64,000 nucleotides of DNA from Pinguiococcus pyrenoidosus (Eukaryota > Sar > Pinguiophyceae > Pinguiochrysidales > Pinguiochrysidaceae): contig JAAMXY010001516.1 of assembly GCA_019677205.1 (NCBI GenBank), forward strand, positions 124,001 through 188,000. Direction: 5' to 3'. This document shows positions 1 through 64,000 of this stretch, piece by piece. Every line of letters begins with the position of its first letter. Positions within the stretch are counted from its first letter, which is position 1. The notes beneath the pieces were generated by a model. That model was not told the origin of the DNA. It was given only the letters and a program-made list of their open reading frames with translations, and ran no database searches. A program made the translations under genes and the position numbers.

Positions 1-359
1 TTGTCAGCGACGCCACGGTGATTCATCCGGCGATTGGCTTCGCGTGTACGGCCCTTGGTAAAGGATAGAGGTGCGAGTACACTAGCGATGGGAACGTCCT
101 GTTTGACTTCTGCGTCTACTTCCTAGGCGACTGCTTCTCTCGAGGCACGTGCGATGCTTGCAGGAACAGGTGTCTCTGCAGCGACGGATGGGGCTCTAGC
201 TCGGATACGTTCGATCAGTACCTCTTTCCTGACTGCTCGGAGCGAGTCTGTCCAAAAGGAAGGGCCTGGGGCGACGTGCCCACCAGCTCCAATGTAAGTT
301 TTGGCTTCGCAACGAGCCCGTGCTGCGACTGCCTCGCCGCAAGACTCTCCGCATTCATG

Positions 360-419
<60 letters not shown>

Positions 420-1410
420 TCTTTTTCTCTCTCTGCCGTGGTCTGTTTTCCAAGACTGCGCATGCTGAGGTCGAGTGCAGCAATCGCGGTCTGTGCAATC
501 GGGGATCCGGATTGTGCACCTGCTTCGCGGGCTTTGAAGGCGAGGCGTGCGAGCGTCGAAGCTGTCCCAACGACTGCTCCGGCCACGGCAGGTGCGGACT
601 GGACGGCTGTCACGCACCAGCTGGGGTGCGGCCGCGCTCACAACGGCCGTCAACGTAGGTGTCTGACAATGGCAGAACTCGCGACGCAGCCGTCTGCGCT
701 TCCTCTGTCGTCTGGGACAACTACCTACGGCACCGCGTCCAACCAAGGTTCGCTTCCACACCGACCCCGCTCGCCTTTCGTAGTTCTCTTTCTGCCTTTC
801 AATGCGTTCTGAGAACTCCTCGACCCTTTCTGCGTGCTCCAGCGACAACCGCTTGGGACGCCCGCTTGAGTTCAGCGTGCTTGTGCGATTCAAGTTGGCC
901 GGTGGGCCTCGCCGCATCGCAGCGCCAGGTGTGTATCAGATATGGCGCGTCCTTCGCGCCCAAGTTCTGATTCGAGCCTGCGTCTCGTTCCTCAGGAGCC
1001 AGAATGGTTTGGGCCGGACTGCAGCCTCCGCCACTGCCCGTCAGGAGACGATCCAATGACGGAAGCGAACGAGGAGGATTGTGGCGGCGTCGCACCGGCG
1101 GGAGGTACGGCCGTGACCCTAGAAAGAGCCACTGCGTCCCTCGTATATCGATCAAACTGATGAAGTTGGCATCATGGTGTCTGTCGTAGGCAGCGTGACT
1201 GGTGCGAGTGGCGCCGTGGGAAACTTGTGCCAAGTCGATTGCTCCAACAGGTAGGAACCCCTGGCTCCGAAACCTCGCGTCGCCACGAATGCATTCATGG
1301 TGGGATCTTGAAGGGGACTCTGTGATCACATGCTCGGAAAGTGTGATTGCTTCGAGGGTTTCGTCGGTGAGAATTGCGGGTATCAGCTGTTTGCCTACAA
1401 CACCAAGTGA
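1..1410 (+). CDS. EGF/tenascin-like secreted protein, 3' part (5' end outside window)
   Basis: Eight exons can be joined in phase: <1-57, 127-293, 455-591, 659-747, 843-901, 996-1104, 1190-1250 and 1314-1410, ending in TGA. The joined product has the Cys-rich EGF-type pattern of the tenascin-like family of stramenopiles and related algae: [15 protein letters not shown], then [52 protein letters not shown] and finally [16 protein letters not shown]. All introns are GT-AG and 63-161 nt; every junction falls inside a conserved family motif, which makes the splicing convincing. Family members are usually secreted or surface proteins; the signal peptide would lie upstream of the window. The last exon stops about 100 bp from the converging COG2 gene. 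Ligand and function are unknown. Confidence 0.85.
363..434 (+). repeat. (CT)n microsatellite inside an intron
   Basis: About 70 bases of nearly pure CT repeat, with a GT interruption and a T-rich segment near the end, lie inside the 161-nt intron 294-454. The repeat ends about 20 nt before the AG acceptor at 453-454, so in the transcript it forms the polypyrimidine tract. Confidence 0.95.
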
Positions 1411-1509
1411 GGACACCGACCAGAACAGATGCAGAGCAGGGCAGGGCAGTCTTGCCCGTGCGCCAAATCATGGTTTGCTTTCCAGTGCGGCACGAGCTGA
1501 CGAAGTCAT

Positions 1510-4398
1510 TCATCCTCTTGCCGCAAGCAGCTCGCTGATGCTTTCCCAGGAAGGAATGGTTGACAGATCTAGTCCCATGGCTTCCAAGTTCTCCTTCAAA
1601 CTATCAACGTCTAACCTGACCTGTAAGATGATCTTGTCCCCGTCGCTGAGACGATTCCCCTTGCTCGCGTTTGGCTGCCGTCGTCTCTGAAGAGCATCTT
1701 CCATCTGCTTAACCGACTGCATGAGTGCCTTGACGTCGGCTTCCAGCCTCTCGAGAATGAGGGCGGCCACCTTCACCCGGAAAGAGCTGAGCTTGTCCGT
1801 TTCTGCCGCCGGCGACCGGCTCGCACTTCCATCGCCGATCCAATCCCTCTCGAAGGCCGTCAACGGCCGAAGTATGTTCGCCACGTAGACGCTGGGCGCT
1901 GTCGGCGCAGGCTTGTTCGTGAAACGGTATGCAGCGCTGATGCCTCGGACACCTGTGAGCACTTCGCTGCACCGCTTTGCAATGGCGGACACGACAACGT
2001 CGAAGTCTTTGGCATTCGCCTCAGACAGCGTCTCCCACGCATCAAGAACCGCAGAGCTGACGGTGCTGGAGACCTGCCGCGTCTGCTCGTCGTCGCTCTG
2101 CACCCCAAGCCCTTCTTCAAGCATATTCAGCGCCCGCGACGAGGCGTACTGCACGTACACGTCTCGGCCCCACTTCACGAGACACTGAACATCCGCCTTG
2201 AGCATCATGGCCTCCTCCGGACTCCGAAGCGCGGTTTCCGCGGCCCGCTTCTCCCCGTCGTCGTCGTCAAAGACTTCGAACGTCTTTCTGACCCACTCAG
2301 CAAAGCGGCTGACTAGGGAGAGCGTCAAGGACAGAGCTTGGGAGACAAGGGGCGCCAGGAGAATGTTGTCCTGCCATACGTACAGCAACGACATGCAGAA
2401 AGCTCGCGAGGCTGGTGAGTGCAGCACCGGGCTCTGACCGTCCGTCGTGCGCTGCGGAGACTCGACCATTGCCGGGAGACGATCCCGGTGAGCCTCTAGA
2501 AGGGTGTCGGCCATTTTCTGCGCCGGGTCCTTCTGCGTAGAACCGCCCACCGCCCGCTGCCCACTGCCGCCTCCTTCCGCAGCAACGGCCGCCGTTGCCA
2601 GCTCCCCAATATCGCTCTGCAGCCCCTTGTGGTTGCACACTGTCAAGAAGGACTCCAAAAACTGCGTCAGATCGCTCACGCGAAGCTGAAAGTAGACCGG
2701 CAAACTCCACTTGGCTTCCAAAGCCAAGTACGCATCGCACTGCAGGACTCTCTTCTCCAGCGTCAGCGCCGTTCGCTTCGACGGACCATTCGAGGGCTCC
2801 CCCGCGGAATGCATCCGAACGACCTTCTCCGTCGCTGCGCACACATTCTTCAGGAAGCGGTGAATACAAGTGTAGTTCGCCTGGAGGACGTCGGCACGGC
2901 CTGGCGCGAAGATGGCGCTCAGCCCGCCGAGGAAATGGCCGAAGATCGGGGTCATGATCCCCTTCAGGAAAAGATCCGGCTTGGCCACGGTCGGACCGTT
3001 CTGCCGTCCTTCGTCGTACGCGCATGCGACTTCGGAGAGGGCCACGACGGGTAGAGCAGCCTTCACGATGAAGACGTACAAGGAATAGAGGATCTTGGGC
3101 AGCCCCTTGCAGAGTCCGCGGCCCCCGCTTGCGTCGAGTTGCCCAGGCGTGAGCAGCTCTTCTATTGCTCTTTTCATGACGAGGCGCTGGAAGAGCTGCT
3201 CGAGGGCAGAGGCCTTCTCCATGAGAGCCGCCGTTCTAATGATCGCTTGGACTCCGGTGCTCAACATCTCGTCGGCCACGTCCAGCTCCTCGACGGGATC
3301 CGAAACCTTGCCGCGGTCCTTGTCCGAGATGATCGTTGGTCGGAGCACCGGGATGGGCGTGGGATTGACAGCCGCGGAAAACAGGCTAGATGTCTGCGTG
3401 GTGCACTCTCGCTCCATGTTGTGGCACAGAGGCTGCATCGTCTCGAGCACCTCCGATGCCAGCGAGATCGCCCCGAGTTCCGGATCCGCGTCCAGCTCCG
3501 TCGAGTTGACTCGAGACAGCTTCAGCTTCCGGTCTTCCCCACCGCCCTCCCCGCCTTTCAGCTCTTGCGCTACTTTGTCGATGATTCGCAGGCTTTGCAC
3601 CAACTCTCTGCACAGGTGACCGGCTCGTTCCAGAGTGAAGCACCTCCTCATGAAGCGGTAGTTCAGCCTGCTCACTTGCACACGGGTGTGCCGCTCCGTC
3701 GGCACGGCTGGACTGGCATAGATTGCTACTGTACTGCTGTGCTCGGCTTCCGTCGCCTTGGCCGTCGTCTTCAGTCGCACGATGTGGAGCGCAGCGGCGT
3801 CATCCAGGATCCCCTTCCCATGCTCCCATCTTTGGTCTGCGGCGTGCTGCATCGCCTGCGCTTCCTTCGGCTTCTGCAGGCCCCCCTGCGAGCCGATTCC
3901 GACGCCGTCGTCATCCGAGAGATCCAAGAGATGCTGGCACAGACTCGCCGCCTCCACAGCCGTGATGCATCGCTGGAGTAGCTCGGAGCACTTCCTCGAG
4001 CGACTCACGGCCGCCATCGCTTCCTGCATGTCGACCCTCATCTCTTCCACGGCCACATGCAGCGCCCCCACCTCATCCTTCACGTTCCGCAGCGGCAGCG
4101 CCAGCACCTCCACAGTCTCGTCGACGCCCGACAGCTTGCTGCTGATCTTCACGAAGTCGGCATAGTCGCGGTTGATCAGCTCGTAGAGGCGGTCCTTCAG
4201 CTCTTTCATGTATGCCCTCAGGCTGTCCTGGAGGATGTCCAGGGTGACCGACGCCTGCCATTTCCGCACGAAGTCCCCAGCGGAGAAATCCGGCTTCCCA
4301 AACTCGTCCCGATCGAAGCAGATCTCCTCGCTCGTCATCGCAGAAGCCTTTTCCGTGCGCGCCACGACTCGATGTCGACCTTGCAGCTGCGCATCCAC
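1510..4398 (-). CDS. COG2: Conserved oligomeric Golgi complex subunit 2
   Basis: A single uninterrupted frame of 962 residues. The N-terminal part carries the COG2 signature: CFDRDEFGKPDF, then a helical stretch ending LINRDYADFVKISSKLSGVD, followed by LPLRNVKDEV. COG2 is a CATCHR-fold tether subunit of lobe A of the COG complex, which captures retrograde vesicles at the Golgi. The upstream ATG at 4398 adds 20 residues; the ATG at 4338 (MTSEEICFDRDEF) is the better start because homologues begin just before this motif. At about 940 residues it is longer than the usual ~740, the excess lying in low-complexity linkers between helices. It is divergent from the basic protein starting at 4973 and convergent with the EGF-like gene. 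Confidence 0.9.
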   Translation of the reverse strand: MDAQLQGRHRVVARTEKASAMTSEEICFDRDEFGKPDFSAGDFVRKWQASVTLDILQDSLRAYMKELKDRLYELINRDYADFVKISSKLSGVDETVEVLALPLRNVKDEVGALHVAVEEMRVDMQEAMAAVSRSRKCSELLQRCITAVEAASLCQHLLDLSDDDGVGIGSQGGLQKPKEAQAMQHAADQRWEHGKGILDDAAALHIVRLKTTAKATEAEHSSTVAIYASPAVPTERHTRVQVSRLNYRFMRRCFTLERAGHLCRELVQSLRIIDKVAQELKGGEGGGEDRKLKLSRVNSTELDADPELGAISLASEVLETMQPLCHNMERECTTQTSSLFSAAVNPTPIPVLRPTIISDKDRGKVSDPVEELDVADEMLSTGVQAIIRTAALMEKASALEQLFQRLVMKRAIEELLTPGQLDASGGRGLCKGLPKILYSLYVFIVKAALPVVALSEVACAYDEGRQNGPTVAKPDLFLKGIMTPIFGHFLGGLSAIFAPGRADVLQANYTCIHRFLKNVCAATEKVVRMHSAGEPSNGPSKRTALTLEKRVLQCDAYLALEAKWSLPVYFQLRVSDLTQFLESFLTVCNHKGLQSDIGELATAAVAAEGGGSGQRAVGGSTQKDPAQKMADTLLEAHRDRLPAMVESPQRTTDGQSPVLHSPASRAFCMSLLYVWQDNILLAPLVSQALSLTLSLVSRFAEWVRKTFEVFDDDDGEKRAAETALRSPEEAMMLKADVQCLVKWGRDVYVQYASSRALNMLEEGLGVQSDDEQTRQVSSTVSSAVLDAWETLSEANAKDFDVVVSAIAKRCSEVLTGVRGISAAYRFTNKPAPTAPSVYVANILRPLTAFERDWIGDGSASRSPAAETDKLSSFRVKVAALILERLEADVKALMQSVKQMEDALQRRRQPNASKGNRLSDGDKIILQVRLDVDSLKENLEAMGLDLSTIPSWESISELLAARG

Positions 4399-4972
4399 CC
4401 CAGCCTTCCGTCACGATCCACCACTGCCCTAGAGAGCGTCCGAGGCCTGCGAGCGAATCCGAGCTGCGGCGGCGAGAGGCGCCGTAAACCCAACGTGGTT
4501 CGCGAAGCGGAGTCGCGGGGCCGACTCCAAACCCCAGGTTCCCAGTGGTGCAGGTGATCCGTCCACCACGCTGTCGGCACCCCCAGCTTCTCGACCAGCC
4601 GCAGAGCGCGGGGTGGGCGAATTCGAGGCGTAGAAGGCCACTGCGGCGTCTGTGGCGCACCTAGTCCGCTGCCGTCTCGGATCCTTGGCAACGGCAACTG
4701 AAACCGTCAAAAGCCTCCGGAGGACATCCGTGACGGAACGACGCCCCGGGACCAGTCTTTCGGCGCGCTCCGGAGCGAGTCCAGGGGCGCTATAATTGGC
4801 ACCAATGGTGACCGCAGGAATCCAATGGGCGACTCAATTCAGCTTTAGAACACGGGCATAGAGATTCGGCTGTTCGACCCTTGCCTCTGGCTTTCTTCGG
4901 AAGGTGCGCCTCCAGGCCCGTCTCCGCCGCAGCTCCCGTCTCGCAGACGACCCTCAGTTTCGCGTCCGAAGC
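4399..4972. promoter_or_regulatory. Divergent intergenic region (COG2 / basic protein)
   Basis: 574 bp between two divergently transcribed starts, so it probably holds both promoters. A TATA-like CTATAATTGG lies near 4790. No convincing coding sequence was seen here. Confidence 0.4.
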
Positions 4973-6146
4973 ATGACCGCTCAGAAGCAGTCTTCAAGCG
5001 AGAGGCGGCGCGCTCGCGACCGCGAGCGCAAGCGCCGCGAGTACCAGGCGAACCGCGAGCAGATTAACAAGAGGTGGGTGTGCGCCCGTGGGTGGGGCGA
5101 CCTTCGCAGAGCGCGGGCTAACGCGACCGAATGCGCCACAGACGCCGCGAGAACTACGCGCGGAACCGTGACGAAGAGCGCGCGAAGCTCAATGACCGCA
5201 GACGCCGGCGCAGAGCGGCGCTCGGCGCGTTGAAGAGCGAGGCGAGAGCGAGGCCGAAGAACAAAGAATCCGGCCCCTCCAAGGAGCCTCGCTCGCTCTG
5301 CCGCCTTGCCAAGGAGGCCGAGGTGCCTCAAACGCCGCCAGCAACGCTCTGCACTGGCGAGCGGAAGCGAAAGTTCTCCGACGCACAAGTGTTTCGATCC
5401 GAGAGACTCCGAGGGTGAGTGCAGAACACTTCTCTGACCCTCTTCAAGGGTGCGGACTAGCTGACGTCTATTGTGACGCGCGTGCCTTCAGATGGACCAC
5501 TTTCGAAGTCCTTGAGGATTTCGGTCCCCTGGGTGGGCCCGGCAGTAACTATCAGCAGTCGAGGAAAGAGCTGGACGAGGACAAGAGGTGCTTATTTGGT
5601 GAGTTTCTCAGGGCCGAAGGCCCCAGCTCGGTCGCCAAGAAGCGCCATCGCCCGCTGCCTGAGGCCCAGATTAGGAAGGAAGAATGCGTCAAGCCCGAGA
5701 CGCAACAGGCGAACGAGCGCCAGGATGGAATCGTCGTGAAGTTGAAGGCTCCGCTGAACGGGACGGGCGACTGCGTCCCCGCCAAAGACCGAAGGATCGC
5801 GCCAGGGGCCGAGCTCAGTGTAGATGCGCAGGAAACCAGCGAGCAGAGACGCAAGCGGTTGGCGAGAGAGCGACAACGACGGCATCGCGCGAAGCGATCC
5901 TTGATGAAGCAGAGCTCGCAGCCCATTGTACACATGGCGCCGGGAGATCTTGCTCTTGATCGCTTCGTCAATACCAGCGGTCGTAGGACCGAAGCCAGTG
6001 GCACTATGCCGGATGCGAGCGGTAGCATGAGCCCTCGGAAGGCTTCCTCGATAGCTCCAGATGCAGAGAGCACTTCGGATGCAGAGGAGTTCGCGGCTGC
6101 CATCATGGCCTCGCTCTTTTGGGCGAACTTCTCCGCAAGCCACTAA
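4973..6146 (+). CDS. Arg-rich basic hypothetical protein
   Basis: Three exons join in phase: 4973-5073, 5142-5414 and 5492-6146 (introns of 68 and 77 nt), giving 342 residues. The first ~70 residues are extremely basic, with repeated short blocks such as RRRARDRERKRREYQANRE and RRRENYARNRDEERAKLND; a second basic block (EQRRKRLARERQRRHRAKR) occurs near residue 260. This resembles the Y-x-x-N-R/E repeat type of nucleic-acid-associated proteins and, loosely, a bZIP basic region, but no leucine zipper follows. It is probably nuclear or nucleolar. No family is recognised. Confidence 0.65.
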
Positions 6147-6271
6147 CACCGGTATGATACGAAGAGCGGCGTCCCGATTTCTTGGCCCAACGCATTTGAT
6201 CAGTAGCAGCAAGCAGTTTATCAAAGATTCGACTTTCCTTTCAACGATGGCAGCGTCTCTCAAAGTGCTCA

Positions 6272-6335
6272 CATCTCGTGGATGCTTCTCGGGAAGTTCT
6301 TCGCATCTCGTGGATGCTTCTCCGGAAGTTCTTCG
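6272..6335. repeat. Two-copy 32-bp tandem repeat
   Basis: Two nearly identical 32-bp units beginning CATCTCGTGGATGCTTCTC start at 6272 and 6304 and differ at one position. They lie between the 3' ends of the convergent genes ending at 6146 and 6409. Confidence 0.85.
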
Positions 6336-6408
6336 CCGCAATCCATCACCTTGTGTCCGCTCCTGCTGAGACCGAGCGAACATGTCCTGCTCTCCAGAGC
6401 TCGTAGTT

Positions 6409-8055
6409 TCAGAGGGTGCTTTGCTCTCTCAAGCCGCCGGCGTTTGCTCTCGCTTTCGCGTGTGCACCATTCGCCTCATTCAAAGCCTTGAGGAGACGCG
6501 CGGTGTCGCTCGTCCATGCCTTCATGGATCTCTGAAAATGCCCCTCCTCGGCGCTCCGCACTGCTTTGGACCGTTCCCATGATGCGAGGACGCCGCCATA
6601 CTCCTCTCGCATGGCCTTTGCCTCCTGCGTTACCAAACAGAGCGTCTTCTGCAGCTTCATCAAGGCAGCACGACTGTCTCTTCCCACTCGTAGGCGATCT
6701 TGAAGAAGCTGCCGGTTCGAGCCTTGCAAGGCAGCCGTTTCGAGCTGCAGAAGCCTGCACTCTTCGCGAATCGCTTGAATCTCAGCCGCCTTTGCCTCCA
6801 TTCCCTTCTGATACTGCATGCGGAGAGCTTCGACCTCCTTCGCCGCATGCTGAACGTTCTTCAGCATCTGATCGTCCTTCGATCTCAAGATCCCCAGCAG
6901 CGCGCTGATTTCGCCCTGAAGCTTCAATTGCTCCATTTCAGCGGCAAGCGAAGAAGGACCCAAAAGAGCATTGGGAGGAACGAGCTCCTGAGTACCACTC
7001 TCTACCAGTTCTCGTTCCACCGTGCCGGTATGAAGCAAGATGCACGGAACAGGTGGAGCCGTTGATTTCTGCTTCTCGGTCCTTAGCACACTGGCTGCGA
7101 TAATCATGCTGCCGTTGAGCGGTGGTGCCTCACGATCCTCTCGCTTGGTCTCATCTGCTTGTTCGGCGGTCTCCAGCTTTGAACACGATTTGCTGGCGGA
7201 AACCTCCCGCTTGGACAAGGCTCTCCGGAGGCGCTGCGCTTCGTGGTGCTCATCAGAGAACTTGCACTGGAGCTCCGCAAGCGCAGCCTCTAGCTCTTGG
7301 TTCTGCAGTTGCCGCTCCTGCATTGCGCTACGGAGAGAGGCGCAAAGCTCCTCTTTCTCATCTAAGATTCTTTGCTTCTGCAAGAGCTCCCTCCCAAGAG
7401 TCTCCACTTGCTCTGTTGCGCTCGCGGTGGACTCGGCCAAAGCCTCGTTCTCCTCCTCAAGATCCTTGCAGCGCGCCGCCAACTCGCTCTTGGCCTCAAC
7501 TTGAAGAGCCAGCTCCTTCTCCGCATGCCTAAGCGACAGAAGTGCGGCACACTGGTCTTGGTGGATGCTGCGCAACGTGTCTTCCACCGCCCTCTGCTTC
7601 GCCATCTCCTGCTCAAGTTGCCCGGGCTGCAAGGCAGCCTCGTCCGTACGATGCAGCAGTAGCCGTTCTGCGTGCTCACGGGCCTTCTGCTCCGCGTCGA
7701 ACTTCTGGGACATTCCGAGGATCTCCTTCTCCCACCGCGCGGATCGCTGCTCGAGCACCGCCAAGCGCTTTCGCGCTGCGCGCTCCTCGTTGCGGGCTCT
7801 TCTGGCCTCAGCGGCTCGTCCTGCCGCTTCTGCGACCAGTGCTTGCTGCTGCCTTTGCATTGAGTGCATCTCCCGGAGGAGCGCCGCGTTGTAGCGCATC
7901 TGCTTGCGGAGACGATCGGCGAAGTCGCGAACATCCTTCGTTCGGACGGCGTTCTCCGCGTCGGTCTTGAGGCGCGACAGCAGCTCCTCCACTGCGTCGA
8001 CAAAGCTGTCTCCGGCCTCCACAAAGGTCCAGGGCCTGGCCTTCGAGTCCGCCAT
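6409..8055 (-). CDS. Long coiled-coil protein
   Basis: One open frame of 548 residues from the ATG at 8055 (MADSKARPWTFVEAGDSF); the frame stays open upstream to 8163, but the basic leader there looks like 5' UTR. After about 30 residues almost the entire protein is predicted coiled coil, rich in E, Q, R, A and L, with one less regular segment around the middle (TERELVESGTQELVPP region). No catalytic or membrane segment is visible. It might be a structural protein of basal body, axoneme or cytoskeleton, since its divergent neighbour at 8533 is also coiled coil, but this is inference. Confidence 0.7.
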   Translation of the reverse strand: MADSKARPWTFVEAGDSFVDAVEELLSRLKTDAENAVRTKDVRDFADRLRKQMRYNAALLREMHSMQRQQQALVAEAAGRAAEARRARNEERAARKRLAVLEQRSARWEKEILGMSQKFDAEQKAREHAERLLLHRTDEAALQPGQLEQEMAKQRAVEDTLRSIHQDQCAALLSLRHAEKELALQVEAKSELAARCKDLEEENEALAESTASATEQVETLGRELLQKQRILDEKEELCASLRSAMQERQLQNQELEAALAELQCKFSDEHHEAQRLRRALSKREVSASKSCSKLETAEQADETKREDREAPPLNGSMIIAASVLRTEKQKSTAPPVPCILLHTGTVERELVESGTQELVPPNALLGPSSLAAEMEQLKLQGEISALLGILRSKDDQMLKNVQHAAKEVEALRMQYQKGMEAKAAEIQAIREECRLLQLETAALQGSNRQLLQDRLRVGRDSRAALMKLQKTLCLVTQEAKAMREEYGGVLASWERSKAVRSAEEGHFQRSMKAWTSDTARLLKALNEANGAHAKARANAGGLREQSTL

Positions 8056-8140
8056 CGCGGAAGGCTGCCGGACCCTACGTCCCCATCCTTCTTCCCAGCT
8101 CTGCTTTGGCCTGACGCCTCTTGAGACCTGCAAGGCCGCG

Positions 8141-8347
8141 ATGCATCGCGTCGACTTTCGCACTATTCGGCGACTTTCCCCGCTGCTGCTGGCGCCATTG
8201 GTGCTGCTTTGCGTCCAGCTGAGCTGTGGCGCCGCCGCTGTGGCCGCCGGGCGAAACCGATGGATCGATACGGAGCGGACGCCACCGCGATACTACTCGC
8301 GAATCGTTCCTGGGCGGTCCCCTTCGAGCTATCTATACGAGGCATAG
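8141..8347 (+). CDS. Possible small secreted protein or first exon
   Basis: A 68-residue frame starting MHRVDFRTIRRLSPLLLAPL with a good signal-peptide-like hydrophobic stretch (LLLAPLVLLCVQL) and an Ala-rich cleavage region. It sits between the divergent starts at 8055 and 8533 and has no recognisable mature domain. It could be a small gene, an unlinked first exon, or chance. Confidence 0.25.
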   Translation: MHRVDFRTIRRLSPLLLAPLVLLCVQLSCGAAAVAAGRNRWIDTERTPPRYYSRIVPGRSPSSYLYEA

Positions 8348-8532
8348 TAGGACTCTGCAGAGTCCGACCGCGGCCGTTCTGGGTGCCGAGCGTCTCCCTT
8401 TTGCGCGGATGCTGCGCCTCCCGAAGGCCGTCGACCATCTTCTGCGCTAGGATCGCTTCTCGGTGGGACTTCGACAAGCAGAGGAAGCCTGTCGGCCTGT
8501 CGGTGCTAGTCAAGCGCAGAAGGCGACTCGCC

Positions 8533-10301
8533 ATGAGAGGCCCTCCGACTCCGATCGGGCGATCTCGTTCGTCGACGCGACTGCTGCTCCGGCCCGTGAG
8601 TGCGCCGGAGGCCCATGCGTCCCGTGGCATGTTCTGGTTCCCTGAGTCAACCACCCCGGAGGAGCGCATCGTATGCCTGGAGCGTGACCTCGAGAGACGC
8701 AAGGTCCGTGCGCCGTGCGCTGTCCGCCGCTCAGCGGCCGCCACCAGCGATTCACGAACGATCGGTTCCAGGCAAGTTATGGCCGGCGTATCGCGGAGAG
8801 GCGAAGGGAGATCGAGGGGCTACAGCACGCAGTGAAGCTTCTCCGTGCGGGACACAGCACGAAAGGGATGGTACGGTTTGCCAGGCAGCAAGCAGAGTAT
8901 CATCAAGTTCTGACGTCTGGATGCCGGCAGATGAAGGAGATCAAAGGAGTTCAGGACAAACACAGTCTGATACAAGAGAATGTGGAAGAAGTCTCTCGAC
9001 GGGCCGCTACGTTGCTTCAAGAGCAGGTGAAAAGGCTCAGAGTGATATCCCAAGCCGTCCAATGCCGCCTGACGCTCTCCAACGAAGGAGAGGGATTTGC
9101 TGCGCGCCTTCCGAGCGCGACTCTTTGACATGCACACCGAGATCGAGGCCATCGTCACGAAGAGAGACGCGGGAGCCAGCGCGTTCATCCACAAGATAAG
9201 AAAGCTGGAGGGGGAGATGGAGTGGACGCGCGAGATGACCACGAGGCTGGGTCGAGTAAACAACAAGCTGAGCGACGAGAACCAGCACCTACGGCGGCGG
9301 TGAGGCTGCAGCAAGTCTGCCCACAATGGCTCCGGCATCTGACACGCGCCCCCGCGGATGAAGGTGCCGAGAACAGGATGAGGAAAGGGCGTACATGATT
9401 CGGCAGATCGTCGTACTCAAGCGGAAGAACACAAGGCTGCGACAGGAAACGGAGCAACTCCAGCAACGAGCCGCAGACTTGACGGACGAGGCGGAGAAGA
9501 AAGGTGCAGCTTGGCATGGCCCGTTTTCCATCGAGAGGCTTACCAATACCTGCGGTGGAACATGTCTTTAGAACTTGCAGTCACCCGACTTGCCAGGGAA
9601 AGCAGCGTTCTGCAGCAATACGTGAAGCAGAAGACCCAGTCGACGGCGCCGGCAGTCGCAGGGAATCCCATGCGTGACATCACCGTCACGATAAAGCGAC
9701 AGACGGAGGCCACTGCTCGGTACCGGGAAGTGCTCGCCAAGTTGAAGCATCTGCTTGCTGTTGAGCGGCGCACGCGGATCCGAGGTGAGCCGTCTTCTCT
9801 CTCCCCCGCCCCCCCGTCGTCTCATCGCTCTCGCGCAGCTCTCTCACTTCCTTCTGTTCGCGACTCGGTCAGCGGAACAAGATCGAAAGCGGGCTGAGCA
9901 GCGAAGCTCCGGTCTTGAATCGTTGCTGAAATCCACCATTGACGGCGTCATGGACAGGCAGGAGGAAATGGAAGAAAAGGTGCTCTTCGTAGTGGCCCTC
10001 TGCTGCAGGGCTGTGTGTTGCAGCGGATGATCAAGTTTCTGCGTTCTCGGCCTAGAGACCATCAACGTCCAAGTCCGGGCGAGCGAGGAAGGCGCCAAGA
10101 CACACTGGAAGCAACAGGAGGAGATTCCTTCTCGGGAGTAGCACTACGGCGCTGGCGGACTACGAAGCTCTGTCGCAGTGGATCCACAACAGCACCGCGA
10201 AGGATCGACAGAAGGTGCGCGGCAACCGCAGCAAGATGAAGATCCTATGCAACTCCCCACTTCAACTGAGGCATTTCCCCAGGTCTTGGCAGTCTTCCTG
10301 A
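8533..10301 (+). CDS. Multi-exon coiled-coil protein, possibly ciliary/basal-body
   Basis: Exons that join in phase are 8533-8703, 8748-9026, 9088-9299, 9364-9503, 9536-9784 and 9873-9979. Further coding pieces continue through about 10060-10130 and 10145-10301, where the splice sites are not resolved. Each exon taken alone in its chosen frame is a coiled coil, and joining them keeps the pattern, including RLFDMHTEIEAIVTKRD, EERAYMIRQIVVLKRKN and ALADYEALSQWIHNST. One required intron (9504-9535) is only 32 nt and another (8704-8747) 44 nt. The motif around YMIRQIVVLKRKN recalls flagellar or basal-body coiled-coil proteins of protists, but I cannot name the family. The start MRGPPTPIGRS is the first ATG in phase. 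Confidence 0.6.
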
Positions 10302-10553
10302 GGAAGCCTGAAATCATCGACGTTGCCACCAGGGAACCAAGCACCGTCAGCAGCATCACATCGGTGGACGAAAAGGGCTGAAACCAACTTGGGCTGATTT
10401 CTAGCCAACAGACGGCCGCTGCTGCACCCTGCCGTTGATCCTACGCGACGGGCAAGGGAAGTGGCCTGCCTCACCAACCCTTCTGGCGCCATCGTTGCTT
10501 CCTTTTCGCGGAAGCATTTGAGTATGCAGCCGTGGAAGGTGGCGGAAGTCCCG

Positions 10554-13500
10554 CTAGCGCTTCTTCGCGATGACAAAGCCAACCCAGGGAAAGCTCCCTG
10601 GAGACCCGCGGAAGCCGACCGTGCTGGCAAACTCCGACGGGACCATGTAGACGCTTACCGTCTTCTTGTCGAACTCGGCAACTCCGCATCGCTTATTGCT
10701 TACAAGCATGTCCTTCAGCGCCCTACAGAGGAAGACGTTGGCAATGGCTATTCCCTTCCATGCCTCGCAAGTTGAGCATATCGTACCTGGCACTCTTCTC
10801 GTTATCCTCTCCCGGAACGTTTGCAGCCCTTATGTGATAGACCGTCCGGTTTCCCACTGCTCTAATGTCGTTCAAGAATGCGCTCACAGCCTAGGGTGTG
10901 CGAGTCGGCAGATAAGTTACGAAGTAGGAGGAACACCCCAGAGGAGTGTTTCGGTCGCCGGATGTTGCCTGCATACCTGCAGCTTGACTCGCCCTTGCAG
11001 GCGAAGAGGGGTGCGCAGCATGTCCTCGGCTCCCAACTCGTCTTGAGCGACGAAGATCTCGGCCCGAAAGGGTGGATACCCCTTGTACTCCACCGCATAT
11101 GTGGTGGGGAGCTTCTCCAGCGGGACCGACTCCTGCTTCTCCTCCACGTGATTGCTCCAGGCGCGGATCGCTGTCCGCTCCGTTGGGGACCGTTGCCCTG
11201 TCGGAGTCGCGGGGGAACTGCTGCCGTTGGAAGGAGCTTGGGCGCCTGACTTCACGGACCCCCCGGCCTCGGCTTTGATGGAAAGAGCCTTCTTCTTTGG
11301 TGTACGGTCCTTCTCCCCTTCCTCCGCCTTGACCGGCTTCTCGCCTTTCGCGCCGCCTCCCGCGCGCCTCTCTACCTTGCGTCTCGCAGCTTTCCCAGTA
11401 TCCTTCGAATCAGCGCCCTCTCGAGCACGCTTCTTGCTTGGCTCGTCCTTGGCACCCTTCTGCGGCCTCTGCCGTTCCTGCATCTTCCTATCCAGCCTGT
11501 CTACGATCGACGTCTTGTAGTCCCTCAGGTTCTTCAGCTCTGCGGGGCGCATGCCCACGAGGTCCTTCATCGACTTGCCGCCATTGACGATTTGGCCCAT
11601 GACGTGACTCGTTCGATTGCTCAGAGCATAGAGGAGGCGGCGGTGCTTGGCACCATATTTCTCATCCTCGGGACCCTCCGCCGATGCCGTTGATCCTCCG
11701 TCGGGCTTGGAGTTTGAGAAGATCTCCAGCTCGAAATCCCATGCGACGACAGCGGCGGCTGCGGGCACCTCGCTGCTCTCGGCAAGCTCGGTGTGCGCAT
11801 GCAGGCCTCGGGCAAAGATTGGAACCACGGACTCCCTAGCTCTCGCTCGCTTGTGATTCGGCTTCTTCTCCGTAGCGATCCTCGCCGTGGGGACATCGCG
11901 CAGGTCCTGTCGCAGGTCGTCGAGGGCTTCTGGGATGCCGGCGTCCTCGACGCCCCTATCGATGCTGTCAAGCAACTCCAAGCTACCTTTTATGGACGGT
12001 GCATTGAAATCCCTTGCCCTCGTGAGCTTCTGCGCATCCGCGAACAAGCAGCCGTCTTCTTTCCACCAGCACAGAAGGGTATCCAGCATCTGGTCTTTCT
12101 TCTTGCTCGCACAGGCGTCGCCGCAGAAGCTTGACTGTTTCATCGCTCTGTTGGCGCAGCCGGCCCGCACACAGGGGTAGTACACCGTTGGCTCGATCGA
12201 AGCATCCGAATCCTCCTCGAGGCTGTCACTTCTGCTTGTCAGGGCCGAAGAGAGTCCTCGCAAGGTCTTCGGCATTGGGATAACAGTCTTCGAAGCTGGC
12301 GGACGCTTGCTGCGCTCAGGTGCCGAGGGCTTCACCGGGGGCTTGACGTCTAGCCCTGCCGCTTCCACAGGCTTGGGCTTCTGCGGACCTGTCACGATGC
12401 GCCGGAGGTGCTCCGTCAATTTCACCCCCGCCCGTACTGGGAGAAGCGACTCTTCCTTGAGGATCTGGTAGATCTGCGTAGTCTGCGCCGCTTTTTCCAT
12501 CGCCGACGAGACAGTGAGAAAGCGAGACGCCTTCTCGGACCACTGCCGAACTAGATTGGTGGCAGCGACCAATAGGTTCACACTCTCGCTGGCAATCTTC
12601 ACGCAGGTATTGACGGATCCCGAGAAGACGTAGGTCTTCTGCAACATCGGGCCCTCCACGGTGCCCGAATAGACTTGTAGTGTGTCTCCCTGTCTGCCTT
12701 TTGCGGTGCCTTTCTCCGCTACTCCGGCTCCGAGGGCGCCAAAGGCGCTGACCACCTCACTCGGAATATCTACGAAGAATCTCCGGAGCTCTGCAATGTA
12801 CTTCTCTGCTCGGCCAATGCCCATCCTTCGTTCCTGCTCTTCCTGAGGAGCTTGCTCTATCTTCTGCATGCGCTCCTTGAATCGTTTCAGCGATTTGAAA
12901 TTCGGAGCAAGGTGCGTCAGTAGCTCGGTCATGAACTCCGCAACGACGCGCTCGGGACTGGTGACCAATCGGAGCTTGAAGCTGTCGTTCACGCGACCGA
13001 ACTCGCTTCGTAGGCGATCGATGTCTTCTTCCTCAATCTCTCTATTTACACTGGTCTGGTTGAGCGGTTCCCCTTGCTCGATAAAGTCGGATCTCAAGAG
13101 CGTGCTCACGCGGCTTGCAAGAGCGCGATCAGCATTCAGAATATCAACAAGAGCCGCTGCCTCGGTGAATCGGATTTTCTTCCGTATCGGCATGTTGAGC
13201 ATGGCGGTAATGCTGTCAACGTGGATCAGCGCCGTCTTGTCCGTCCGCCGCTTCTTCCCCGTGCGCGCGCTCATGCGCACCACAAGCATCGGGGACGCTT
13301 TCGCCACGTACTCGCTTGCCTGCTTGTCAACTGACGTCAAGTGCTCGCGAATTCGTCCGAGATCCACCGCAGGGAAGATGGGTCCCATCTCAGCCGTCAG
13401 GGGGGCAGCTGCTGGGTTGATCGCCGCGAATTCCCGAAGAACTGCGCGAAGCTGCTGGATTTCAAGCTGGGGGCCAGCTGCGGTTGCCCGGGGCGACATG

Positions 13501-16500
13501 CCGATCACAATGGAAAGGAAGTTCGAAAGAGATCCAATCACTTTGAGGGCGATCAGCCCTCGCTCTTCTTCAGCCATTTGGTAGGGAGTCTTCGACAGCT
13601 CAGCACAGATGTTTTGTACCGTCTTCGCTGTCAGGAGCAGCACGGTTTGCGCCTGCCCCTGCGCCTCGGACTGCGCCTGTAGATGCGGTGGGGAGTCGCT
13701 CTCGTTGAGGATACGCTCGTTGAGGAAGAGCTCCGTTGTGAAAGAGGCCTCCGCGCGAGCGAGGCACGGCCGGAACGCATCCGTTACCTTCGCTTGCTCT
13801 TTCAGAATCTGCATCGACTCAGTATACCCCCGTATACCTGCAAATCGACCCGCAACTTCAGCGCAAGGCGAAGGCAAAGATTTGCCGGCGTCCTCGAAGA
13901 ACTTCTGAGCCGCCACCAATGGAGCACTGCTGCGTCGCTTCGCATCCGGTGTTGGGCTCCTCAGCTCGTTGACGATCCCCTCGACCCACTTCACGGCGAC
14001 CTCGCAGTAGCACTCTCCTAGGATTCCAAACAAGCTAAGCTTGCTTAGGCGACGGCTGGCCTGCATCGCTGAAGCGATGTCTCGCAGAAGGGGCTTTGCA
14101 CGCTCCGAGTCGAAGTCGCCCTCTAGGAGCTCCAGTGCAGCCATCGCGATGGAGCTAATCTGGAGCGCAGCTTTGATGTCCTCCCTCGTCGAGGAGGACG
14201 CCGGGCATCCTTTCGATGCAGCGATGTGTCCTTCGAGGGACGTTCTGTACTCGGTGAGAGCAGCTGCCCTCCTCTCCACTGTCGCTTGCAGGAGCTCCTG
14301 CGCTTTCGATTCCCATGCATCTGCCCCTGCAATCAAACTGCGAAGCTTGTCCGCGGTCTTCTCGTTCAAGGTAAGTTTCGCCTGCTCTGCCGAAGCTAGG
14401 ATCGCCTCAAGAGTCCTCTTCGAGTATTTCCCTTCGTCGTCGCCACCGGTCTGAAAGACTCGCACGGCCTTCTTCGCGGTCGACGTGAGCTTCTCGGCGG
14501 CCTGCACTTTTCCAGTCGCCTCTACCAGCATCGTCTGCAGTCGACCCTTCAAAGCCTTGAGGGCTTCGGCACTGCCAGAGATAAGTAGAAGGAGCTCATC
14601 GATTCGAGCCGTCTTCTGTGTGAGTGCTGACTGGTTTGCGAGGAGACGATCAAGAGTGGTCTCTCGGCTACAAAGAACACTTTGGGTCTTCTCTATGTCT
14701 GGAAGATCTGCAACTAACTGCAAACCTTCCTCCTCAGGTGTGATGAATGGTTCGTGCTGGAGGATGGACAAGCTTGCTGCCACCTCATCCCGAGATTCGC
14801 TCCCGAGGATGGACTCGGTCTCCAGCTTCGCGAGGGCGGCAGCTTTTCCTGGAGAGTTGTCGACCTTCTTGATTTCCGCTTCAAAGTTGTTCTTGCAAGT
14901 CCGAAGCTCTTCGAAGGCCGCTTGTATCCGAGACGGAGCATTTTCCGGCAGCAGGGTAACATTCTCCAAGATGGACGCGCCTTGGTCGAGAAAAGCGCGC
15001 CCTGTGGACTGCGAGTACCGTCGACTCCTGGTCCTCGACAGAACACACCATCGGACGGCTTCCCACCACAGCGCGAGCAGCTGCCGCTTACCTTGGAAGG
15101 ACGACAGAGGGGCAATTCTCTCTTCGCAGAGGGACCTCAGTTCCGTGAGCAGCTCGTCGCTGCTGGCGGGAGCCCCACCTTCCTTAAGCCTTTGATCCGC
15201 GAGATCGTCCACTTTCTGAATCCACGCTACGGCCTTGTCAAGTGCCTTCTGCAGCCGCTCCTTCTCCACGATACGAACTGGCGCATCATCCATGTCTGCG
15301 GTTGCCCCTCTGACATCTTCCACCGTAAACTGCGCGTCTTCTCCGTTTGCGCCGACATTCTTCTCTACCAAAACGCCCTTGTAGTTCTCCCCAAGGGATG
15401 TCACATCTCCGAGAATCTTTACGGCCGGTTTTGCCGTGCACGCACGGAGAAGGTCGGAATAGCGCGATTGCCACTCCGCTCCGACGTTGGCACGCTCCAC
15501 CAAACCTTGGTAAACAGCGGAGACCTCTGGTAGATTGGCAATCGCCCAGCTGCTCGCTTGTCCAGTGATCCCGAGAACTTCGGCGCTTGTCGGCTTCTTC
15601 TGTAAGGATACCTCGTGGGCATTCAGCAGCCATTTGATCTCATCTCCACAGCGCGCGAGCTTCTGTGCGTGCTTCGGAATGATAAGCGTGCTCGGTCTCC
15701 GGGCTAGCTGAGCGACAATCTGCTTCAAGACTTGGGTGAGCTTCGGTACGAGATCGTCCCTCAAACGCCCACTCGATGTCGATGTGGGGACATCCGCTTT
15801 GCAGAGCAACCGGAATCTGGTGATGAGATTGACAGCCGCGTCTTCCCAGTCGTCCACGTCCTTCAGGAGTTGCCGTAGTGCCGCTTCCGTGTCGGCGGCC
15901 GCGTTCTTGATTCCGTACGACGACAAAGGGTAGGTTTCCTTCGGCAGCACTAAGACGTCGTCCTCGACGTCCTCGTCCGCGGTATCGTCGGATGCTTCCT
16001 CGGGCGTGAGTAGATCCAAATGCTCTACGAGGGTCTCCTGGTTCAATCCGTCCGGCATGCTCACAATCCAGCGCTGCAAGCTCAGGTTCAGGGGACGGAT
16101 CTCGTCTTCGATTGCCTTCGCAGTCCCCTCGTCTATTGGCCGCACGACATCCCGGACGTTCTTCATCCAAAGATGCAAGGTGTCGACTCGACGGAAGAAC
16201 GTCATGGCTAGGTTCATCTCCTCGCTGATCCGGTCCTTCTCAGCATTTGCCTCCTTGACGGAGGCAGAGATGACGGAGCCTGTCTTGCTCAAGTTCTTGC
16301 AGTGGCTGCACACGAACGAAGTCACGTCCTCGTCATCCCCCACGCCGACGCAGTGCCCGTGGAACCACTCGGAGCAGACGTCGCAGGATAGCAAGAAGCC
16401 GTCTTCCTCTTTCGTGTACGAGTACTGCGTCAGGCACTCGCAGAACTTCGGGGTCTTCTCCTTCACATGCTCCAGACACCACGCGACAAGCTGCTTCTCA

Positions 16501-16685
16501 GCGCCTTCCTCGCTTCCACTGGTGATGCGAAATCCAACCGCGGACTCCCTTCCCTCGGGAAGAGGCACGCGCTCCTCGCACTGCGGCTCCGCGCACTCGA
16601 GCGTTCCATCTGTCCCAAGATTTCGGCCGAAGGCGGTGTCGCTCAGAAGCTCACGGAGGAGCTCGCGATAGGACTTCACGTCCAT
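10554..16685 (-). CDS. PHD-finger / TFIIS-M-like / SPOC domain nuclear protein
   Basis: Three exons, 16685-10977, 10890-10787 and 10722-10554, give about 1993 residues. Residues 82-129 form a PHD finger (CEC, then CDVCSEWFHGHC, then CSHC), which typically reads histone H3 tails. A very long helical region follows, with weak similarity to the PLU-1-like helical part of KDM5 proteins. A small Cys cluster (CVRAGCANRAMKQSSFCGDAC) lies near residue 1500, and a TFIIS central-domain-like helical segment (LLYALSNRTSHVMGQIVNG) near 1690. After a Lys-rich linker the C-terminus is a SPOC domain that only becomes visible once the two last introns are removed (AFLNDIRAVGNRTVYHIRA, ALKDMLVSNKRCGVAEFD, VYMVPS). 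This architecture matches the DIDO/BYE1-type regulators that bind chromatin and the phosphorylated RNA polymerase II tail. No JmjC catalytic domain was found. Confidence 0.85.
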
Positions 16686-16974
16686 GTGATATGTAATGAG
16701 GAATATCGAGCCAGAAGCGAAGTTGCAAGGAGGAGGATAGTCGACAACGGATCTGTGAAGGATTGAGACGTGGTGCTTGTTTTACGTCTCAGCCGAACTC
16801 CGTTTGCCCCATCCGCAGGTCCTCCGTCGCGAATCCGCCGAGCTCACAAGATCCACGACGATGAGAGGGTGGTGAATCAGACAAGTGGACCTTAATGCAG
16901 GGAGCACGGCGGTCTGCTTCGGCCTTTGGCGCGCGTGGGGAAATGTGAGGTCGCCTCCGAGTCACACAAGTCCG

Positions 16975-17085
16975 AAAATATTAAAGTTTTTACAATATAT
17001 TTTTATCTTTTTATTTATTTATACAAAAATTAATTAAAAATATTATATTATTTTTTGTTGTAAATTACTTTAAACTTAGCGCCAT
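16975..17085. other. AT-rich island between divergent genes
   Basis: About 110 bp of almost pure A/T (for example TTTTATTTATTTATAC) in surroundings of about 55-60% GC. It lies between the divergent starts of the PHD/SPOC gene (16685) and the CDF transporter (about 17365). No coding or repeat structure is visible. Confidence 0.8.
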
Positions 17086-17364
17086 ATCGATCAAGGTCAT
17101 CCGTCCTTCCGGTTGAGTTTCCTCCCAGTCTCGATCCTGCTCATGAGGAGGCAAGGCTGCGAACAGAAGCGAAAAGAAGAGGACTCCGCCTCCGCCGAGT
17201 GCCGCCTGGCCAAGGCGCCGTTATGCAAAGCCAGTTGGCGGCCATTCGCTGCTGGAGACCCTGGCGGCCTCCAAGGTTGCTCTGCTGGCGGATTCTGACG
17301 ACGTCGTCCCTGCCCTCCCCGGAGACAGATCAAGTAGGCTTGCTGCCCAGCCCTGACTCCTGAG

Positions 17365-18916
17365 ACCTTGAAGCCTCACTGCTCGGGTACCGGTCGCAGG
17401 CGGCGGTAGCCGTGACTTGGACCGGGGCTTTCGCGAACATCGTTCTATGCGGGGCCAAGTTCGCCGGCGGCGTCGCGGGAAACAGCGCCGGTCTGGTGGC
17501 AGATGCGGCCCATTCCCTAAGTGCGTATCAAGCAAGCTTTCACAGCCGCCCCCTCACGTATTTCATGCTGATGCGGCGCGAACTGCAGCTGATCTGGCGG
17601 GAGACGCAGTGACGCTGGTTTCGTACCAGCAGGCGAGAAAGCCTCCCGACAGCGACCATCCTTTCGGCCACGGAAAAATCGAATCCCTGGGTACGCCATC
17701 TTGGGGTGGATTCGTTGCCGATGCCGCCGCTGAGCCTCTTTCCTTTCACTGTTGTGACCACCCAGGAACCCTCGCGGTGTCGGGCCTCCTCTTGACTGCC
17801 GGGATTGGAGCGGGTTGGCACTCCGTGCACGAGGGGCTTCCTTTGCTCGAGTCCGCCCTATCGTTGCCAAACGGATTCGAGCAGGTGCCGCGGGAGCATC
17901 TTCCGCCGAATGGCATTGCAGCGGCAATCTGCCTGGTGTCGCTTGCAGTGAAAGAGACTCTCTATCGGCTCACGAAAAGCATCGGAGACAAGATGGGCAG
18001 CTCGGTGCTCATCGCGAACGCGGAGCACCACCGGAGTGATGCGCTCAGTAGCGGAGTGGCTCTGGTTGGAGTGATCGGAGCGGGAGTCGGAATGCCGCTG
18101 CTCGACCCCATCGCCGGCCTGGTTGTCGCTGCGATGATTCTGCAGGTTGGGGCGAGCCTTAGCGTGCGGAGTATCCATGACCTCCTGGATCGCCGCAGAT
18201 GTCTGTCCGATGAGGCGACCCTTGCCGAGACCGTGATGAAGGTCGGCGACGGACTGATTCGCGACTTTGTGCTCCGCGCGCGGAGGAGTGGCCCGCATCT
18301 GGTAGCCGACATCATCGTTGAGGTGGAAGGGCTCCTGAGTGCAAGCGCGGCCCACACAATCGGAGAGCACATCCGGCTTGAGCTGTTGGAGCGCCACAAG
18401 GACATCGGACTGCGAGACGTGGCCTTGCAGATCAAACCGCGGTATCGAGATCATGTCTCGTCTCGCGCAGACCTGTTGGCGCTGCCGCATGTGGTGGAAG
18501 GCGAGGTGCGGACGGTCATTCGCGACCGGATTCCAGAGGTAGAGAGCATCTCTGCCATTCAGATATACTACAACGTGAATCGGCCGAGCAAGCGCCCGCT
18601 CAAGCATCAGATGTTCGAAAACGATGGCATTGGCGTGGATGCGGAAGACGTCGATAAGATAAAGAAGGGAGACGCAGACGGCAGTGGGAGACGCGTGACG
18701 GCGAAAGTGGACGGCGAGAGGGCGCCGCGGGGCATTTCCGTTGAAGTGAACCTCAATCTGAGGCCAGACATGACGATTCGGGAGGCGTATGAAGTAGCCA
18801 AGCGCGTTCGGAAGCATGTCTTGGAGATTCGAGATATGCAAGCGTGCCAAGTGCATCTTGAGCTGGAACGAGAAGAGTCTTGGGGGAAGCACGTCTCAAG
18901 TCTCGTCGACCCATGA
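17365..18916 (+). CDS. Cation diffusion facilitator (CDF/MTP) metal transporter, 5' exon unresolved
   Basis: Supported exons are 17365-17520, 17589-17690 and 17766-18916, in phase across introns of 68 and 75 nt. The joined protein shows the CDF hallmarks: TWTGAFANIVLCGAKF, VADAAHSL-TDLAGDAVTLVS (HxxxD metal site in TM2), HPFGHGKIESLG and EHHRSDALSSGVAL (second HxxxD site in TM5), then a cytosolic ferredoxin-like C-terminal domain. CDF proteins exchange Zn, Mn, Fe or Co for protons; the sequence does not decide the metal. The frame after the first part (KPPDSDHPFGHG) resembles mitochondrial-type MTP members. A possible upstream first exon with a basic, Trp/Arg-rich leader begins at an ATG near 17224 but does not connect in phase, so the start is open. 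The C-terminal ~120 residues are a charged extension beyond the usual domain. Confidence 0.85.
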
Positions 18917-19136
18917 AGCCCCTGACCAAGTCTCGTGTGCTTCCCGGCGGAGTATCGGGAGCTTTTCAGACGAGAAGCAGGACCTTCTTTCGAGGCACTG
19001 CGTGTGTGGGTGTTCCAGGTAGAGTCACGGCAGGGGATGGTTGGACAGATGAGATCCCCGATATCGCATGACCCGAAGGGTGCGTTCCTTCCTCAGATAG
19101 CTAGGTTTGCTAATGTTTCACGTCGAACGTTGCGAA

Positions 19137-19991
19137 TTATTGATGCTTGGAGGCCACTCGACTCCGCCTTTGCCTTCGAACCAAGTTGCGCACCTTGGGC
19201 TTTGCAAGGCCTTGGTGCTGACTGCGCACTTTGGGCTTAGCAAGGCCTTGGTGCTGATTGCGCACTTTGGGCTTTGCACGGCCGTGGTGCGGCGCCACCT
19301 GATGCTCTCGCACGATCTTCGGGCGCGCTGCCCTTGCCCTGTCCACTTCCACCCGAGCAGGAAGCTTGCTTGCCCAGACCTGATGCTCTCGCACGATCTT
19401 CGGGCGCGCTGCCCTTGCACTATCCACTTCCACCCGAGCAGGAACCTTGTTTGCCCAGTCCTGATGCTGTCGCACGATCTTCGGGCGCGCTGCCCTTGCC
19501 CTGTCCACTTCCACCCGAGCAGGAACCTTGCTTGCCCAGTCCTGATGCTGTCGCACGATCTTCGGGCGCACTACCCTTGCACTGTCCACTTCCACCCGAG
19601 CACGGAAATTGTCTGCCCAGACCGACTCCCCCGTCTCCTCGTTGTAGTAGAAGGTGCGTTGGTCGAGGCTCTTGAGCCGAACGCCCGCCGGCTGGCGCCG
19701 GACTTGGGCCTCCGGGGTTTCCTGCCGAGTCGCCAGCTGCTCGTCAAGCTCCCTTCTGAAGAAGTCGTAGACCAGCCGGAACTCCTTGATGCGATACGCA
19801 ATTTTCACGAACCAGTCCACGTCCGAGTCGCGGAGGCTGCACACAAAGGCATACACGTTTTCCGACTGGCTCGCGTCGTCCCAGTAGGGGAAGCTCAGCC
19901 AGTCCACCTCGGAGTTGTCCAGCGCCTCAGCACCAGTCTGGTACTTGCAAGGAAAGAGCTTGACGCGCTCGGCTGATGACACGGCTGCCAT
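19137..19991 (-). CDS. Repeat-rich protein with WW-like segment
   Basis: A single frame of 284 residues beginning MAAVSSAERVKLFPCKY. The first 110 residues are non-repetitive and acidic-aromatic. A WW-domain-like segment follows (LDQRTFYYNEETGESVWAD), showing the YYN-x-x-TGES core and only one of the two signature Trp. Next come four 27-residue repeats (core VPARVEVDRARAARPKIVR) and then three 12-residue repeats (AKPKVRNQHQGL). The repeats are very basic and could bind nucleic acid or be disordered. The 27-residue units correspond exactly to 81-bp DNA repeats, so the array is in frame and probably expands and contracts. Function unknown. Confidence 0.6.
   Translation of the reverse strand: MAAVSSAERVKLFPCKYQTGAEALDNSEVDWLSFPYWDDASQSENVYAFVCSLRDSDVDWFVKIAYRIKEFRLVYDFFRRELDEQLATRQETPEAQVRRQPAGVRLKSLDQRTFYYNEETGESVWADNFRARVEVDSARVVRPKIVRQHQDWASKVPARVEVDRARAARPKIVRQHQDWANKVPARVEVDSARAARPKIVREHQVWASKLPARVEVDRARAARPKIVREHQVAPHHGRAKPKVRNQHQGLAKPKVRSQHQGLAKPKVRNLVRRQRRSRVASKHQ
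19190..19300. repeat. 36-bp minisatellite, about 3 copies
   Basis: Three units of 36 bp, starting around GCGCACTTTGGGCTT and containing AAGGCCTTGGTGCTGA, lie in the 3' coding end of the WW-like protein and encode its 12-residue repeats. Confidence 0.85.
19301..19625. repeat. 81-bp minisatellite, 4 copies
   Basis: Units begin at 19301, 19382, 19463 and 19544 (GATGCTCTCGCACGATCTTC or GATGCTGTCGCACGATCTTC), a constant period of 81 bp, that is 27 codons. Copies differ by only a few bases. The array is fully inside the coding frame of the WW-like protein. Confidence 0.95.
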
Positions 19992-20068
19992 TTCTCCGGC
20001 GAAGCGATGGGTCGGGACTCTGCGTAGGTGGGTGTCCGGCGATTTCTGGCAGCTGCGGCGAAGCGGGA

Positions 20069-20104
20069 GGGTTCGGGTTCGGGTCCGGGTCCGGGTCCGG
20101 GTCC
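20069..20104. repeat. GGGTCC/GGGTTC hexamer microsatellite
   Basis: About six copies of a GGGTTC/GGGTCC hexamer just upstream of the WW-like gene start, in the divergent spacer (19992-20439) shared with the hydrolase gene. Nothing else recognisable was seen in this spacer. Confidence 0.9.
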
Positions 20105-20439
20105 AAACAAATCAGGTCCGGGTCGCGGGTCAATGGATTTCAGATTCGGCCAATGGCGGTTCTGTGACGTGGTTTCAAGATTGCTTCGGCGATTCCACCA
20201 ATCGGAGAACTTCGCGGCAGGATTTTTAGGTTTGTATCCAATTGTGGTCAATCACCGAGCAAGAGCGAACCAAACGAATCTGAAAAAGCCATACAATGGG
20301 CCTTCTATCCCACCTTCGCAATATCTCTCAGCACCTCGTACCGAATCCAGCCTTCGGTGTCACCACGTCCGAAAAACCCGCTTATGCCGGTATGCAAGAG
20401 GGACCGCAATAAAGATATCAGGTTGCCGAGCGCAGCTTT

Positions 20440-22548
20440 TTGAAGACCGGTACAGTTGGTGAGGGGAACCCTTGGCGCAGCCTCCTGTTACCGAATTCCA
20501 CCAGTGAGCGCAACGCCATAGAGTTTAGCGGCGGCGCCGCTGCACTGGTGATCCCGATGAGCGGAGTCCAGCGCAGCGCCAGCGCGGATGCGTTGACGAG
20601 CCTGTCGGCGCCGGCGCCGCTGGCGGATCCGCTGGCGCTGCCGCGGGTGACATCCGCCTGCGAGCATCGGGAGGGCGGCACGGTGGAGCTGCCCGGTGGG
20701 GTCAAATGCACGGACCACTTCTTCCGAGTGCCGTTGGACTGGCACCGGCAAGATGCGCAAGGAGAGAAGATCGTGGTCTTCGCCAGGGAAGTGCGCCTGC
20801 GGCAGGTGGACGCGGACAAGCAGGCGGACCCGTCGCGACAGACGCCGGCCCTTCTGTACCTGCAGGGCGGGCCGGGCTTCCCGTCTCCGAGACTGCTCGG
20901 CAGCGGAGGCTGGGTGCGCCGCTTGCTCACGGAGGAGGGCGGGCAGACGGTGCTGCTTCTGGACCAGCGGGGCACCGGGCGATCGCACGTCATCTCGCCG
21001 GAGCTGCTCATGGAGAAAGGCAGCGCGGAGGCGCAAGCGAGATTCCTCAAGTACTTCCGCGCGGACAGCATCGTGAACGACTGCGAGGCGATCCGGCGAG
21101 CGCTGCTGCCTGGCGACCGGAAGTGGCGAGTTCTCGGCCAGAGCTTCGGCGGGTTCTGTCTGCTGCACTACATGAGCAGGTACCCCGAGGCGCTCGAGTT
21201 CGCGATTTTCACCGGTGGGCTGCCACCCCTGCGCGCGTCGGCCGAGGACATCTACCGGTGCACCTTTCGCAAGCTGATCGACCGCAACACCAGCTTCTAC
21301 AATCGGTATCCGATGGACATCGTCCGCGTGCGGCGCATCGTGGAGATTCTCGCCGAGGAGCCGCAGCCGATGGCCTACGGCGGCAAGCTCACCGTGATGC
21401 GCTTCCTGCAGCTGGGGCTGGTTCTCGGTGGCGGCTCTGGCATGGAAGAGCTGCACAACCTGCTGGAGTGGGCGTTTCCATTCGACAACCCTTTCGACAT
21501 GGACATGGATTTCGCCGGCAGCGGCGACGACAACTGGAGTTCAGCTTCCGCTGCAACAGGCTCTGACGCGCCGCCGCACTCGGCCGACGGCGCCGGTAGT
21601 CAGAGCATCCATCCGAGGGTCATCGGCACCGGGGACCAGCTGCCGACTTTGGGGGCCAAGCCAGCGCCGGCTCCTCGAAAGGGAGACGCGGGGAAGGCGG
21701 CGGAAGGCCGATCGGAGGACAAGCGGCAGCACGAGTCCGGCGCGTCGCCGTTTGGCTTCTTGCAGTCCATCCAGCGCACCTTGCACATGGGTACGAGAAG
21801 CAGGGACGACCGCGACGCACAGGGTGCGAAGGTTGGTGGAAGAGAGCGGAGAGGTGCGAGAGGGCAACGGTCGGGGTTAGGGTTCAAGTCGGACTCGGAG
21901 GCGCGCACGGTACGCCTGCGCCTGAGTCGGCTTTTCTTGAGGGGTATAGACGTGATGCAGGCTTGGGAATCCAATCCGCTTTACAGCATCCTGCACGAGT
22001 CCATCTACTGCCAAGGTCAACCGGATGGGGGCGGCACGGGGGCATCTCAGTGGGCGGCCTGGAGGGTGATGCACGAACCCGAATTTGACACGTGGTTCAG
22101 TTGGCGCGACGCGCTCGCGAACAGACAGGGCAAGTCGCTGCCGCGAGAGCTGCAGCTCGTCGCGGACAGCCACGACTCGGAGGGATCCTTCTTGCAGCCC
22201 ATCTTCTTTACGGGCGAGATGGTGTTTCCGTGGATGTTCGACAGCTCGTACGGGACACTCGCGTGCCTGCGGGAGACAGCCGACATCCTGGCGCAAGAGG
22301 AGCGGTGGCCTTGGCTGTATGACGTCCAAAGTCTGGAGAACTCGCGCGTCCATGCGGCCGCTGCCATCTTTCACAACGACATGTATGTAGATCGAGAGCA
22401 TAGCGAGGAGACAGCGAAGGTCCTGGGCTCGCGATGTAAGGTGTGGCTCTCCCGAAAGCATGAACACAGCGCCCTCCGCGACGACGGGTACAGCGTTCTG
22501 GAGCGCCTCTTGCACATGCTGAAGCGGAGCATCGTGCAAGACCCGTAG
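20440..22548 (+). CDS. Proline iminopeptidase-like alpha/beta hydrolase (S33 family)
   Basis: An open frame of 702 residues. The alpha/beta-hydrolase core shows LLYLQGGPGFPSP (oxyanion-hole HGGPG-type motif), LLLDQRGTGRS (the DQRG motif of prolyl aminopeptidases) and the nucleophile elbow GQSFGG with Ser at residue 235. Near the end FHNDMYVD offers the acid and HEHSALRDDG the His (about residue 676), so a complete catalytic triad is plausible. Such enzymes release N-terminal proline or related residues from peptides. The protein is longer than typical members (~430 residues) because of an N-terminal leader of ~60 residues and a disordered, charged insertion (about residues 350-490) in the cap region, part of which might be an unspliced intron. 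The true start could be the internal ATG of MSGVQRSASADAL. It converges on Sec61. Confidence 0.8.
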   Translation: MKTGTVGEGNPWRSLLLPNSTSERNAIEFSGGAAALVIPMSGVQRSASADALTSLSAPAPLADPLALPRVTSACEHREGGTVELPGGVKCTDHFFRVPLDWHRQDAQGEKIVVFAREVRLRQVDADKQADPSRQTPALLYLQGGPGFPSPRLLGSGGWVRRLLTEEGGQTVLLLDQRGTGRSHVISPELLMEKGSAEAQARFLKYFRADSIVNDCEAIRRALLPGDRKWRVLGQSFGGFCLLHYMSRYPEALEFAIFTGGLPPLRASAEDIYRCTFRKLIDRNTSFYNRYPMDIVRVRRIVEILAEEPQPMAYGGKLTVMRFLQLGLVLGGGSGMEELHNLLEWAFPFDNPFDMDMDFAGSGDDNWSSASAATGSDAPPHSADGAGSQSIHPRVIGTGDQLPTLGAKPAPAPRKGDAGKAAEGRSEDKRQHESGASPFGFLQSIQRTLHMGTRSRDDRDAQGAKVGGRERRGARGQRSGLGFKSDSEARTVRLRLSRLFLRGIDVMQAWESNPLYSILHESIYCQGQPDGGGTGASQWAAWRVMHEPEFDTWFSWRDALANRQGKSLPRELQLVADSHDSEGSFLQPIFFTGEMVFPWMFDSSYGTLACLRETADILAQEERWPWLYDVQSLENSRVHAAAAIFHNDMYVDREHSEETAKVLGSRCKVWLSRKHEHSALRDDGYSVLERLLHMLKRSIVQDP

Positions 22549-23022
22549 CACTCGGACGCGCAGGCAGGATGCTGGCGGAGGAGTTGGTAAACCTCGCTAG
22601 ACAAACGCCCACCGAGGCTACCAGTCGTACGGAAGTGTGGCAACGAAGCTCATTGGAGAAGTCAGGTGTTGTGGAAAAGCGTCAGCGGCGCAAATGCGCA
22701 CTGATGATCTGCTTGGACCTGCCGAGGCCGAGCGAGAACGTCACCGGGGGAGTGTGCGGCTCGGGAAATGCCTCACCAGATCTCTTTTGTCAGTTGGGGT
22801 TCTGCTTTCGACGCAGAGGTGGTGGAATCTCTGCGTCTTCTTGTGTGTGGATGGCTCCCTGCTCAATTGGCGACACGTCCGACGGAAGAAATTGGCGTGC
22901 GGAGGAGACGGCTGAGCACCTCGTGAGGAGGACGAAAGACGAAGAAGAATCAAGACAGGAATTTTGCGAAGGCCTGCTGCTGCGCTCCGCTCGCGTTCTG
23001 GAGGCTGGCGCCCATCACGGGT
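22549..23022. other. Intergenic spacer between convergent genes
   Basis: 474 bp between the stop codons of the hydrolase (+) and Sec61 alpha (-). No supported gene or repeat was seen; it should hold both 3' UTRs and polyadenylation signals. Confidence 0.4.
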
Positions 23023-24581
23023 CTACTCCACGAAGGCGAAGCTGTGGCCCTCGTCCTCTGCGGTCTTCTTGAGAATCTCGTAGTACCCGTAGATGGTCGT
23101 CACAGCCATGAGCATCCCCGTGCCGCTCCCGATGGCCCCGGCAAGATCCGCCACGATGGTGAGAAGGCCAATGCACATGCCCCCGAACGACGCCGCCACT
23201 GGAATGTACCGCTGCAACACGTGCACCACTGCCTTGTCACGATGGCCCTGCACCACCAAGCCGTTGTCGCGGAACTGTTTCGCGACATCCCGGGCGCTGG
23301 CTCCGGAAACCTCTATCCACAAGCTGCTGAAGAACGCGCAGCTACCAAGAACGAAGGCCGTGTACACCAGGAGGTGGAGCGGATCCTTCAGAATGTTCGC
23401 TCCGCTCATGGGAGGGCTCAGGTAGTACACAAGGCCCGCCACGGGGACCATCTGCGAGCTTCCGCCCAGGCTCTTCCAAACCCCCAGTAGTCGCACGGGC
23501 AGGAACCCCGGAAATCGATTGAAGAGGATCTGACTGATCAAATGGACGTTGCCCACCACGGCAGAGTGCAGGATCACGGGCATGTTGGACGTGTAGAAGA
23601 GCCGAATCGGGTGCGTGTGCTGGAATCCCCTCCGTTTCACGGACTGGAGCGGCAGATCCACCTGCCAGCCTTGGAAGTAGATGACCACACAGAAGACGGC
23701 CGCCGTGGAAATCAGGTTCGTCAAGTTCGGTAAGTTTGTCCTCGTGAACGCCTCGACGAGCGCGCTAAACTTGTTTGTCCGGGTGAGCAGCAGGTGGATC
23801 GTGGCGATGATCGCGCCCTCGAACTCGGTGCCGCGGCCGGTGTTGATGGTGGTCGGCGAGAAGGCCTTCCAGATGATGGTCTCGCACGTGGACGTCGCAA
23901 TGAAGAGGGAGATGCCGGAGCCAAGGCCGTAGCCCTTGGTGAGCAGCTCATCGAGCAGGAGCACGATGACGCCGGCGATGAAAAGCTGCAGGACGACGAG
24001 CACGGCGTTCCCCATGCCGAGCTGGTCCAGGTTGCCGTACATTCCGCTGAGCACGTAGGCCACCGCCTCTCCCAGAGTGATGAGGATGCTGAAGAGCTTC
24101 TGCGCGCCCTCGGCGAGGTCCCGGTCCTCCGGCACCGACATGTCGATCTCGATGAGGCGAGCGCCCATGATGAACTGCATGATCAGGGAGCTCGTCACGA
24201 TTGGGGTGATGCCCAGCTCCATGAGCGTGCCGCGGTTGGACGCCAAGATCACGCGCATGAAGAAGAACGGGTCGCTGGAGCTGCCCTGGCTGATGCCGTA
24301 CAGGGGAACCTAGCGCAAGGCCGGAGCTCAGTAAGGCCAACCTCAACTCCACCGCAATTTCCACCGGGAGCGGCCGCCAGGCCCGCAGGCCACGCGGGCC
24401 CGGCTCGCTCTTGGTCCCCACGGCTTGCGCGCCTCTCGCGGCGTACCTGGCAGAACAGCAGGTACACGAAGAGCACCAGCACCGTCCATGGCAGCCGCTC
24501 GCGCACCGGCAGGGCGCGCGGCGGTTTCACCACGTCTGGCAGGAAGTGCATCGTCGGCGCGATGAGCTTGAGGAAGCGCAT
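23023..24581 (-). CDS. SEC61A: Sec61 alpha, ER protein-conducting channel
   Basis: Two exons, 24581-24447 and 24309-23023, join in phase over a 137-nt intron and give 473 residues, the family length. The N-terminus ([20 protein letters not shown]) and the junction region ([20 protein letters not shown]) match eukaryotic Sec61 alpha closely, followed by [20 protein letters not shown] and ten membrane segments. Sec61 alpha forms the pore through which nascent chains enter or insert into the ER membrane, together with Sec61 beta and gamma. The ATG at 24581 is chosen because it aligns with the family start. The next gene upstream on the same strand is the P5A ATPase, which also acts on ER membrane helices. 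Confidence 0.97.
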
Positions 24582-25226
24582 CTTGAACAAGCTGCGGGCG
24601 GTGTTGGCGGGGCGATGGGACGGCTGGCGGGGCGCGCGCGAGGCCCAACAGGGAGCTCAACTGCGCAGGCGACGCGTGTGGCTGTGCGAGGCGGATTTCA
24701 AGGACAGACAACCGGGGACTTCAAGTCCTCTCGGGAGCTCTCGATGATAGGCGGACAGAAGCGAAGAAGGTACCCAAGGAGTACCACCGGGTGGTGGAAC
24801 TTTCACTTTCAGCTCGTCTCTTGGGATCGATCGGGCCGCCTTGTTTTCATCGCCTCGCTGAAGCGCGCGCGGACGGAGAGAAGGAAATCGGACGGAAACT
24901 GACAGATGACAGAAAAAAGTGACAGATCAAGAGATCAAGAGATCAAGAGATCAAGAGATCAAGAGATGCCCAGGCATAAAAACAAGAGCGAAAGGCTTCT
25001 GTCTTCCATCCGTCCTCCGTCGCGTTGGCTGCCGCAGGTGCTCGATGGCGGTGGTGCACCGAATGAAGCGCTGAGGTGGCACGGAGCAACGCTCACGCCA
25101 CGATGCCGGAGAGAAGAACAGTAAGATGGAGTAAGGCAGGACTTCTCTTTTGATACGCTGTGCATCCGGAGCTAGCCACCTCGTGTCGTTGCTCCGAAAT
25201 CAACTGCAACGGCGCCCCATCCGCAC
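24582..25226. other. Spacer between Sec61 alpha and P5A ATPase
   Basis: 645 bp with the start of Sec61 on one side and the stop of the P5A ATPase on the other, so it should include the Sec61 promoter. It holds an 8-bp microsatellite at 24925-24968; otherwise no supported feature. Confidence 0.4.
24925..24968. repeat. GATCAAGA octamer microsatellite
   Basis: Five perfect copies of GATCAAGA in tandem, starting at 24925, in the spacer upstream of Sec61 alpha. Confidence 0.95.
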
Positions 25227-28200
25227 CTACTGGAATTCGAGCTCCGCGACGTCGCTGTCGATCTGTCCGAGGGAGTCCACCATCACGCTGACCGTGTCGT
25301 TGGCAACTTCCGCCGCGCCGACGCCGTCCTCGGCCAAGCCCTCGGCGCTCTCCGCCTCCTCCAACTGCTTCTCGAGCTCGTCCCAGTCCATGCCGCTCAT
25401 CATGTAGAAGAGGACGCCGACCCAGAACAGCGCCTTGACGATGTTCCGGTACTTGACACCTTCGAAGCTTGCCTTCAGGACCTTCGGGGCGAAAAGCCCG
25501 ACACAGAGGCGGTCCCAGATGAACGCCAGTCCCACCTCCGCTGCCAGGACGCCCAGGACCTGGTTGCGGAACGCGAGCGTCGGGAACGGCACGAGCTTCA
25601 AGAACTTGTTGAGCTGCGGAGACAGCTCCGTCGCGCACACACCCGCGAATCCAAAGGTCACGATGAGGCTGTAGAGCAGCGGGGAGTTCTCCTCCAGGCC
25701 GGTCATGAAGGGTGGCCCCTTCAGGTTGACCACGAAGACGCTCACCTGCTGGATGATCGTGACGAGGAACACGACGGTGTTCAGCATGTTCGGCTTGAAC
25801 TTGCCCTCCAGGTCCGGGGCGTACTCGTCAGGGAGGAACTTTCTGGCTTCGTTCTTCGCCCACATCATCGAGAAGAGATGCAGCAGGAACTGCCCAACCA
25901 TGCTCATGAACAGAGCAGGATGAAAGATGCTGGCGAAGGGCCTTTGCGGGCTGAGCTTCACCAACGGCTTCGATCGGCTGATGGTGATGTAGCTGATGCT
26001 CATCAAGATGCCAATGCACGTCATCTGGTAGTCGCCCAGCTTCACCCCGTCCAAGTAGAGCACGCTCAGGCTGTAGGCATTGATGAGGCAGTTCAGCGCG
26101 AGGATCTGGTACATCTGCAGACTCGTCACCAGCGTGCAGCGGCCCTGGCGGATGATGTCGACACAGCCCCGGATGCTCGGCATGCGGGACGTGAAGGGCG
26201 CGGCGATGCTGGCGTCGCCTAGCTTCACCATCGGCAGCGCCCCATCTTCGAGGTCATCCATCTGCGCTGCCAGCTTCGAAGCGCTGTTTGCAAAGCCCTT
26301 GGCTCCCGTGCGTTCCTTCGCAGCTTTCTTGCTCTTCTCCATCTCCTTGCTCCAGACATTCTTGATGGCATTCCAGGAGGCCCACGGATCGCCCGCCTGC
26401 TGCAGTCTCTCCAGCTCCTCCTGGAAGTCTTGCTTCCGCTTCTCCATCTGCTCCTGCTGGCGCCTCCGAGCTTCGGCCTTGCGCTGCGCCGGCGTCAGCC
26501 TGGCCACGCGACGCTGGTACGCGGCGGTTCCCGGTTGGAACGCCTCGTCCTGAGCGTCGTGCGCCTCACGCGCGGCCTTCTGAGAGGCGGCGCGGTAGAG
26601 CCGGATGAGATCCGCCTTCTCGACGCACTGCGGGTACCTCGCCGGGTCGACGTTGAGCGCCAGGAGCTTGGCCTTGATCTCCTTGATCGGTAGCTTCGCC
26701 AGTGCGTCGGCGTCGGCCTTCGTCATGAGGGCCGTGGTGCCCTTGCCCTTCGACAGAACTTCCTTGGAGGCCTCCTTCTCCTCCTCGCTCCGCTCCACAT
26801 TCAGGTCGCCAAAGCCGCTGAGCAGCGCCACTCCGACGTGCGCCTGCTTCAGAGCTCCCACGTCGTTCGCCCCATCTCCGCACATGAGGCACTTGCGTCC
26901 GTGGGCTTTCATCGCCGTCAAGATGCTCTCCTTGTCGTCCGGTCTCATCCGCGCGTAGACGCAAATCAAATGCAGGTACCGGTCCAGGTCGCCACCCACG
27001 CCGCCGGAGGCCTCCCGGACGGCGTTGAACGACGTTCCGGTGACGCAGAGCGAATAGCGTCGTGCCAGCGCCGGAATATCGTGTGCAGCAAAGTCTTGCA
27101 CGTACTCGTTCGTGTCATAATTCCACCACCCCGTCTTGGAGGACTTCTTGTCCGTCTTGAGAAGCAGAATCTCCTCTGGCCTTTCCCGTGTCATGGAGAC
27201 GTCGCGCGCGACGTGGATTCCCGTAAGCACGGCGTCACCCGTCACCATGAGCACATGGTGCCCCCCTTCTTTCAGAGCTTCGATGTGCTTCCTGGAGTCC
27301 TTCCGCACCCGGCAGGTGAAGGCGACGAAACCGACGAAGTTCAGCTCCTCCTCGGCGCGAGCTCGCGAGTCCAGCGCGTCTTCCACTGCGGAAGCGCTGA
27401 GCGATTTCATGGCAAGCGCAATCACTCGCATGCCTTGCTTTGCGAGCTTCGCGCTGGTATCCTGATACCAGGACGCGGCCCCCAGCGATTCCTGGGTGCA
27501 GCGCGCTCCGATGACTTCGGGAGAGCCCTTGCAAAGAACGTAGTGCGCTCCAGTAGAGGCCCGGACGACGGTGCTCATCCTCTGAAGCTTGCTGCTGAAG
27601 TGGTGCCGCCCGACGACCTCCAGGTACGCTGCCTCCGGTTGCCCATACAATCGGATTCCTTTGGCCACGACGGTCCCGTCCTTCGTCTGTGGCAGGCAGC
27701 GCGTCGTCTCCTTGCCTTTGCTCCCCTGCGACGGACGCTCCTCGATCGTCCAGCGCACCGCCTTCAGCGAGGCTGCTTCTAACGGGTCCCCCGCCACCTT
27801 TCCGTTGATGCGAACCAGGCTGTGGCAACCCACAAGGACGGCAAGCGCCTCTGGAGTCGTACTCAGCATCCGTAGCATGAGGACGTCGTTGGCTGCCTTG
27901 GCATCCTCATATGTCGTCGGCTTCAAGCTAGGCGCCGGCTCGCGCGCTTCGCGGCTCCGCTTTCCTCGCCTGGTCGGTTCCTTCGACTCCTCGGTCTTGG
28001 AGCTCTTCAGGGCGGCGCGAGCGGAAGTCGTCTTGTCAAAATCTTCCCTGCGCACGCCATTAGGCGGGACCACTCCCACCGCGACGAGCTCATCCGTGGT
28101 GAGCGTGCCCGTCTTGTCGAACAAGCACGTGTCCATATGGCCTGCGATCGGCAGCCGAAACGGCTCGGTGCAGAAGAGCTGCATCTTCATCAACGTCATC

Positions 28201-30140
28201 AGCGCCGTGTTGACCGCCAGCGCCGTCTGCATCGGAAGCTCAGGCGGAATCACGCTGGTGATGATCAAGATGCAATGCAGAAGGAGCTGGTACTGGGACC
28301 TCGACTCGTCCCCAATGCCTTTGTAGAGCACATAGCCACTGGACGTCACCGCGAAGAAGAGCAAGAGCAAGAGCAGCAGGGCGGTGTCGCGGTCATTCCC
28401 GCGAACACTCTTGGTGTCGGCGCTGCCTTCGATCATCCGCACCAGCTTGCCCTGCGAGCTGCTGAAGCCAGTGCGAAGCACGTAGCACACGCAGCCGTTG
28501 TCGGGGGCCTGCAGCGAGCCGACGATGCTTGTCTGCTGACTAGCAAGCTCCAATTCACCACCGCCTTCCGATGCATCAAGTGTGCTTTGCTCTTCAACTT
28601 GGGTATCGTCCTCGTCGTCGTCCTCATCGTCGTCCGCGTCGTCGTCCTCTTCGTCCTCTTCTTCTCCTTGTCCGTCATCATCCTCGTGCTCCCCAGCGCT
28701 ATCTTCGTCCCCGTGGAGCTCGTCCTCCTCATCCTGCTCGGCATCGTCGCTGGGATCCTCCAAGGCGGCCTTCGCCTGAAGCAGACGGGTTCCACCGAAC
28801 AGCACATGCGTCTTGTGGGCGCCCTTGATGTTCAAGGCTTCGTGGGAATGCTGCGGGTCTGCCAGATCAACCTTGAGCCCTGCCTTCATCTGGGGAATGC
28901 TTTCGCCAGTCAGGCTCGACTCATTGACCACTGCAGAGCCGGCCAGGATGAGGGCATCGCAAGGAACAAGATCCGCCTCGCTGTTGTCGTCTTCGTTCTT
29001 GGAATCGGCGTCGGCGTCGGCGTCGCCGGGCTTGTCCGCGTCACTCCCATTCGCCCCGCTCGTGTCCTGCAGGCTCAGGGAGACCAGGTCCCCGGGCAGG
29101 AGATCCTCGCTTGAGATCTTCGACCAGCGGCTTTTGCGGTACACGAAGACGGGCTTGCTCCCGGAGCCCATGTTTCGCAGCGTCTGCAGGCTCTTCAGTC
29201 TAGAGAACACCACCGTCGACTCGAACACGAAAATCATGAAGATGCTGAACGTGCTGTACTTCCAGTACTCATCCAAGAGCCAGAGGCAGTTGCTGAACAC
29301 CTGGAAGACCACGATCGGCGAGAGCAGCTGCTGGACATAGAGCTCCCCAAAGGTGGGCATGTCAAGCACACAGCGATTCGCGCCGTACTTCTCTCGCGCA
29401 GCTCGCATCTGTGCTTCCGACGACAAGCCTGTCGCGTAGGTGTAGTTGACGAGCGGATAGTCTGCCTTGCACCGAATCTTCACGAAGGCACGACTTCTCG
29501 AGTCCCAGGCGTAGTTCCGTCGCGCGTAGACGAACCACGTCCCCAGGGCCGAGCCCGGCTTCCGCTGCAAGGGCACAAGGGCAGGCTTGCCGCCACCTGC
29601 CGTCCGTGCTGGCGTGATGTGAATGTGCGTCGCTGTGGTCACGGAATCTACCTCCCTGAATCGAACGAAGCACTTGAACCGCACGGACCACACTTGCAGC
29701 AGCACCAGCAGGATGTTCAGCGTGACCGTGAAGCCCAGCCCAAGCAGGGGCCAGAAGCCGGGCAAGTACCGCGAGGGCAGGCGGATCGGTCGCTCCTCCT
29801 TCTCCTTCTCCTGCTCCTCCAGGGACTGCTCGTTGAAGCCAGAGAAGATCCACCAGCCGCCGGTATCCTTGTCGCTCTCCAACCCGTTGGCTAGCACCTT
29901 CTGGCCCGCATCCCGGAGAGATCGCGCCGTCATGGGAATCGCGCGACCGTCTCTCTCTGCCTTCTCCACCGCCCGCTGAAACTGGTCGCCAATGGTCATG
30001 TAGCACTGGAACAGTAGCACCGCATAAAGCAGCACGAAAGGCAAGTACTCCAAGCCGAAGCGGCCGAACAGAAAGCGACTTCGAGAGCGGTAAAGGCGCC
30101 CTTGCACAATGCGCTTCCCGGTGACTTCGACCTTCCCCAT
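25227..30140 (-). CDS. ATP13A1: P5A-type ATPase (ATP13A1/Spf1), ER transmembrane helix dislocase
   Basis: One uninterrupted frame of 1637 residues. P-type ATPase motifs are complete: the P5A-specific SVIPPELPMQTALAVNTA in M4, phosphorylation motif DKTGTLT with Asp at residue 675, a nucleotide-binding domain, MVTGDAVLTG and the hinge CGDGANDVGALKQAHVGVAL. The N-terminus has the extra membrane hairpin typical of P5A. Members remove mislocalised or wrongly oriented transmembrane helices from the ER membrane. At about 1200 residues elsewhere, this copy is longer because of two insertions: a strongly acidic stretch of D/E near residues 460-540 within the actuator domain, and a Lys/Glu/Arg-rich helical stretch between the hinge and the last membrane segments (about residues 1170-1290). 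It lies directly upstream of Sec61 alpha on the same strand. Confidence 0.95.
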   Translation of the reverse strand: MGKVEVTGKRIVQGRLYRSRSRFLFGRFGLEYLPFVLLYAVLLFQCYMTIGDQFQRAVEKAERDGRAIPMTARSLRDAGQKVLANGLESDKDTGGWWIFSGFNEQSLEEQEKEKEERPIRLPSRYLPGFWPLLGLGFTVTLNILLVLLQVWSVRFKCFVRFREVDSVTTATHIHITPARTAGGGKPALVPLQRKPGSALGTWFVYARRNYAWDSRSRAFVKIRCKADYPLVNYTYATGLSSEAQMRAAREKYGANRCVLDMPTFGELYVQQLLSPIVVFQVFSNCLWLLDEYWKYSTFSIFMIFVFESTVVFSRLKSLQTLRNMGSGSKPVFVYRKSRWSKISSEDLLPGDLVSLSLQDTSGANGSDADKPGDADADADSKNEDDNSEADLVPCDALILAGSAVVNESSLTGESIPQMKAGLKVDLADPQHSHEALNIKGAHKTHVLFGGTRLLQAKAALEDPSDDAEQDEEDELHGDEDSAGEHEDDDGQGEEEDEEDDDADDDEDDDEDDTQVEEQSTLDASEGGGELELASQQTSIVGSLQAPDNGCVCYVLRTGFSSSQGKLVRMIEGSADTKSVRGNDRDTALLLLLLLFFAVTSSGYVLYKGIGDESRSQYQLLLHCILIITSVIPPELPMQTALAVNTALMTLMKMQLFCTEPFRLPIAGHMDTCLFDKTGTLTTDELVAVGVVPPNGVRREDFDKTTSARAALKSSKTEESKEPTRRGKRSREAREPAPSLKPTTYEDAKAANDVLMLRMLSTTPEALAVLVGCHSLVRINGKVAGDPLEAASLKAVRWTIEERPSQGSKGKETTRCLPQTKDGTVVAKGIRLYGQPEAAYLEVVGRHHFSSKLQRMSTVVRASTGAHYVLCKGSPEVIGARCTQESLGAASWYQDTSAKLAKQGMRVIALAMKSLSASAVEDALDSRARAEEELNFVGFVAFTCRVRKDSRKHIEALKEGGHHVLMVTGDAVLTGIHVARDVSMTRERPEEILLLKTDKKSSKTGWWNYDTNEYVQDFAAHDIPALARRYSLCVTGTSFNAVREASGGVGGDLDRYLHLICVYARMRPDDKESILTAMKAHGRKCLMCGDGANDVGALKQAHVGVALLSGFGDLNVERSEEEKEASKEVLSKGKGTTALMTKADADALAKLPIKEIKAKLLALNVDPARYPQCVEKADLIRLYRAASQKAAREAHDAQDEAFQPGTAAYQRRVARLTPAQRKAEARRRQQEQMEKRKQDFQEELERLQQAGDPWASWNAIKNVWSKEMEKSKKAAKERTGAKGFANSASKLAAQMDDLEDGALPMVKLGDASIAAPFTSRMPSIRGCVDIIRQGRCTLVTSLQMYQILALNCLINAYSLSVLYLDGVKLGDYQMTCIGILMSISYITISRSKPLVKLSPQRPFASIFHPALFMSMVGQFLLHLFSMMWAKNEARKFLPDEYAPDLEGKFKPNMLNTVVFLVTIIQQVSVFVVNLKGPPFMTGLEENSPLLYSLIVTFGFAGVCATELSPQLNKFLKLVPFPTLAFRNQVLGVLAAEVGLAFIWDRLCVGLFAPKVLKASFEGVKYRNIVKALFWVGVLFYMMSGMDWDELEKQLEEAESAEGLAEDGVGAAEVANDTVSVMVDSLGQIDSDVAELEFQ

Positions 30141-31035
30141 CTTGCCTCAGCCCTCAGAGGTGAATGCGGTAAAGTTGCGCCTCGTGGCGCCGAAACCGAC
30201 AGAAAGCCGACGAAAGCTGCCCGCTCTCTCGACGTGCGGACCACAGCAGCGCAACCGGGTGCTGAAACGACGGGCCTCCTTCGCCGCTTCGACAGCAGGA
30301 TATGATCCGCTGCTTCAGAGCCAAGACAACCACCGAGCTGGCCGCAGCATAACTTGGGCGCGCCCGCGCCTTTGTAGCCCCGAAGAACTGGGCGCCAAGT
30401 GGAGCGTCGAAGAAGAGATATTTCAAAATGTATCTGTCTTTTTTAAATATGGTAAGATCTTTGAAATGGACATATAAAAACTTGATAATAAATTGCTATT
30501 TATATATTCCAAAAACAAATGAAATTCCTGTACCAAATCAGAAATGACGCAGCAGGACGCTTGCCCTAGCGACGCAACTCATTGGGCATCCGCGCAATAC
30601 TGGCAAATGGAGGCAGCTTCTGAAGCACTTGAGAAACCGCCCCCTTGCGGCACCTCTGGCAAGCGGTAATAGCTACCCAAGGGTGAAACTCCTCGAAGGA
30701 CGAGTACCGAGTTCCGCGTCGAGAACTCAAACGCTCTCATATTCGGCAAACATCTTTCTTCAAGATCTCGCTTGACGCGCTCGTTGCGGCGGTCGTCTCG
30801 GCAGTCCCCCGATCTTTAGAAGCGGTAAGTGTAAGGGAGAGACGTGCGCGCAGATCTGCCCTCTCCGCGCGCGGTGCGCGGTGGGGAAGCGCTTGCTTCT
30901 GCCGGTCCGGCAGCGGTCGAAGGAATTCCACCCGCCTTGGGACATTCAGCGCATGAAAGTGCGCGAACTTGTGGCGGCCCATGGCCGCTTTGGTGCCTTC
31001 GACTCATGTTACGCCTTTTGTCGGCGCCGCAGGCA
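30141..31035. promoter_or_regulatory. Divergent intergenic region
   Basis: About 900 bp between the start of the P5A ATPase (-) and the hypothetical single-TM gene (+). It contains an AT-rich island at 30420-30535; the frame of the following gene is open back to 30844, so its start could be earlier. Confidence 0.35.
30420..30535. other. AT-rich island between divergent genes
   Basis: About 115 bp of A/T-dominated sequence (for example TTTTTTAAATATGG and ATTTATATATTCC) in GC-rich surroundings, again between divergent genes. Confidence 0.8.
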
Positions 31036-32308
31036 ATGGCGTCAAAGGCGTTCCGTCGCATCGCGACCACAGCGGCGCTTGCTCGCGGGTCCGTCGTGCG
31101 CGCGGACTCGCGGCGGAGTGAAGAATCGACGAGCTGCGAGCCACCAGTCCCGGCGGATGCGAAACCGGAGGAGGCGGAACCTGCGCGCAGCCCGGGCGGG
31201 TCCGTCGTCATCATCCAACCCAATGGAAAGGCGGGCGAGAAAGACTCTGCAGAGAGCCGAGTCATTTTGGAGGAACAGGATGACAAGGCCGTGCAAAAGC
31301 AGAGCAGCACTCTTGCCGAGCAAGCTGACACCTCGAGCCGATCGATGCTCGCCGAGAGGAGGGAGCGCCAGCGCCTTGTCCTCAACCTCGGGGCGAGCCT
31401 AGCCCGCGAGCCGGCGGTGCAGGAGGCGGTGCTTCGTCGCCTCCAGAACAATAGCAACGTTGACTCTACGTGGTGTCTTGCGAGTTCGTCTGCACCCACC
31501 GAGCGATCTGGTTCTGATCCCGACGCGGAGTCCCTCGGGCTTGGTTCTCTTCCGTCGTCCCTTGGAGAGGTAGGATCCTCTGACGAGCGACCGCTGGTGG
31601 CAGCTCGCGGCGCAGAACCTGCTGTGAGCCTTGCCACGGTGCCGCTGACCACCCCCTGCCTCTCAGGAGGATGAGCCCGGCGCCTTCTTCAGCGAGGACT
31701 GGTGCTTTCGCTCGGAGGAGTACTACCTTGATAGCTTGGTCATGGACGATTCACGTGCGCGTCCAAGTGGCCAAGCGGCGGGGGAAACTGCACGAGCACC
31801 GGTTGTGCTAGAGGAATCGGAGCTGGCCGAGCTTGTTCATCGCCTGGTGGGTGGTAATCGATGCTGCAGCGTCAGGGAGTCCGTGCCTGACTTCGGTCGC
31901 TTGCTTCAGGAGCGCGAACTAGAGCATACTAGCGCGGATTTGGAGGAGACGTCCGCAGAGAATGAAAGATTGCGGCGCCAGCTTCGCACTCATGGTATTC
32001 TCGAGACCGACGAGCAGGAGGAAAGCAGGGGCCATCGCCGGGCGAAGCAAAGCAAGCAGGGGGCGCAGGCCAGAGACGGCGATGACGCCGACGGAGGCGT
32101 GCCGGAAGACGCTGGAGGGTATGACTATCTCAACGCCGCGCTTGGTTTCGCAGCGTTGATTATTGTTTTACTGGCCTGCGGTACGGTCCTTGCTGAATCT
32201 GCGTCTCGCCTCCGCAGCTGTCAACTAACATGCTTCGGAACAGGAAAACGCGGTGCTATCAAGGATTTCACGAAGATCGCAGCAGCATGGATTTGGGGAG
32301 CGGCGTGA
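31036..32308 (+). CDS. Hypothetical protein with C-terminal membrane segment
   Basis: Two coding blocks are visible. The first, from ATG 31036 (MASKAFRRIATTAALARGS) to about 31569, encodes a charged, Ser/Glu-rich, probably disordered region containing RRERQRLVLNLGASLARE. The second, about 31677-32308, begins FFSEDWCFRSEEYYLDSL, contains a short coiled coil and ends with one hydrophobic segment (ALGFAALIIVLLACGTVLA) near the C-terminus. A GT donor at 31570 and AG acceptors at 31667 or 31676 are nearby, but no pair keeps the phase, so the junction is unresolved. A tail-anchored protein is possible. No family recognised. Confidence 0.45.
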
Positions 32309-32592
32309 TTGGCGACTGCGAGAAGCGAAAGGCGTCTTGGCTTGTACATGACTCCTCCCGGGGCATGCCAACGATCTTCGTCCAGTCGACAGAAGAAGCG
32401 ACCTTGTGTTCTCATCGCCGTTGTCTCACTCTGGCGCCAGCGGAAGCCTCTCGAGCGCGATGCCATCCTGCGCCCCTTCAGACTCCCTCCACGCCCAAAA
32501 GCTAAGGACACGATGCACCAAGACCGTGGTGAATGCATCTGCGCCTGTTCCTTGTCTCCTTACGACTTACGACGGCATCGCTCGCAGGCGCG

Positions 32593-34225
32593 CTACTTCT
32601 TTCCTTTCTTCTTTCCTCCCTTTCCGCCCTTTTTCTTTTTCTGCTTATCCGCCTTGGCCTGCTGCACGCGCTGTATCCATCGACCCATCGCCCTGGTCGA
32701 CGGAGTTGGCGGTAATCAGGTTAGTGGCCAAGCTTCGGCGCCTGCCGGGCGGCGTGCGGCGAACGAACAACGCGCATTACCTTTGGATCACGATGGCGGA
32801 GGCGTTCTCCAGATCTTCTCGCTCCTGGCGAAGCTTCTCCTCCAGCTCGAGGCGTTCACGCTCAGCCTTCTCCTTTGCTTCTAGTGCGAGCTCCTCTTCG
32901 CGCCGCTGCCTCAAGTGCGTGAGCTTCTCGACAAGGCTATTCCGCTCCTTGCTGACCTCCTCCAGTTTCTCCTGCAGTTCTTCCACCTCGGTATCGTATC
33001 GTGACTCCCATTCCACCTTCTGCTTGTCTAGCTGCTCTTGTTTGCGCCTGAGGAACTCCATCGTCTCTTTGTGAACCTAGACACGGCATCACCGAACCGG
33101 TTGTGAGTATGCGTGCGTGGCGGCGCTGAGAACCAAGATACAAGCAAGATCCGCTGACCACTGCCTCCATCGCTTCTTTGCCTTCTATGTCTGTGATCTG
33201 GCTAGTAAGCTCCCGAGTGTTGAACCTAGAGACGGCGAAACGCTTAGCGCGAGGCCATGTGTTGGGTTTGATTTGGTTTGGGTTTGGCGTAGTTGTCCGC
33301 ACCGGTAGTCCCTTGTTACCGCGGTTGCACGGGCGGTCGCTTCCCGGCGGAAGTACTTCGTGTCCACCAGAACCTGCGCCCTCAGCAATTGCAAGTCTTC
33401 CTTCTGAGCCGAGATTGCGAGCCGCTTTTCGTGAACCTGCACAACGCCATGTCAGGTTGTACGTTCTGCTCAACTGCGGAGGAGATCAGAACTGACGGAC
33501 CTGGCTTTCATAGTCGACCTGCTCATTCGTCAGCTCCTTCTCCAGCTGCCGCACCGCCTGAGACGCCGCCCGCTCCTCCTGCTGCACCTGCGCAAGCCGC
33601 TCTTGGCCGAGCTGTGCAGCGATTACTGGGGCGGGGCTCTCTTCCATCTCGTCGAGGCGTTGCTGGCTACCTGCTCTTCTGCGACCTTCTTTGAGAGGCC
33701 TTCGAAGGTGCTCACTCCCCTGAGCTCGTCCACGGTCTGCTGAAGGAGCAGGACAAGCTGGTTGCGGTCCCGCTGGATCTTGAAGAGGTTCTCACTGATG
33801 TTTGGGTTGTCCTTGAGGCTCCGGCAGAGGTTCTTTGTCGAGTCGCGAAGCGCTCGACTCACGTCCTCGATCTCTGCTTGGATCTACGATGACATCCGTC
33901 AGATCCAGGGAAGCAGCTCTCGAGTCGCGCTGCCAACACGCTGAGGGTGAGGGCCTACCTCCTTGTACTTGCGCTTGTTGGCAAGGCCCTTCAGGGCCGA
34001 GCGCTGGGCAATGAGGTTCTCGTAGCGGCTCTCGAGGTCCCGTTGCTCGAGAAGAATACGGCTGATTTCGTCGCCGACGAAACGACTGAGCTCATCGCGG
34101 TGCTGCAGCACATCCGGGGTCATGGAGCCCAGGAAGCTGAGCTTCTCCAAGCATTCTTCCAAAGCAGCTGTGGCGCGCCGGGCCTCTCCAGGCGTCATGC
34201 GATTGAAACCCCTGCCCTCCATCAT
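32593..34225 (-). CDS. DRC9: Dynein regulatory complex protein 9 (IQCG-like)
   Basis: Seven exons join in phase: 34225-33959, 33883-33671, 33611-33501, 33436-33303, 33225-33162, 33076-32781 and 32692-32593, giving 394 residues (animal IQCG is about 440). Family landmarks run in order: ALEECLEKLSFLGSMTPDVL, HRDELSRFVGDEISRILLEQ, LIAQRSALKGLANKRKYKE, VSRALRDSTKNLCRSLKDNP, long coiled coils, and a C-terminal IQ motif (IVIQRAMGRWIQRVQ) followed by a Lys-rich tail. DRC9 pairs with DRC10 in the nexin-dynein link between axonemal doublets and helps regulate flagellar beating; the IQ motif may bind calmodulin. Its presence means the organism makes motile flagella. It is divergent from an LRR protein gene at 34692. 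Confidence 0.85.
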
Positions 34226-34691
34226 CGTTCCTTTCCTGGCTTTCTGGGCTAGGGAAGGGGGGCACTCACAGGCGATGCCGCGGCCGGCAGTCGAGTCGGC
34301 GGGGGGGCTAAAGGAGATGAAAGCGCCGAGAACATTGCGAAGAACGCCTGCAACTGCTGGAGCCAAAGTCCGATTGTCGAGCTGAAGAAAAGGGGGACAA
34401 TAGATGAAACGGCTCGCCTATTTTGCCATACTTCTGCCATTCAGCTAGTCCGGGAGGTCCGGGAGCGCTTAGAACAAGATTGGAGGTCGTTTTCAAAGGA
34501 TCGAGACGTTTACAGAAAAATATATAAATAAAAAATAAATGATATAAAACTAGGAAATATTGCTATTTTTGCTTTTAGAGAAAGTAACGGAAGAGATGAA
34601 GAAGAAGAAAAAGAAGGCTGGGCTTTTCGAGAGCTTGTCTACGTTAGCTGCGTAGTCGTTCGAAGCCTCCTCTACTGCTTGTGGCGGGGCC
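34226..34691. promoter_or_regulatory. Divergent intergenic region (DRC9 / LRR protein)
   Basis: 466 bp shared by two divergent genes, including an AT-rich island at 34505-34580. Co-regulation of the two genes is possible but no specific regulatory motif could be identified. Confidence 0.4.
34505..34580. other. AT-rich island between divergent genes
   Basis: About 75 bp of A/T-rich sequence (AAAAATATATAAATAAAAAA) between DRC9 and the LRR gene. Confidence 0.75.
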
Positions 34692-36104
34692 ATGGCGCAG
34701 ATGGGTGGTGACGAGGCGGTGGCCAAGGAAAGTCTGGAGAAGAAGGCTTCGGAGGTGCAGCCCAGGCCACTCACCATGACCGTACTTGAGGAAGCTCTCC
34801 TGCGGGAGCACCACGAGATCAGGGAGGGGGGCAAGAAGCATGAGGACGACTGGGAGGAGCTGCTTATGGCTTCCTTACGCAGTGCAGAGAAGCTGGACCT
34901 GAGCGGCATGAGCCTGAGCAGCGTAGAGAAGCTGGACTCTGCAGAGTCTTTGAAAGTTCTTTACCTGCACGGCAACTGCATTGAGAAGCTGGGCAGCGGC
35001 CTGATGGATCTTCGATGCCTCCAAGTGTTGTCCCTGGCGCACAATGCGATACGCAGCATCGAGTTCGGAGATCTATGCCACTGTGTGAGTCTCACGTTGC
35101 TCGATCTTGACTACAACCTTCTGCAAGCGGTTCCACCGGCCAGGGTACTGCCCCGGAAGCTGCGGTGCCTGTCGTACCGCCAGAATCCGTGCACCAAGCA
35201 CTGGAAGAATGATGACGACGTGCTCTCCCAAGCAGCGAGCTACGCCAGCGAGCTTCCGCGACTTCGAAAGCTCAATGGCGTCATGCTGCCCCTGACCTTC
35301 ACGCAGAGGAAGGGGGAGACGTATGGGACCCCCTCCCAGCAGCGTGGAGACTCCTCGGAAGCTTCCACAGCTCGCGCAGTCATCAAGAAGTGTGTGGGCG
35401 GCAAGGTGTCCACCCGTGGAGGTTCTCCTGATCTGTGCTGCTTCAATCTCCAACTGAGCGTCGTGCTTTGCGACCTCGCCTCCTCGGCCACCCGGATCAT
35501 CACCTTGTCCTTCTCCGACGCGGACGACATCTGGGAGATGGCGAACGAGATCTGCTGCAAAGAGGCATTGCGTGTGCCGGATGATCTGGACACGCTGTAC
35601 GAAGCAATGCTGAATGCCCTTCAAAGATGCCACAGCCGGCACCTCCAGTGGGAGCGCTCCAGAAGGAGCGCGGCCCACGCCTACCTTGTAGCCTCCGGGC
35701 AACGCGGGCAGGCAAACGAGGCGGCAGACGGCGATAGCGCAAGCGTCGCCAAAAAGGGAAATCTGTTGGGACCCAGCCCTGCGGAGGTGGACAAGGTCGG
35801 CGGGAAACCCTTCCGCTTTACGGCGCTTGCCAAGCGAGAGGGCCTCCGCATAGACGAAGAGTGTCTCAAACTGGCCGAGGAGGACCCAGTTGACTTTCGC
35901 CTCCAGCGTGCAGAGGGCACAGATGGCAAGCGAAGAGAAGCTCAGCTCGCGTACGACCGTCTGCGAGAGACCGGCATTGCGGAAGCGAGGAAAAGCCTGC
36001 GAGAGCGAAAGCAAGCCCTGGACAGAGCGCATGGCATCACGGAAGGTGCGAAGGAGGACAAGTCGGGGGCAGGGAAGAGCGTCGCCGATCAAGGGGCCAA
36101 ATAG
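34692..36104 (+). CDS. Leucine-rich-repeat protein (possibly ciliary)
   Basis: One frame of 470 residues starting MAQMGGDEAVAKESLEKK. Residues ~65-190 contain SDS22-type leucine-rich repeats (AEKLDLSGMSLSSVEKLDSA, LKVLYLHGNCIEKLGSGL, LQVLSLAHNAIRSIE, LTLLDLDYNLLQAVP) closed by a capping segment that ends ELPRLRKLNGV. The rest is charged, with helical Arg/Glu-rich stretches at the C-terminus. The arrangement of a short N-terminal helix, an LRR block with this cap and a coiled tail resembles LRRC46/DNAAF1-type flagellar proteins, and its divergent pairing with DRC9 agrees with a flagellar role; this is inference. It converges on the FHA gene. Confidence 0.75.
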   Translation: MAQMGGDEAVAKESLEKKASEVQPRPLTMTVLEEALLREHHEIREGGKKHEDDWEELLMASLRSAEKLDLSGMSLSSVEKLDSAESLKVLYLHGNCIEKLGSGLMDLRCLQVLSLAHNAIRSIEFGDLCHCVSLTLLDLDYNLLQAVPPARVLPRKLRCLSYRQNPCTKHWKNDDDVLSQAASYASELPRLRKLNGVMLPLTFTQRKGETYGTPSQQRGDSSEASTARAVIKKCVGGKVSTRGGSPDLCCFNLQLSVVLCDLASSATRIITLSFSDADDIWEMANEICCKEALRVPDDLDTLYEAMLNALQRCHSRHLQWERSRRSAAHAYLVASGQRGQANEAADGDSASVAKKGNLLGPSPAEVDKVGGKPFRFTALAKREGLRIDEECLKLAEEDPVDFRLQRAEGTDGKRREAQLAYDRLRETGIAEARKSLRERKQALDRAHGITEGAKEDKSGAGKSVADQGAK

Positions 36105-36361
36105 ATCCCTCCGCCCTCGGAATTCTTTGTACTCGTTGTGCGAGGAGAGAAGGATGAAGTGGAGTGGGCACATCGTGGAAAGGAGCATCGTCTACCGCAG
36201 CCCAAGGCAACACCGCGATGCCTCGTCTCGTGAAGAACAGAGCTACTTCTACTGGAATGTCGTCGGCCAGTCGATCTGCAATCTGCACTTTCAAAAAAAA
36301 CGCGTCTCGTGCTGTTGCTCTATCCGCGCCATGGCTCCGACGCGATGCTGCTTCAGCATAA

Positions 36362-38416
36362 TCAGACAGCGCCTTCCCGTCCAGCATCGCCTTGGACAGC
36401 CGCTCTCGCCAGTTCCTCTGCGAATCGTTCCTTCGCCTGCCTCAGGTCGACGCGCAGCGCTCCCAGCTGATCCAATGCCTCCTTCCGCTGACACCGCAGT
36501 TCCGTCACCAGCAGATTGCTTGCCAGCCGCCGAGCTTGTCTACGAGCCTCCTGGTCCTTTCCAAGCTTTTGCTCTGGCAGCATCTCGCCACTGGGGAATC
36601 TGCCTACCGGCTGTGCCTTCGCGATCCACAGCCCCGCAATCTGTCCGAGGTACTCATACAGCTGATCTATCTTCTGCTCCTTCGTCTTTACAATCCGGAT
36701 AAGGTTGCTTGTCTCTGCCTCGTTCGCCAACCGCTCAAACCGCATGGATCGAGACATGGCCTGCATCTCCTCCGTGCGGACCAGCTGCTTGCGAAGCTCT
36801 TCAATCTCATGCTTCTGGCGCAAAACGACTTGTCCAAGAGACGGTAGCAGGGTCGCTCCATTCTCCTCCATCTGTGGTGCTTCTTCGATCTCGCCGGTTT
36901 GCCACGGTGAATCTGCCTCGCCGTTTGCACCACTTTGCAACGCTCTCGGCAATTCTCTTGGCATTTCTCTTGATGATTCTCTTGCCAACGGTTGCGGAGC
37001 AGTGAGGGCAGTGTCCAATCGCTTCTGCAGCTCTTCCTTCTCGCGCCGGAGCTGTGCCTTTTCCCTCAATGCTGACTCCAGCGTCTCATGAGCCTTCAAA
37101 AGTTCGGCCTCTGTCTCGTGTCTTTGCGCTTTCTCCTGGGATGCGGCGACTTTCCACCAGCGGATTACTGCGCAGGAGAGAAGTCGATGCCGCAGTCGCT
37201 GCTCACAGCTACGTAGAGCCAAGTTGCGCATGGTGGAGAGCCTTTTGCCCTGCGGCGATCTGTCCTCCGCTGCTGGACTTGCAAGCGCAACGGTGTTGGA
37301 CGTGGAAGCGCTGTGCCTTGCCCAATGACGGAAGTACAGTGCCCTGAGCACTCGCCGTCTCCGCAGGAAGCATCGTCGAAGTTCGCGAGCGCGCAGATCC
37401 ACAGCACCTTCGCTCATTCGGCCGTCGAACTGAAATGAAACTGTGTCCACGCGACGCATGCCGCTTAACGCCTCGTTGATGCTGCGGATGTGCTCGCCTG
37501 CCTTCCTGCGTTCTTCCAGCAACCTGTCGCGTTGCCTCCCGATTGGCGCCGCGACCATGGCGGTCGTTGCAGGCAGGGCGTTGACATCTGGAAGCGGCGG
37601 GGCCTGGAGACCCTGGTCATTTCGCGGGTCCGCCCATTGCATGGAGCCACGGAATGGATTCCCGGCGTCCCCGTCAGCACCTTCCACTTCGGGACGCATC
37701 CAGCTCGTTTGCAGCCTTTCTGATGCCTCATGATCCACCTCGTCCTCCTCGGCGGCGTCACGCTCCGGCGAGGGCGAGTACATGAGGTTTGGGAAGGGGC
37801 TGCTGTCCCCGGACTCGTCTTCGTCCTTTGCGACCACACCACGGACCTGGAACTCGGGTTCCGGATCCTCCTCGACAGGTTGCTGACTGCCTGCTGTGGC
37901 ATCATCGGGTATCCCTGGGAGAGTGGATCCGCTCGCGGTCGCCTGGCTCATTGTCGTGAAACCCTTGGAAGAAGTCTGCTGCCGAACTCCTTGCGCGTCC
38001 AAGAAAGCCACCGTCACGGGAATGTCCGCATTCCTCTGTGGTTGTGACAAGTTCGCCTCCACTCGCGTGTCCGCATCGTCGAACCCCCCGCCCGGCCTTG
38101 CTAGCTCGAAGCGGAACTTTCGTTGGTCGTTGCCGAAGCGCACGATCGCTCCATGAGGCAGCGCGCCGTCCTGTCTGGGTCCCACCCGGCTCGACCCAAC
38201 GAAAGTCCCATTTCTGGAGCCGACGTCAAAGAGCACCGCATTGTCACACTCGTTCTCGTCCTCTTCTATCTCGATGCGACTGTGCCACTTGCTCACGGAC
38301 CCCGTGCTGAGCACGACGTGATTGTCCTTCGCGCGCCCGATGCGCGTGATGCGCCCCAAGCGGAAGACCTCTCCCGTCTCGACATCCGTGAGCGTCGCGA
38401 CGGTCTCGCTCGCCAT
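36362..38416 (-). CDS. FHA-domain coiled-coil protein
   Basis: One frame; the ATG at 38416 (MASETVATLTDVETGEVFRL) is the sensible start and gives 684 residues, although the frame is open to 38500. Residues ~5-110 form an FHA domain with the phosphothreonine-binding signature: GRITRIGRAKDNHVVL, VSKWHSRIEIE, DVGSRNGTFV. FHA domains bind pThr peptides in signalling or DNA-damage complexes. The middle is disordered and acidic, a segment of Arg-rich helices follows (RARELRRCFLRRRRVLRALY), and the last ~300 residues are coiled coil. No kinase or other enzyme domain. The partner is unknown. Confidence 0.8.
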   Translation of the reverse strand: MASETVATLTDVETGEVFRLGRITRIGRAKDNHVVLSTGSVSKWHSRIEIEEDENECDNAVLFDVGSRNGTFVGSSRVGPRQDGALPHGAIVRFGNDQRKFRFELARPGGGFDDADTRVEANLSQPQRNADIPVTVAFLDAQGVRQQTSSKGFTTMSQATASGSTLPGIPDDATAGSQQPVEEDPEPEFQVRGVVAKDEDESGDSSPFPNLMYSPSPERDAAEEDEVDHEASERLQTSWMRPEVEGADGDAGNPFRGSMQWADPRNDQGLQAPPLPDVNALPATTAMVAAPIGRQRDRLLEERRKAGEHIRSINEALSGMRRVDTVSFQFDGRMSEGAVDLRARELRRCFLRRRRVLRALYFRHWARHSASTSNTVALASPAAEDRSPQGKRLSTMRNLALRSCEQRLRHRLLSCAVIRWWKVAASQEKAQRHETEAELLKAHETLESALREKAQLRREKEELQKRLDTALTAPQPLARESSREMPRELPRALQSGANGEADSPWQTGEIEEAPQMEENGATLLPSLGQVVLRQKHEIEELRKQLVRTEEMQAMSRSMRFERLANEAETSNLIRIVKTKEQKIDQLYEYLGQIAGLWIAKAQPVGRFPSGEMLPEQKLGKDQEARRQARRLASNLLVTELRCQRKEALDQLGALRVDLRQAKERFAEELARAAVQGDAGREGAV

Positions 38417-38719
38417 GCCTCCGCGGTGTCCACGAGCGCTTTCGGCCGCAATGGATCTGCGCCTCAGCGTAGGGCGCAGTGCGCAGGACGCGCGTTCCAA
38501 AAAGCGCGGGAAAACGCACGTTCAAAAATGCTGCCAAGATCCACCTACCCCTGTACCTCCCAGGGTACCTGAGTACGAGCTGTGGATGTCACTCCCATTA
38601 TGATTCCGTTTTCCGTGAAACGCTCGGCTTCGACGAAGCCGAGCGTTTGAAGGGCGTTTCATTTCGCGCGTCGCCCAAACGCGAAAGGCAGCTGAAGCTG
38701 TCGAGCTCCCTCCGAGGAG

Positions 38720-40502
38720 ATGAAGCGGAGCGGCGAGATCAAAGAGCAAGACGGGACAGAGACGAACGGAAAGAAGCGAAGGCGGATCTCGAGCGATGAC
38801 GAAGACCTGAAGCCGACGAACCCGCTCGTCTCTCCGTTGCTCACGGATCTGTACCAGTTGACGATGGCGTATGGGCACTGGAAGGCCGGCCGGCACGAGG
38901 ACCATAGCGTGTTCGATCTGTACTTCCGCAAGAACCCGTTTCGCGGCGAGTTCACCATCTTCGCCGGTCTTGAAGAGGTTTTGAAGCACCTTCGGCACTT
39001 CCACTTCAGTGACGGAGATCTGGAGTACGTTGCCGAGCTGCTGAAGCCGGAGCCTGAGTTCATCGAGTGGCTTGCAAGCGTGGACTGTCGAAAGATCAAG
39101 GTGTGTGCCATCGCGGAGGGCAGCGTCGTCTTCCCCAGGGAGCCCCTCCTGCGCATTGAAGGCCCGCTGGCCGTGGCGCAGCTGCTGGAAACCACTTTCC
39201 TGAACCTCGTGAACTACCCAAGCCTCGTGGCAACAAATGCCGCCAGGATGCGCCTGGCAGCCGGCTCCGACAAGTTGCTCATGGAGTTCGGCCTGCGCAG
39301 AGCGCAGGGCCCGGACGGCGCCGTGAGCGCTTCAAGATACAGCTACGTCGGGGGCTTTGACGCCACCAGCAACGTGCTGGCCGGGAAGCTGACGAACATC
39401 CCCGTCAAGGGCACCCACGCACATGCGTATGTGCAGGCGTACAGCGGCATTGATGACCTGAGGGACCGCCGCCTCGGGGACAACAGCGACTTCGCCGGAG
39501 CCGTCCTCAAGACGCGCGAGGAGCTCGGGTTTCATGGTGCCCACGATGGGGAGCTTGCGGCTTTCATCAGCTACGCCCAAGCCTTCCCGTCCGGCTTCTT
39601 GGCTCTGGTGGACACGTACGACACGCTGACGTCCGGCGTGCCGAACTTCATCGCCGTCGCCATCGAGTTGATCAAGCTTGGAAAGAAGCCGGTTGGCATT
39701 CGACTGGACTCCGGCGACCTCTCGTACTTCAGCAAGAAGGCGCGCCAGCTCCTCCGCGAGGCCGCGGAAAAGGTACGATCGCAGGCAACCAAGCGCCACG
39801 TCCGTCCCTCGTCGTGTGGGAAACAGCTAACCTTGACGCGCCGGCTGGCAGAGCGGCTTCGCGGAGCTTGCTGCAGCGACGATCATCGCGAGCAACGACC
39901 TCAACGAGCAGGTGATCCATTCGCTGAACCAGGAAGGTCACGAGATTGACGGCTTCGGAATTGGCACGCATCTTGTGACCTGCCAAGCCCAGCCTGCGCT
40001 GGGATGCGTGTACAAGCTGGTGGAGATCAACAACCGACCGAGGATCAAGCTTTCGCAGGACATCTCGAAGGTGTCGTTGCCCGGCTCGAAGCAGGTGTAT
40101 CGGCTGTACGGATCGGCGGGACATCCCCTGGTCGACCTCATGCTGCTCGCCACGGAAGAGCCTCCCTTGCGGGGCAAGCGGATCTTGTGCAGGCATCCGC
40201 TCGAGGCGGCTAAGAGATGTTACGTCACTCCAGCGGAAGTCGAGCCGCTTCTGCAGGTCGTGTGGGACGGCGCAGCGGACACAAACGACGTCGCCAAGGG
40301 GAAAGACGATCCAAGCGACACGGACGGGGTCGGTCCTCTGTTCCTCGCCCGCAAGCACGCGCTGGCGCAGCTGGAACGGCTTCGGGATGACCATCTGCGT
40401 GAAGTCAATCCGACTCCGTATAAAGTGAGTGTGTCGGAGAAGCTGTACGAGTACATGCATGAGCTGTGGGAGATGGAAGCTCCGATCATGGAGCTGTCCT
40501 AA
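38720..40502 (+). CDS. NAPRT: Nicotinate phosphoribosyltransferase
   Basis: Two exons, 38720-39772 and 39852-40502, join in phase over a 79-nt intron and give 567 residues. Motifs of the family are clear: LLTDLYQLTMAYGHWKAGRH at the N-terminus, VFDLYFRKNPFRGEFTIFAG, LLMEFGLRRAQGPDGAVSAS, YVGGFDATSNVLAGK, KGTHAHAYVQ and KPVGIRLDSGDLSYFSKKAR; after the intron TIIASNDLNEQVI and GFGIGTHLVTC. It makes nicotinate mononucleotide from nicotinate and PRPP with ATP, the first step of the Preiss-Handler route to NAD. A short basic leader with a nuclear-localisation-like GKKRRRISSDDEDLK precedes the enzyme domain, which is unusual for this cytosolic enzyme. Divergent from the FHA gene about 300 bp away. 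Confidence 0.96.
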
Positions 40503-40897
40503 GGGGGAAATGCCATAGCGAGAGGTCGAGGCTCCTCCCAAACGAATTTGTCTCGATCATGTTCACAGTCAAGTAAGATTGTGGCCGTGGGTACGATAGA
40601 TCATAGCTTCGTAGGACACCGATCGTCGAGGATCCGGCGTACAAGTTGCAATGGGTCGTGCCGTAGTGAAGTTATGGTCTCAATCTAGACATGATGATCG
40701 AAAGCAGGAATCTCTTTATCTATCCCCACGCGGTGTATATGGTCTCTATGAGCATGTCCGTCTCCCATCTAGCGCTCGCAAGCAAACCTCGGATCTAGAA
40801 CTCGCCTGGGGAGCTCGCGTCTAGAACTCGAAAGCGGTCTCCATGAGCGGTGTTCCATGAAAGGCGGAGTCCTAGGGAGGGCAGGGTGGCCAGTTCG
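40503..40897. other. Intergenic spacer
   Basis: 395 bp between the convergent 3' ends of NAPRT and the TMEM184-like gene. No supported feature; AT content is slightly raised. Confidence 0.4.
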
Positions 40898-41936
40898 TTA
40901 GTTCGCTCGCAGAGTTGCATTGCACGTCCTTCGTTCCCTTGGCGCTTCGTGCTGCTTTACCGGGTCGAAAGGGATCTCGGTAGCAGGGTACGCCTTGAGA
41001 GCAATGAGCATGATGACGGGAGCTTCGATGGCGATGAGAAAGCACTTGACGATGCTCCCCGCGTCGACCGCTTCTTCCTCAAATCCTTCGTCGAAGCTGC
41101 CAGATTCCACGGCGGAATCGATGATGAGGCTCTAGGAAAGACGGCACCGTGAGCCTCCAGTACACACGTGAGAAGCTTTCGAGCGAAAGCGCCGACCTGA
41201 AGCACCGACAGGAGGACCATCAGCTTGATGACGGTGAACTTTTGGATGAGCCGATGGCCTTGCACAGCAGGGAGGTTGTGGACTGCAAAGTACAAGGTCG
41301 CAAGGCCGTACATACAGATGATGGTGCTGATGCCACCCACGGCGTTGAGGGGCAAGCGCGCCTTCGGATCCGCCTCGAAGATGAAGATGAGCATCTGCAG
41401 AAAGAAGAGCGGCGGCACGAGGAACACGAACTGGAAAATCAGCCGCAGAATCCGCCTGTAGTCGCGCTCCGTGAACACTTGCTTGTCCTGGCACGGCGCG
41501 GTGCAGCAACACGGTGGGGCAGCCCAATATTTCCTCATCGATTGCTCCTACAGCGAGCATCCCCATCAGGCGGCGATGCCAGCAAGCGCCGATTGTCAAG
41601 AACGCACGACTCTCTTACCGCCAGATCGGTCAGCATGATTCCTTTGCCACCGCATATGAGCACGATAAGCTGAGCGAACTTCCAGATCGCGAAGCTCTCG
41701 TAGCTCTTGAGTGCCCAGTCCCAGAGCGGCCAACTTGCCGGCATGAACACGCCCGCCACCGCTCCGACGCAGAAGCAGACCGGCATGAACGTCACGAACT
41801 CGAAGATCCAGCGCTTTCGCGTGTGCGGCCGGCGCCGATAGCCGTTCTCAAGGTGCAGCCACAGTCCCAGACAGATGAGGAGGCCAAGCACTACGAAGAC
41901 TATCGCGCCGATTCGCGCGTCGGAGTAGTGCACCAT
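40898..41936 (-). CDS. TMEM184/OST-alpha-like multi-pass membrane protein
   Basis: Three exons, 41936-41619, 41547-41164 and 41131-40898, join in phase and give 311 residues. Hydrophobic segments typical of the solute-carrier-51/TMEM184 (DUF300) family are present: IGAIVFVVLGLLICLGLWL, FEFVTFMPVCFCVGAVAGVF followed by WALKSYESFAIWKFAQLIVL, then PCCCTAPC just before LIFQFVFLVPPLFFLQMLI, and TIICMYGLATLYFAVHNL followed by FTVIKLMVLLSVLQVG. The last exon supplies a final membrane segment (SIVKCFLIAIEAPVIMLIAL) and a short basic tail. The second intron (41132-41163) is only 32 nt. Family members are linked to solute or lipid transport and vesicle traffic; the substrate here is unknown. The N-terminus may be slightly short against typical members. 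Confidence 0.75.
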
Positions 41937-42640
41937 CGTCCGCGTCGAAGCCGTATCGCCCGCCTCCCAAGAGTATCCTTCGCCGGCGTTGGATCGACGC
42001 CCGCAACGTACGCGGCGTCACAGATAACCTCAAGTAAGACGCTGGCGGAGTCCCTCGGCGCGTCGCGAGAGTTCCGTTTCCAAGCGGTACGGAGCGTCCT
42101 TCCCAGATCCTCCAGACTCCCAGAGAACGCACAGCCGGCTCGGACGGGCTGCACTCCCGGAGCCTCGTCTCCAACTGCCCGGCGCTTGTGCTCTGCTGGG
42201 GCGCCGCACCGAATCGGGGTGTCCTGTCGGTGCGCGCGGGCACTTCGGGCTGGGGAGTTGGATCTCGGTTGTGCTCGAGGCGGTAACCTGGGCGTCCTAT
42301 GCGCGAAGAGCGCCGATGGATGCAGTGGCTGAGATTCCGAGACGAGTGATTGGTAGAATCAAATTTTACTTTTCGGGCTGTCGTTGTACCCCCTGACTGG
42401 TGGGGTACCCCCGCATCATGCCAACTGGTACTCCTTACTATCTCATACTACCTACCTAGGTCTACCTACTGGTAGGTAGTAGGTACTCTTTCTGAACTGT
42501 TTGCTGACTTCTGAGTTTCATCGAAGTTCCAAATGTCGGCGACTGTCATTTGCGCCGCCTTGAGACGGGACACTTGGCTCAGAGGCACGGTAGAATGGGC
42601 TTGGGCATGCAAGAGGACGAAAGCAACGGAAGGACACTCC
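41937..42640. other. Intergenic spacer
   Basis: About 700 bp between the start of the TMEM184-like gene and the stop of the coiled-coil/LRR gene, both on the - strand. It contains the inverted repeat at 42447-42481 and otherwise no supported coding sequence. Confidence 0.4.
42447..42481. repeat. 11-bp inverted repeat, potential hairpin
   Basis: TACTACCTACC at 42447-42457 is the exact reverse complement of GGTAGGTAGTA at 42471-42481, with a 13-nt loop that itself contains further CTACCTACT copies. It could form a hairpin in DNA or RNA; role unknown. Confidence 0.8.
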
Positions 42641-45600
42641 TTAGTGTCGAGCTGGGTCCTCCTCGTTTGGCAAGCTGGATCGGACGGGGGAATTGCTAGG
42701 GCTGTTGGGTGTCGTCCTCTCCTCGGAGGTGCGCAGATCGGCCGCGCGGGCCGCTTGCTCGTCCGCTGCCTGACCAGGCTGCAGCGGTGGCAAGTCTCGC
42801 CGTCGGCGTTGGCGCAGGCGGTCGTGGATCCGCTGAGAGCCTAGCGTTGCACTCACATCCAGGCCTCCTGCGCGGCCCTGCCACCCAGCTTCCCTATCAA
42901 CGTGTCGCGCTCTCTCGGCGTCTTCGTGCTCCCTTCTCTGCCTGGCTCGATTGCTCTCCTCCTGCCGCCTGGCCTCGGACCCGCGGCGCCGCGGCTTGGC
43001 CTTCGAGCGCTTCTTCGACTTCGCGACTGGCGGCGACGTCGTCGGCGACGCCAGTGAGTGCGGGGCCTCCTGCGCGGAGCTCAGGGCTGGACGAGTCTTG
43101 GAGAAGAGCGGACCCGCCGCGTCGAGATCTTCGTCTTCGTCGAGGCCTCCCGAGTGCCGCAGCTGCGGAGTGTTCTCCCGAGCATCCACCACGCACACGG
43201 TGGCCACCGTCAGGACCGGCACGTCCTCTGCCGGTGCCGCTGGATCGGACTTCCCAGGATCCGGCGAGCGGTTCCCACGCGGTGCGGCCCACGTCCCCGT
43301 ACCAAGCGCCTCCACCTAGACGAAGCCACGAATGTTTTTCGCGAGAGCCGTCAGTCTTCGTTTCTCCAGCGTTCTGCATCCACGTCTCAGCTGTCTGGTA
43401 CCTTGCCCCCGGCATGTACAAACACGTGGCGGACGCGCTCGGCCCTTTCCAGCGCCTCGGCGATCGCCTTCACGCCAGACTTGCTAACCCGATTTCCCCT
43501 CAAGTCCACGTGGCGTAGTGCAGATCGGCCACTGAGCACCACGCCGAGAGCTCGAGCGCCGTCGTCCGTGACGGCGTTGCCCCGAAGGTTCACCTCGACG
43601 ATCGTCGTGTTGCCTCGCAGAAGCGCAGCAAGCGCGTGTACCTCTTCGTCCCCCAGTCCTGACTCGGGGAGCTGCAAGATCCCCTGGGCTGCGGCCTGAT
43701 GGATGGTGTCGTCCGGAACGCCGCTGGCGATGGCGACCGTGGATTTCACGGCATGAACGTATCGCAACAGTGTGCGCCGCTTTGCGTCCTCCTCCTTGGC
43801 CAGCCGCTCCTGCAGCATGGCGCCCTTGCGTTGCAGCAGCTGAATGCTCCGTTCCCGCAACGCCACGGTATCTTCCAACGCGCCGCGGGACTCCTCGTCC
43901 TGCATCTGTGAGCTATAGAGCCTCGCGAGATGCTCCACGGCCATCTCTTTGAAGCGCATGCCTTTCTGGGCTCTCTTCAAGAAGGCATTCGCCTGCTTCT
44001 TCTCCAACCACAGACGATACGGCGGCGTCCTGCCCTTGAGCAGAAGCAGCCCGAGTGCCGGCTTGGACTCGACGTAGAAGCGCAGCCGATCATCTTCCTT
44101 GTCGAACGTCTCCGGTCTCTGCTCCTCGTCGTTTGGATCCTTCTCAGTCTCCGCCTTCAGCCTGGCAAGCGCCTCGTACTTCGCGCGGAGCTGTTCCAGC
44201 TCGTCGCTCTTCACTCTGACGGTGTGAGTGATGACCCGGTTGGACTCGCCGGTTTCCTCGACTTTCCGAAGCAGATCCTCGTTCCTCGTGGCCAGAGCGC
44301 GGATCTGCGCTTCCATGCGCTTAATCTCCTCCTTGTGCAACACCTTGACCTCTTCGTCGCCCTGCATCTTGTTCAGTAGAAACTGGAGGCGGCCGCCGAG
44401 GGTCTTCACCTTCTCCAGCGCTTCGTGCTTCTCTTCCTGCTCCCGGAGGCGAGTCTTCACCTCCTCTCGACATCGAGCACCCAGCTGGCCATTGTGCTTC
44501 TTGAGTGCCTTGATCTGCTCGCTCAGCACCTCTTTGTCCAGCTCGGCCTTGACGCGCGCCTTGCCCTCGCGCGTCGCCTCTTTGATGAGGCGACTGTTCT
44601 TCTTCTTGATGGAAAGCACTTCCTGCTCCTTCCGCCGCAGGGCCTCCATGCTCTTCGTCTTGCCCAGCTCGGCGAGCTTTAGGCGCTCCAGCAGCTGAAA
44701 GACCTTCTCAGCCATCTCGCGCAGCTGCTCACTGGAATCGCGCGCCTCCGCTTCCATGCGAAGGCGCTCTTGCTCGGACTGCTCCACCTTCGCCTTGAGC
44801 GTCTTGACGCTCTCCTCCAGGTTCCCGACGTCCACCAGTAGCTTCTTGTTGGCGTCCTCCTGAGCCCGTCGAGCACGCGTCTCGACTTGGAGCTGTGTCT
44901 GCAGCTCCACGTTCTTCGCGTGCAAGGTGCGCAGCTTGTCCTCCATCCCAGCCACGGCGTCCTCCGCCTGGCGGGTGGACTCCTCTTGGCCCTGCAGCTT
45001 CTCCAGCATCTGGTACTGCTTCTCCTTGCGAACTCGAAGCTGCTCCTGTAGCGCCTCCAGCTCGACAGAGGTCTTCATCTTCAGCTCCGCATTCTGGGAC
45101 TTCAGCTGCTCGACTTCCGCCCGAAGAAGCCGCACTTCTTCGGCGCGAAGCTGCCCTTCTCTCGCCGCCGTCGCCGCCAGCTCCTCATGCGTCTTCGCCG
45201 TCGCCAGCAGGCTGCCATACTTCGCCATGAGATCCTCCAGCTCTTTCTTGTATCCCTCGTTCTCATTGTGCAGCTTCGCCGTCTGCGCCTCCTCCGTCTC
45301 CAGGAGGCGCAGCAGCTCGCTGTTCTGGTCGGACAAGATCTTCAGCTGCCGATCCTTCTCAGAGGCCTCGACCTGGATCTTCTTGAGCTGATTCTCCGCC
45401 GCTCGAGCCTTGTTCTGGAGCTCAAAATTGTTGCCTTGCAGCACACCATTCTCCTCCTCGATCGCAAGCTTTTCCACCTGAAACGGAGGCCGCCGAATGA
45501 GTCAGGCAGGCAAGACGCGGAGCTCATCTCCCCTTCGCGGCGGATTTCGCACCTGGATGCCATTGGCCTCTTGCTCCACCTGGTCCAGGCTGGCCAGAAG

Positions 45601-45816
45601 CGAGTTGTTCTGCTCTGTTAGGATCCGGATCTGCTCATCCTTCATCTTCAAGGCTTCGTTCGCTCGGGACTCCCTCGCGAAGCGAAGGGCCTCAGCATCC
45701 TTGGGAATGCTCATTTCCGAGGAGGACGCCCTGCCTCTCGGCGGACCAGCAGCTTCGCTCGGTCGGCACGAGGCCCCTCCGCGTGCCCCAGCAGATGACG
45801 CCATCTCCTCACACAA
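42641..45816 (-). CDS. Long coiled-coil protein with leucine-rich repeats
   Basis: Three exons, 45816-45553, 45477-43402 and 43315-42641, join in phase and give up to 1004 residues; the ATG at 45714 (MSIPKDAEALRFARESRANE) is a likely alternative start. About 500 residues are continuous coiled coil. A conserved-looking globular linker follows (RLRFYVESKPALGLLLLKGR, PPYRLWLEKKQANAFLKRAQ). Then come two to three RNI-type leucine-rich repeats (GLGDEEVHALAALLRGNTTI, VEVNLRGNAVTDDGARALG, LRHVDLRGNRVSKSGVKAIA). The last exon encodes a disordered Arg/Glu-rich tail. The architecture resembles flagellar or basal-body coiled-coil/LRR proteins of protists, but I cannot name the family. Confidence 0.75.
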
Positions 45817-46029
45817 GCCGTTGCCGCGGATGTGCCATCTCAGGCAGCCCTCCTACGTTTCCCTGCCGTGCCACATCTGCACCCCCGGGTTTCTGGGCTT
45901 GCCGCACTGCCCATCCTCGGGGAAACTTGGCGCTACATCGAAACCGTTCGGTGCCGGGGGGAGGAGGCGCCCGGAAGCCCGGAAGGCCGTGTTGGAAAGC
46001 CGTGTGCGAGCCCAACCGCTCTGCAGAGT

Positions 46030-46200
46030 CCAAAGATTTGAGATTTGATCCATATTTTGATATGCTTTAAGCATATAATCCAGTCTCTGATGATCGAGGA
46101 CAAACCATTGGTTCATCAATAGGTACAGGATCGATCTGGTTTATGCTCTTTGCGAAAATGATCGTGTTTTGCTTTGAGATCAGCTGATGGGCGATATTTT
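46030..46200. other. AT-rich intergenic segment
   Basis: About 170 bp with raised A/T (for example TTTGATATGCTTTAAGCATA) between the start of the coiled-coil/LRR gene and the 3' end of the A34.5-like gene. TGCTTTAAGCA is a short perfect palindrome around the central A/T. The rest of the spacer 45817-46355 shows nothing supported. Confidence 0.55.
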
Positions 46201-46355
46201 TTTCACGCCGATTTCCCTCAAGTACTTTCGCCTGAGCGGTGCCACGTTTGCACCCAAGCTGGCAGCGTCAGCGTTGCCACGAGATGGAAGAGCTGGTAGA
46301 GCAAGCATGATGCGGTTGGAGCGAGATGGAAAAGTTTGTACAGGATACGACGTCT

Positions 46356-47197
46356 TCAACCATTCGATTTCTTCCGCTTCTTTCGAGCTTTCGGCTCCGC
46401 TGCCTTTTCCGCGCTCCTCGTCTTCTTTCGCCTTGATTGCGGAGATGCTGCGCCCTTCTTCTTCTTCTCGTGCTTCTCTTTGTGCTTCTCTGGGGTTTCT
46501 ACCGCTTCCACCGGTTCCACCGTTTCTTGTCTTCGACGATCCGTCGCCGGAGTTCCCGGCGTCTCCGGCTCCGCCGTCTCGGTCTTTTTCCGACTCTGTG
46601 GGACTTTTTGCTTCCCCCGACGGCGCTTCTGGAGCTCACGCAGATCCAATGCTGATCCCAGCGGCCGGAACACCGGTCGAAGCCCTGGAATCTGGGCCGG
46701 CGCTTGGTAGGGAAGCCGAAAGGCTTTGTCGACGTCTCGCTTCGCCTCGCCGAGATCCGGGAGCTCAGAGGCGGCCAGAAGCTTCACAAATGGAGACGCC
46801 AACTGCAGCAAGGAGATAGACGTCAGTGGTGGAGGTGGAGGTCCGACCGAGGCGAGGAAAATGGCGCCAGCTTACACTGTACGAGGCTTTGCCGGGATCG
46901 GCGATCGCTGCTCGGATACTCTCATACTCGGCCACGGTTCCTTCGTGCACTGCATAAGCCGGTCCCTCTGTGCCGCCTATCTGGAATGAACCCTCGTCAC
47001 CCACTATGAAGGCCTTTTGTAGAGCTCAGGGAAGCCGCTGTACTTACCTTGCAGACCGATTTCCCAGGCTCGGGACTCTCTCCGTCGACAAGCTGTGCGA
47101 GCGCGTCCTTCCAAAGGGCCGCGTCGAAGCCTTGAGGTGCCCGAAGCAGCCACAGCTCCTTGCCGTCCCCCGAGATATCTTCCGCCGTGAGCGGCAT
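46356..47197 (-). CDS. Possible RNA polymerase I subunit A34.5/PAF49-like protein
   Basis: Three exons, 47197-47048, 47013-46876 and 46802-46356, join in phase and give 244 residues. The N-terminal half (DGKELWLLRAPQGFDAALW, FIVGDEGSFQIGGTEGPAYA) reads like a compact beta-rich domain with the WLLRAP motif seen in RPA34/PAF49 proteins, and the C-terminus is a long Lys/Arg/Glu tail (KHKEKHEKKKKGAASPQSRR) with nucleolar-localisation character, as in that family. A34.5 dimerises with A49 on RNA polymerase I. The first intron is only 34 nt. Similarity is short and this remains a hypothesis; a generic nucleolar protein is the alternative. Confidence 0.45.
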
Positions 47198-47479
47198 GTC
47201 CTACAGGCGGCGCAGTGGCGCAACGGCGCAACGACGCCAACTCCAGGCGAGCAGTCCGGTCGCGTGTTCATGGTGGATAATACACGTAAATTAATGCAAG
47301 TGTACTGCGAGAATCTATATGCTATCTGTAGCTTATCCGTGCATTCTTTGCATGTTTTACAAGTTGCTGTTTGCGCCCCATCTTTTGAGGGACACGCGCG
47401 CGCACTTCCCGCGCCACCCGTCGCTCTTTTCCTCGAAGTCAAGCCTCGAGAAGCGCTCGAAGAACCCTAGCAAAGAAGA
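47198..47479. promoter_or_regulatory. Divergent spacer upstream of clpP
   Basis: 282 bp between the divergent starts of the A34.5-like gene and ClpP, with a mildly AT-rich patch at 47275-47370. No specific motif identified. Confidence 0.35.
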
Positions 47480-48495
47480 ATGGCCCTCAGAATCGCAATC
47501 GTGGCGCTCCTGTGGGGCGCGGCCGCCGGCTTCCGCGTGGCCACTCCTCTCGGGCGCCGAACAAGGTGGATACGGCCTGGACGCCCGTGTTTCGCCTTCT
47601 GTTCGTCTCACGCTAGTTTCCTAACCCTGTTTGGGGGCCGAAGCGCTCTGCGCATGAGCACACCGCAGGAGCCAGAACCTGAAGTAGATCCGAGGCGCCG
47701 GGACCCCGATCGCAACGACCCCATTCCGGTTCGCATGCCCGTGGTGGACGTCGGCGACGGCCAGATGGACGTCGTGTCGAGGTGATGTGAAGGATGCATA
47801 ACCTTTTGGGAGCTGGGAGGCAACGGCTGCGGGCTCACCTCGGGAACACAGGCTTCTGCAGGACCGCGTTCTCTTGCTTGGGCAGCAGGTGAACGACGAC
47901 GTCGCCAACGTTTTGGTGGCGCAGCTTCTTTATCTCGCCAGCGAGGACCCGGAGAAGGACATCACGCTGTACATCAACAGCCCCGGAGGCTCCGTGTCGG
48001 CTGGCATGGCCATCTTCGACACCATGCAGTACGTCCCGTGCGACGTCGCGACCGTATCCTTCGGCCTCGCGGCCTCCATGGGCGCGTTCCTGCTCGGCGC
48101 TGGCGCGAAGGGAAAGCGCCGTGCGCTCCCCAACGCGCGTATTATGATTCACCAGCCGCTTGGGGGAGCGCAGGGCCAAGCTGCCGATGTGGAGATCCAG
48201 GCCAAGGAGATCCTCTACATCCGCGAGATCCTGAACGGGTACATGTCGGCGTTCACGGACCAACCCATCAAGAAGATCGAAGCGGACTGCGACCGCGACT
48301 TCTTCATGACTCCGGAAGAAGCCGTCGAGTATGGACTGATCGATGAGGTAAGGCGAGGGAGCAACTGCTCATGACTTGTGGGGATCTTCTGCCCTGGTCG
48401 TTCACATCTGTCTTGGCATGATCCAGGTTGTCAAGACGAAGACCAGCCACATTGCGAAGCCCCCCATGCCGGATCTGGAAGAGTTGTTTGTCTAG
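47480..48495 (+). CDS. clpP: ClpP protease subunit, nuclear-encoded and plastid-targeted
   Basis: Three exons, 47480-47781, 47852-48347 and 48427-48495, join in phase (introns 70 and 79 nt) and give 288 residues. The catalytic core is complete: Ser in [15 protein letters not shown], His in [14 protein letters not shown] and Asp in [40 protein letters not shown] is the substrate-binding strand. The ~95-residue leader starts with a signal peptide ([17 protein letters not shown]) followed by [13 protein letters not shown]: a phenylalanine right after the predicted cleavage site and then a basic stretch, the bipartite signal of complex red plastids. ClpP forms the proteolytic chamber of the stromal Clp protease with ClpC chaperones. 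Confidence 0.95.
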
Positions 48496-49151
48496 GCCGT
48501 GCCCTGTAGAGCGTATCGCCGCGTGGGGACGTCGAGGACTGGCAGCGGTAGGTTGTCAGTGCGTGTCGAGGGGTCCAGCTGCCCGGCAACGACCGAGAAG
48601 CTTCACACTTGCTCGCTAAGAGAATGGTGAATTTTGCGCGATCGTCTCGTGGAAGATCCTAAGCAAACGGCTTGTTGTGTGCTCCGAAAGAGCACCCAGT
48701 GTGCTCAGAATGTTCCACCTCCAGCGGATGGATGAACACCGCTGGCTTCCCCCCGGAAGGTCTCCTGCTGGATCCCCCCGGCAGATGGACTACACAGACT
48801 TGACAAAGCTACCCTACAACACCACGTTGAGCCAGCGACATGCTTGCCAAACAGAGCGCATTCAGGCTCATCCTCGTATTGAGTTTTCCCTGCCGATGCG
48901 CTCACACAGCCGATTCTCCTCGGTTCTCAAAAGATGGCACCGAGGCCTGCGGTCCCGATTGCAACCTCTGTTTCATTCCTGCCAGCCTGGTGCCCCGCTG
49001 TCCAGGGCGGAATGAAGTGACCTCGTCTCGCTCCTGCAAAGCCCTCTTCTTTGTACAAGGCAAAAAAAAAAATGCGCTGACTACGCGTCCTATGTGTGAT
49101 TCCGCTACCACACAGTGTTTGTGAACAGGAGAGCAGTTCCCGTGGTCTTCG
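48496..49151. other. Intergenic spacer between convergent genes
   Basis: About 650 bp between the stops of ClpP (+) and an LRR protein (-). No supported coding sequence, RNA gene or repeat was seen. Confidence 0.4.
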
Positions 49152-51190
49152 TCAAAGCGTGATCGGGAGTCCCGTGCCATACTGAAGATCACGTTGCTGA
49201 TACAGCCTTGCCGAATTCCGGAAGGCTGCAAGGGCTCGCATGTTGGTCCTGGACTCCACCCCATCTTCGTTCAGGCAGAGATACCACGGAAAGGTCGGCC
49301 AGAAACGCCAAAGCCGAACTCCAAAAAGCATCTGCAGCCGTGTTTTGCCCCCGGTGCGAATCAGCGAGTTCACGAATGCTTGCTGGACATTCGGGGAGAA
49401 TACATCGTCGAGCTCGGGGCCGTACTGAGCAAAAGAGCGGTCGAGAAAGGCCTTGATTAGTCGGCGATGGAGGCGCTCCCGGCAGCAGTCTGATCGGGTC
49501 CAGAGCCTCAACACGTCCTCCCCGCTGCCCCACTTTCCGTCGAGCCGGCGTCCAGTCCGACTTACCGCGGAAAGGTGAAGCACTTCAAGGCTCTCGCAGA
49601 GCGCAAAGGCGTCTGCCACCGCAAGGCGTCCGGCATCCGTCAAGCTTTCAACTCCGAGAATTCGGAGGTTCCTCAAGCATTGCATCAGGCCGAAACTCTG
49701 GGCAAGAAAGATCACTGCGCGATCTTTGATGTCTCCTGTGGAGCACGACTTGCTGTCAGAGCGTCTTGGCGACTGGCGTGGGCGACCTCCGCGAGGGTGC
49801 CTTGCGAATCTGTGGTACCCGTCCCCAGGATCCGATACGTACCTTCCAAGCGCAGCGTCCCCAGCCTTTTCAGCTTCGTGAGCTTCTCAAACACCGGGAT
49901 GATGCCCGTCGGACCGATGTCGCACCTCTCCAACGACAGCCACTCCAGATTCTCGACCATGGGCAACACTCGTGAGAGCAGATTGGCGCCCTGATCACCT
50001 GATACCGGAAACGCATCAGCATCCACTTCTTCTATGGCAACGGCAAGCGCAACCAGGAAGAGTAAAAAGCGAATGAAGCCCTTTGGGGAGGGAGCGGTGT
50101 TCCGCGGCAGGTCCAAGAAGGGTTAGGCGCACGCCCCGGGCAGACCAGCTCGGGGCTACTCCGATGGATACCAAGAGAAGAGGGTTCTTCAAAGATCACT
50201 CACCTAGCTGGCATTGCTTCAAGGACAGCGACTGGAGTCGTGGAAAAGAAACCAAGGCGTTGCAGAAGCGCTCCACGAGGTAGACATCCCACAAGACGTA
50301 GGTGAAGGAGATGTGCAGAAGGAACCTCAGGTCTCCACAGCTCATGGCCATGACGACGTTCTCAACGGCCTCGACTGCGCGGGCATACTGCTGAGCGTTC
50401 GGCCCGATGCTCTGCAGCTCAAACTGCATCAGGCCGGTCATGGCTTTGGTCGCCAGTGCATCTGTGAGGCCATTGAGGACACGGAAGTCTAGTCTGGCCA
50501 TGTCCACCGAGACTCGAGACACGTGCGCCTTTGGCAGGTGTGTCGAGAGGGTGGAGACGATCGCGGCACCATTGGCATCGTCGCCAGTCCAACCCTGGAG
50601 GACGAAGGATACTGGTGGGGTCTCCGGCTCCGGCGGCCAACCATCGATGTCAAGTGCGACGTCTCTGATCACTGCGAAGGGAGGCTGAATCACGCTGGCG
50701 CCAAACGCCCTCTCCAAAGCTCTCCGGGACTGCAGACCGTCAGAGGAAGCTCAGTGCGGCGCAGGAGCACACACAAGGGACGACACGAGCGCGTGGGCAG
50801 CCGTACCTCGCTGATCTGCCTCTCCCTGTCCTCCAGGAAGCGAGACCTCGAGCGCGCCGAGCGCTCGCCGGAGGTCTGAGAGACGCTGTCCTCCTCCGTG
50901 TCCTCCTCAGCCATCAGGCTCTGCGTGACTGGGTTTTCAGGAGCGTCCGCGGTCGCTCCGGCGCTGGGAAACATGAGGAGGGGCGGGCGGAAGGTCGCGG
51001 CACTCAAGCCATGTGCTCGCGGCGAAGCCAGCCTCATTGGAGCGATGGCGGAGACGAGAAGTCTCCTCAGGACCTCAGCGTGGATTTTCCGTGGTTCGTG
51101 CCAGAAAGCGGAGGGTTCTTTCTCGGATCTTGCCGAGGGTTCTTCTTGAGCCAATGAGGGGGCGCTCCGCGTGGACTTGCCAGCGTACAT
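49152..51190 (-). CDS. Leucine-rich-repeat protein, multi-exon
   Basis: Exons 51190-50807, 50729-50204, 49998-49843 and 49735-49152 join in phase and give 549 residues. The start could also be the internal ATG at 50917 (MAEEDTEEDSVSQTSGER). After a disordered acidic leader, the rest has irregular leucine-rich repeats that become continuous only when spliced: LQSLSLKQCQLG-DQGANLL, LEWLSLERCDIGPTGIIPVF, LGTLRLEG-DIKDRAV, LRNLRILGVESLTDAGRLAV, LEVLHLSA. The C-terminal ~130 residues are non-repetitive (LRLWTRSDCCRERLHRRLI, LWRFWPTFPWYLCLNEDG). A 33-nt GT-AG stretch at 49533-49565 is in frame and may be a retained or optional mini-intron. Function unknown. Confidence 0.7.
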
Positions 51191-52048
51191 CGCCTTTCAA
51201 CGGCGACATGATGTGGACTTCATGTCGAGCTCGAAGGCCTTCAACTGGCCGCATCCCCCTCGGTGGTCGCCGGCTGAAACTGTGCAATAGCCTTGCAAAA
51301 GCAAGTCCCGGAAAGACTGGCTACTGGCGTGATCTAGCCAATCGTGGGCTTCCGAAGGCGATCGAGTCGCAGACTTTTCAAGCAACCGTGACCAACACGA
51401 TTGATTGCTGCTACCGTTGGCCACTAGCGTCTTCAGTCGGCACGCGCATGGACGAACCATTCTCGGAGATTGTGCCTCGCCAACACACGTCAGCGATGAA
51501 GTTGTGGGGTTTGGTTAGGTTTGCTTTGGCTTGTGGTAGCGCTGAAAGCCCCCTTGATTTGAGCGCTCAGGCCAGCCTGCCCACGCTGCCCACGCTGCCC
51601 ACGCTGCACGCCAAGTCAACGACTAAATCATAAATCATGCAGTTGTAGTGTAGTTTCAAAGGACTGAGGACTGATGGTCACTGACCTTGAGCCCACAATG
51701 TACGTACCGGGTTCCTGATCGCTCTTGGCGGAGCGATCTCCTGATTGGCCAGGACCAACGATCCATCGAAATTGATCCTGTACTGTAATGGATCAACGCA
51801 CACGTTGATGACCGTTCACAACAGTAAATTCTAATTGATACAATGATTTTACAATAAAGATAAATATAACAAAGATGTTCATTTCATCGATTTTAGACTC
51901 GGTCCCAGGAACCAGAATTGACGTTTTCGAGCCGCTTCCCCAGAAGCTAGCGGGCGCAATGCCGACAACGAAGGGATGATGCAAAGGAGGACGGGCGCGC
52001 GGATGCGGAGGTCAGTTGGTTCTAGCACCTGTAGGGCACGGCACCAGC
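51191..52048. other. Intergenic region with AT-rich island and short repeat
   Basis: About 860 bp without a supported gene. It contains three tandem CCCACGCTG units at 51580-51606 and an AT-rich stretch at about 51780-51900 (for example ACAATAAAGATAAATATAAC). Downstream of the module-repeat gene and upstream of the LRR gene, both on the - strand. Confidence 0.6.
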
Positions 52049-53724
52049 TCAGCCCAGGAGCATGCCGAGGAGGTCTTGCCTGGCCAGGTGCTCCTCGACG
52101 GCTTTCTGGCCTGCCCTGGCAACGATTTGCACGGCAGGTACCGAGTATAGGCCGGTCGCTTCCAGGAAACGCCGGGCCCAGGCCACGAAGTCGGTCTCGC
52201 TCACGGAGACCTTCCCCACGGCTTTCTGGGCGCCGACGCCGATCGACACGCTGACCGCCTGGTCACCCTCGATGGCGGGATCCGCGAAGCCGACTTGCTG
52301 TTGCAAGAGAAGCAGAGCGTGAGGGCCTGGAGGTCATGGTCATCCATCAAAGGCCTTCCAAAACTTACGAGGCCGGCGCCAGACGCTGGTCCTTGCGTCT
52401 CGAAGACCTCGGCGTCGCGAAAGACGTCAGGAGCTCGGTCGAGCTCCTGGAAAAGCTCTTGGACCAGCACCGCGGGAGTTGGCACCTGAATGCTCATAGC
52501 CAGTGTTTTGCCTGCCAGGATGGCTTTTCCGTGCGCGCTCAAGCCGCTGAACACCGGCTCGACGCAGGACGACCCCTCGCCGAGAAGCGCACAGAGCTCT
52601 TTCGCCTGCTCGAATCGGTTGCCGTCTCGGACCAGCTCGATATCGACCTTCCTGTCGTTCACGACGAGATGGATGACTGCCGTGCTCTCCGGTGACTCCT
52701 CGGGTTGGCCCGGAAGCCTGGTGTGCTGCTCCGTGGCTCTTGTGCTGGGCTCAGATCCCTTGACCAACTCGCCAAGTGCGCGGCGAAGCGTGTCTTGGTC
52801 ACGGGAACTGCTTACACCATAGAAGGCGCAGAAGGTGCCCACGGCGTCATCGATTCGCTGTCCTTCACGCATTGTCAGTACGTGCATCTGATCGCCAATC
52901 ATGACATCGAGCGTCGCAACCACAGGCGCCTGGTCGTCCCGAGCCTGGCGGTGGGCGTCGGCGTCGGCGTCGGCGTCAGCGGCATCAGCGTCGGCGTCGG
53001 CATCGGCATCGAGCGGGCCCCTGCTGGTTTTGACGGAACCCCGCGCTTCTTTGTCCCCTGCTGCCTCTGCGCCGGGCCCATCAGTTGTGTTCGCCTCTCC
53101 CAGGTCTCTGTGAGATTCACCGAAGGGAGCCCCGCCGATGGCTTCTGTCTCGTGTTTGACCGGGTGCTCCTTGAGGGCGGGCGCGGGAAGAGCGGCAATC
53201 CGGCGAAGGACTTCTTCAGTGAGAGCGGGCCTTGCGGCCGGGCTGATCTGGTGCATTGCGCAGAAAATGTCGATCGTCGTCTGCGCCGCGATGCCTTTGC
53301 GGATGACCAGCGTCTTCTCCACTCCTTGGAGTATCTACGAGGTTTAGCGCTTAGCACCCTTCCACCCTCGGCGGCCAGAAGCTGCATCGTCGCTTTTCCT
53401 CACCTCCACGGGAATCCGAAGCAACTCAGGAGCCTTCCTAGGCGTGACGGTGCTATTGACGTCTGCGCCCTCTGCCGCGTAGATCTGCTTCCAGAGCTCA
53501 TCCTGCATGGCACGGCGATCGACGTCGCTGCACGGAAGGCGCTCCTTGCAAAAGGCTGCCACAGCCTCTGCGATCCCGTCTCCGGCAAAGAGCTGCAAGG
53601 CTTCCGCCGGTGCAGAAGAGCCGGGAACGGAGATCCGGAGGCGAGCTAGAAGTCGTGGCTCGGAGGAGCCTCCAAGGACGCAGCCAAGAAGGCAACAGAG
53701 CCTCAGGAACCTACGCGTCACCAT
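52049..53724 (-). CDS. Secreted/ER protein of repeated ~60-residue modules
   Basis: Exons 53724-53404, 53334-52369 and 52297-52049 join in phase and give 511 residues; the frame is open upstream to 53853, but MVTRRFLRLCCLLGCVLGGS is a good signal peptide and the preferred start. At least four copies of a degenerate module follow, each a short beta pair, then a helix with a conserved FC or LC: ARLRISVPG...FCKERL, LRIPVEILQGVEKTLVIRKG...FCAMHQ, ATLDVMIGDQMHVLTMREG...FCAFYG, IHLVVNDRKVDIELVRDG...LCALLG; a fifth degenerate copy (VSVSIGVGAQKAVGKV) ends the protein. Between copies lie disordered linkers, one an (Asp-Ala)n run. The module recalls small ubiquitin-like or PB1-like folds attached to some algal glycosyltransferases, but no enzyme domain is present. 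Family not recognised. Confidence 0.65.
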
Positions 53725-54298
53725 CTTGAAGACGGGCTCTTCGCGGTCCCGATCGAACGTCACTAGAGGAGCAAAGGCCTCTGGGTCAGCGGGTGAGAAG
53801 CGCTGAGGTGGCGTGTCGCTGCTGCGGCGTTGAGAGGTTTGCTGGACTTGCAAGAACTTTTTGCGGGCTAGGCTCTCCTATTCTCCCATGCTACGCAAAC
53901 TTGAAGGCCTCTTTCAAACATGAGGCTTCCGGTTGGTCGTCATCCTCCAAGACCTCCCGTTCATTGGACGAAGCATCCTTCTTAATGATACCTTTGACCA
54001 ACGGGAGAAGGAAGACGAAAACCAACACCAAAATTTGACGCAGGAATTCCAGTATGCTGTCGAATACTGGAACATGCCAAGTTGCCGCACGGTTTCTTCC
54101 ATCGCATTGCGCGCGCCTTTTCAGCCTCCCCGCGTCGTCTCAGGTGGAATGCTGCTGCCCTGCATAGTAGACGTTACAAGAATAAGCCTGAGGAGGCTTT
54201 GCTGAAGTGGCGGGGGAACTCTTGGGCAAAACCATTCCAGACCAGTCCTTTGGGCGGAGAAGGCAGAACATCGCCGGAGGCCTCCAAGAAGGGCAGGC

Positions 54299-55567
54299 AT
54301 GGACGATGGTGGCGCGGAGGGGCTGAGCGATGCGTTCGCTGCTGGGGTACTTGTGGAGAGACTGTCCGAGGGTGACAGAGTGGACCCTACCGTGGCCCAG
54401 CGAATCTTGTCCGGTCGCGAGAGCGGCGATTCCAGCGATTTACCGCCGACGTCGCTGCCACGGGGTCGGCAGCTTCTGGGGGCCCTGGATGAAGTGCTCG
54501 GCGCCGACGTCGACAGGAAGCATGCTCCCGCTAGTCCTGAGGACCTTCCGATGCCAACATTTGAGAGGCCCATTGCAGTCGACGACGAGGACGTCGAGTC
54601 CATCCGAAACACCGCCAATGCGTTGGATGGCGCTGACGAAGACGTGGGAGAAGCGAAGCTGTATGATCTAGGCTCCTTTTCTCGTGAAGCAAGAATTCTA
54701 AGCACTCCGAGAGAGGAGCTCGTTGGCGGGGAGGATGCAGCCGAGCAGCTCCCGGGGAGCGGCAGCCATGCAACCTCGAATGCTGCTCCGAGAGAACCAG
54801 CTCTGTCCAGTTCAAGATGCCTCCAAGCCTCTCACGAGGCAGATGCTTCTGAGAACGCCGACGAGGAGGCTACAGGAAATCAATTGAGGATGCGAGGGCC
54901 TCAGGAGACGAAGGAAGCGTTGAAAACCGGAGCATCGGGTTCCGGAAGTGGTGGTGACCTAGAGCAGCACTCGAACAGCCCAACGGGAAAGGAGGCTTCG
55001 AAAGAAGACGACCTCCTCTTGCACCTGCGGGACTCGCTGATGGAGATGGAGCAGGCTGTCCGGAAGCTCGACGAGCTCAGAAGTGATCTCACTAGAGCTT
55101 CGCACCGTTGCGCGAGCGGGAGTGACGAACCCGTCGACGCCCTGGAGGCGTTCATTGAACAAGCGTCTCCCAAAGCGCCGTGGAAAGGGTGGAAAGGGTG
55201 GAAAGGCGGTCATAAAAGCCAGTCTTCGCAGCGCAATGTGGTTTGGGAACCACCCTTACGGGAGACATACTTGAACAAGCTGCTGGAGAAAGAGCGCTCT
55301 TGGATGAAGGACGAGGTCGGGCTGCGAACGCGGGAAGAAGTCGTGAAAGGATCGGGGCCCACGTTTGGCCAATCTACGGTGTCTCTTGACCGCGACGGTA
55401 AGCGTAAAACCTCTCCCGGCAAGTTGCGTCCTCCTGACCTGACTTCTCCTGCTTTCTTAGACTATATCTTGATTCCCGTGGGATGGCACGCGAGCTGGGT
55501 GCACGCCAGCATGAAAGGGGAGCCTGCCTTGGAGGCGTATCAAGCAGGATACCGTGGGAGGAGGTGA
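54299..55567 (+). CDS. Hypothetical acidic, largely disordered protein
   Basis: One frame of 422 residues starting MDDGGAEGLSDAFAAGVLVE. The first ~220 residues are acidic and low in hydrophobics; a short coiled coil (LHLRDSLMEMEQAVRKLDEL) occurs near residue 250, followed by a WKGWKGWKG tandem encoded by a short GTGGAAAGG repeat, and a more ordered end (YLNKLLEKERSWMKDEVG, FLDYILIPVGWHASWVHASM). The composition and the lack of stops in one strand argue for a real gene, but no family is recognised. An upstream exon between 53900 and 54298 cannot be excluded. Confidence 0.5.
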   Translation: MDDGGAEGLSDAFAAGVLVERLSEGDRVDPTVAQRILSGRESGDSSDLPPTSLPRGRQLLGALDEVLGADVDRKHAPASPEDLPMPTFERPIAVDDEDVESIRNTANALDGADEDVGEAKLYDLGSFSREARILSTPREELVGGEDAAEQLPGSGSHATSNAAPREPALSSSRCLQASHEADASENADEEATGNQLRMRGPQETKEALKTGASGSGSGGDLEQHSNSPTGKEASKEDDLLLHLRDSLMEMEQAVRKLDELRSDLTRASHRCASGSDEPVDALEAFIEQASPKAPWKGWKGWKGGHKSQSSQRNVVWEPPLRETYLNKLLEKERSWMKDEVGLRTREEVVKGSGPTFGQSTVSLDRDGKRKTSPGKLRPPDLTSPAFLDYILIPVGWHASWVHASMKGEPALEAYQAGYRGRR

Positions 55568-55929
55568 AACACGCGGGGTGGGAAAGTAGGACAGACAACA
55601 GTCAGACTAAACAAAAAAGCTTCATACTGCCGCTCTCATGGTCCCCCTCTGCCGCATCGAAGTCTTCCAGTCGCTAGTGTCAGGCCACTCGTGGCGCACT
55701 GAAGGGCGAGAAGGGGCTCAAGTCGGAGGCGCGGGCGTTTCCTTCTGGACATGTTGCACATCCGGTGGGTAGGTACGGAAGATCCTCGAGATGAAGCAGG
55801 CCAGCTGACAAGTCAGCCAAGCCCGTGACGTGTTGGCGGACAGTCCATCTCCGCTGATCCTCCTTGTCCTGTCCTCATGCGAATCCTTGTGCAAGCACAG
55901 TGCCTTGTGGGCTTGTCGCGGATCCATAC
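55568..55929. other. Intergenic spacer between convergent genes
   Basis: 362 bp between the stop codons of the hypothetical (+) and the binding-protein gene (-); no feature seen. Confidence 0.4.
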
Positions 55930-58900
55930 TTACTGAATGTCCGATTCCCTGCTGTCCAGCTGAGCCTCCTCGAGGGTCGTCGTCTGCGAAATAAGCGCAT
56001 GATCGGGTTTTCCTTTCGTCGACGCGTTCCACGGCTTCGTGATCAGCACGGCAGCGACAATGAGGCCGACGACGACGAGAGGTACAATCACGGCGACCGC
56101 GATGAGCGTCGTGCTGTCGTCGTCGTCGCTATCGGTGCCGGTCGTCGCTGGTCTCGTGCATGCGTCACCCCGCTGCAGCCTCGGAGCCTCCGGATCGGGA
56201 CACGAAGTTTCAGGCATCTCCTCTTCGGTGAAGACATTCCTGAGCCACACTCGGGTGTGCACTGTGGTCGGCACATCGGGGTTGAGGATCGCGATCATGT
56301 CCTCTAGAAGCACATCCGGTTCGCTGACTCTTTCCTCGAACCACGCGTCGCCACCCAGCCGCGCTACGTCGTACGTGTTGCCCATCTGGACGGCCTTGAA
56401 CTGGTTGAGGGCCAATGTCTTGTTGTTCGAGGGATCCGCGGTCTCGCCATAGATGTCGTGCCAACCCAAGGTGAAGTCAGTCGAGACGCTCTTGACCACA
56501 AGGTAGTCGACGTCACCAAGAACGGCGAGGAGCTCTTCGTCGGTATAGAGGCTCGGCAAAGGATTGCCCAAAAAGTCGACACGGGAGATGGAACCTTCCA
56601 CGGCGCCCTCTTCGATGTACTCCCCTCCGGCACCTTCGGACACCTCACAGAAGTAGTTGGGACAGGGGCCGATCTCCCAGCCACCAGGTGAGCCCTTCCA
56701 TTCAATCCACGAGACCGTCGGCTTCGGCTGCAAGCCCAGCGCGTCGGCGCGCTCGAGATTGCACTCGTACGTTTCGACAAGCTGCGTCACAAGCTCAGTG
56801 CCGAGCGCTTCCTTGTTGTAAAACAGTGCCAGGAACTCGACCCACTCTCCTTGATTCAGCACGGTGTTCTCGTTGTACTCCGTGACCGCCACGGCGATGT
56901 CGCTCGCATCGGTCGGGAAGGAGGTGAAGATTACGTCCACGTCCAGCTCGGTCTCGATGTACGTGTAGTCGGGGCTGAACCCTGCGACCGCCACCTCTAT
57001 GTCGCCGCTGTCGACCAAAGCGCGTACGCAAGGGCTGTAGACGAAATCGAGACTCGTTCCCAGGGCAGCGATGGATCCGCGCTCCCCCAGCTGTTCAATC
57101 CAGGGGATGATCGTAGTGACCGCAACCACCGTGGCGCGTACCGGCACGCTGATGTACTTCTCGACGCCTGCGACGGTCGGCCGCGGGGTGCCGCATTGGT
57201 ACAGGACGACGGTCTCGTCGACGGCGGTGTTCCGGACGATCTTGTAGCTGTTGAAGTACTCCACCTCGATGGACAGGGCGTAATCGACCGTCATCTTGAC
57301 AGGGAAGTAATCGACCTCGGGGTCGTACTGGTCCTCCTGGATGCACAAGCCGTCGACGACGTTTCCGTCGGAGGGTTCCTCACAGCCGTCTCCGCGGACC
57401 ACCCGCGGAGCGGTAGGATCCTCGCAGGTCGTCTCGGGGCTTGCCTCCTCCGCGAAGACGTCCCGCAGCCAAACGCGGGTATGCTCAAGCGCGAGCAAGT
57501 CGTTGTTCAGAACAGACATGACATCCTCCAGAAGCACGTCGGGCTCGGAGCTTCTCTCCTCGAACCAGGCGTCGAGGCCGAGGCGAGTGACGTCGTAAAC
57601 CCTTTGCGCTTCCACGGCCACGAGCTGGTTGAGGACGTCGGTCTTGTTGACCGCGGCGCCGGGTCCATACAAATCATCCCAGCTGCCGGACTTGATGATC
57701 AAGACGTCCACATCTCGGACCACCTGCAAAAACTCCGCGTCTGTGTAGCGCGGGCCGAAGAAGCCCGTCACCGAACCGACCACGCCGGCAGTCTCGGCAG
57801 TGACGATGCGGCCACCAGCGTCCTCAGTAGTCTCGCAGAAATAGTTTGGGCATGCCCCAATGTCCCAGGCGTTGTCGAAGGTGCTCCACTCCACCCAGGC
57901 GACCGAGTAGTTGTTGCCCTGGAAGAAATCAGCGCGTCGCTCGTGGCACTCGTAGGTCTCCTTCATGGTTGTGAAGATTGCATTGGCCTGCGAACGGAAA
58001 CCGTGAGGGCAAGGTCCATTGCACGTATGTTTCTTCCTTAGCAGCTTCTGCTGCTTCCTCAGCAGCTTCTGCTGCTTCTCCTTGCTCCTTGCGCGCCAAC
58101 CTACCTCGGCCTCCTTGTTGTAGAAGAGAGACATGAACTCGATCCACTCGCCGGTGGTCAGCACGCTGTTCTCCAAGTATTCGGTCACGGCTACCGCAAG
58201 CGGATGGAGTCCTCCCTTCGGAATGGTGCCACATGAGCCGGACGACGCACGGCCGGTTCTCTTCCACGAGCGAGCAAAGGCACCTACCTCTGGGGTGAAG
58301 CTCTCGAAGACGATCTCCGCGCCGATAGCCTCGGCGGTGGTGTAGTTGGTGTTGAAACCATTGGCGGCGTCCACGATCTCTCCGCTTCGGAGCAGCGACG
58401 CCGTGCAGGGCGAGTACGGGGCGACCGTACCCCAGCCTGCGATCGTGGCACGCTCCCCGAGCTGCTCGATCCACGGCAGGAGCGTGGTGACGGCCACGAC
58501 GGACTTGGTGATGGGCACGCTGAAGTACTTGTCCGCGTCCGGGACGTTCGGGACGGGCGTGCCACACTGGTACAGGACGAACTTCTGCTCGTTGCCCGGA
58601 GCGGTGACTTCGACCACCTAGGAGGCGGCGTGAAAAGACTGAGACGGCGGCCGGCGTACGTGGTCTCTCGCCTCCGGATCTTGGGCGCCACTGCACTCCC
58701 CCCTCCGTCCCCTCGGTCGGGGCCCCGCGCAGGCGAGGCGAAGGGCCTCAGCGAAGGCCGAGGTGGCACATACCTTGTAGCTGTTGTTGTAGGTGACCTC
58801 GAAGTGGGTGGCAAAGTCCACGAGGATCTTGTCCGGGAAGTAGTCGACGCTTCCGTCGTACTGGCCGTCAGCGACGCAGCTGCCGTCCACGAGGTTGCCG

Positions 58901-58962
58901 GCTTGGGCCTGCGCGCCCACGAGGATGCAGAGGCCCAGAAAGGCGGCCACACGGAAAGACAT
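55930..58962 (-). CDS. Membrane-anchored protein with two tandem periplasmic-binding-protein-like domains
   Basis: Exons 58962-58774, 58617-58288, 58215-58105 and 57987-55930 join in phase. The product has a signal peptide (MSFRVAAFLGLCILVGAQAQ), two homologous domains of about 420 residues each, and near the C-terminus one membrane segment (TLIAVAVIVPLVVVGLIVAA) with a short charged tail. Both domains share GNLVDG/GNVVDG, YFPDKILVDFA/YFPVKMTVDYA, NSYK, LYQCGTP, VVAVTTLLPWIEQLGERATI (VVAVTTIIPWIEQLGER in the second), EW-FMSLFYNKEA, TYEC, CPNYFCE, YDVTRLGLDAWFEERSSEPD and VWLRDVFAEEASPETTCEDP. The pattern fits the class III (BtuF/FhuD-like) substrate-binding fold, without any ABC permease attached. 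Two introns (58216-58287 and 57988-58104) lie in open frame and were recognised only by comparison with the second, intronless domain. A cobalamin- or iron-chelate-binding surface protein (compare diatom CBA1) is the leading hypothesis; ligand unproven. Confidence 0.75.
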
Positions 58963-59588
58963 GGTGCGTGCGGTTCAGCGCGTGCGGCGTCCGAGGCGAG
59001 TCTGCGGGGGGACGAAATCGCTCACATGCGCGCAAATCCATTGGAAGTCGCGGATGCTCGGATTGGCCACCGAGTGATTGGGAATGCTACCGGCAGGGCC
59101 AATGTGCGCATCATATTCGGGAATAGACGGTCCGTTCACTTCCAAGGGAGTTGCAGGCTTGGCCCGGTCCTGGTCATAGCCCGTGACCAACATTGGGAAC
59201 GCGCCTTTGCACGCGCAGGGTTGGACGGGGCCAAACAAGGGTGGAATAAAGATTAGGAGTTGCCCTCGGCTGGCACGGGCAACAAACTGGTCCAACCAAC
59301 TTCCCCTGTCGGAGAAGCAAGTCGAAGTCGGGCATAGGATGGATGCTTGGAATCCTGTTCACCCGAGCCGTAGTTCCTGGAGATTAGCCCATTCCTGGGG
59401 GATTCTGCATTCATTGGTAGAGAGGAACATTCTGATGCATGATTCGTTCTTGCCACCTCTGCGATCACCAATGAAAATACCGGAACTTGTAAATCTCCTC
59501 GGATATGCTGGTCCTTGACCAATCCCTTTCCTTCTTTCCGCGTAAAGTGACGATCGGCGACTTTTATTAAGCTTTAAGCCCTTGGTTG

Positions 59589-59630
59589 GGCGGTTCACTT
59601 TTGGCGGTTCACTTTTGGCGGTTCACTTTT
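59589..59630. repeat. 14-bp tandem repeat, 3 copies
   Basis: Three perfect units of GGCGGTTCACTTTT at 59589, 59603 and 59617. Confidence 0.95.
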
Positions 59631-59675
59631 GGCGGACTTTCCGGGACTAGGGAGCGGCTTCCAGCTTGCGCGTTC

Positions 59676-59748
59676 TGGCAAGGACCAAGGGGCAAGGGGC
59701 AAGATGCAAGGGGCAAGATGCAAGGGGCAAGAGGCAAGGGGCAAGGGG
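59676..59748. repeat. GGCAAG-type heptamer/short-unit array
   Basis: Around ten imperfect units of GGCAAGG/GGCAAGA interspersed with ATGCAAG. The same unit type recurs in the last intron of the neighbouring TMEM63-like gene (60077-60120). Confidence 0.9.
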
Positions 59749-59885
59749 ATACCTTGGTTCTGGTTCCGGCGCCAAATTTCCTCAAGGTTTCCATCGCTCT
59801 TTCTCGTCCACTGACGCGAACAGTCCTCCGAGTGGAGTTCTCGCCCCAAAACCGCTTCCAAAACTCTGCGCACGCGGCGCCGGCC

Positions 59886-62800
59886 CTACATTCCCAGCTC
59901 ATCTAAGTTTACAGTCGGGCTCGGGATCTCGGCAGCGATGGGACTCGCATCGCGAAGATGGTCTTGGAGATACGTCGTGTCGTCGAACTTGGCGCAATCG
60001 ATCTTGTTCTTCGCCTCGGCTTGCTCAGTCCCTGCAAACGAATCCAAGCCACGATTATCAAGACAAGCAACGCAAAAGGCAAGAGGCAAGAGGCAAGAGG
60101 CAAGAGGCAAGAGGCAAAAGGCAAACGAGCAAATGGCAAAAGAGCAAATGGCAAAAGAGCAAATTGCGATAGGAAGTCGCGTATCTGCTCCGCTTCTTAC
60201 CTAGATACGGAAGCACCGCCGCGACTTCAAACTCCGCGCTCAGGCGCAGGCCGTAGTAGATCGTCACGATGGGGAAGATGCAACAGAAAAGGGCTTGCTC
60301 GTACGCAAGCTTGATGCAAAGATACGTCACCAGCGCTGTCGCAGAGCATCGAGCGATATTAGTTCGAGGCAATCCGAGGCAATCCGAGGCAATCCGAGGC
60401 GAGCTTGTGTTTTGCTGCGTACCTATCTGACCAGCCACCATAGTGGAGATGGTGAACTTCAGCGCGTCCCAGAAGTACACGCCCCCTCCCTCCGATAGGG
60501 GCACATATGTGTACAGGAGCTGGTGCTTGTACACCACGTAGGTCACCAGGAATGTGAAGAAGCCCACGACAGACAGCAGCGGCGAAATGATCTGGAACGC
60601 ATACACGATGATCTGCGAGATGAAAACGGATGCAAACGCATATCCGTAGTACAGGTAGTTTGGGCGCCCTTCCCATCGGCGCATCGCTTGCTTGCCGCGA
60701 GAGAAGCCATAGTACAGCCGCACGCACACATACTCAAGGATGGCGAGGAACCTCGAGATCTCGAAGGCCGGCACGATAAACATGTTGAAGAACAGAAGCT
60801 TCAGCGAGAACACCGACGCCGTCGGCAACGAGCTCCCCAGGATGTTCATGACGTGCGCCGGGTTTCGCAAAAGCTCGAAGACGACCGTGATGATCGCTCC
60901 ACTGATGACCGAGACGTAGATGTACGCCAGCTGGTACCAGAAGTAGCGCGTGAAGACCTTCTGCTGCACCAGCACGATGCTCTTCAGTCCCTCGAAGTAC
61001 GTCGCGGAGAACTCGAACACGTACGGACTGAGCGCCAGAACGAGCACGAACAGCGTCGATGGCAAGTTCTCGAAGAGAAGGACGTAGAAGAAGGCGTTCA
61101 CCTCGGTCGAGCAGTTGGGATCGATGTTCAGCGCTTGCAAGACGGCGCCGGCATTGGCGAAGGCCGCCATCGGAATGGAGAGACTCATGGCGCCGAAGAT
61201 GAAGACGCAATCCGCAACGAACTGCCGGGCTCGTGCCGTCTCGGTGTTGATACACACGTTGGACCACAGGACGTCGCGCGGCTCGGGAGCATTCTGAACG
61301 ATGAGCCGCGGGAAGTAGTCGTAGTTGTCCTTCAAGCTCTCAACGGGCGACTCCGACCTGGCGACGCCCTCTCCCTCGCCCGACTCTTCCTTCCCTTCGA
61401 CGTCGATCTCCTCCATGTCGTCCATGTCGGCGATGATGAAGTTTGGGTCGCTGTCGTCGGCCCGAGTACGGTAGAGGCTGAGCGAGTCCAGGACCCTCCG
61501 CGTGTCCCCTTCGCGCTCGAGGTTCTTCAGCTCCTCAATATCGGGGAAGATCTTGCGGGCGATGGTGAGCCTCCGCGACCTCAGCCTGCCATCCAAGATG
61601 ATCTGCTGGCACTTGAGCTTGGCCTTCAAGGTCTTGAAAGTGATGAAAGCCGTCGAGGACGGGCGGATGCCGCGGTGCGTCGGGTAGGGGCTGCAGTGGG
61701 AAAGGGCACGCGCGATCCAGCGCAAGGTTCTGAGGATTCCCTGCACGGTGTAGATCAAGGCATCTGCGATTTCCCGGAGGCTGGCAGAGCAAGCGGCGGC
61801 GCCGAGAGAGCTGCCGGTCGACAGGCTTGGCGTGGTGTTCTTAGACGACTTGGCCATATCGTTCGCCGTGAGCCGCTCGCTCTGGCCGCCATCACCGTGG
61901 AAGGGGGACAGGTGCATCTCCACGTCACGACTGCCGCCATCCGACAGCGTCCTGATCCGGTCGTACTCGGCGATGTCGTTCTCGATGGGCTGCGTCGCGC
62001 CCCAGGCCAAAAGCGACCGAATGAGGCGACGGTGGAAGCGCTCAATCTTCAGCTCCATCCACTCCAACGCATTCTCCACTCGTCCGCCGTCGAATTCATC
62101 CACGGTGGCCGTATCAGCCTCGCCCGCGAGCGGCCCGACGATTTCCTTCCGCGGCGTCCTGGACGGAGAAGACGGCACCGGCAACTCCGTGCCCTCCGCG
62201 GGGGTGGAGAAGTCTGGAACGAGCAGGCCACCGCTGTTGTCGCCGCCAGTGATCCGGTGCCCGAGCTCGGCGATGGTCAAGGCCTTCTGCGTCTCGCCGA
62301 TGCGGATCACGTTCAGGCAGTCCAGGACCGTCTGGAGCCACTGCGCCCGTGCTGCCTTGCGAACTCCACACACGATCTGCGACTCGTCCGCGCGGCAGAA
62401 GCCACAGTAGCAGATGGTCTCCATCGTCGTCAGCAGGAACACGCGCAGCAGGGTGAAGAACCGGTAGACGGAGCCATACCAATGGTACTCCGCGCGAAGA
62501 GTGGCCTCTTCCACCGGTGTCTTTCGCCAGGGAAACACCGTCTCCGTCACGCCCGCCGTTCGCTTCAGCATGGTGCTCTCCTCGATGTTCTCCTTCAGCT
62601 CATTCGCGGACAGCCACGCCTGCCTCACGCGGCTGCTGTACACGCAGCAGTTCACGCTGAAGACTTCTCCATCGCTGATCTTGTTGAAGTACGTCCGCAG
62701 AGCGCCGTTGGAGCGAAGGCTGGGCGGCAGCCCTTCCACCAGGATGCTGTACACCGCCTGCTTGCTCGCACTGGGGTCGCCGTTGAACTGGAAGTACCGC

Positions 62801-63441
62801 TGCAGCTTGGAGAACAGGAGGAACTCCTTGTGCAGCTGGTTCAGGGCGTGCAGCGTGAAGAGGCCAGAAAGCAAGGCCGGGATCCAGAGCACGCGGTCGG
62901 CATCGGTCTCCCACCAGCTGCTCTCCGCGCTGCGGATCTCGGCGCCACGGATGTTCGCCATGGTCCACGACAGGAAGCGGCCGTCGTCGAATTCCTCTCC
63001 GTGCTCCCGGTAGACGGGAAGGAGGAAGATGGCGCCCAGGAGCGCCGCGAAGCCGGCTTGCCTCGTGGCCATCTTGAGGAACCGCAGGAAGCAGTAGGCG
63101 TCCAGGCCCACCGCTTGGAAGAGCCGGTTGTCTTCGGCCTTGCATCGCGGATCATCGCCGTCGTCGGGAACCCGAAGCGTCGCCCAAAGCCAGGCGAACG
63201 GGCCGGATCCCCTCTTCGGTGGTGTGAGCGCATGGCCGTGCAGTCGTCGGGACTCGTAGGTATCAAAAAGCCGCGTGGAGTACACGGCTCGGTCGAGCGC
63301 TGGGAAGCGCTTGGTGACCTCGTACACGGACAGCAGGAGCACCGCCACCATCACGCAGAAGAGCAGCGTCCAGCCGATGTTTTGCCATGGCTCCAGTGTG
63401 GAATCGGTCGTGTCTTCGCAGTTGTCTTGAAAGACACCCAT
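59886..63441 (-). CDS. TMEM63/OSCA/CSC1-family membrane channel
   Basis: Exons 63441-60423, 60335-60201 and 60031-59886 join in phase and give 1099 residues. The N-terminal membrane segments (WTLLFCVMVAVLLLSVYEVT), VGLDAYCFLRFLKMATRQAG, a large cytosolic domain and RSRRLTIARKIFPDIEE give way to DVLWSNVCINTETARARQFV. The C-terminal block of about seven membrane helices includes AFFYVLLFENLPSTLFVLVL and YLAYGF-like aromatic pore regions. These are hallmarks of the calcium-permeable, stretch- and osmotically-gated OSCA/TMEM63 (CSC1, DUF221) family. Compared with ~750-800 residues usually, the cytosolic loop carries two disordered insertions (about residues 390-560). The last exon adds a soluble tail ending SPTVNLDELGM, reached through a 169-nt intron full of GGCAAGA repeats. 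The first intron (60336-60422) contains four copies of a 10-bp repeat. Confidence 0.9.
60077..60165. repeat. Intronic minisatellites (AGGCAAG and 15-bp unit)
   Basis: Five copies of AGGCAAG at about 60077-60120 followed by 2.5 copies of GAGCAAATGGCAAAA at 60127-60165. Both are inside intron 60032-60200; on the sense (-) strand they read as C/T-rich sequence ahead of the acceptor. Confidence 0.9.
60364..60402. repeat. 10-bp tandem repeat in an intron
   Basis: Four units of CGAGGCAATC inside intron 60336-60422 of the TMEM63-like gene. Confidence 0.9.
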
Positions 63442-63860
63442 CCTGTCGACTCCCGCACCACTGCAAGCCCTCTGCGCGCGGGATCACCCGTCCACGGCCC
63501 TCGAGAGCGACGTTGGCGCGAGCGTCTGCCGACTCGAAAAGCGGCCGAAAAGTGCAGCGCGCCCGTCCACGCCGCGGAGAAGAGTAATCCCACCTTGGGT
63601 TGTTTCTTCGACGGTCGTTGCGCCCCATTTTCGCTCGCTCGTGTTCCGCGCGCTATCCTTACGATGATAGTGTCACTTCTCGGTCCCAGAAGGCCAATGA
63701 GATCGCCGCTTCCATAAAATTGGCTGCGCATTGGATGTTCCCAGCGGTGCCACGCGCTATTCCGCCATAGGACGGGATTCAATCACGCTGCTGACGAAGT
63801 CCAGAACGGTCGAGATGCCCGCGGAGCCTATACGTCAATGCTTCGGAAACTTTTGATCCA
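63442..63860. promoter_or_regulatory. Upstream region of the TMEM63-like gene
   Basis: About 420 bp upstream of the TMEM63-like start. It should hold that promoter; no specific motif was recognised. Confidence 0.35.
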
Positions 63861-64000
63861 ATGAAGCTTTGGAAGAAGGCCTGCGAGCTTCTCCGAAGCT
63901 GCGAGGACGGCGCGCGTCCAATCGTCGCGCCGATCGCGCGTCAGCTGAGCTCGAAAAGATCGAGGAGGCAAAAAGCGCGGATTCGGAGCGCCTCTCCAGC
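63861..64000 (+). CDS. Possible start of a gene running off the window
   Basis: From an ATG at 63861 the frame stays open to the window edge (47 codons, MKLWKKACELLRSCEDGARP). It is divergent from the TMEM63-like gene. Basic composition; no family can be judged from this length. Confidence 0.2.
   Translation, partial: MKLWKKACELLRSCEDGARPIVAPIARQLSSKRSRRQKARIRSASP

What the first reader, a model, noticed from the sequence alone, without database searches (positions are those of the whole stretch)
55930..58962. Tandem two-domain BtuF/FhuD-like surface protein in a eukaryotic alga
Secreted, membrane-anchored, with two full-length periplasmic-binding-protein-like domains in one chain and no transporter attached. 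Single-domain relatives include algal cobalamin-acquisition (CBA1) or siderophore-binding proteins. A fused pair could bind ligand cooperatively, bind two ligands, or use one domain as a dimer partner. This is the best candidate for an undescribed uptake system in the window.
Basis: partly seen in the sequence, partly recalled or inferred. Interest (0 to 1): 0.85.

Follow-up and report, generated by a model that had tools for sequence, protein, structure and literature searches.

The report
Two-domain algal vitamin B12 uptake protein
A gene of an alga encodes, in one chain, two copies of the domain of CBA1, the known algal vitamin B12 uptake protein, followed by a predicted membrane anchor, so it likely captures the vitamin with two binding sites instead of one.

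Summary

The family is not undescribed. A profile search reached CHLRE_02g081050, the Chlamydomonas CBA1 shown in print to be needed for B12 uptake. Of 16 published CBA1 residues, domain 1 keeps 14 and domain 2 keeps 15; two other PF01497 proteins keep 5 and 4. The genome (Pinguiococcus pyrenoidosus by its EukProt match) has METH and methylmalonyl-CoA mutase; METE, a BtuC-like permease and a second CBA1 were not found.

Of 41 proteins retrieved, four (this gene included) are tandem, from two or three independent duplications. And a bacterial CBA1-type family, mostly beside a BtuC/FecCD-like permease and an ABC ATPase, has a cobalamin riboswitch upstream on the same strand in 33 of 38 loci scanned, which supports B12 as ligand.

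Binding by either domain, the gain from pairing and the transporter partner are untested.

The parts
58774..58962 (-). Exon 1 (residues 1-63), holding the signal-peptide-like N-terminus (about residues 1-21, 58900-58962) and the start of domain 1
   Evidence: ORF and splice reconstruction; signal peptide judged by eye only
58618..58773 (-). Intron 1 (156 nt, GT-AG)
   Evidence: splicing aligns domain 1 with domain 2
58288..58617 (-). Exon 2 (residues 64-173), domain 1
58216..58287 (-). Intron 2 (72 nt); read through, it falls in a stretch of pLDDT under 50
58105..58215 (-). Exon 3 (residues 174-210), domain 1
57988..58104 (-). Intron 3 (117 nt); read through, it falls in a stretch of pLDDT under 50
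57355..58899 (-). CBA1-type binding domain 1 (residues ~22-421, introns included in the span); keeps 14 of 16 published CBA1 residues, including the four placed around B12 in print (here W241, W351, F352, E353)
56137..57354 (-). CBA1-type binding domain 2 (residues 422-827); keeps 15 of 16 published residues, including the four placed around B12 in print (here W637, W759, F760, E761); class III binding-protein fold
56041..56115 (-). Predicted transmembrane helix (residues ~835-859) after an Asp-rich stretch
   Evidence: hydropathy
55930..56040 (-). Predicted cytosolic tail (residues ~860-895) and stop

Best explanation
This gene encodes a two-domain form of CBA1, the algal vitamin B12 uptake protein, which likely captures cobalamin outside the cell or in the secretory membranes with two binding modules on one predicted membrane anchor and would pass it to a separate, still unidentified transporter. 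Shown here: two full CBA1-type domains in one chain, the modelled class III fold of domain 2, conservation of the published CBA1 residues in both domains, a C-terminal hydrophobic stretch, a single detected locus in a genome with B12-dependent methionine synthase and no detected B12-independent one, and bacterial relatives in riboswitch-preceded loci with ABC permease and ATPase genes. Inferred: that the ligand is cobalamin, that both domains bind, that the pair raises capture (more sites and faster rebinding per anchor), and that a partner transporter finishes the uptake.
For: Reaches CrCBA1 (P0036, CHLRE_02g081050) by profile, E 4e-49; CrCBA1 searched back into the genome hits only this gene, best E 1.5e-18. 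The 16 published positions all check in P0036; domain 1 keeps 14 and domain 2 keeps 15, with the four residues placed around B12 (W255, W394, F395, E396) intact in both, against 5 and 4 in two PF01497 controls (positions from PMC10828217). Fold. Genome: METH and methylmalonyl-CoA mutase present, METE N- and C-terminal families not found. Bacterial relatives: 33 of 38 scanned loci have a cobalamin riboswitch upstream on the same strand; 23 of 38 within 1.5 kb against 2 of 22 non-CBA1-type PF01497 loci (Fisher p 7e-5). A permease cluster occurs in 57 of 80 loci, an ATPase cluster in 48, a TonB-receptor cluster in 15 and a cobalamin adenosyltransferase cluster in 11 (one representative annotated per cluster). 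CBA1 knockouts cannot take up B12 (PMC10828217, passages).
Against: No binding, expression or localisation data for this protein. Identity to CrCBA1 is only 29.5% (domain 2) and 33.1% (domain 1). The listed structural matches are siderophore, heme and other binders, without BtuF. Domain 1 has Tyr at the P251 position. In 42 bacterial relatives E396 is kept in 41, but W255 is not kept, W394 is mostly Tyr, and F395 is Trp, Tyr or Phe in most, so ligand contacts may differ. Streptophyte CBA1-like proteins occur without B12 use (PMC10828217), so membership alone does not prove the ligand. No FecCD/BtuC permease was found in the genome. Assembly completeness is unknown, so absences are soft.
Confidence: 0.73

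Rival explanations
1. Only one domain binds B12; the other has become a structural partner, spacer or docking surface for the transporter.
For: Domain 1 has lost one published residue that domain 2 keeps (P251 to Tyr). Another tandem relative has unequal halves: P0006a keeps 10 of 16 residues, P0006b 13.
Against: The four residues placed around B12 in print are intact in both domains, and the halves have diverged about equally (branch lengths 0.51 and 0.56).
Confidence: 0.3
2. A siderophore- or heme-binding surface protein (FhuD-like or FBP1-like) rather than a B12 protein.
For: The best structural matches include many siderophore and heme binders, and PF01497 covers such proteins.
Against: Those matches are at 9-18% identity and shared by the fold class. 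Sequence relatives reach CBA1 and riboswitch-preceded cobalamin loci. FBP1 itself was not available for comparison.
Confidence: 0.1
3. A B12 sensor or receptor rather than an uptake protein; the tail signals when ligand is bound.
For: A related protein, P0031, joins a CBA1-type ectodomain to a hydrophobic helix and a protein kinase domain.
Against: The tail here is about 36 residues and Pfam finds no domain in it over a cut-off; CBA1 loss abolishes uptake in two algae (PMC10828217).
Confidence: 0.08
4. Gene-model or assembly artefact: two neighbouring CBA1 genes wrongly joined.
For: No transcript evidence here; the EukProt model of the same gene differs in the introns.
Against: Domain 2 and the last part of domain 1 share one uninterrupted exon (57987-55930), a EukProt model also joins them (P0001), and the halves are only 53% identical, so they are not an assembly duplicate.
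Confidence: 0.03

Closest known systems
CBA1 (cobalamin acquisition protein 1), Chlamydomonas Cre02.g081050 / Phaeodactylum Phatr3_J48322
   Same: Domain family, published conserved residues, class III binding-protein fold, N-terminal hydrophobic leader, C-terminal hydrophobic helix, co-occurrence with METH
   Different: Two domains per chain instead of one; 42 residues follow the most hydrophobic 15-residue stretch, whereas CrCBA1 ends 3 residues after it. The Phaeodactylum sequence itself was not at hand
P0006 and P0029 (unnamed ena contigs, 1103 and 999 aa) and P0002 (unnamed jgi contig, 1169 aa)
   Same: Two CBA1-type domains in tandem
   Different: Independent duplications on the tree; P0002's halves are 98.1% identical and its first is truncated, so it may be recent or an assembly effect
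Bacterial CBA1-type substrate-binding proteins (loci L010-L089)
   Same: The DYFP...YK...QCGTP N-terminal region and most CBA1 positions (mean 12.3 of 16 over 42 sequences)
   Different: Encoded mostly beside FecCD-type permease and ABC ATPase genes, often behind a cobalamin riboswitch; the aromatic cluster differs
BtuF of E. coli
   Same: Fold class and presumed ligand; PMC10828217 superposes CrCBA1 on it
   Different: No NCBIfam match at all for domain 2; BtuF lacks the CBA1 N-terminal region (recalled)
GlnPQ-type ABC importers with tandem substrate-binding domains (recalled)
   Same: Two binding domains in one chain
   Different: There the domains are fused to the permease; here there is no permease, and the fold class differs (recalled)

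Membership tests
CBA1 | Sequence similarity to an experimentally tested CBA1 | tested here: met
   Tandem profile finds P0036 = CHLRE_02g081050, E 4e-49; reverse search hits only this gene, E 1.5e-18
CBA1 | The 16 conserved residues listed in PMC10828217 Fig. 8 | tested here: met
   14 of 16 (domain 1) and 15 of 16 (domain 2); controls 5 and 4
CBA1 | Class III / BtuF-like binding-protein fold | tested here: met
CBA1 | N-terminal signal peptide | tested here: inconclusive
   Hydrophobic leader read by eye; no trained predictor available
CBA1 | C-terminal hydrophobic helix | tested here: met
   Highest 19-residue hydropathy, 3.26, starts at residue 841
CBA1 | Occurs with B12-dependent methionine synthase (METH) | tested here: met
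   PF02965 E 7.9e-114 on C154; METE families not found
CBA1 | One binding domain per chain (the usual architecture, not part of the published definition) | tested here: not met
   Two domains; hence filed as a variant
CBA1 | Required for B12 uptake; induced by B12 starvation | not testable with these tools
   Needs knockout, complementation and RT-qPCR
BtuF (NCBIfam equivalog) | Score over the curated BtuF cut-off | tested here: not met
   No NCBIfam match for domain 2; bacterial relative P0020 scores 18.1 against 234
PF01497 Peripla_BP_2 | Score over the Pfam gathering cut-off | tested here: not met
   No match for the chain or domain 2, though relatives P0002, P0019, P0020, P0021 and P0026 pass it
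FBP1/FhuD siderophore-binding proteins | Closer to FBP1/FhuD than to CBA1 | not tested
   No FBP1 sequence was at hand

The most novel reading that the evidence does not exclude
Eukaryotes took over the binding protein of a bacterial, riboswitch-controlled B12 importer without its permease, and several lineages then independently doubled it into a bivalent B12 trap on one anchor; Pinguiococcus relies on such a doubled CBA1 as its only one.
Probability: 0.4. Interest if true: 0.75.

Novelty: new variant of a known kind. Interest (0 to 1): 0.58.

Why it matters
How algae take up B12 is still largely open: CBA1 is essential in two algae, but its ligand binding, its partner and its origin are unproven. 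The tandem form, here the only CBA1 detected in a predicted B12 auxotroph, gives a natural test of whether CBA1 works as a pair. The bacterial relatives, found behind cobalamin riboswitches with BtuC/FecCD-like permeases, give independent evidence that CBA1 is a B12-binding protein and supply simple soluble homologues for binding assays and structures.

Tried and rejected
Pfam, NCBIfam and PDB sequence searches with the window protein itself gave nothing useful; membership came through profiles of relatives. The genome's one PF01497 hit (C298, L001) is a different protein that does not match the CBA1 profile. MMACHC (PF16690) gave no match, but its control rang nowhere, so this says nothing. 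A scan of viral contigs with algal CBA1-type sequences found no relative. No Rfam family reached its threshold in window 54000-62000. The full-length model shows both domains but pTM 0.50, so their mutual arrangement is not known. E. coli BtuF was not among the 50 rows listed in either structural comparison, which excludes nothing. A permease partner was sought with FecCD only; none was found.

Riboswitch counts: 38 of the 80 fetched loci were scanned (80 kept of 133 stretches that encode a relative). The first 20 were picked among the shorter loci. All nine, and L071, had been listed in the failed before any result was seen; the other eight were chosen after one search was seen, without knowledge of their own result. 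The five loci without an upstream hit are L030, L031, L039 (only 50 bases upstream held), L064 and L073. Five further riboswitch hits lay elsewhere (L011, L029, L088, two in L089); the extra one in L029 precedes a second CBA1-type gene. The 22 control loci are 30 minus 8 that match the bacterial CBA1-type profile; two of the 22 have a riboswitch (L103, L116), some overlap each other (L108/L114, L112/L121, L113/L122) and some are cut short. In that same run 4 of the 8 CBA1-type loci showed a riboswitch within the stretch held. Distances for the 38 were taken from the start of the tblastn match.

Literature: PMC10828217 was read in sections 9 and 10 and in passages elsewhere; PMC12538271 and PMC11439496 in passages; all other papers only as search listings. 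Searches for CBA1 with B12 and tandem, with cobalamin and riboswitch, and for BtuF, algae and gene transfer showed no title on a tandem CBA1 or on riboswitch-controlled bacterial CBA1 relatives; most listed papers were not opened, and subscription papers and supplementary tables were not seen. FBP1, GlnPQ and BtuF details are recalled.

Full report
What is there. On the minus strand, exons 58962-58774, 58617-58288, 58215-58105 and 57987-55930 encode 895 residues: a hydrophobic leader, two repeats (residues ~22-421 and 422-827), an Asp-rich stretch, a hydrophobic helix (~835-859) and a tail of about 36 residues. The repeats are 53.3% identical over 390 positions. All three introns lie in the first repeat; the second has none. 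When introns 2 and 3 are read through, they fall in stretches of pLDDT under 50 of the full-length model (residues 108-136 and 170-208), which supports the splicing. The same gene is in EukProt under the name Pinguiococcus pyrenoidosus (P0001; Ochrophyta, Pinguiophyceae); the organism's identity rests on that match.

Family. The window protein has no Pfam match over a cut-off and domain 2 no NCBIfam match. Three searches returned 41 different proteins; all 41 match a profile built from 16 of them. One is P0036, CHLRE_02g081050, E 4e-49. PMC10828217 gives Cre02.g081050 as CrCBA1 and lists 16 conserved residues; all 16 sit at the stated positions in P0036. Domain 1 keeps 14 and domain 2 keeps 15. 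The changes are F215 to Tyr in both, a state found in 11 of the 30 eukaryote-side domains aligned, and P251 to Tyr in domain 1. The four residues that the paper places around B12 (W255, W394, F395, E396) are intact in both. Two other PF01497 proteins keep 5 and 4 and do not match the profile. CBA1 knockouts in Chlamydomonas and Phaeodactylum cannot take up B12, and complementation restores uptake in Chlamydomonas (PMC10828217, abstract passages).

B12 use by the host. The genome has METH and methylmalonyl-CoA mutase; neither METE family was found (with positive controls in known genomes). It is thus predicted to need B12. CrCBA1 and domain 2, searched against the genome, find only this gene. 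No FecCD/BtuC permease was found. Assembly completeness is unknown.

Independent tandems. Of the 41 proteins, four have two domains: P0001 (this gene), P0002, P0006 and P0029. On a tree of 52 rows the two window domains are sisters (support 100/99). P0002's halves are sisters (100/100), and P0006 and P0029 share an older duplication, the first domains grouping together (100/97) and the second domains together (99/94). So tandem CBA1 arose at least twice, three times if P0002 is not an assembly effect (its halves are 98.1% identical, on a 3.9 kb contig).

Bacterial relatives. Profile hits included bacterial proteins. A scan of genome contigs with an alignment of eight of them found 133 stretches that encode relatives, 80 kept as loci, many from Chloroflexota and Cyanobacteriota, with some Actinomycetota, Pseudomonadota and others and one archaeon. 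Clustering of frames within 7 kb gave a permease cluster in 57 of 80 loci, an ATPase cluster in 48, a TonB-receptor cluster in 15 and an adenosyltransferase cluster in 11. One representative each was annotated: FecCD (best NCBIfam match BtuC, under its cut-off), ABC_tran (best match corrinoid ATPase, under its cut-off), a TonB receptor (best match B12 receptor, under its cut-off) and cobalamin adenosyltransferase (over its cut-off). Cobalamin riboswitches (RF00174, in L075 RF01482) lie upstream on the same strand in 16 of 20, 8 of 9 and 9 of 9 loci scanned, 33 of 38 in all; 23 lie within 1.5 kb. As a control, 22 non-CBA1-type PF01497 loci, drawn by a search of nine genomes that hold CBA1-type genes, gave 2, Fisher p 7e-5. 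In the tree the eukaryote-side rows form one group (92/90) and the bacterial rows another (88/60); the direction of transfer is not shown.

Mechanism. Best reading: a B12-binding receptor on one membrane anchor, with two sites likely serving to hold and rebind a scarce vitamin before it is passed to a separate transporter. Shown: architecture, family, modelled fold of domain 2, residue conservation, genomic company of the relatives. Inferred: ligand, two-site binding, gain from pairing, transporter. The paper also leaves CBA1's partner open. CrCBA1 was seen at the plasma membrane and in regions that may be endomembranes, so a surface position is likely but not established here.

Verdict. The feature is real and the CBA1 guess was right, but it is a two-domain variant of a described uptake protein, not an undescribed system. 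The repeated independent pairing and the riboswitch-preceded bacterial relatives are the parts that a specialist would want to follow.

Noticed in passing
L010-L089 (bacterial loci): A bacterial CBA1-type substrate-binding family, many from Chloroflexota and Cyanobacteriota, sits behind cobalamin riboswitches (33 of 38 scanned loci) and mostly beside a FecCD-like permease and ABC ATPase.
   Followed up: yes
P0031 (EukProt g581.t1): A CBA1-type ectodomain, a hydrophobic helix and a protein kinase domain in one chain of 1310 aa: a possible B12 sensor kinase. It is 37-38% identical to the window domains.
   Followed up: partly
P0003 and P0004: CBA1-type domain followed by a Hint module.
   Followed up: partly
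L014:4836-5702 (cluster in 18 of 80 loci): A DUF7676 protein with a ferredoxin-like C-terminus stands between a TonB receptor and the CBA1-type gene in a cyanobacterial riboswitch locus; possibly a corrinoid-handling redox protein.
   Followed up: no
window 55930-58962: All three introns are in domain 1 and none in domain 2, which may bear on how the duplication arose.
   Followed up: no
L001 (G000:C298:4851-5270): The genome's only PF01497 match is a separate binding-protein-like protein that does not match the CBA1 profile; it looks similar to a second PF01497 protein next to the CBA1-type gene in L036.
   Followed up: partly
L112:1243-3123 and L096:1-2436: Bacterial tandem PF01497-type proteins, with two and about three repeats per chain, not of CBA1 type, in the genome of L036.
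   Followed up: no
window 60058-63441: Neighbouring minus-strand frame of the RSN1-type calcium-dependent channel family (PF02714, PF13967, PF14703).
   Followed up: partly
window 59690-59750: Short tandem GGCAAGG-type repeats between the two genes.
   Followed up: no
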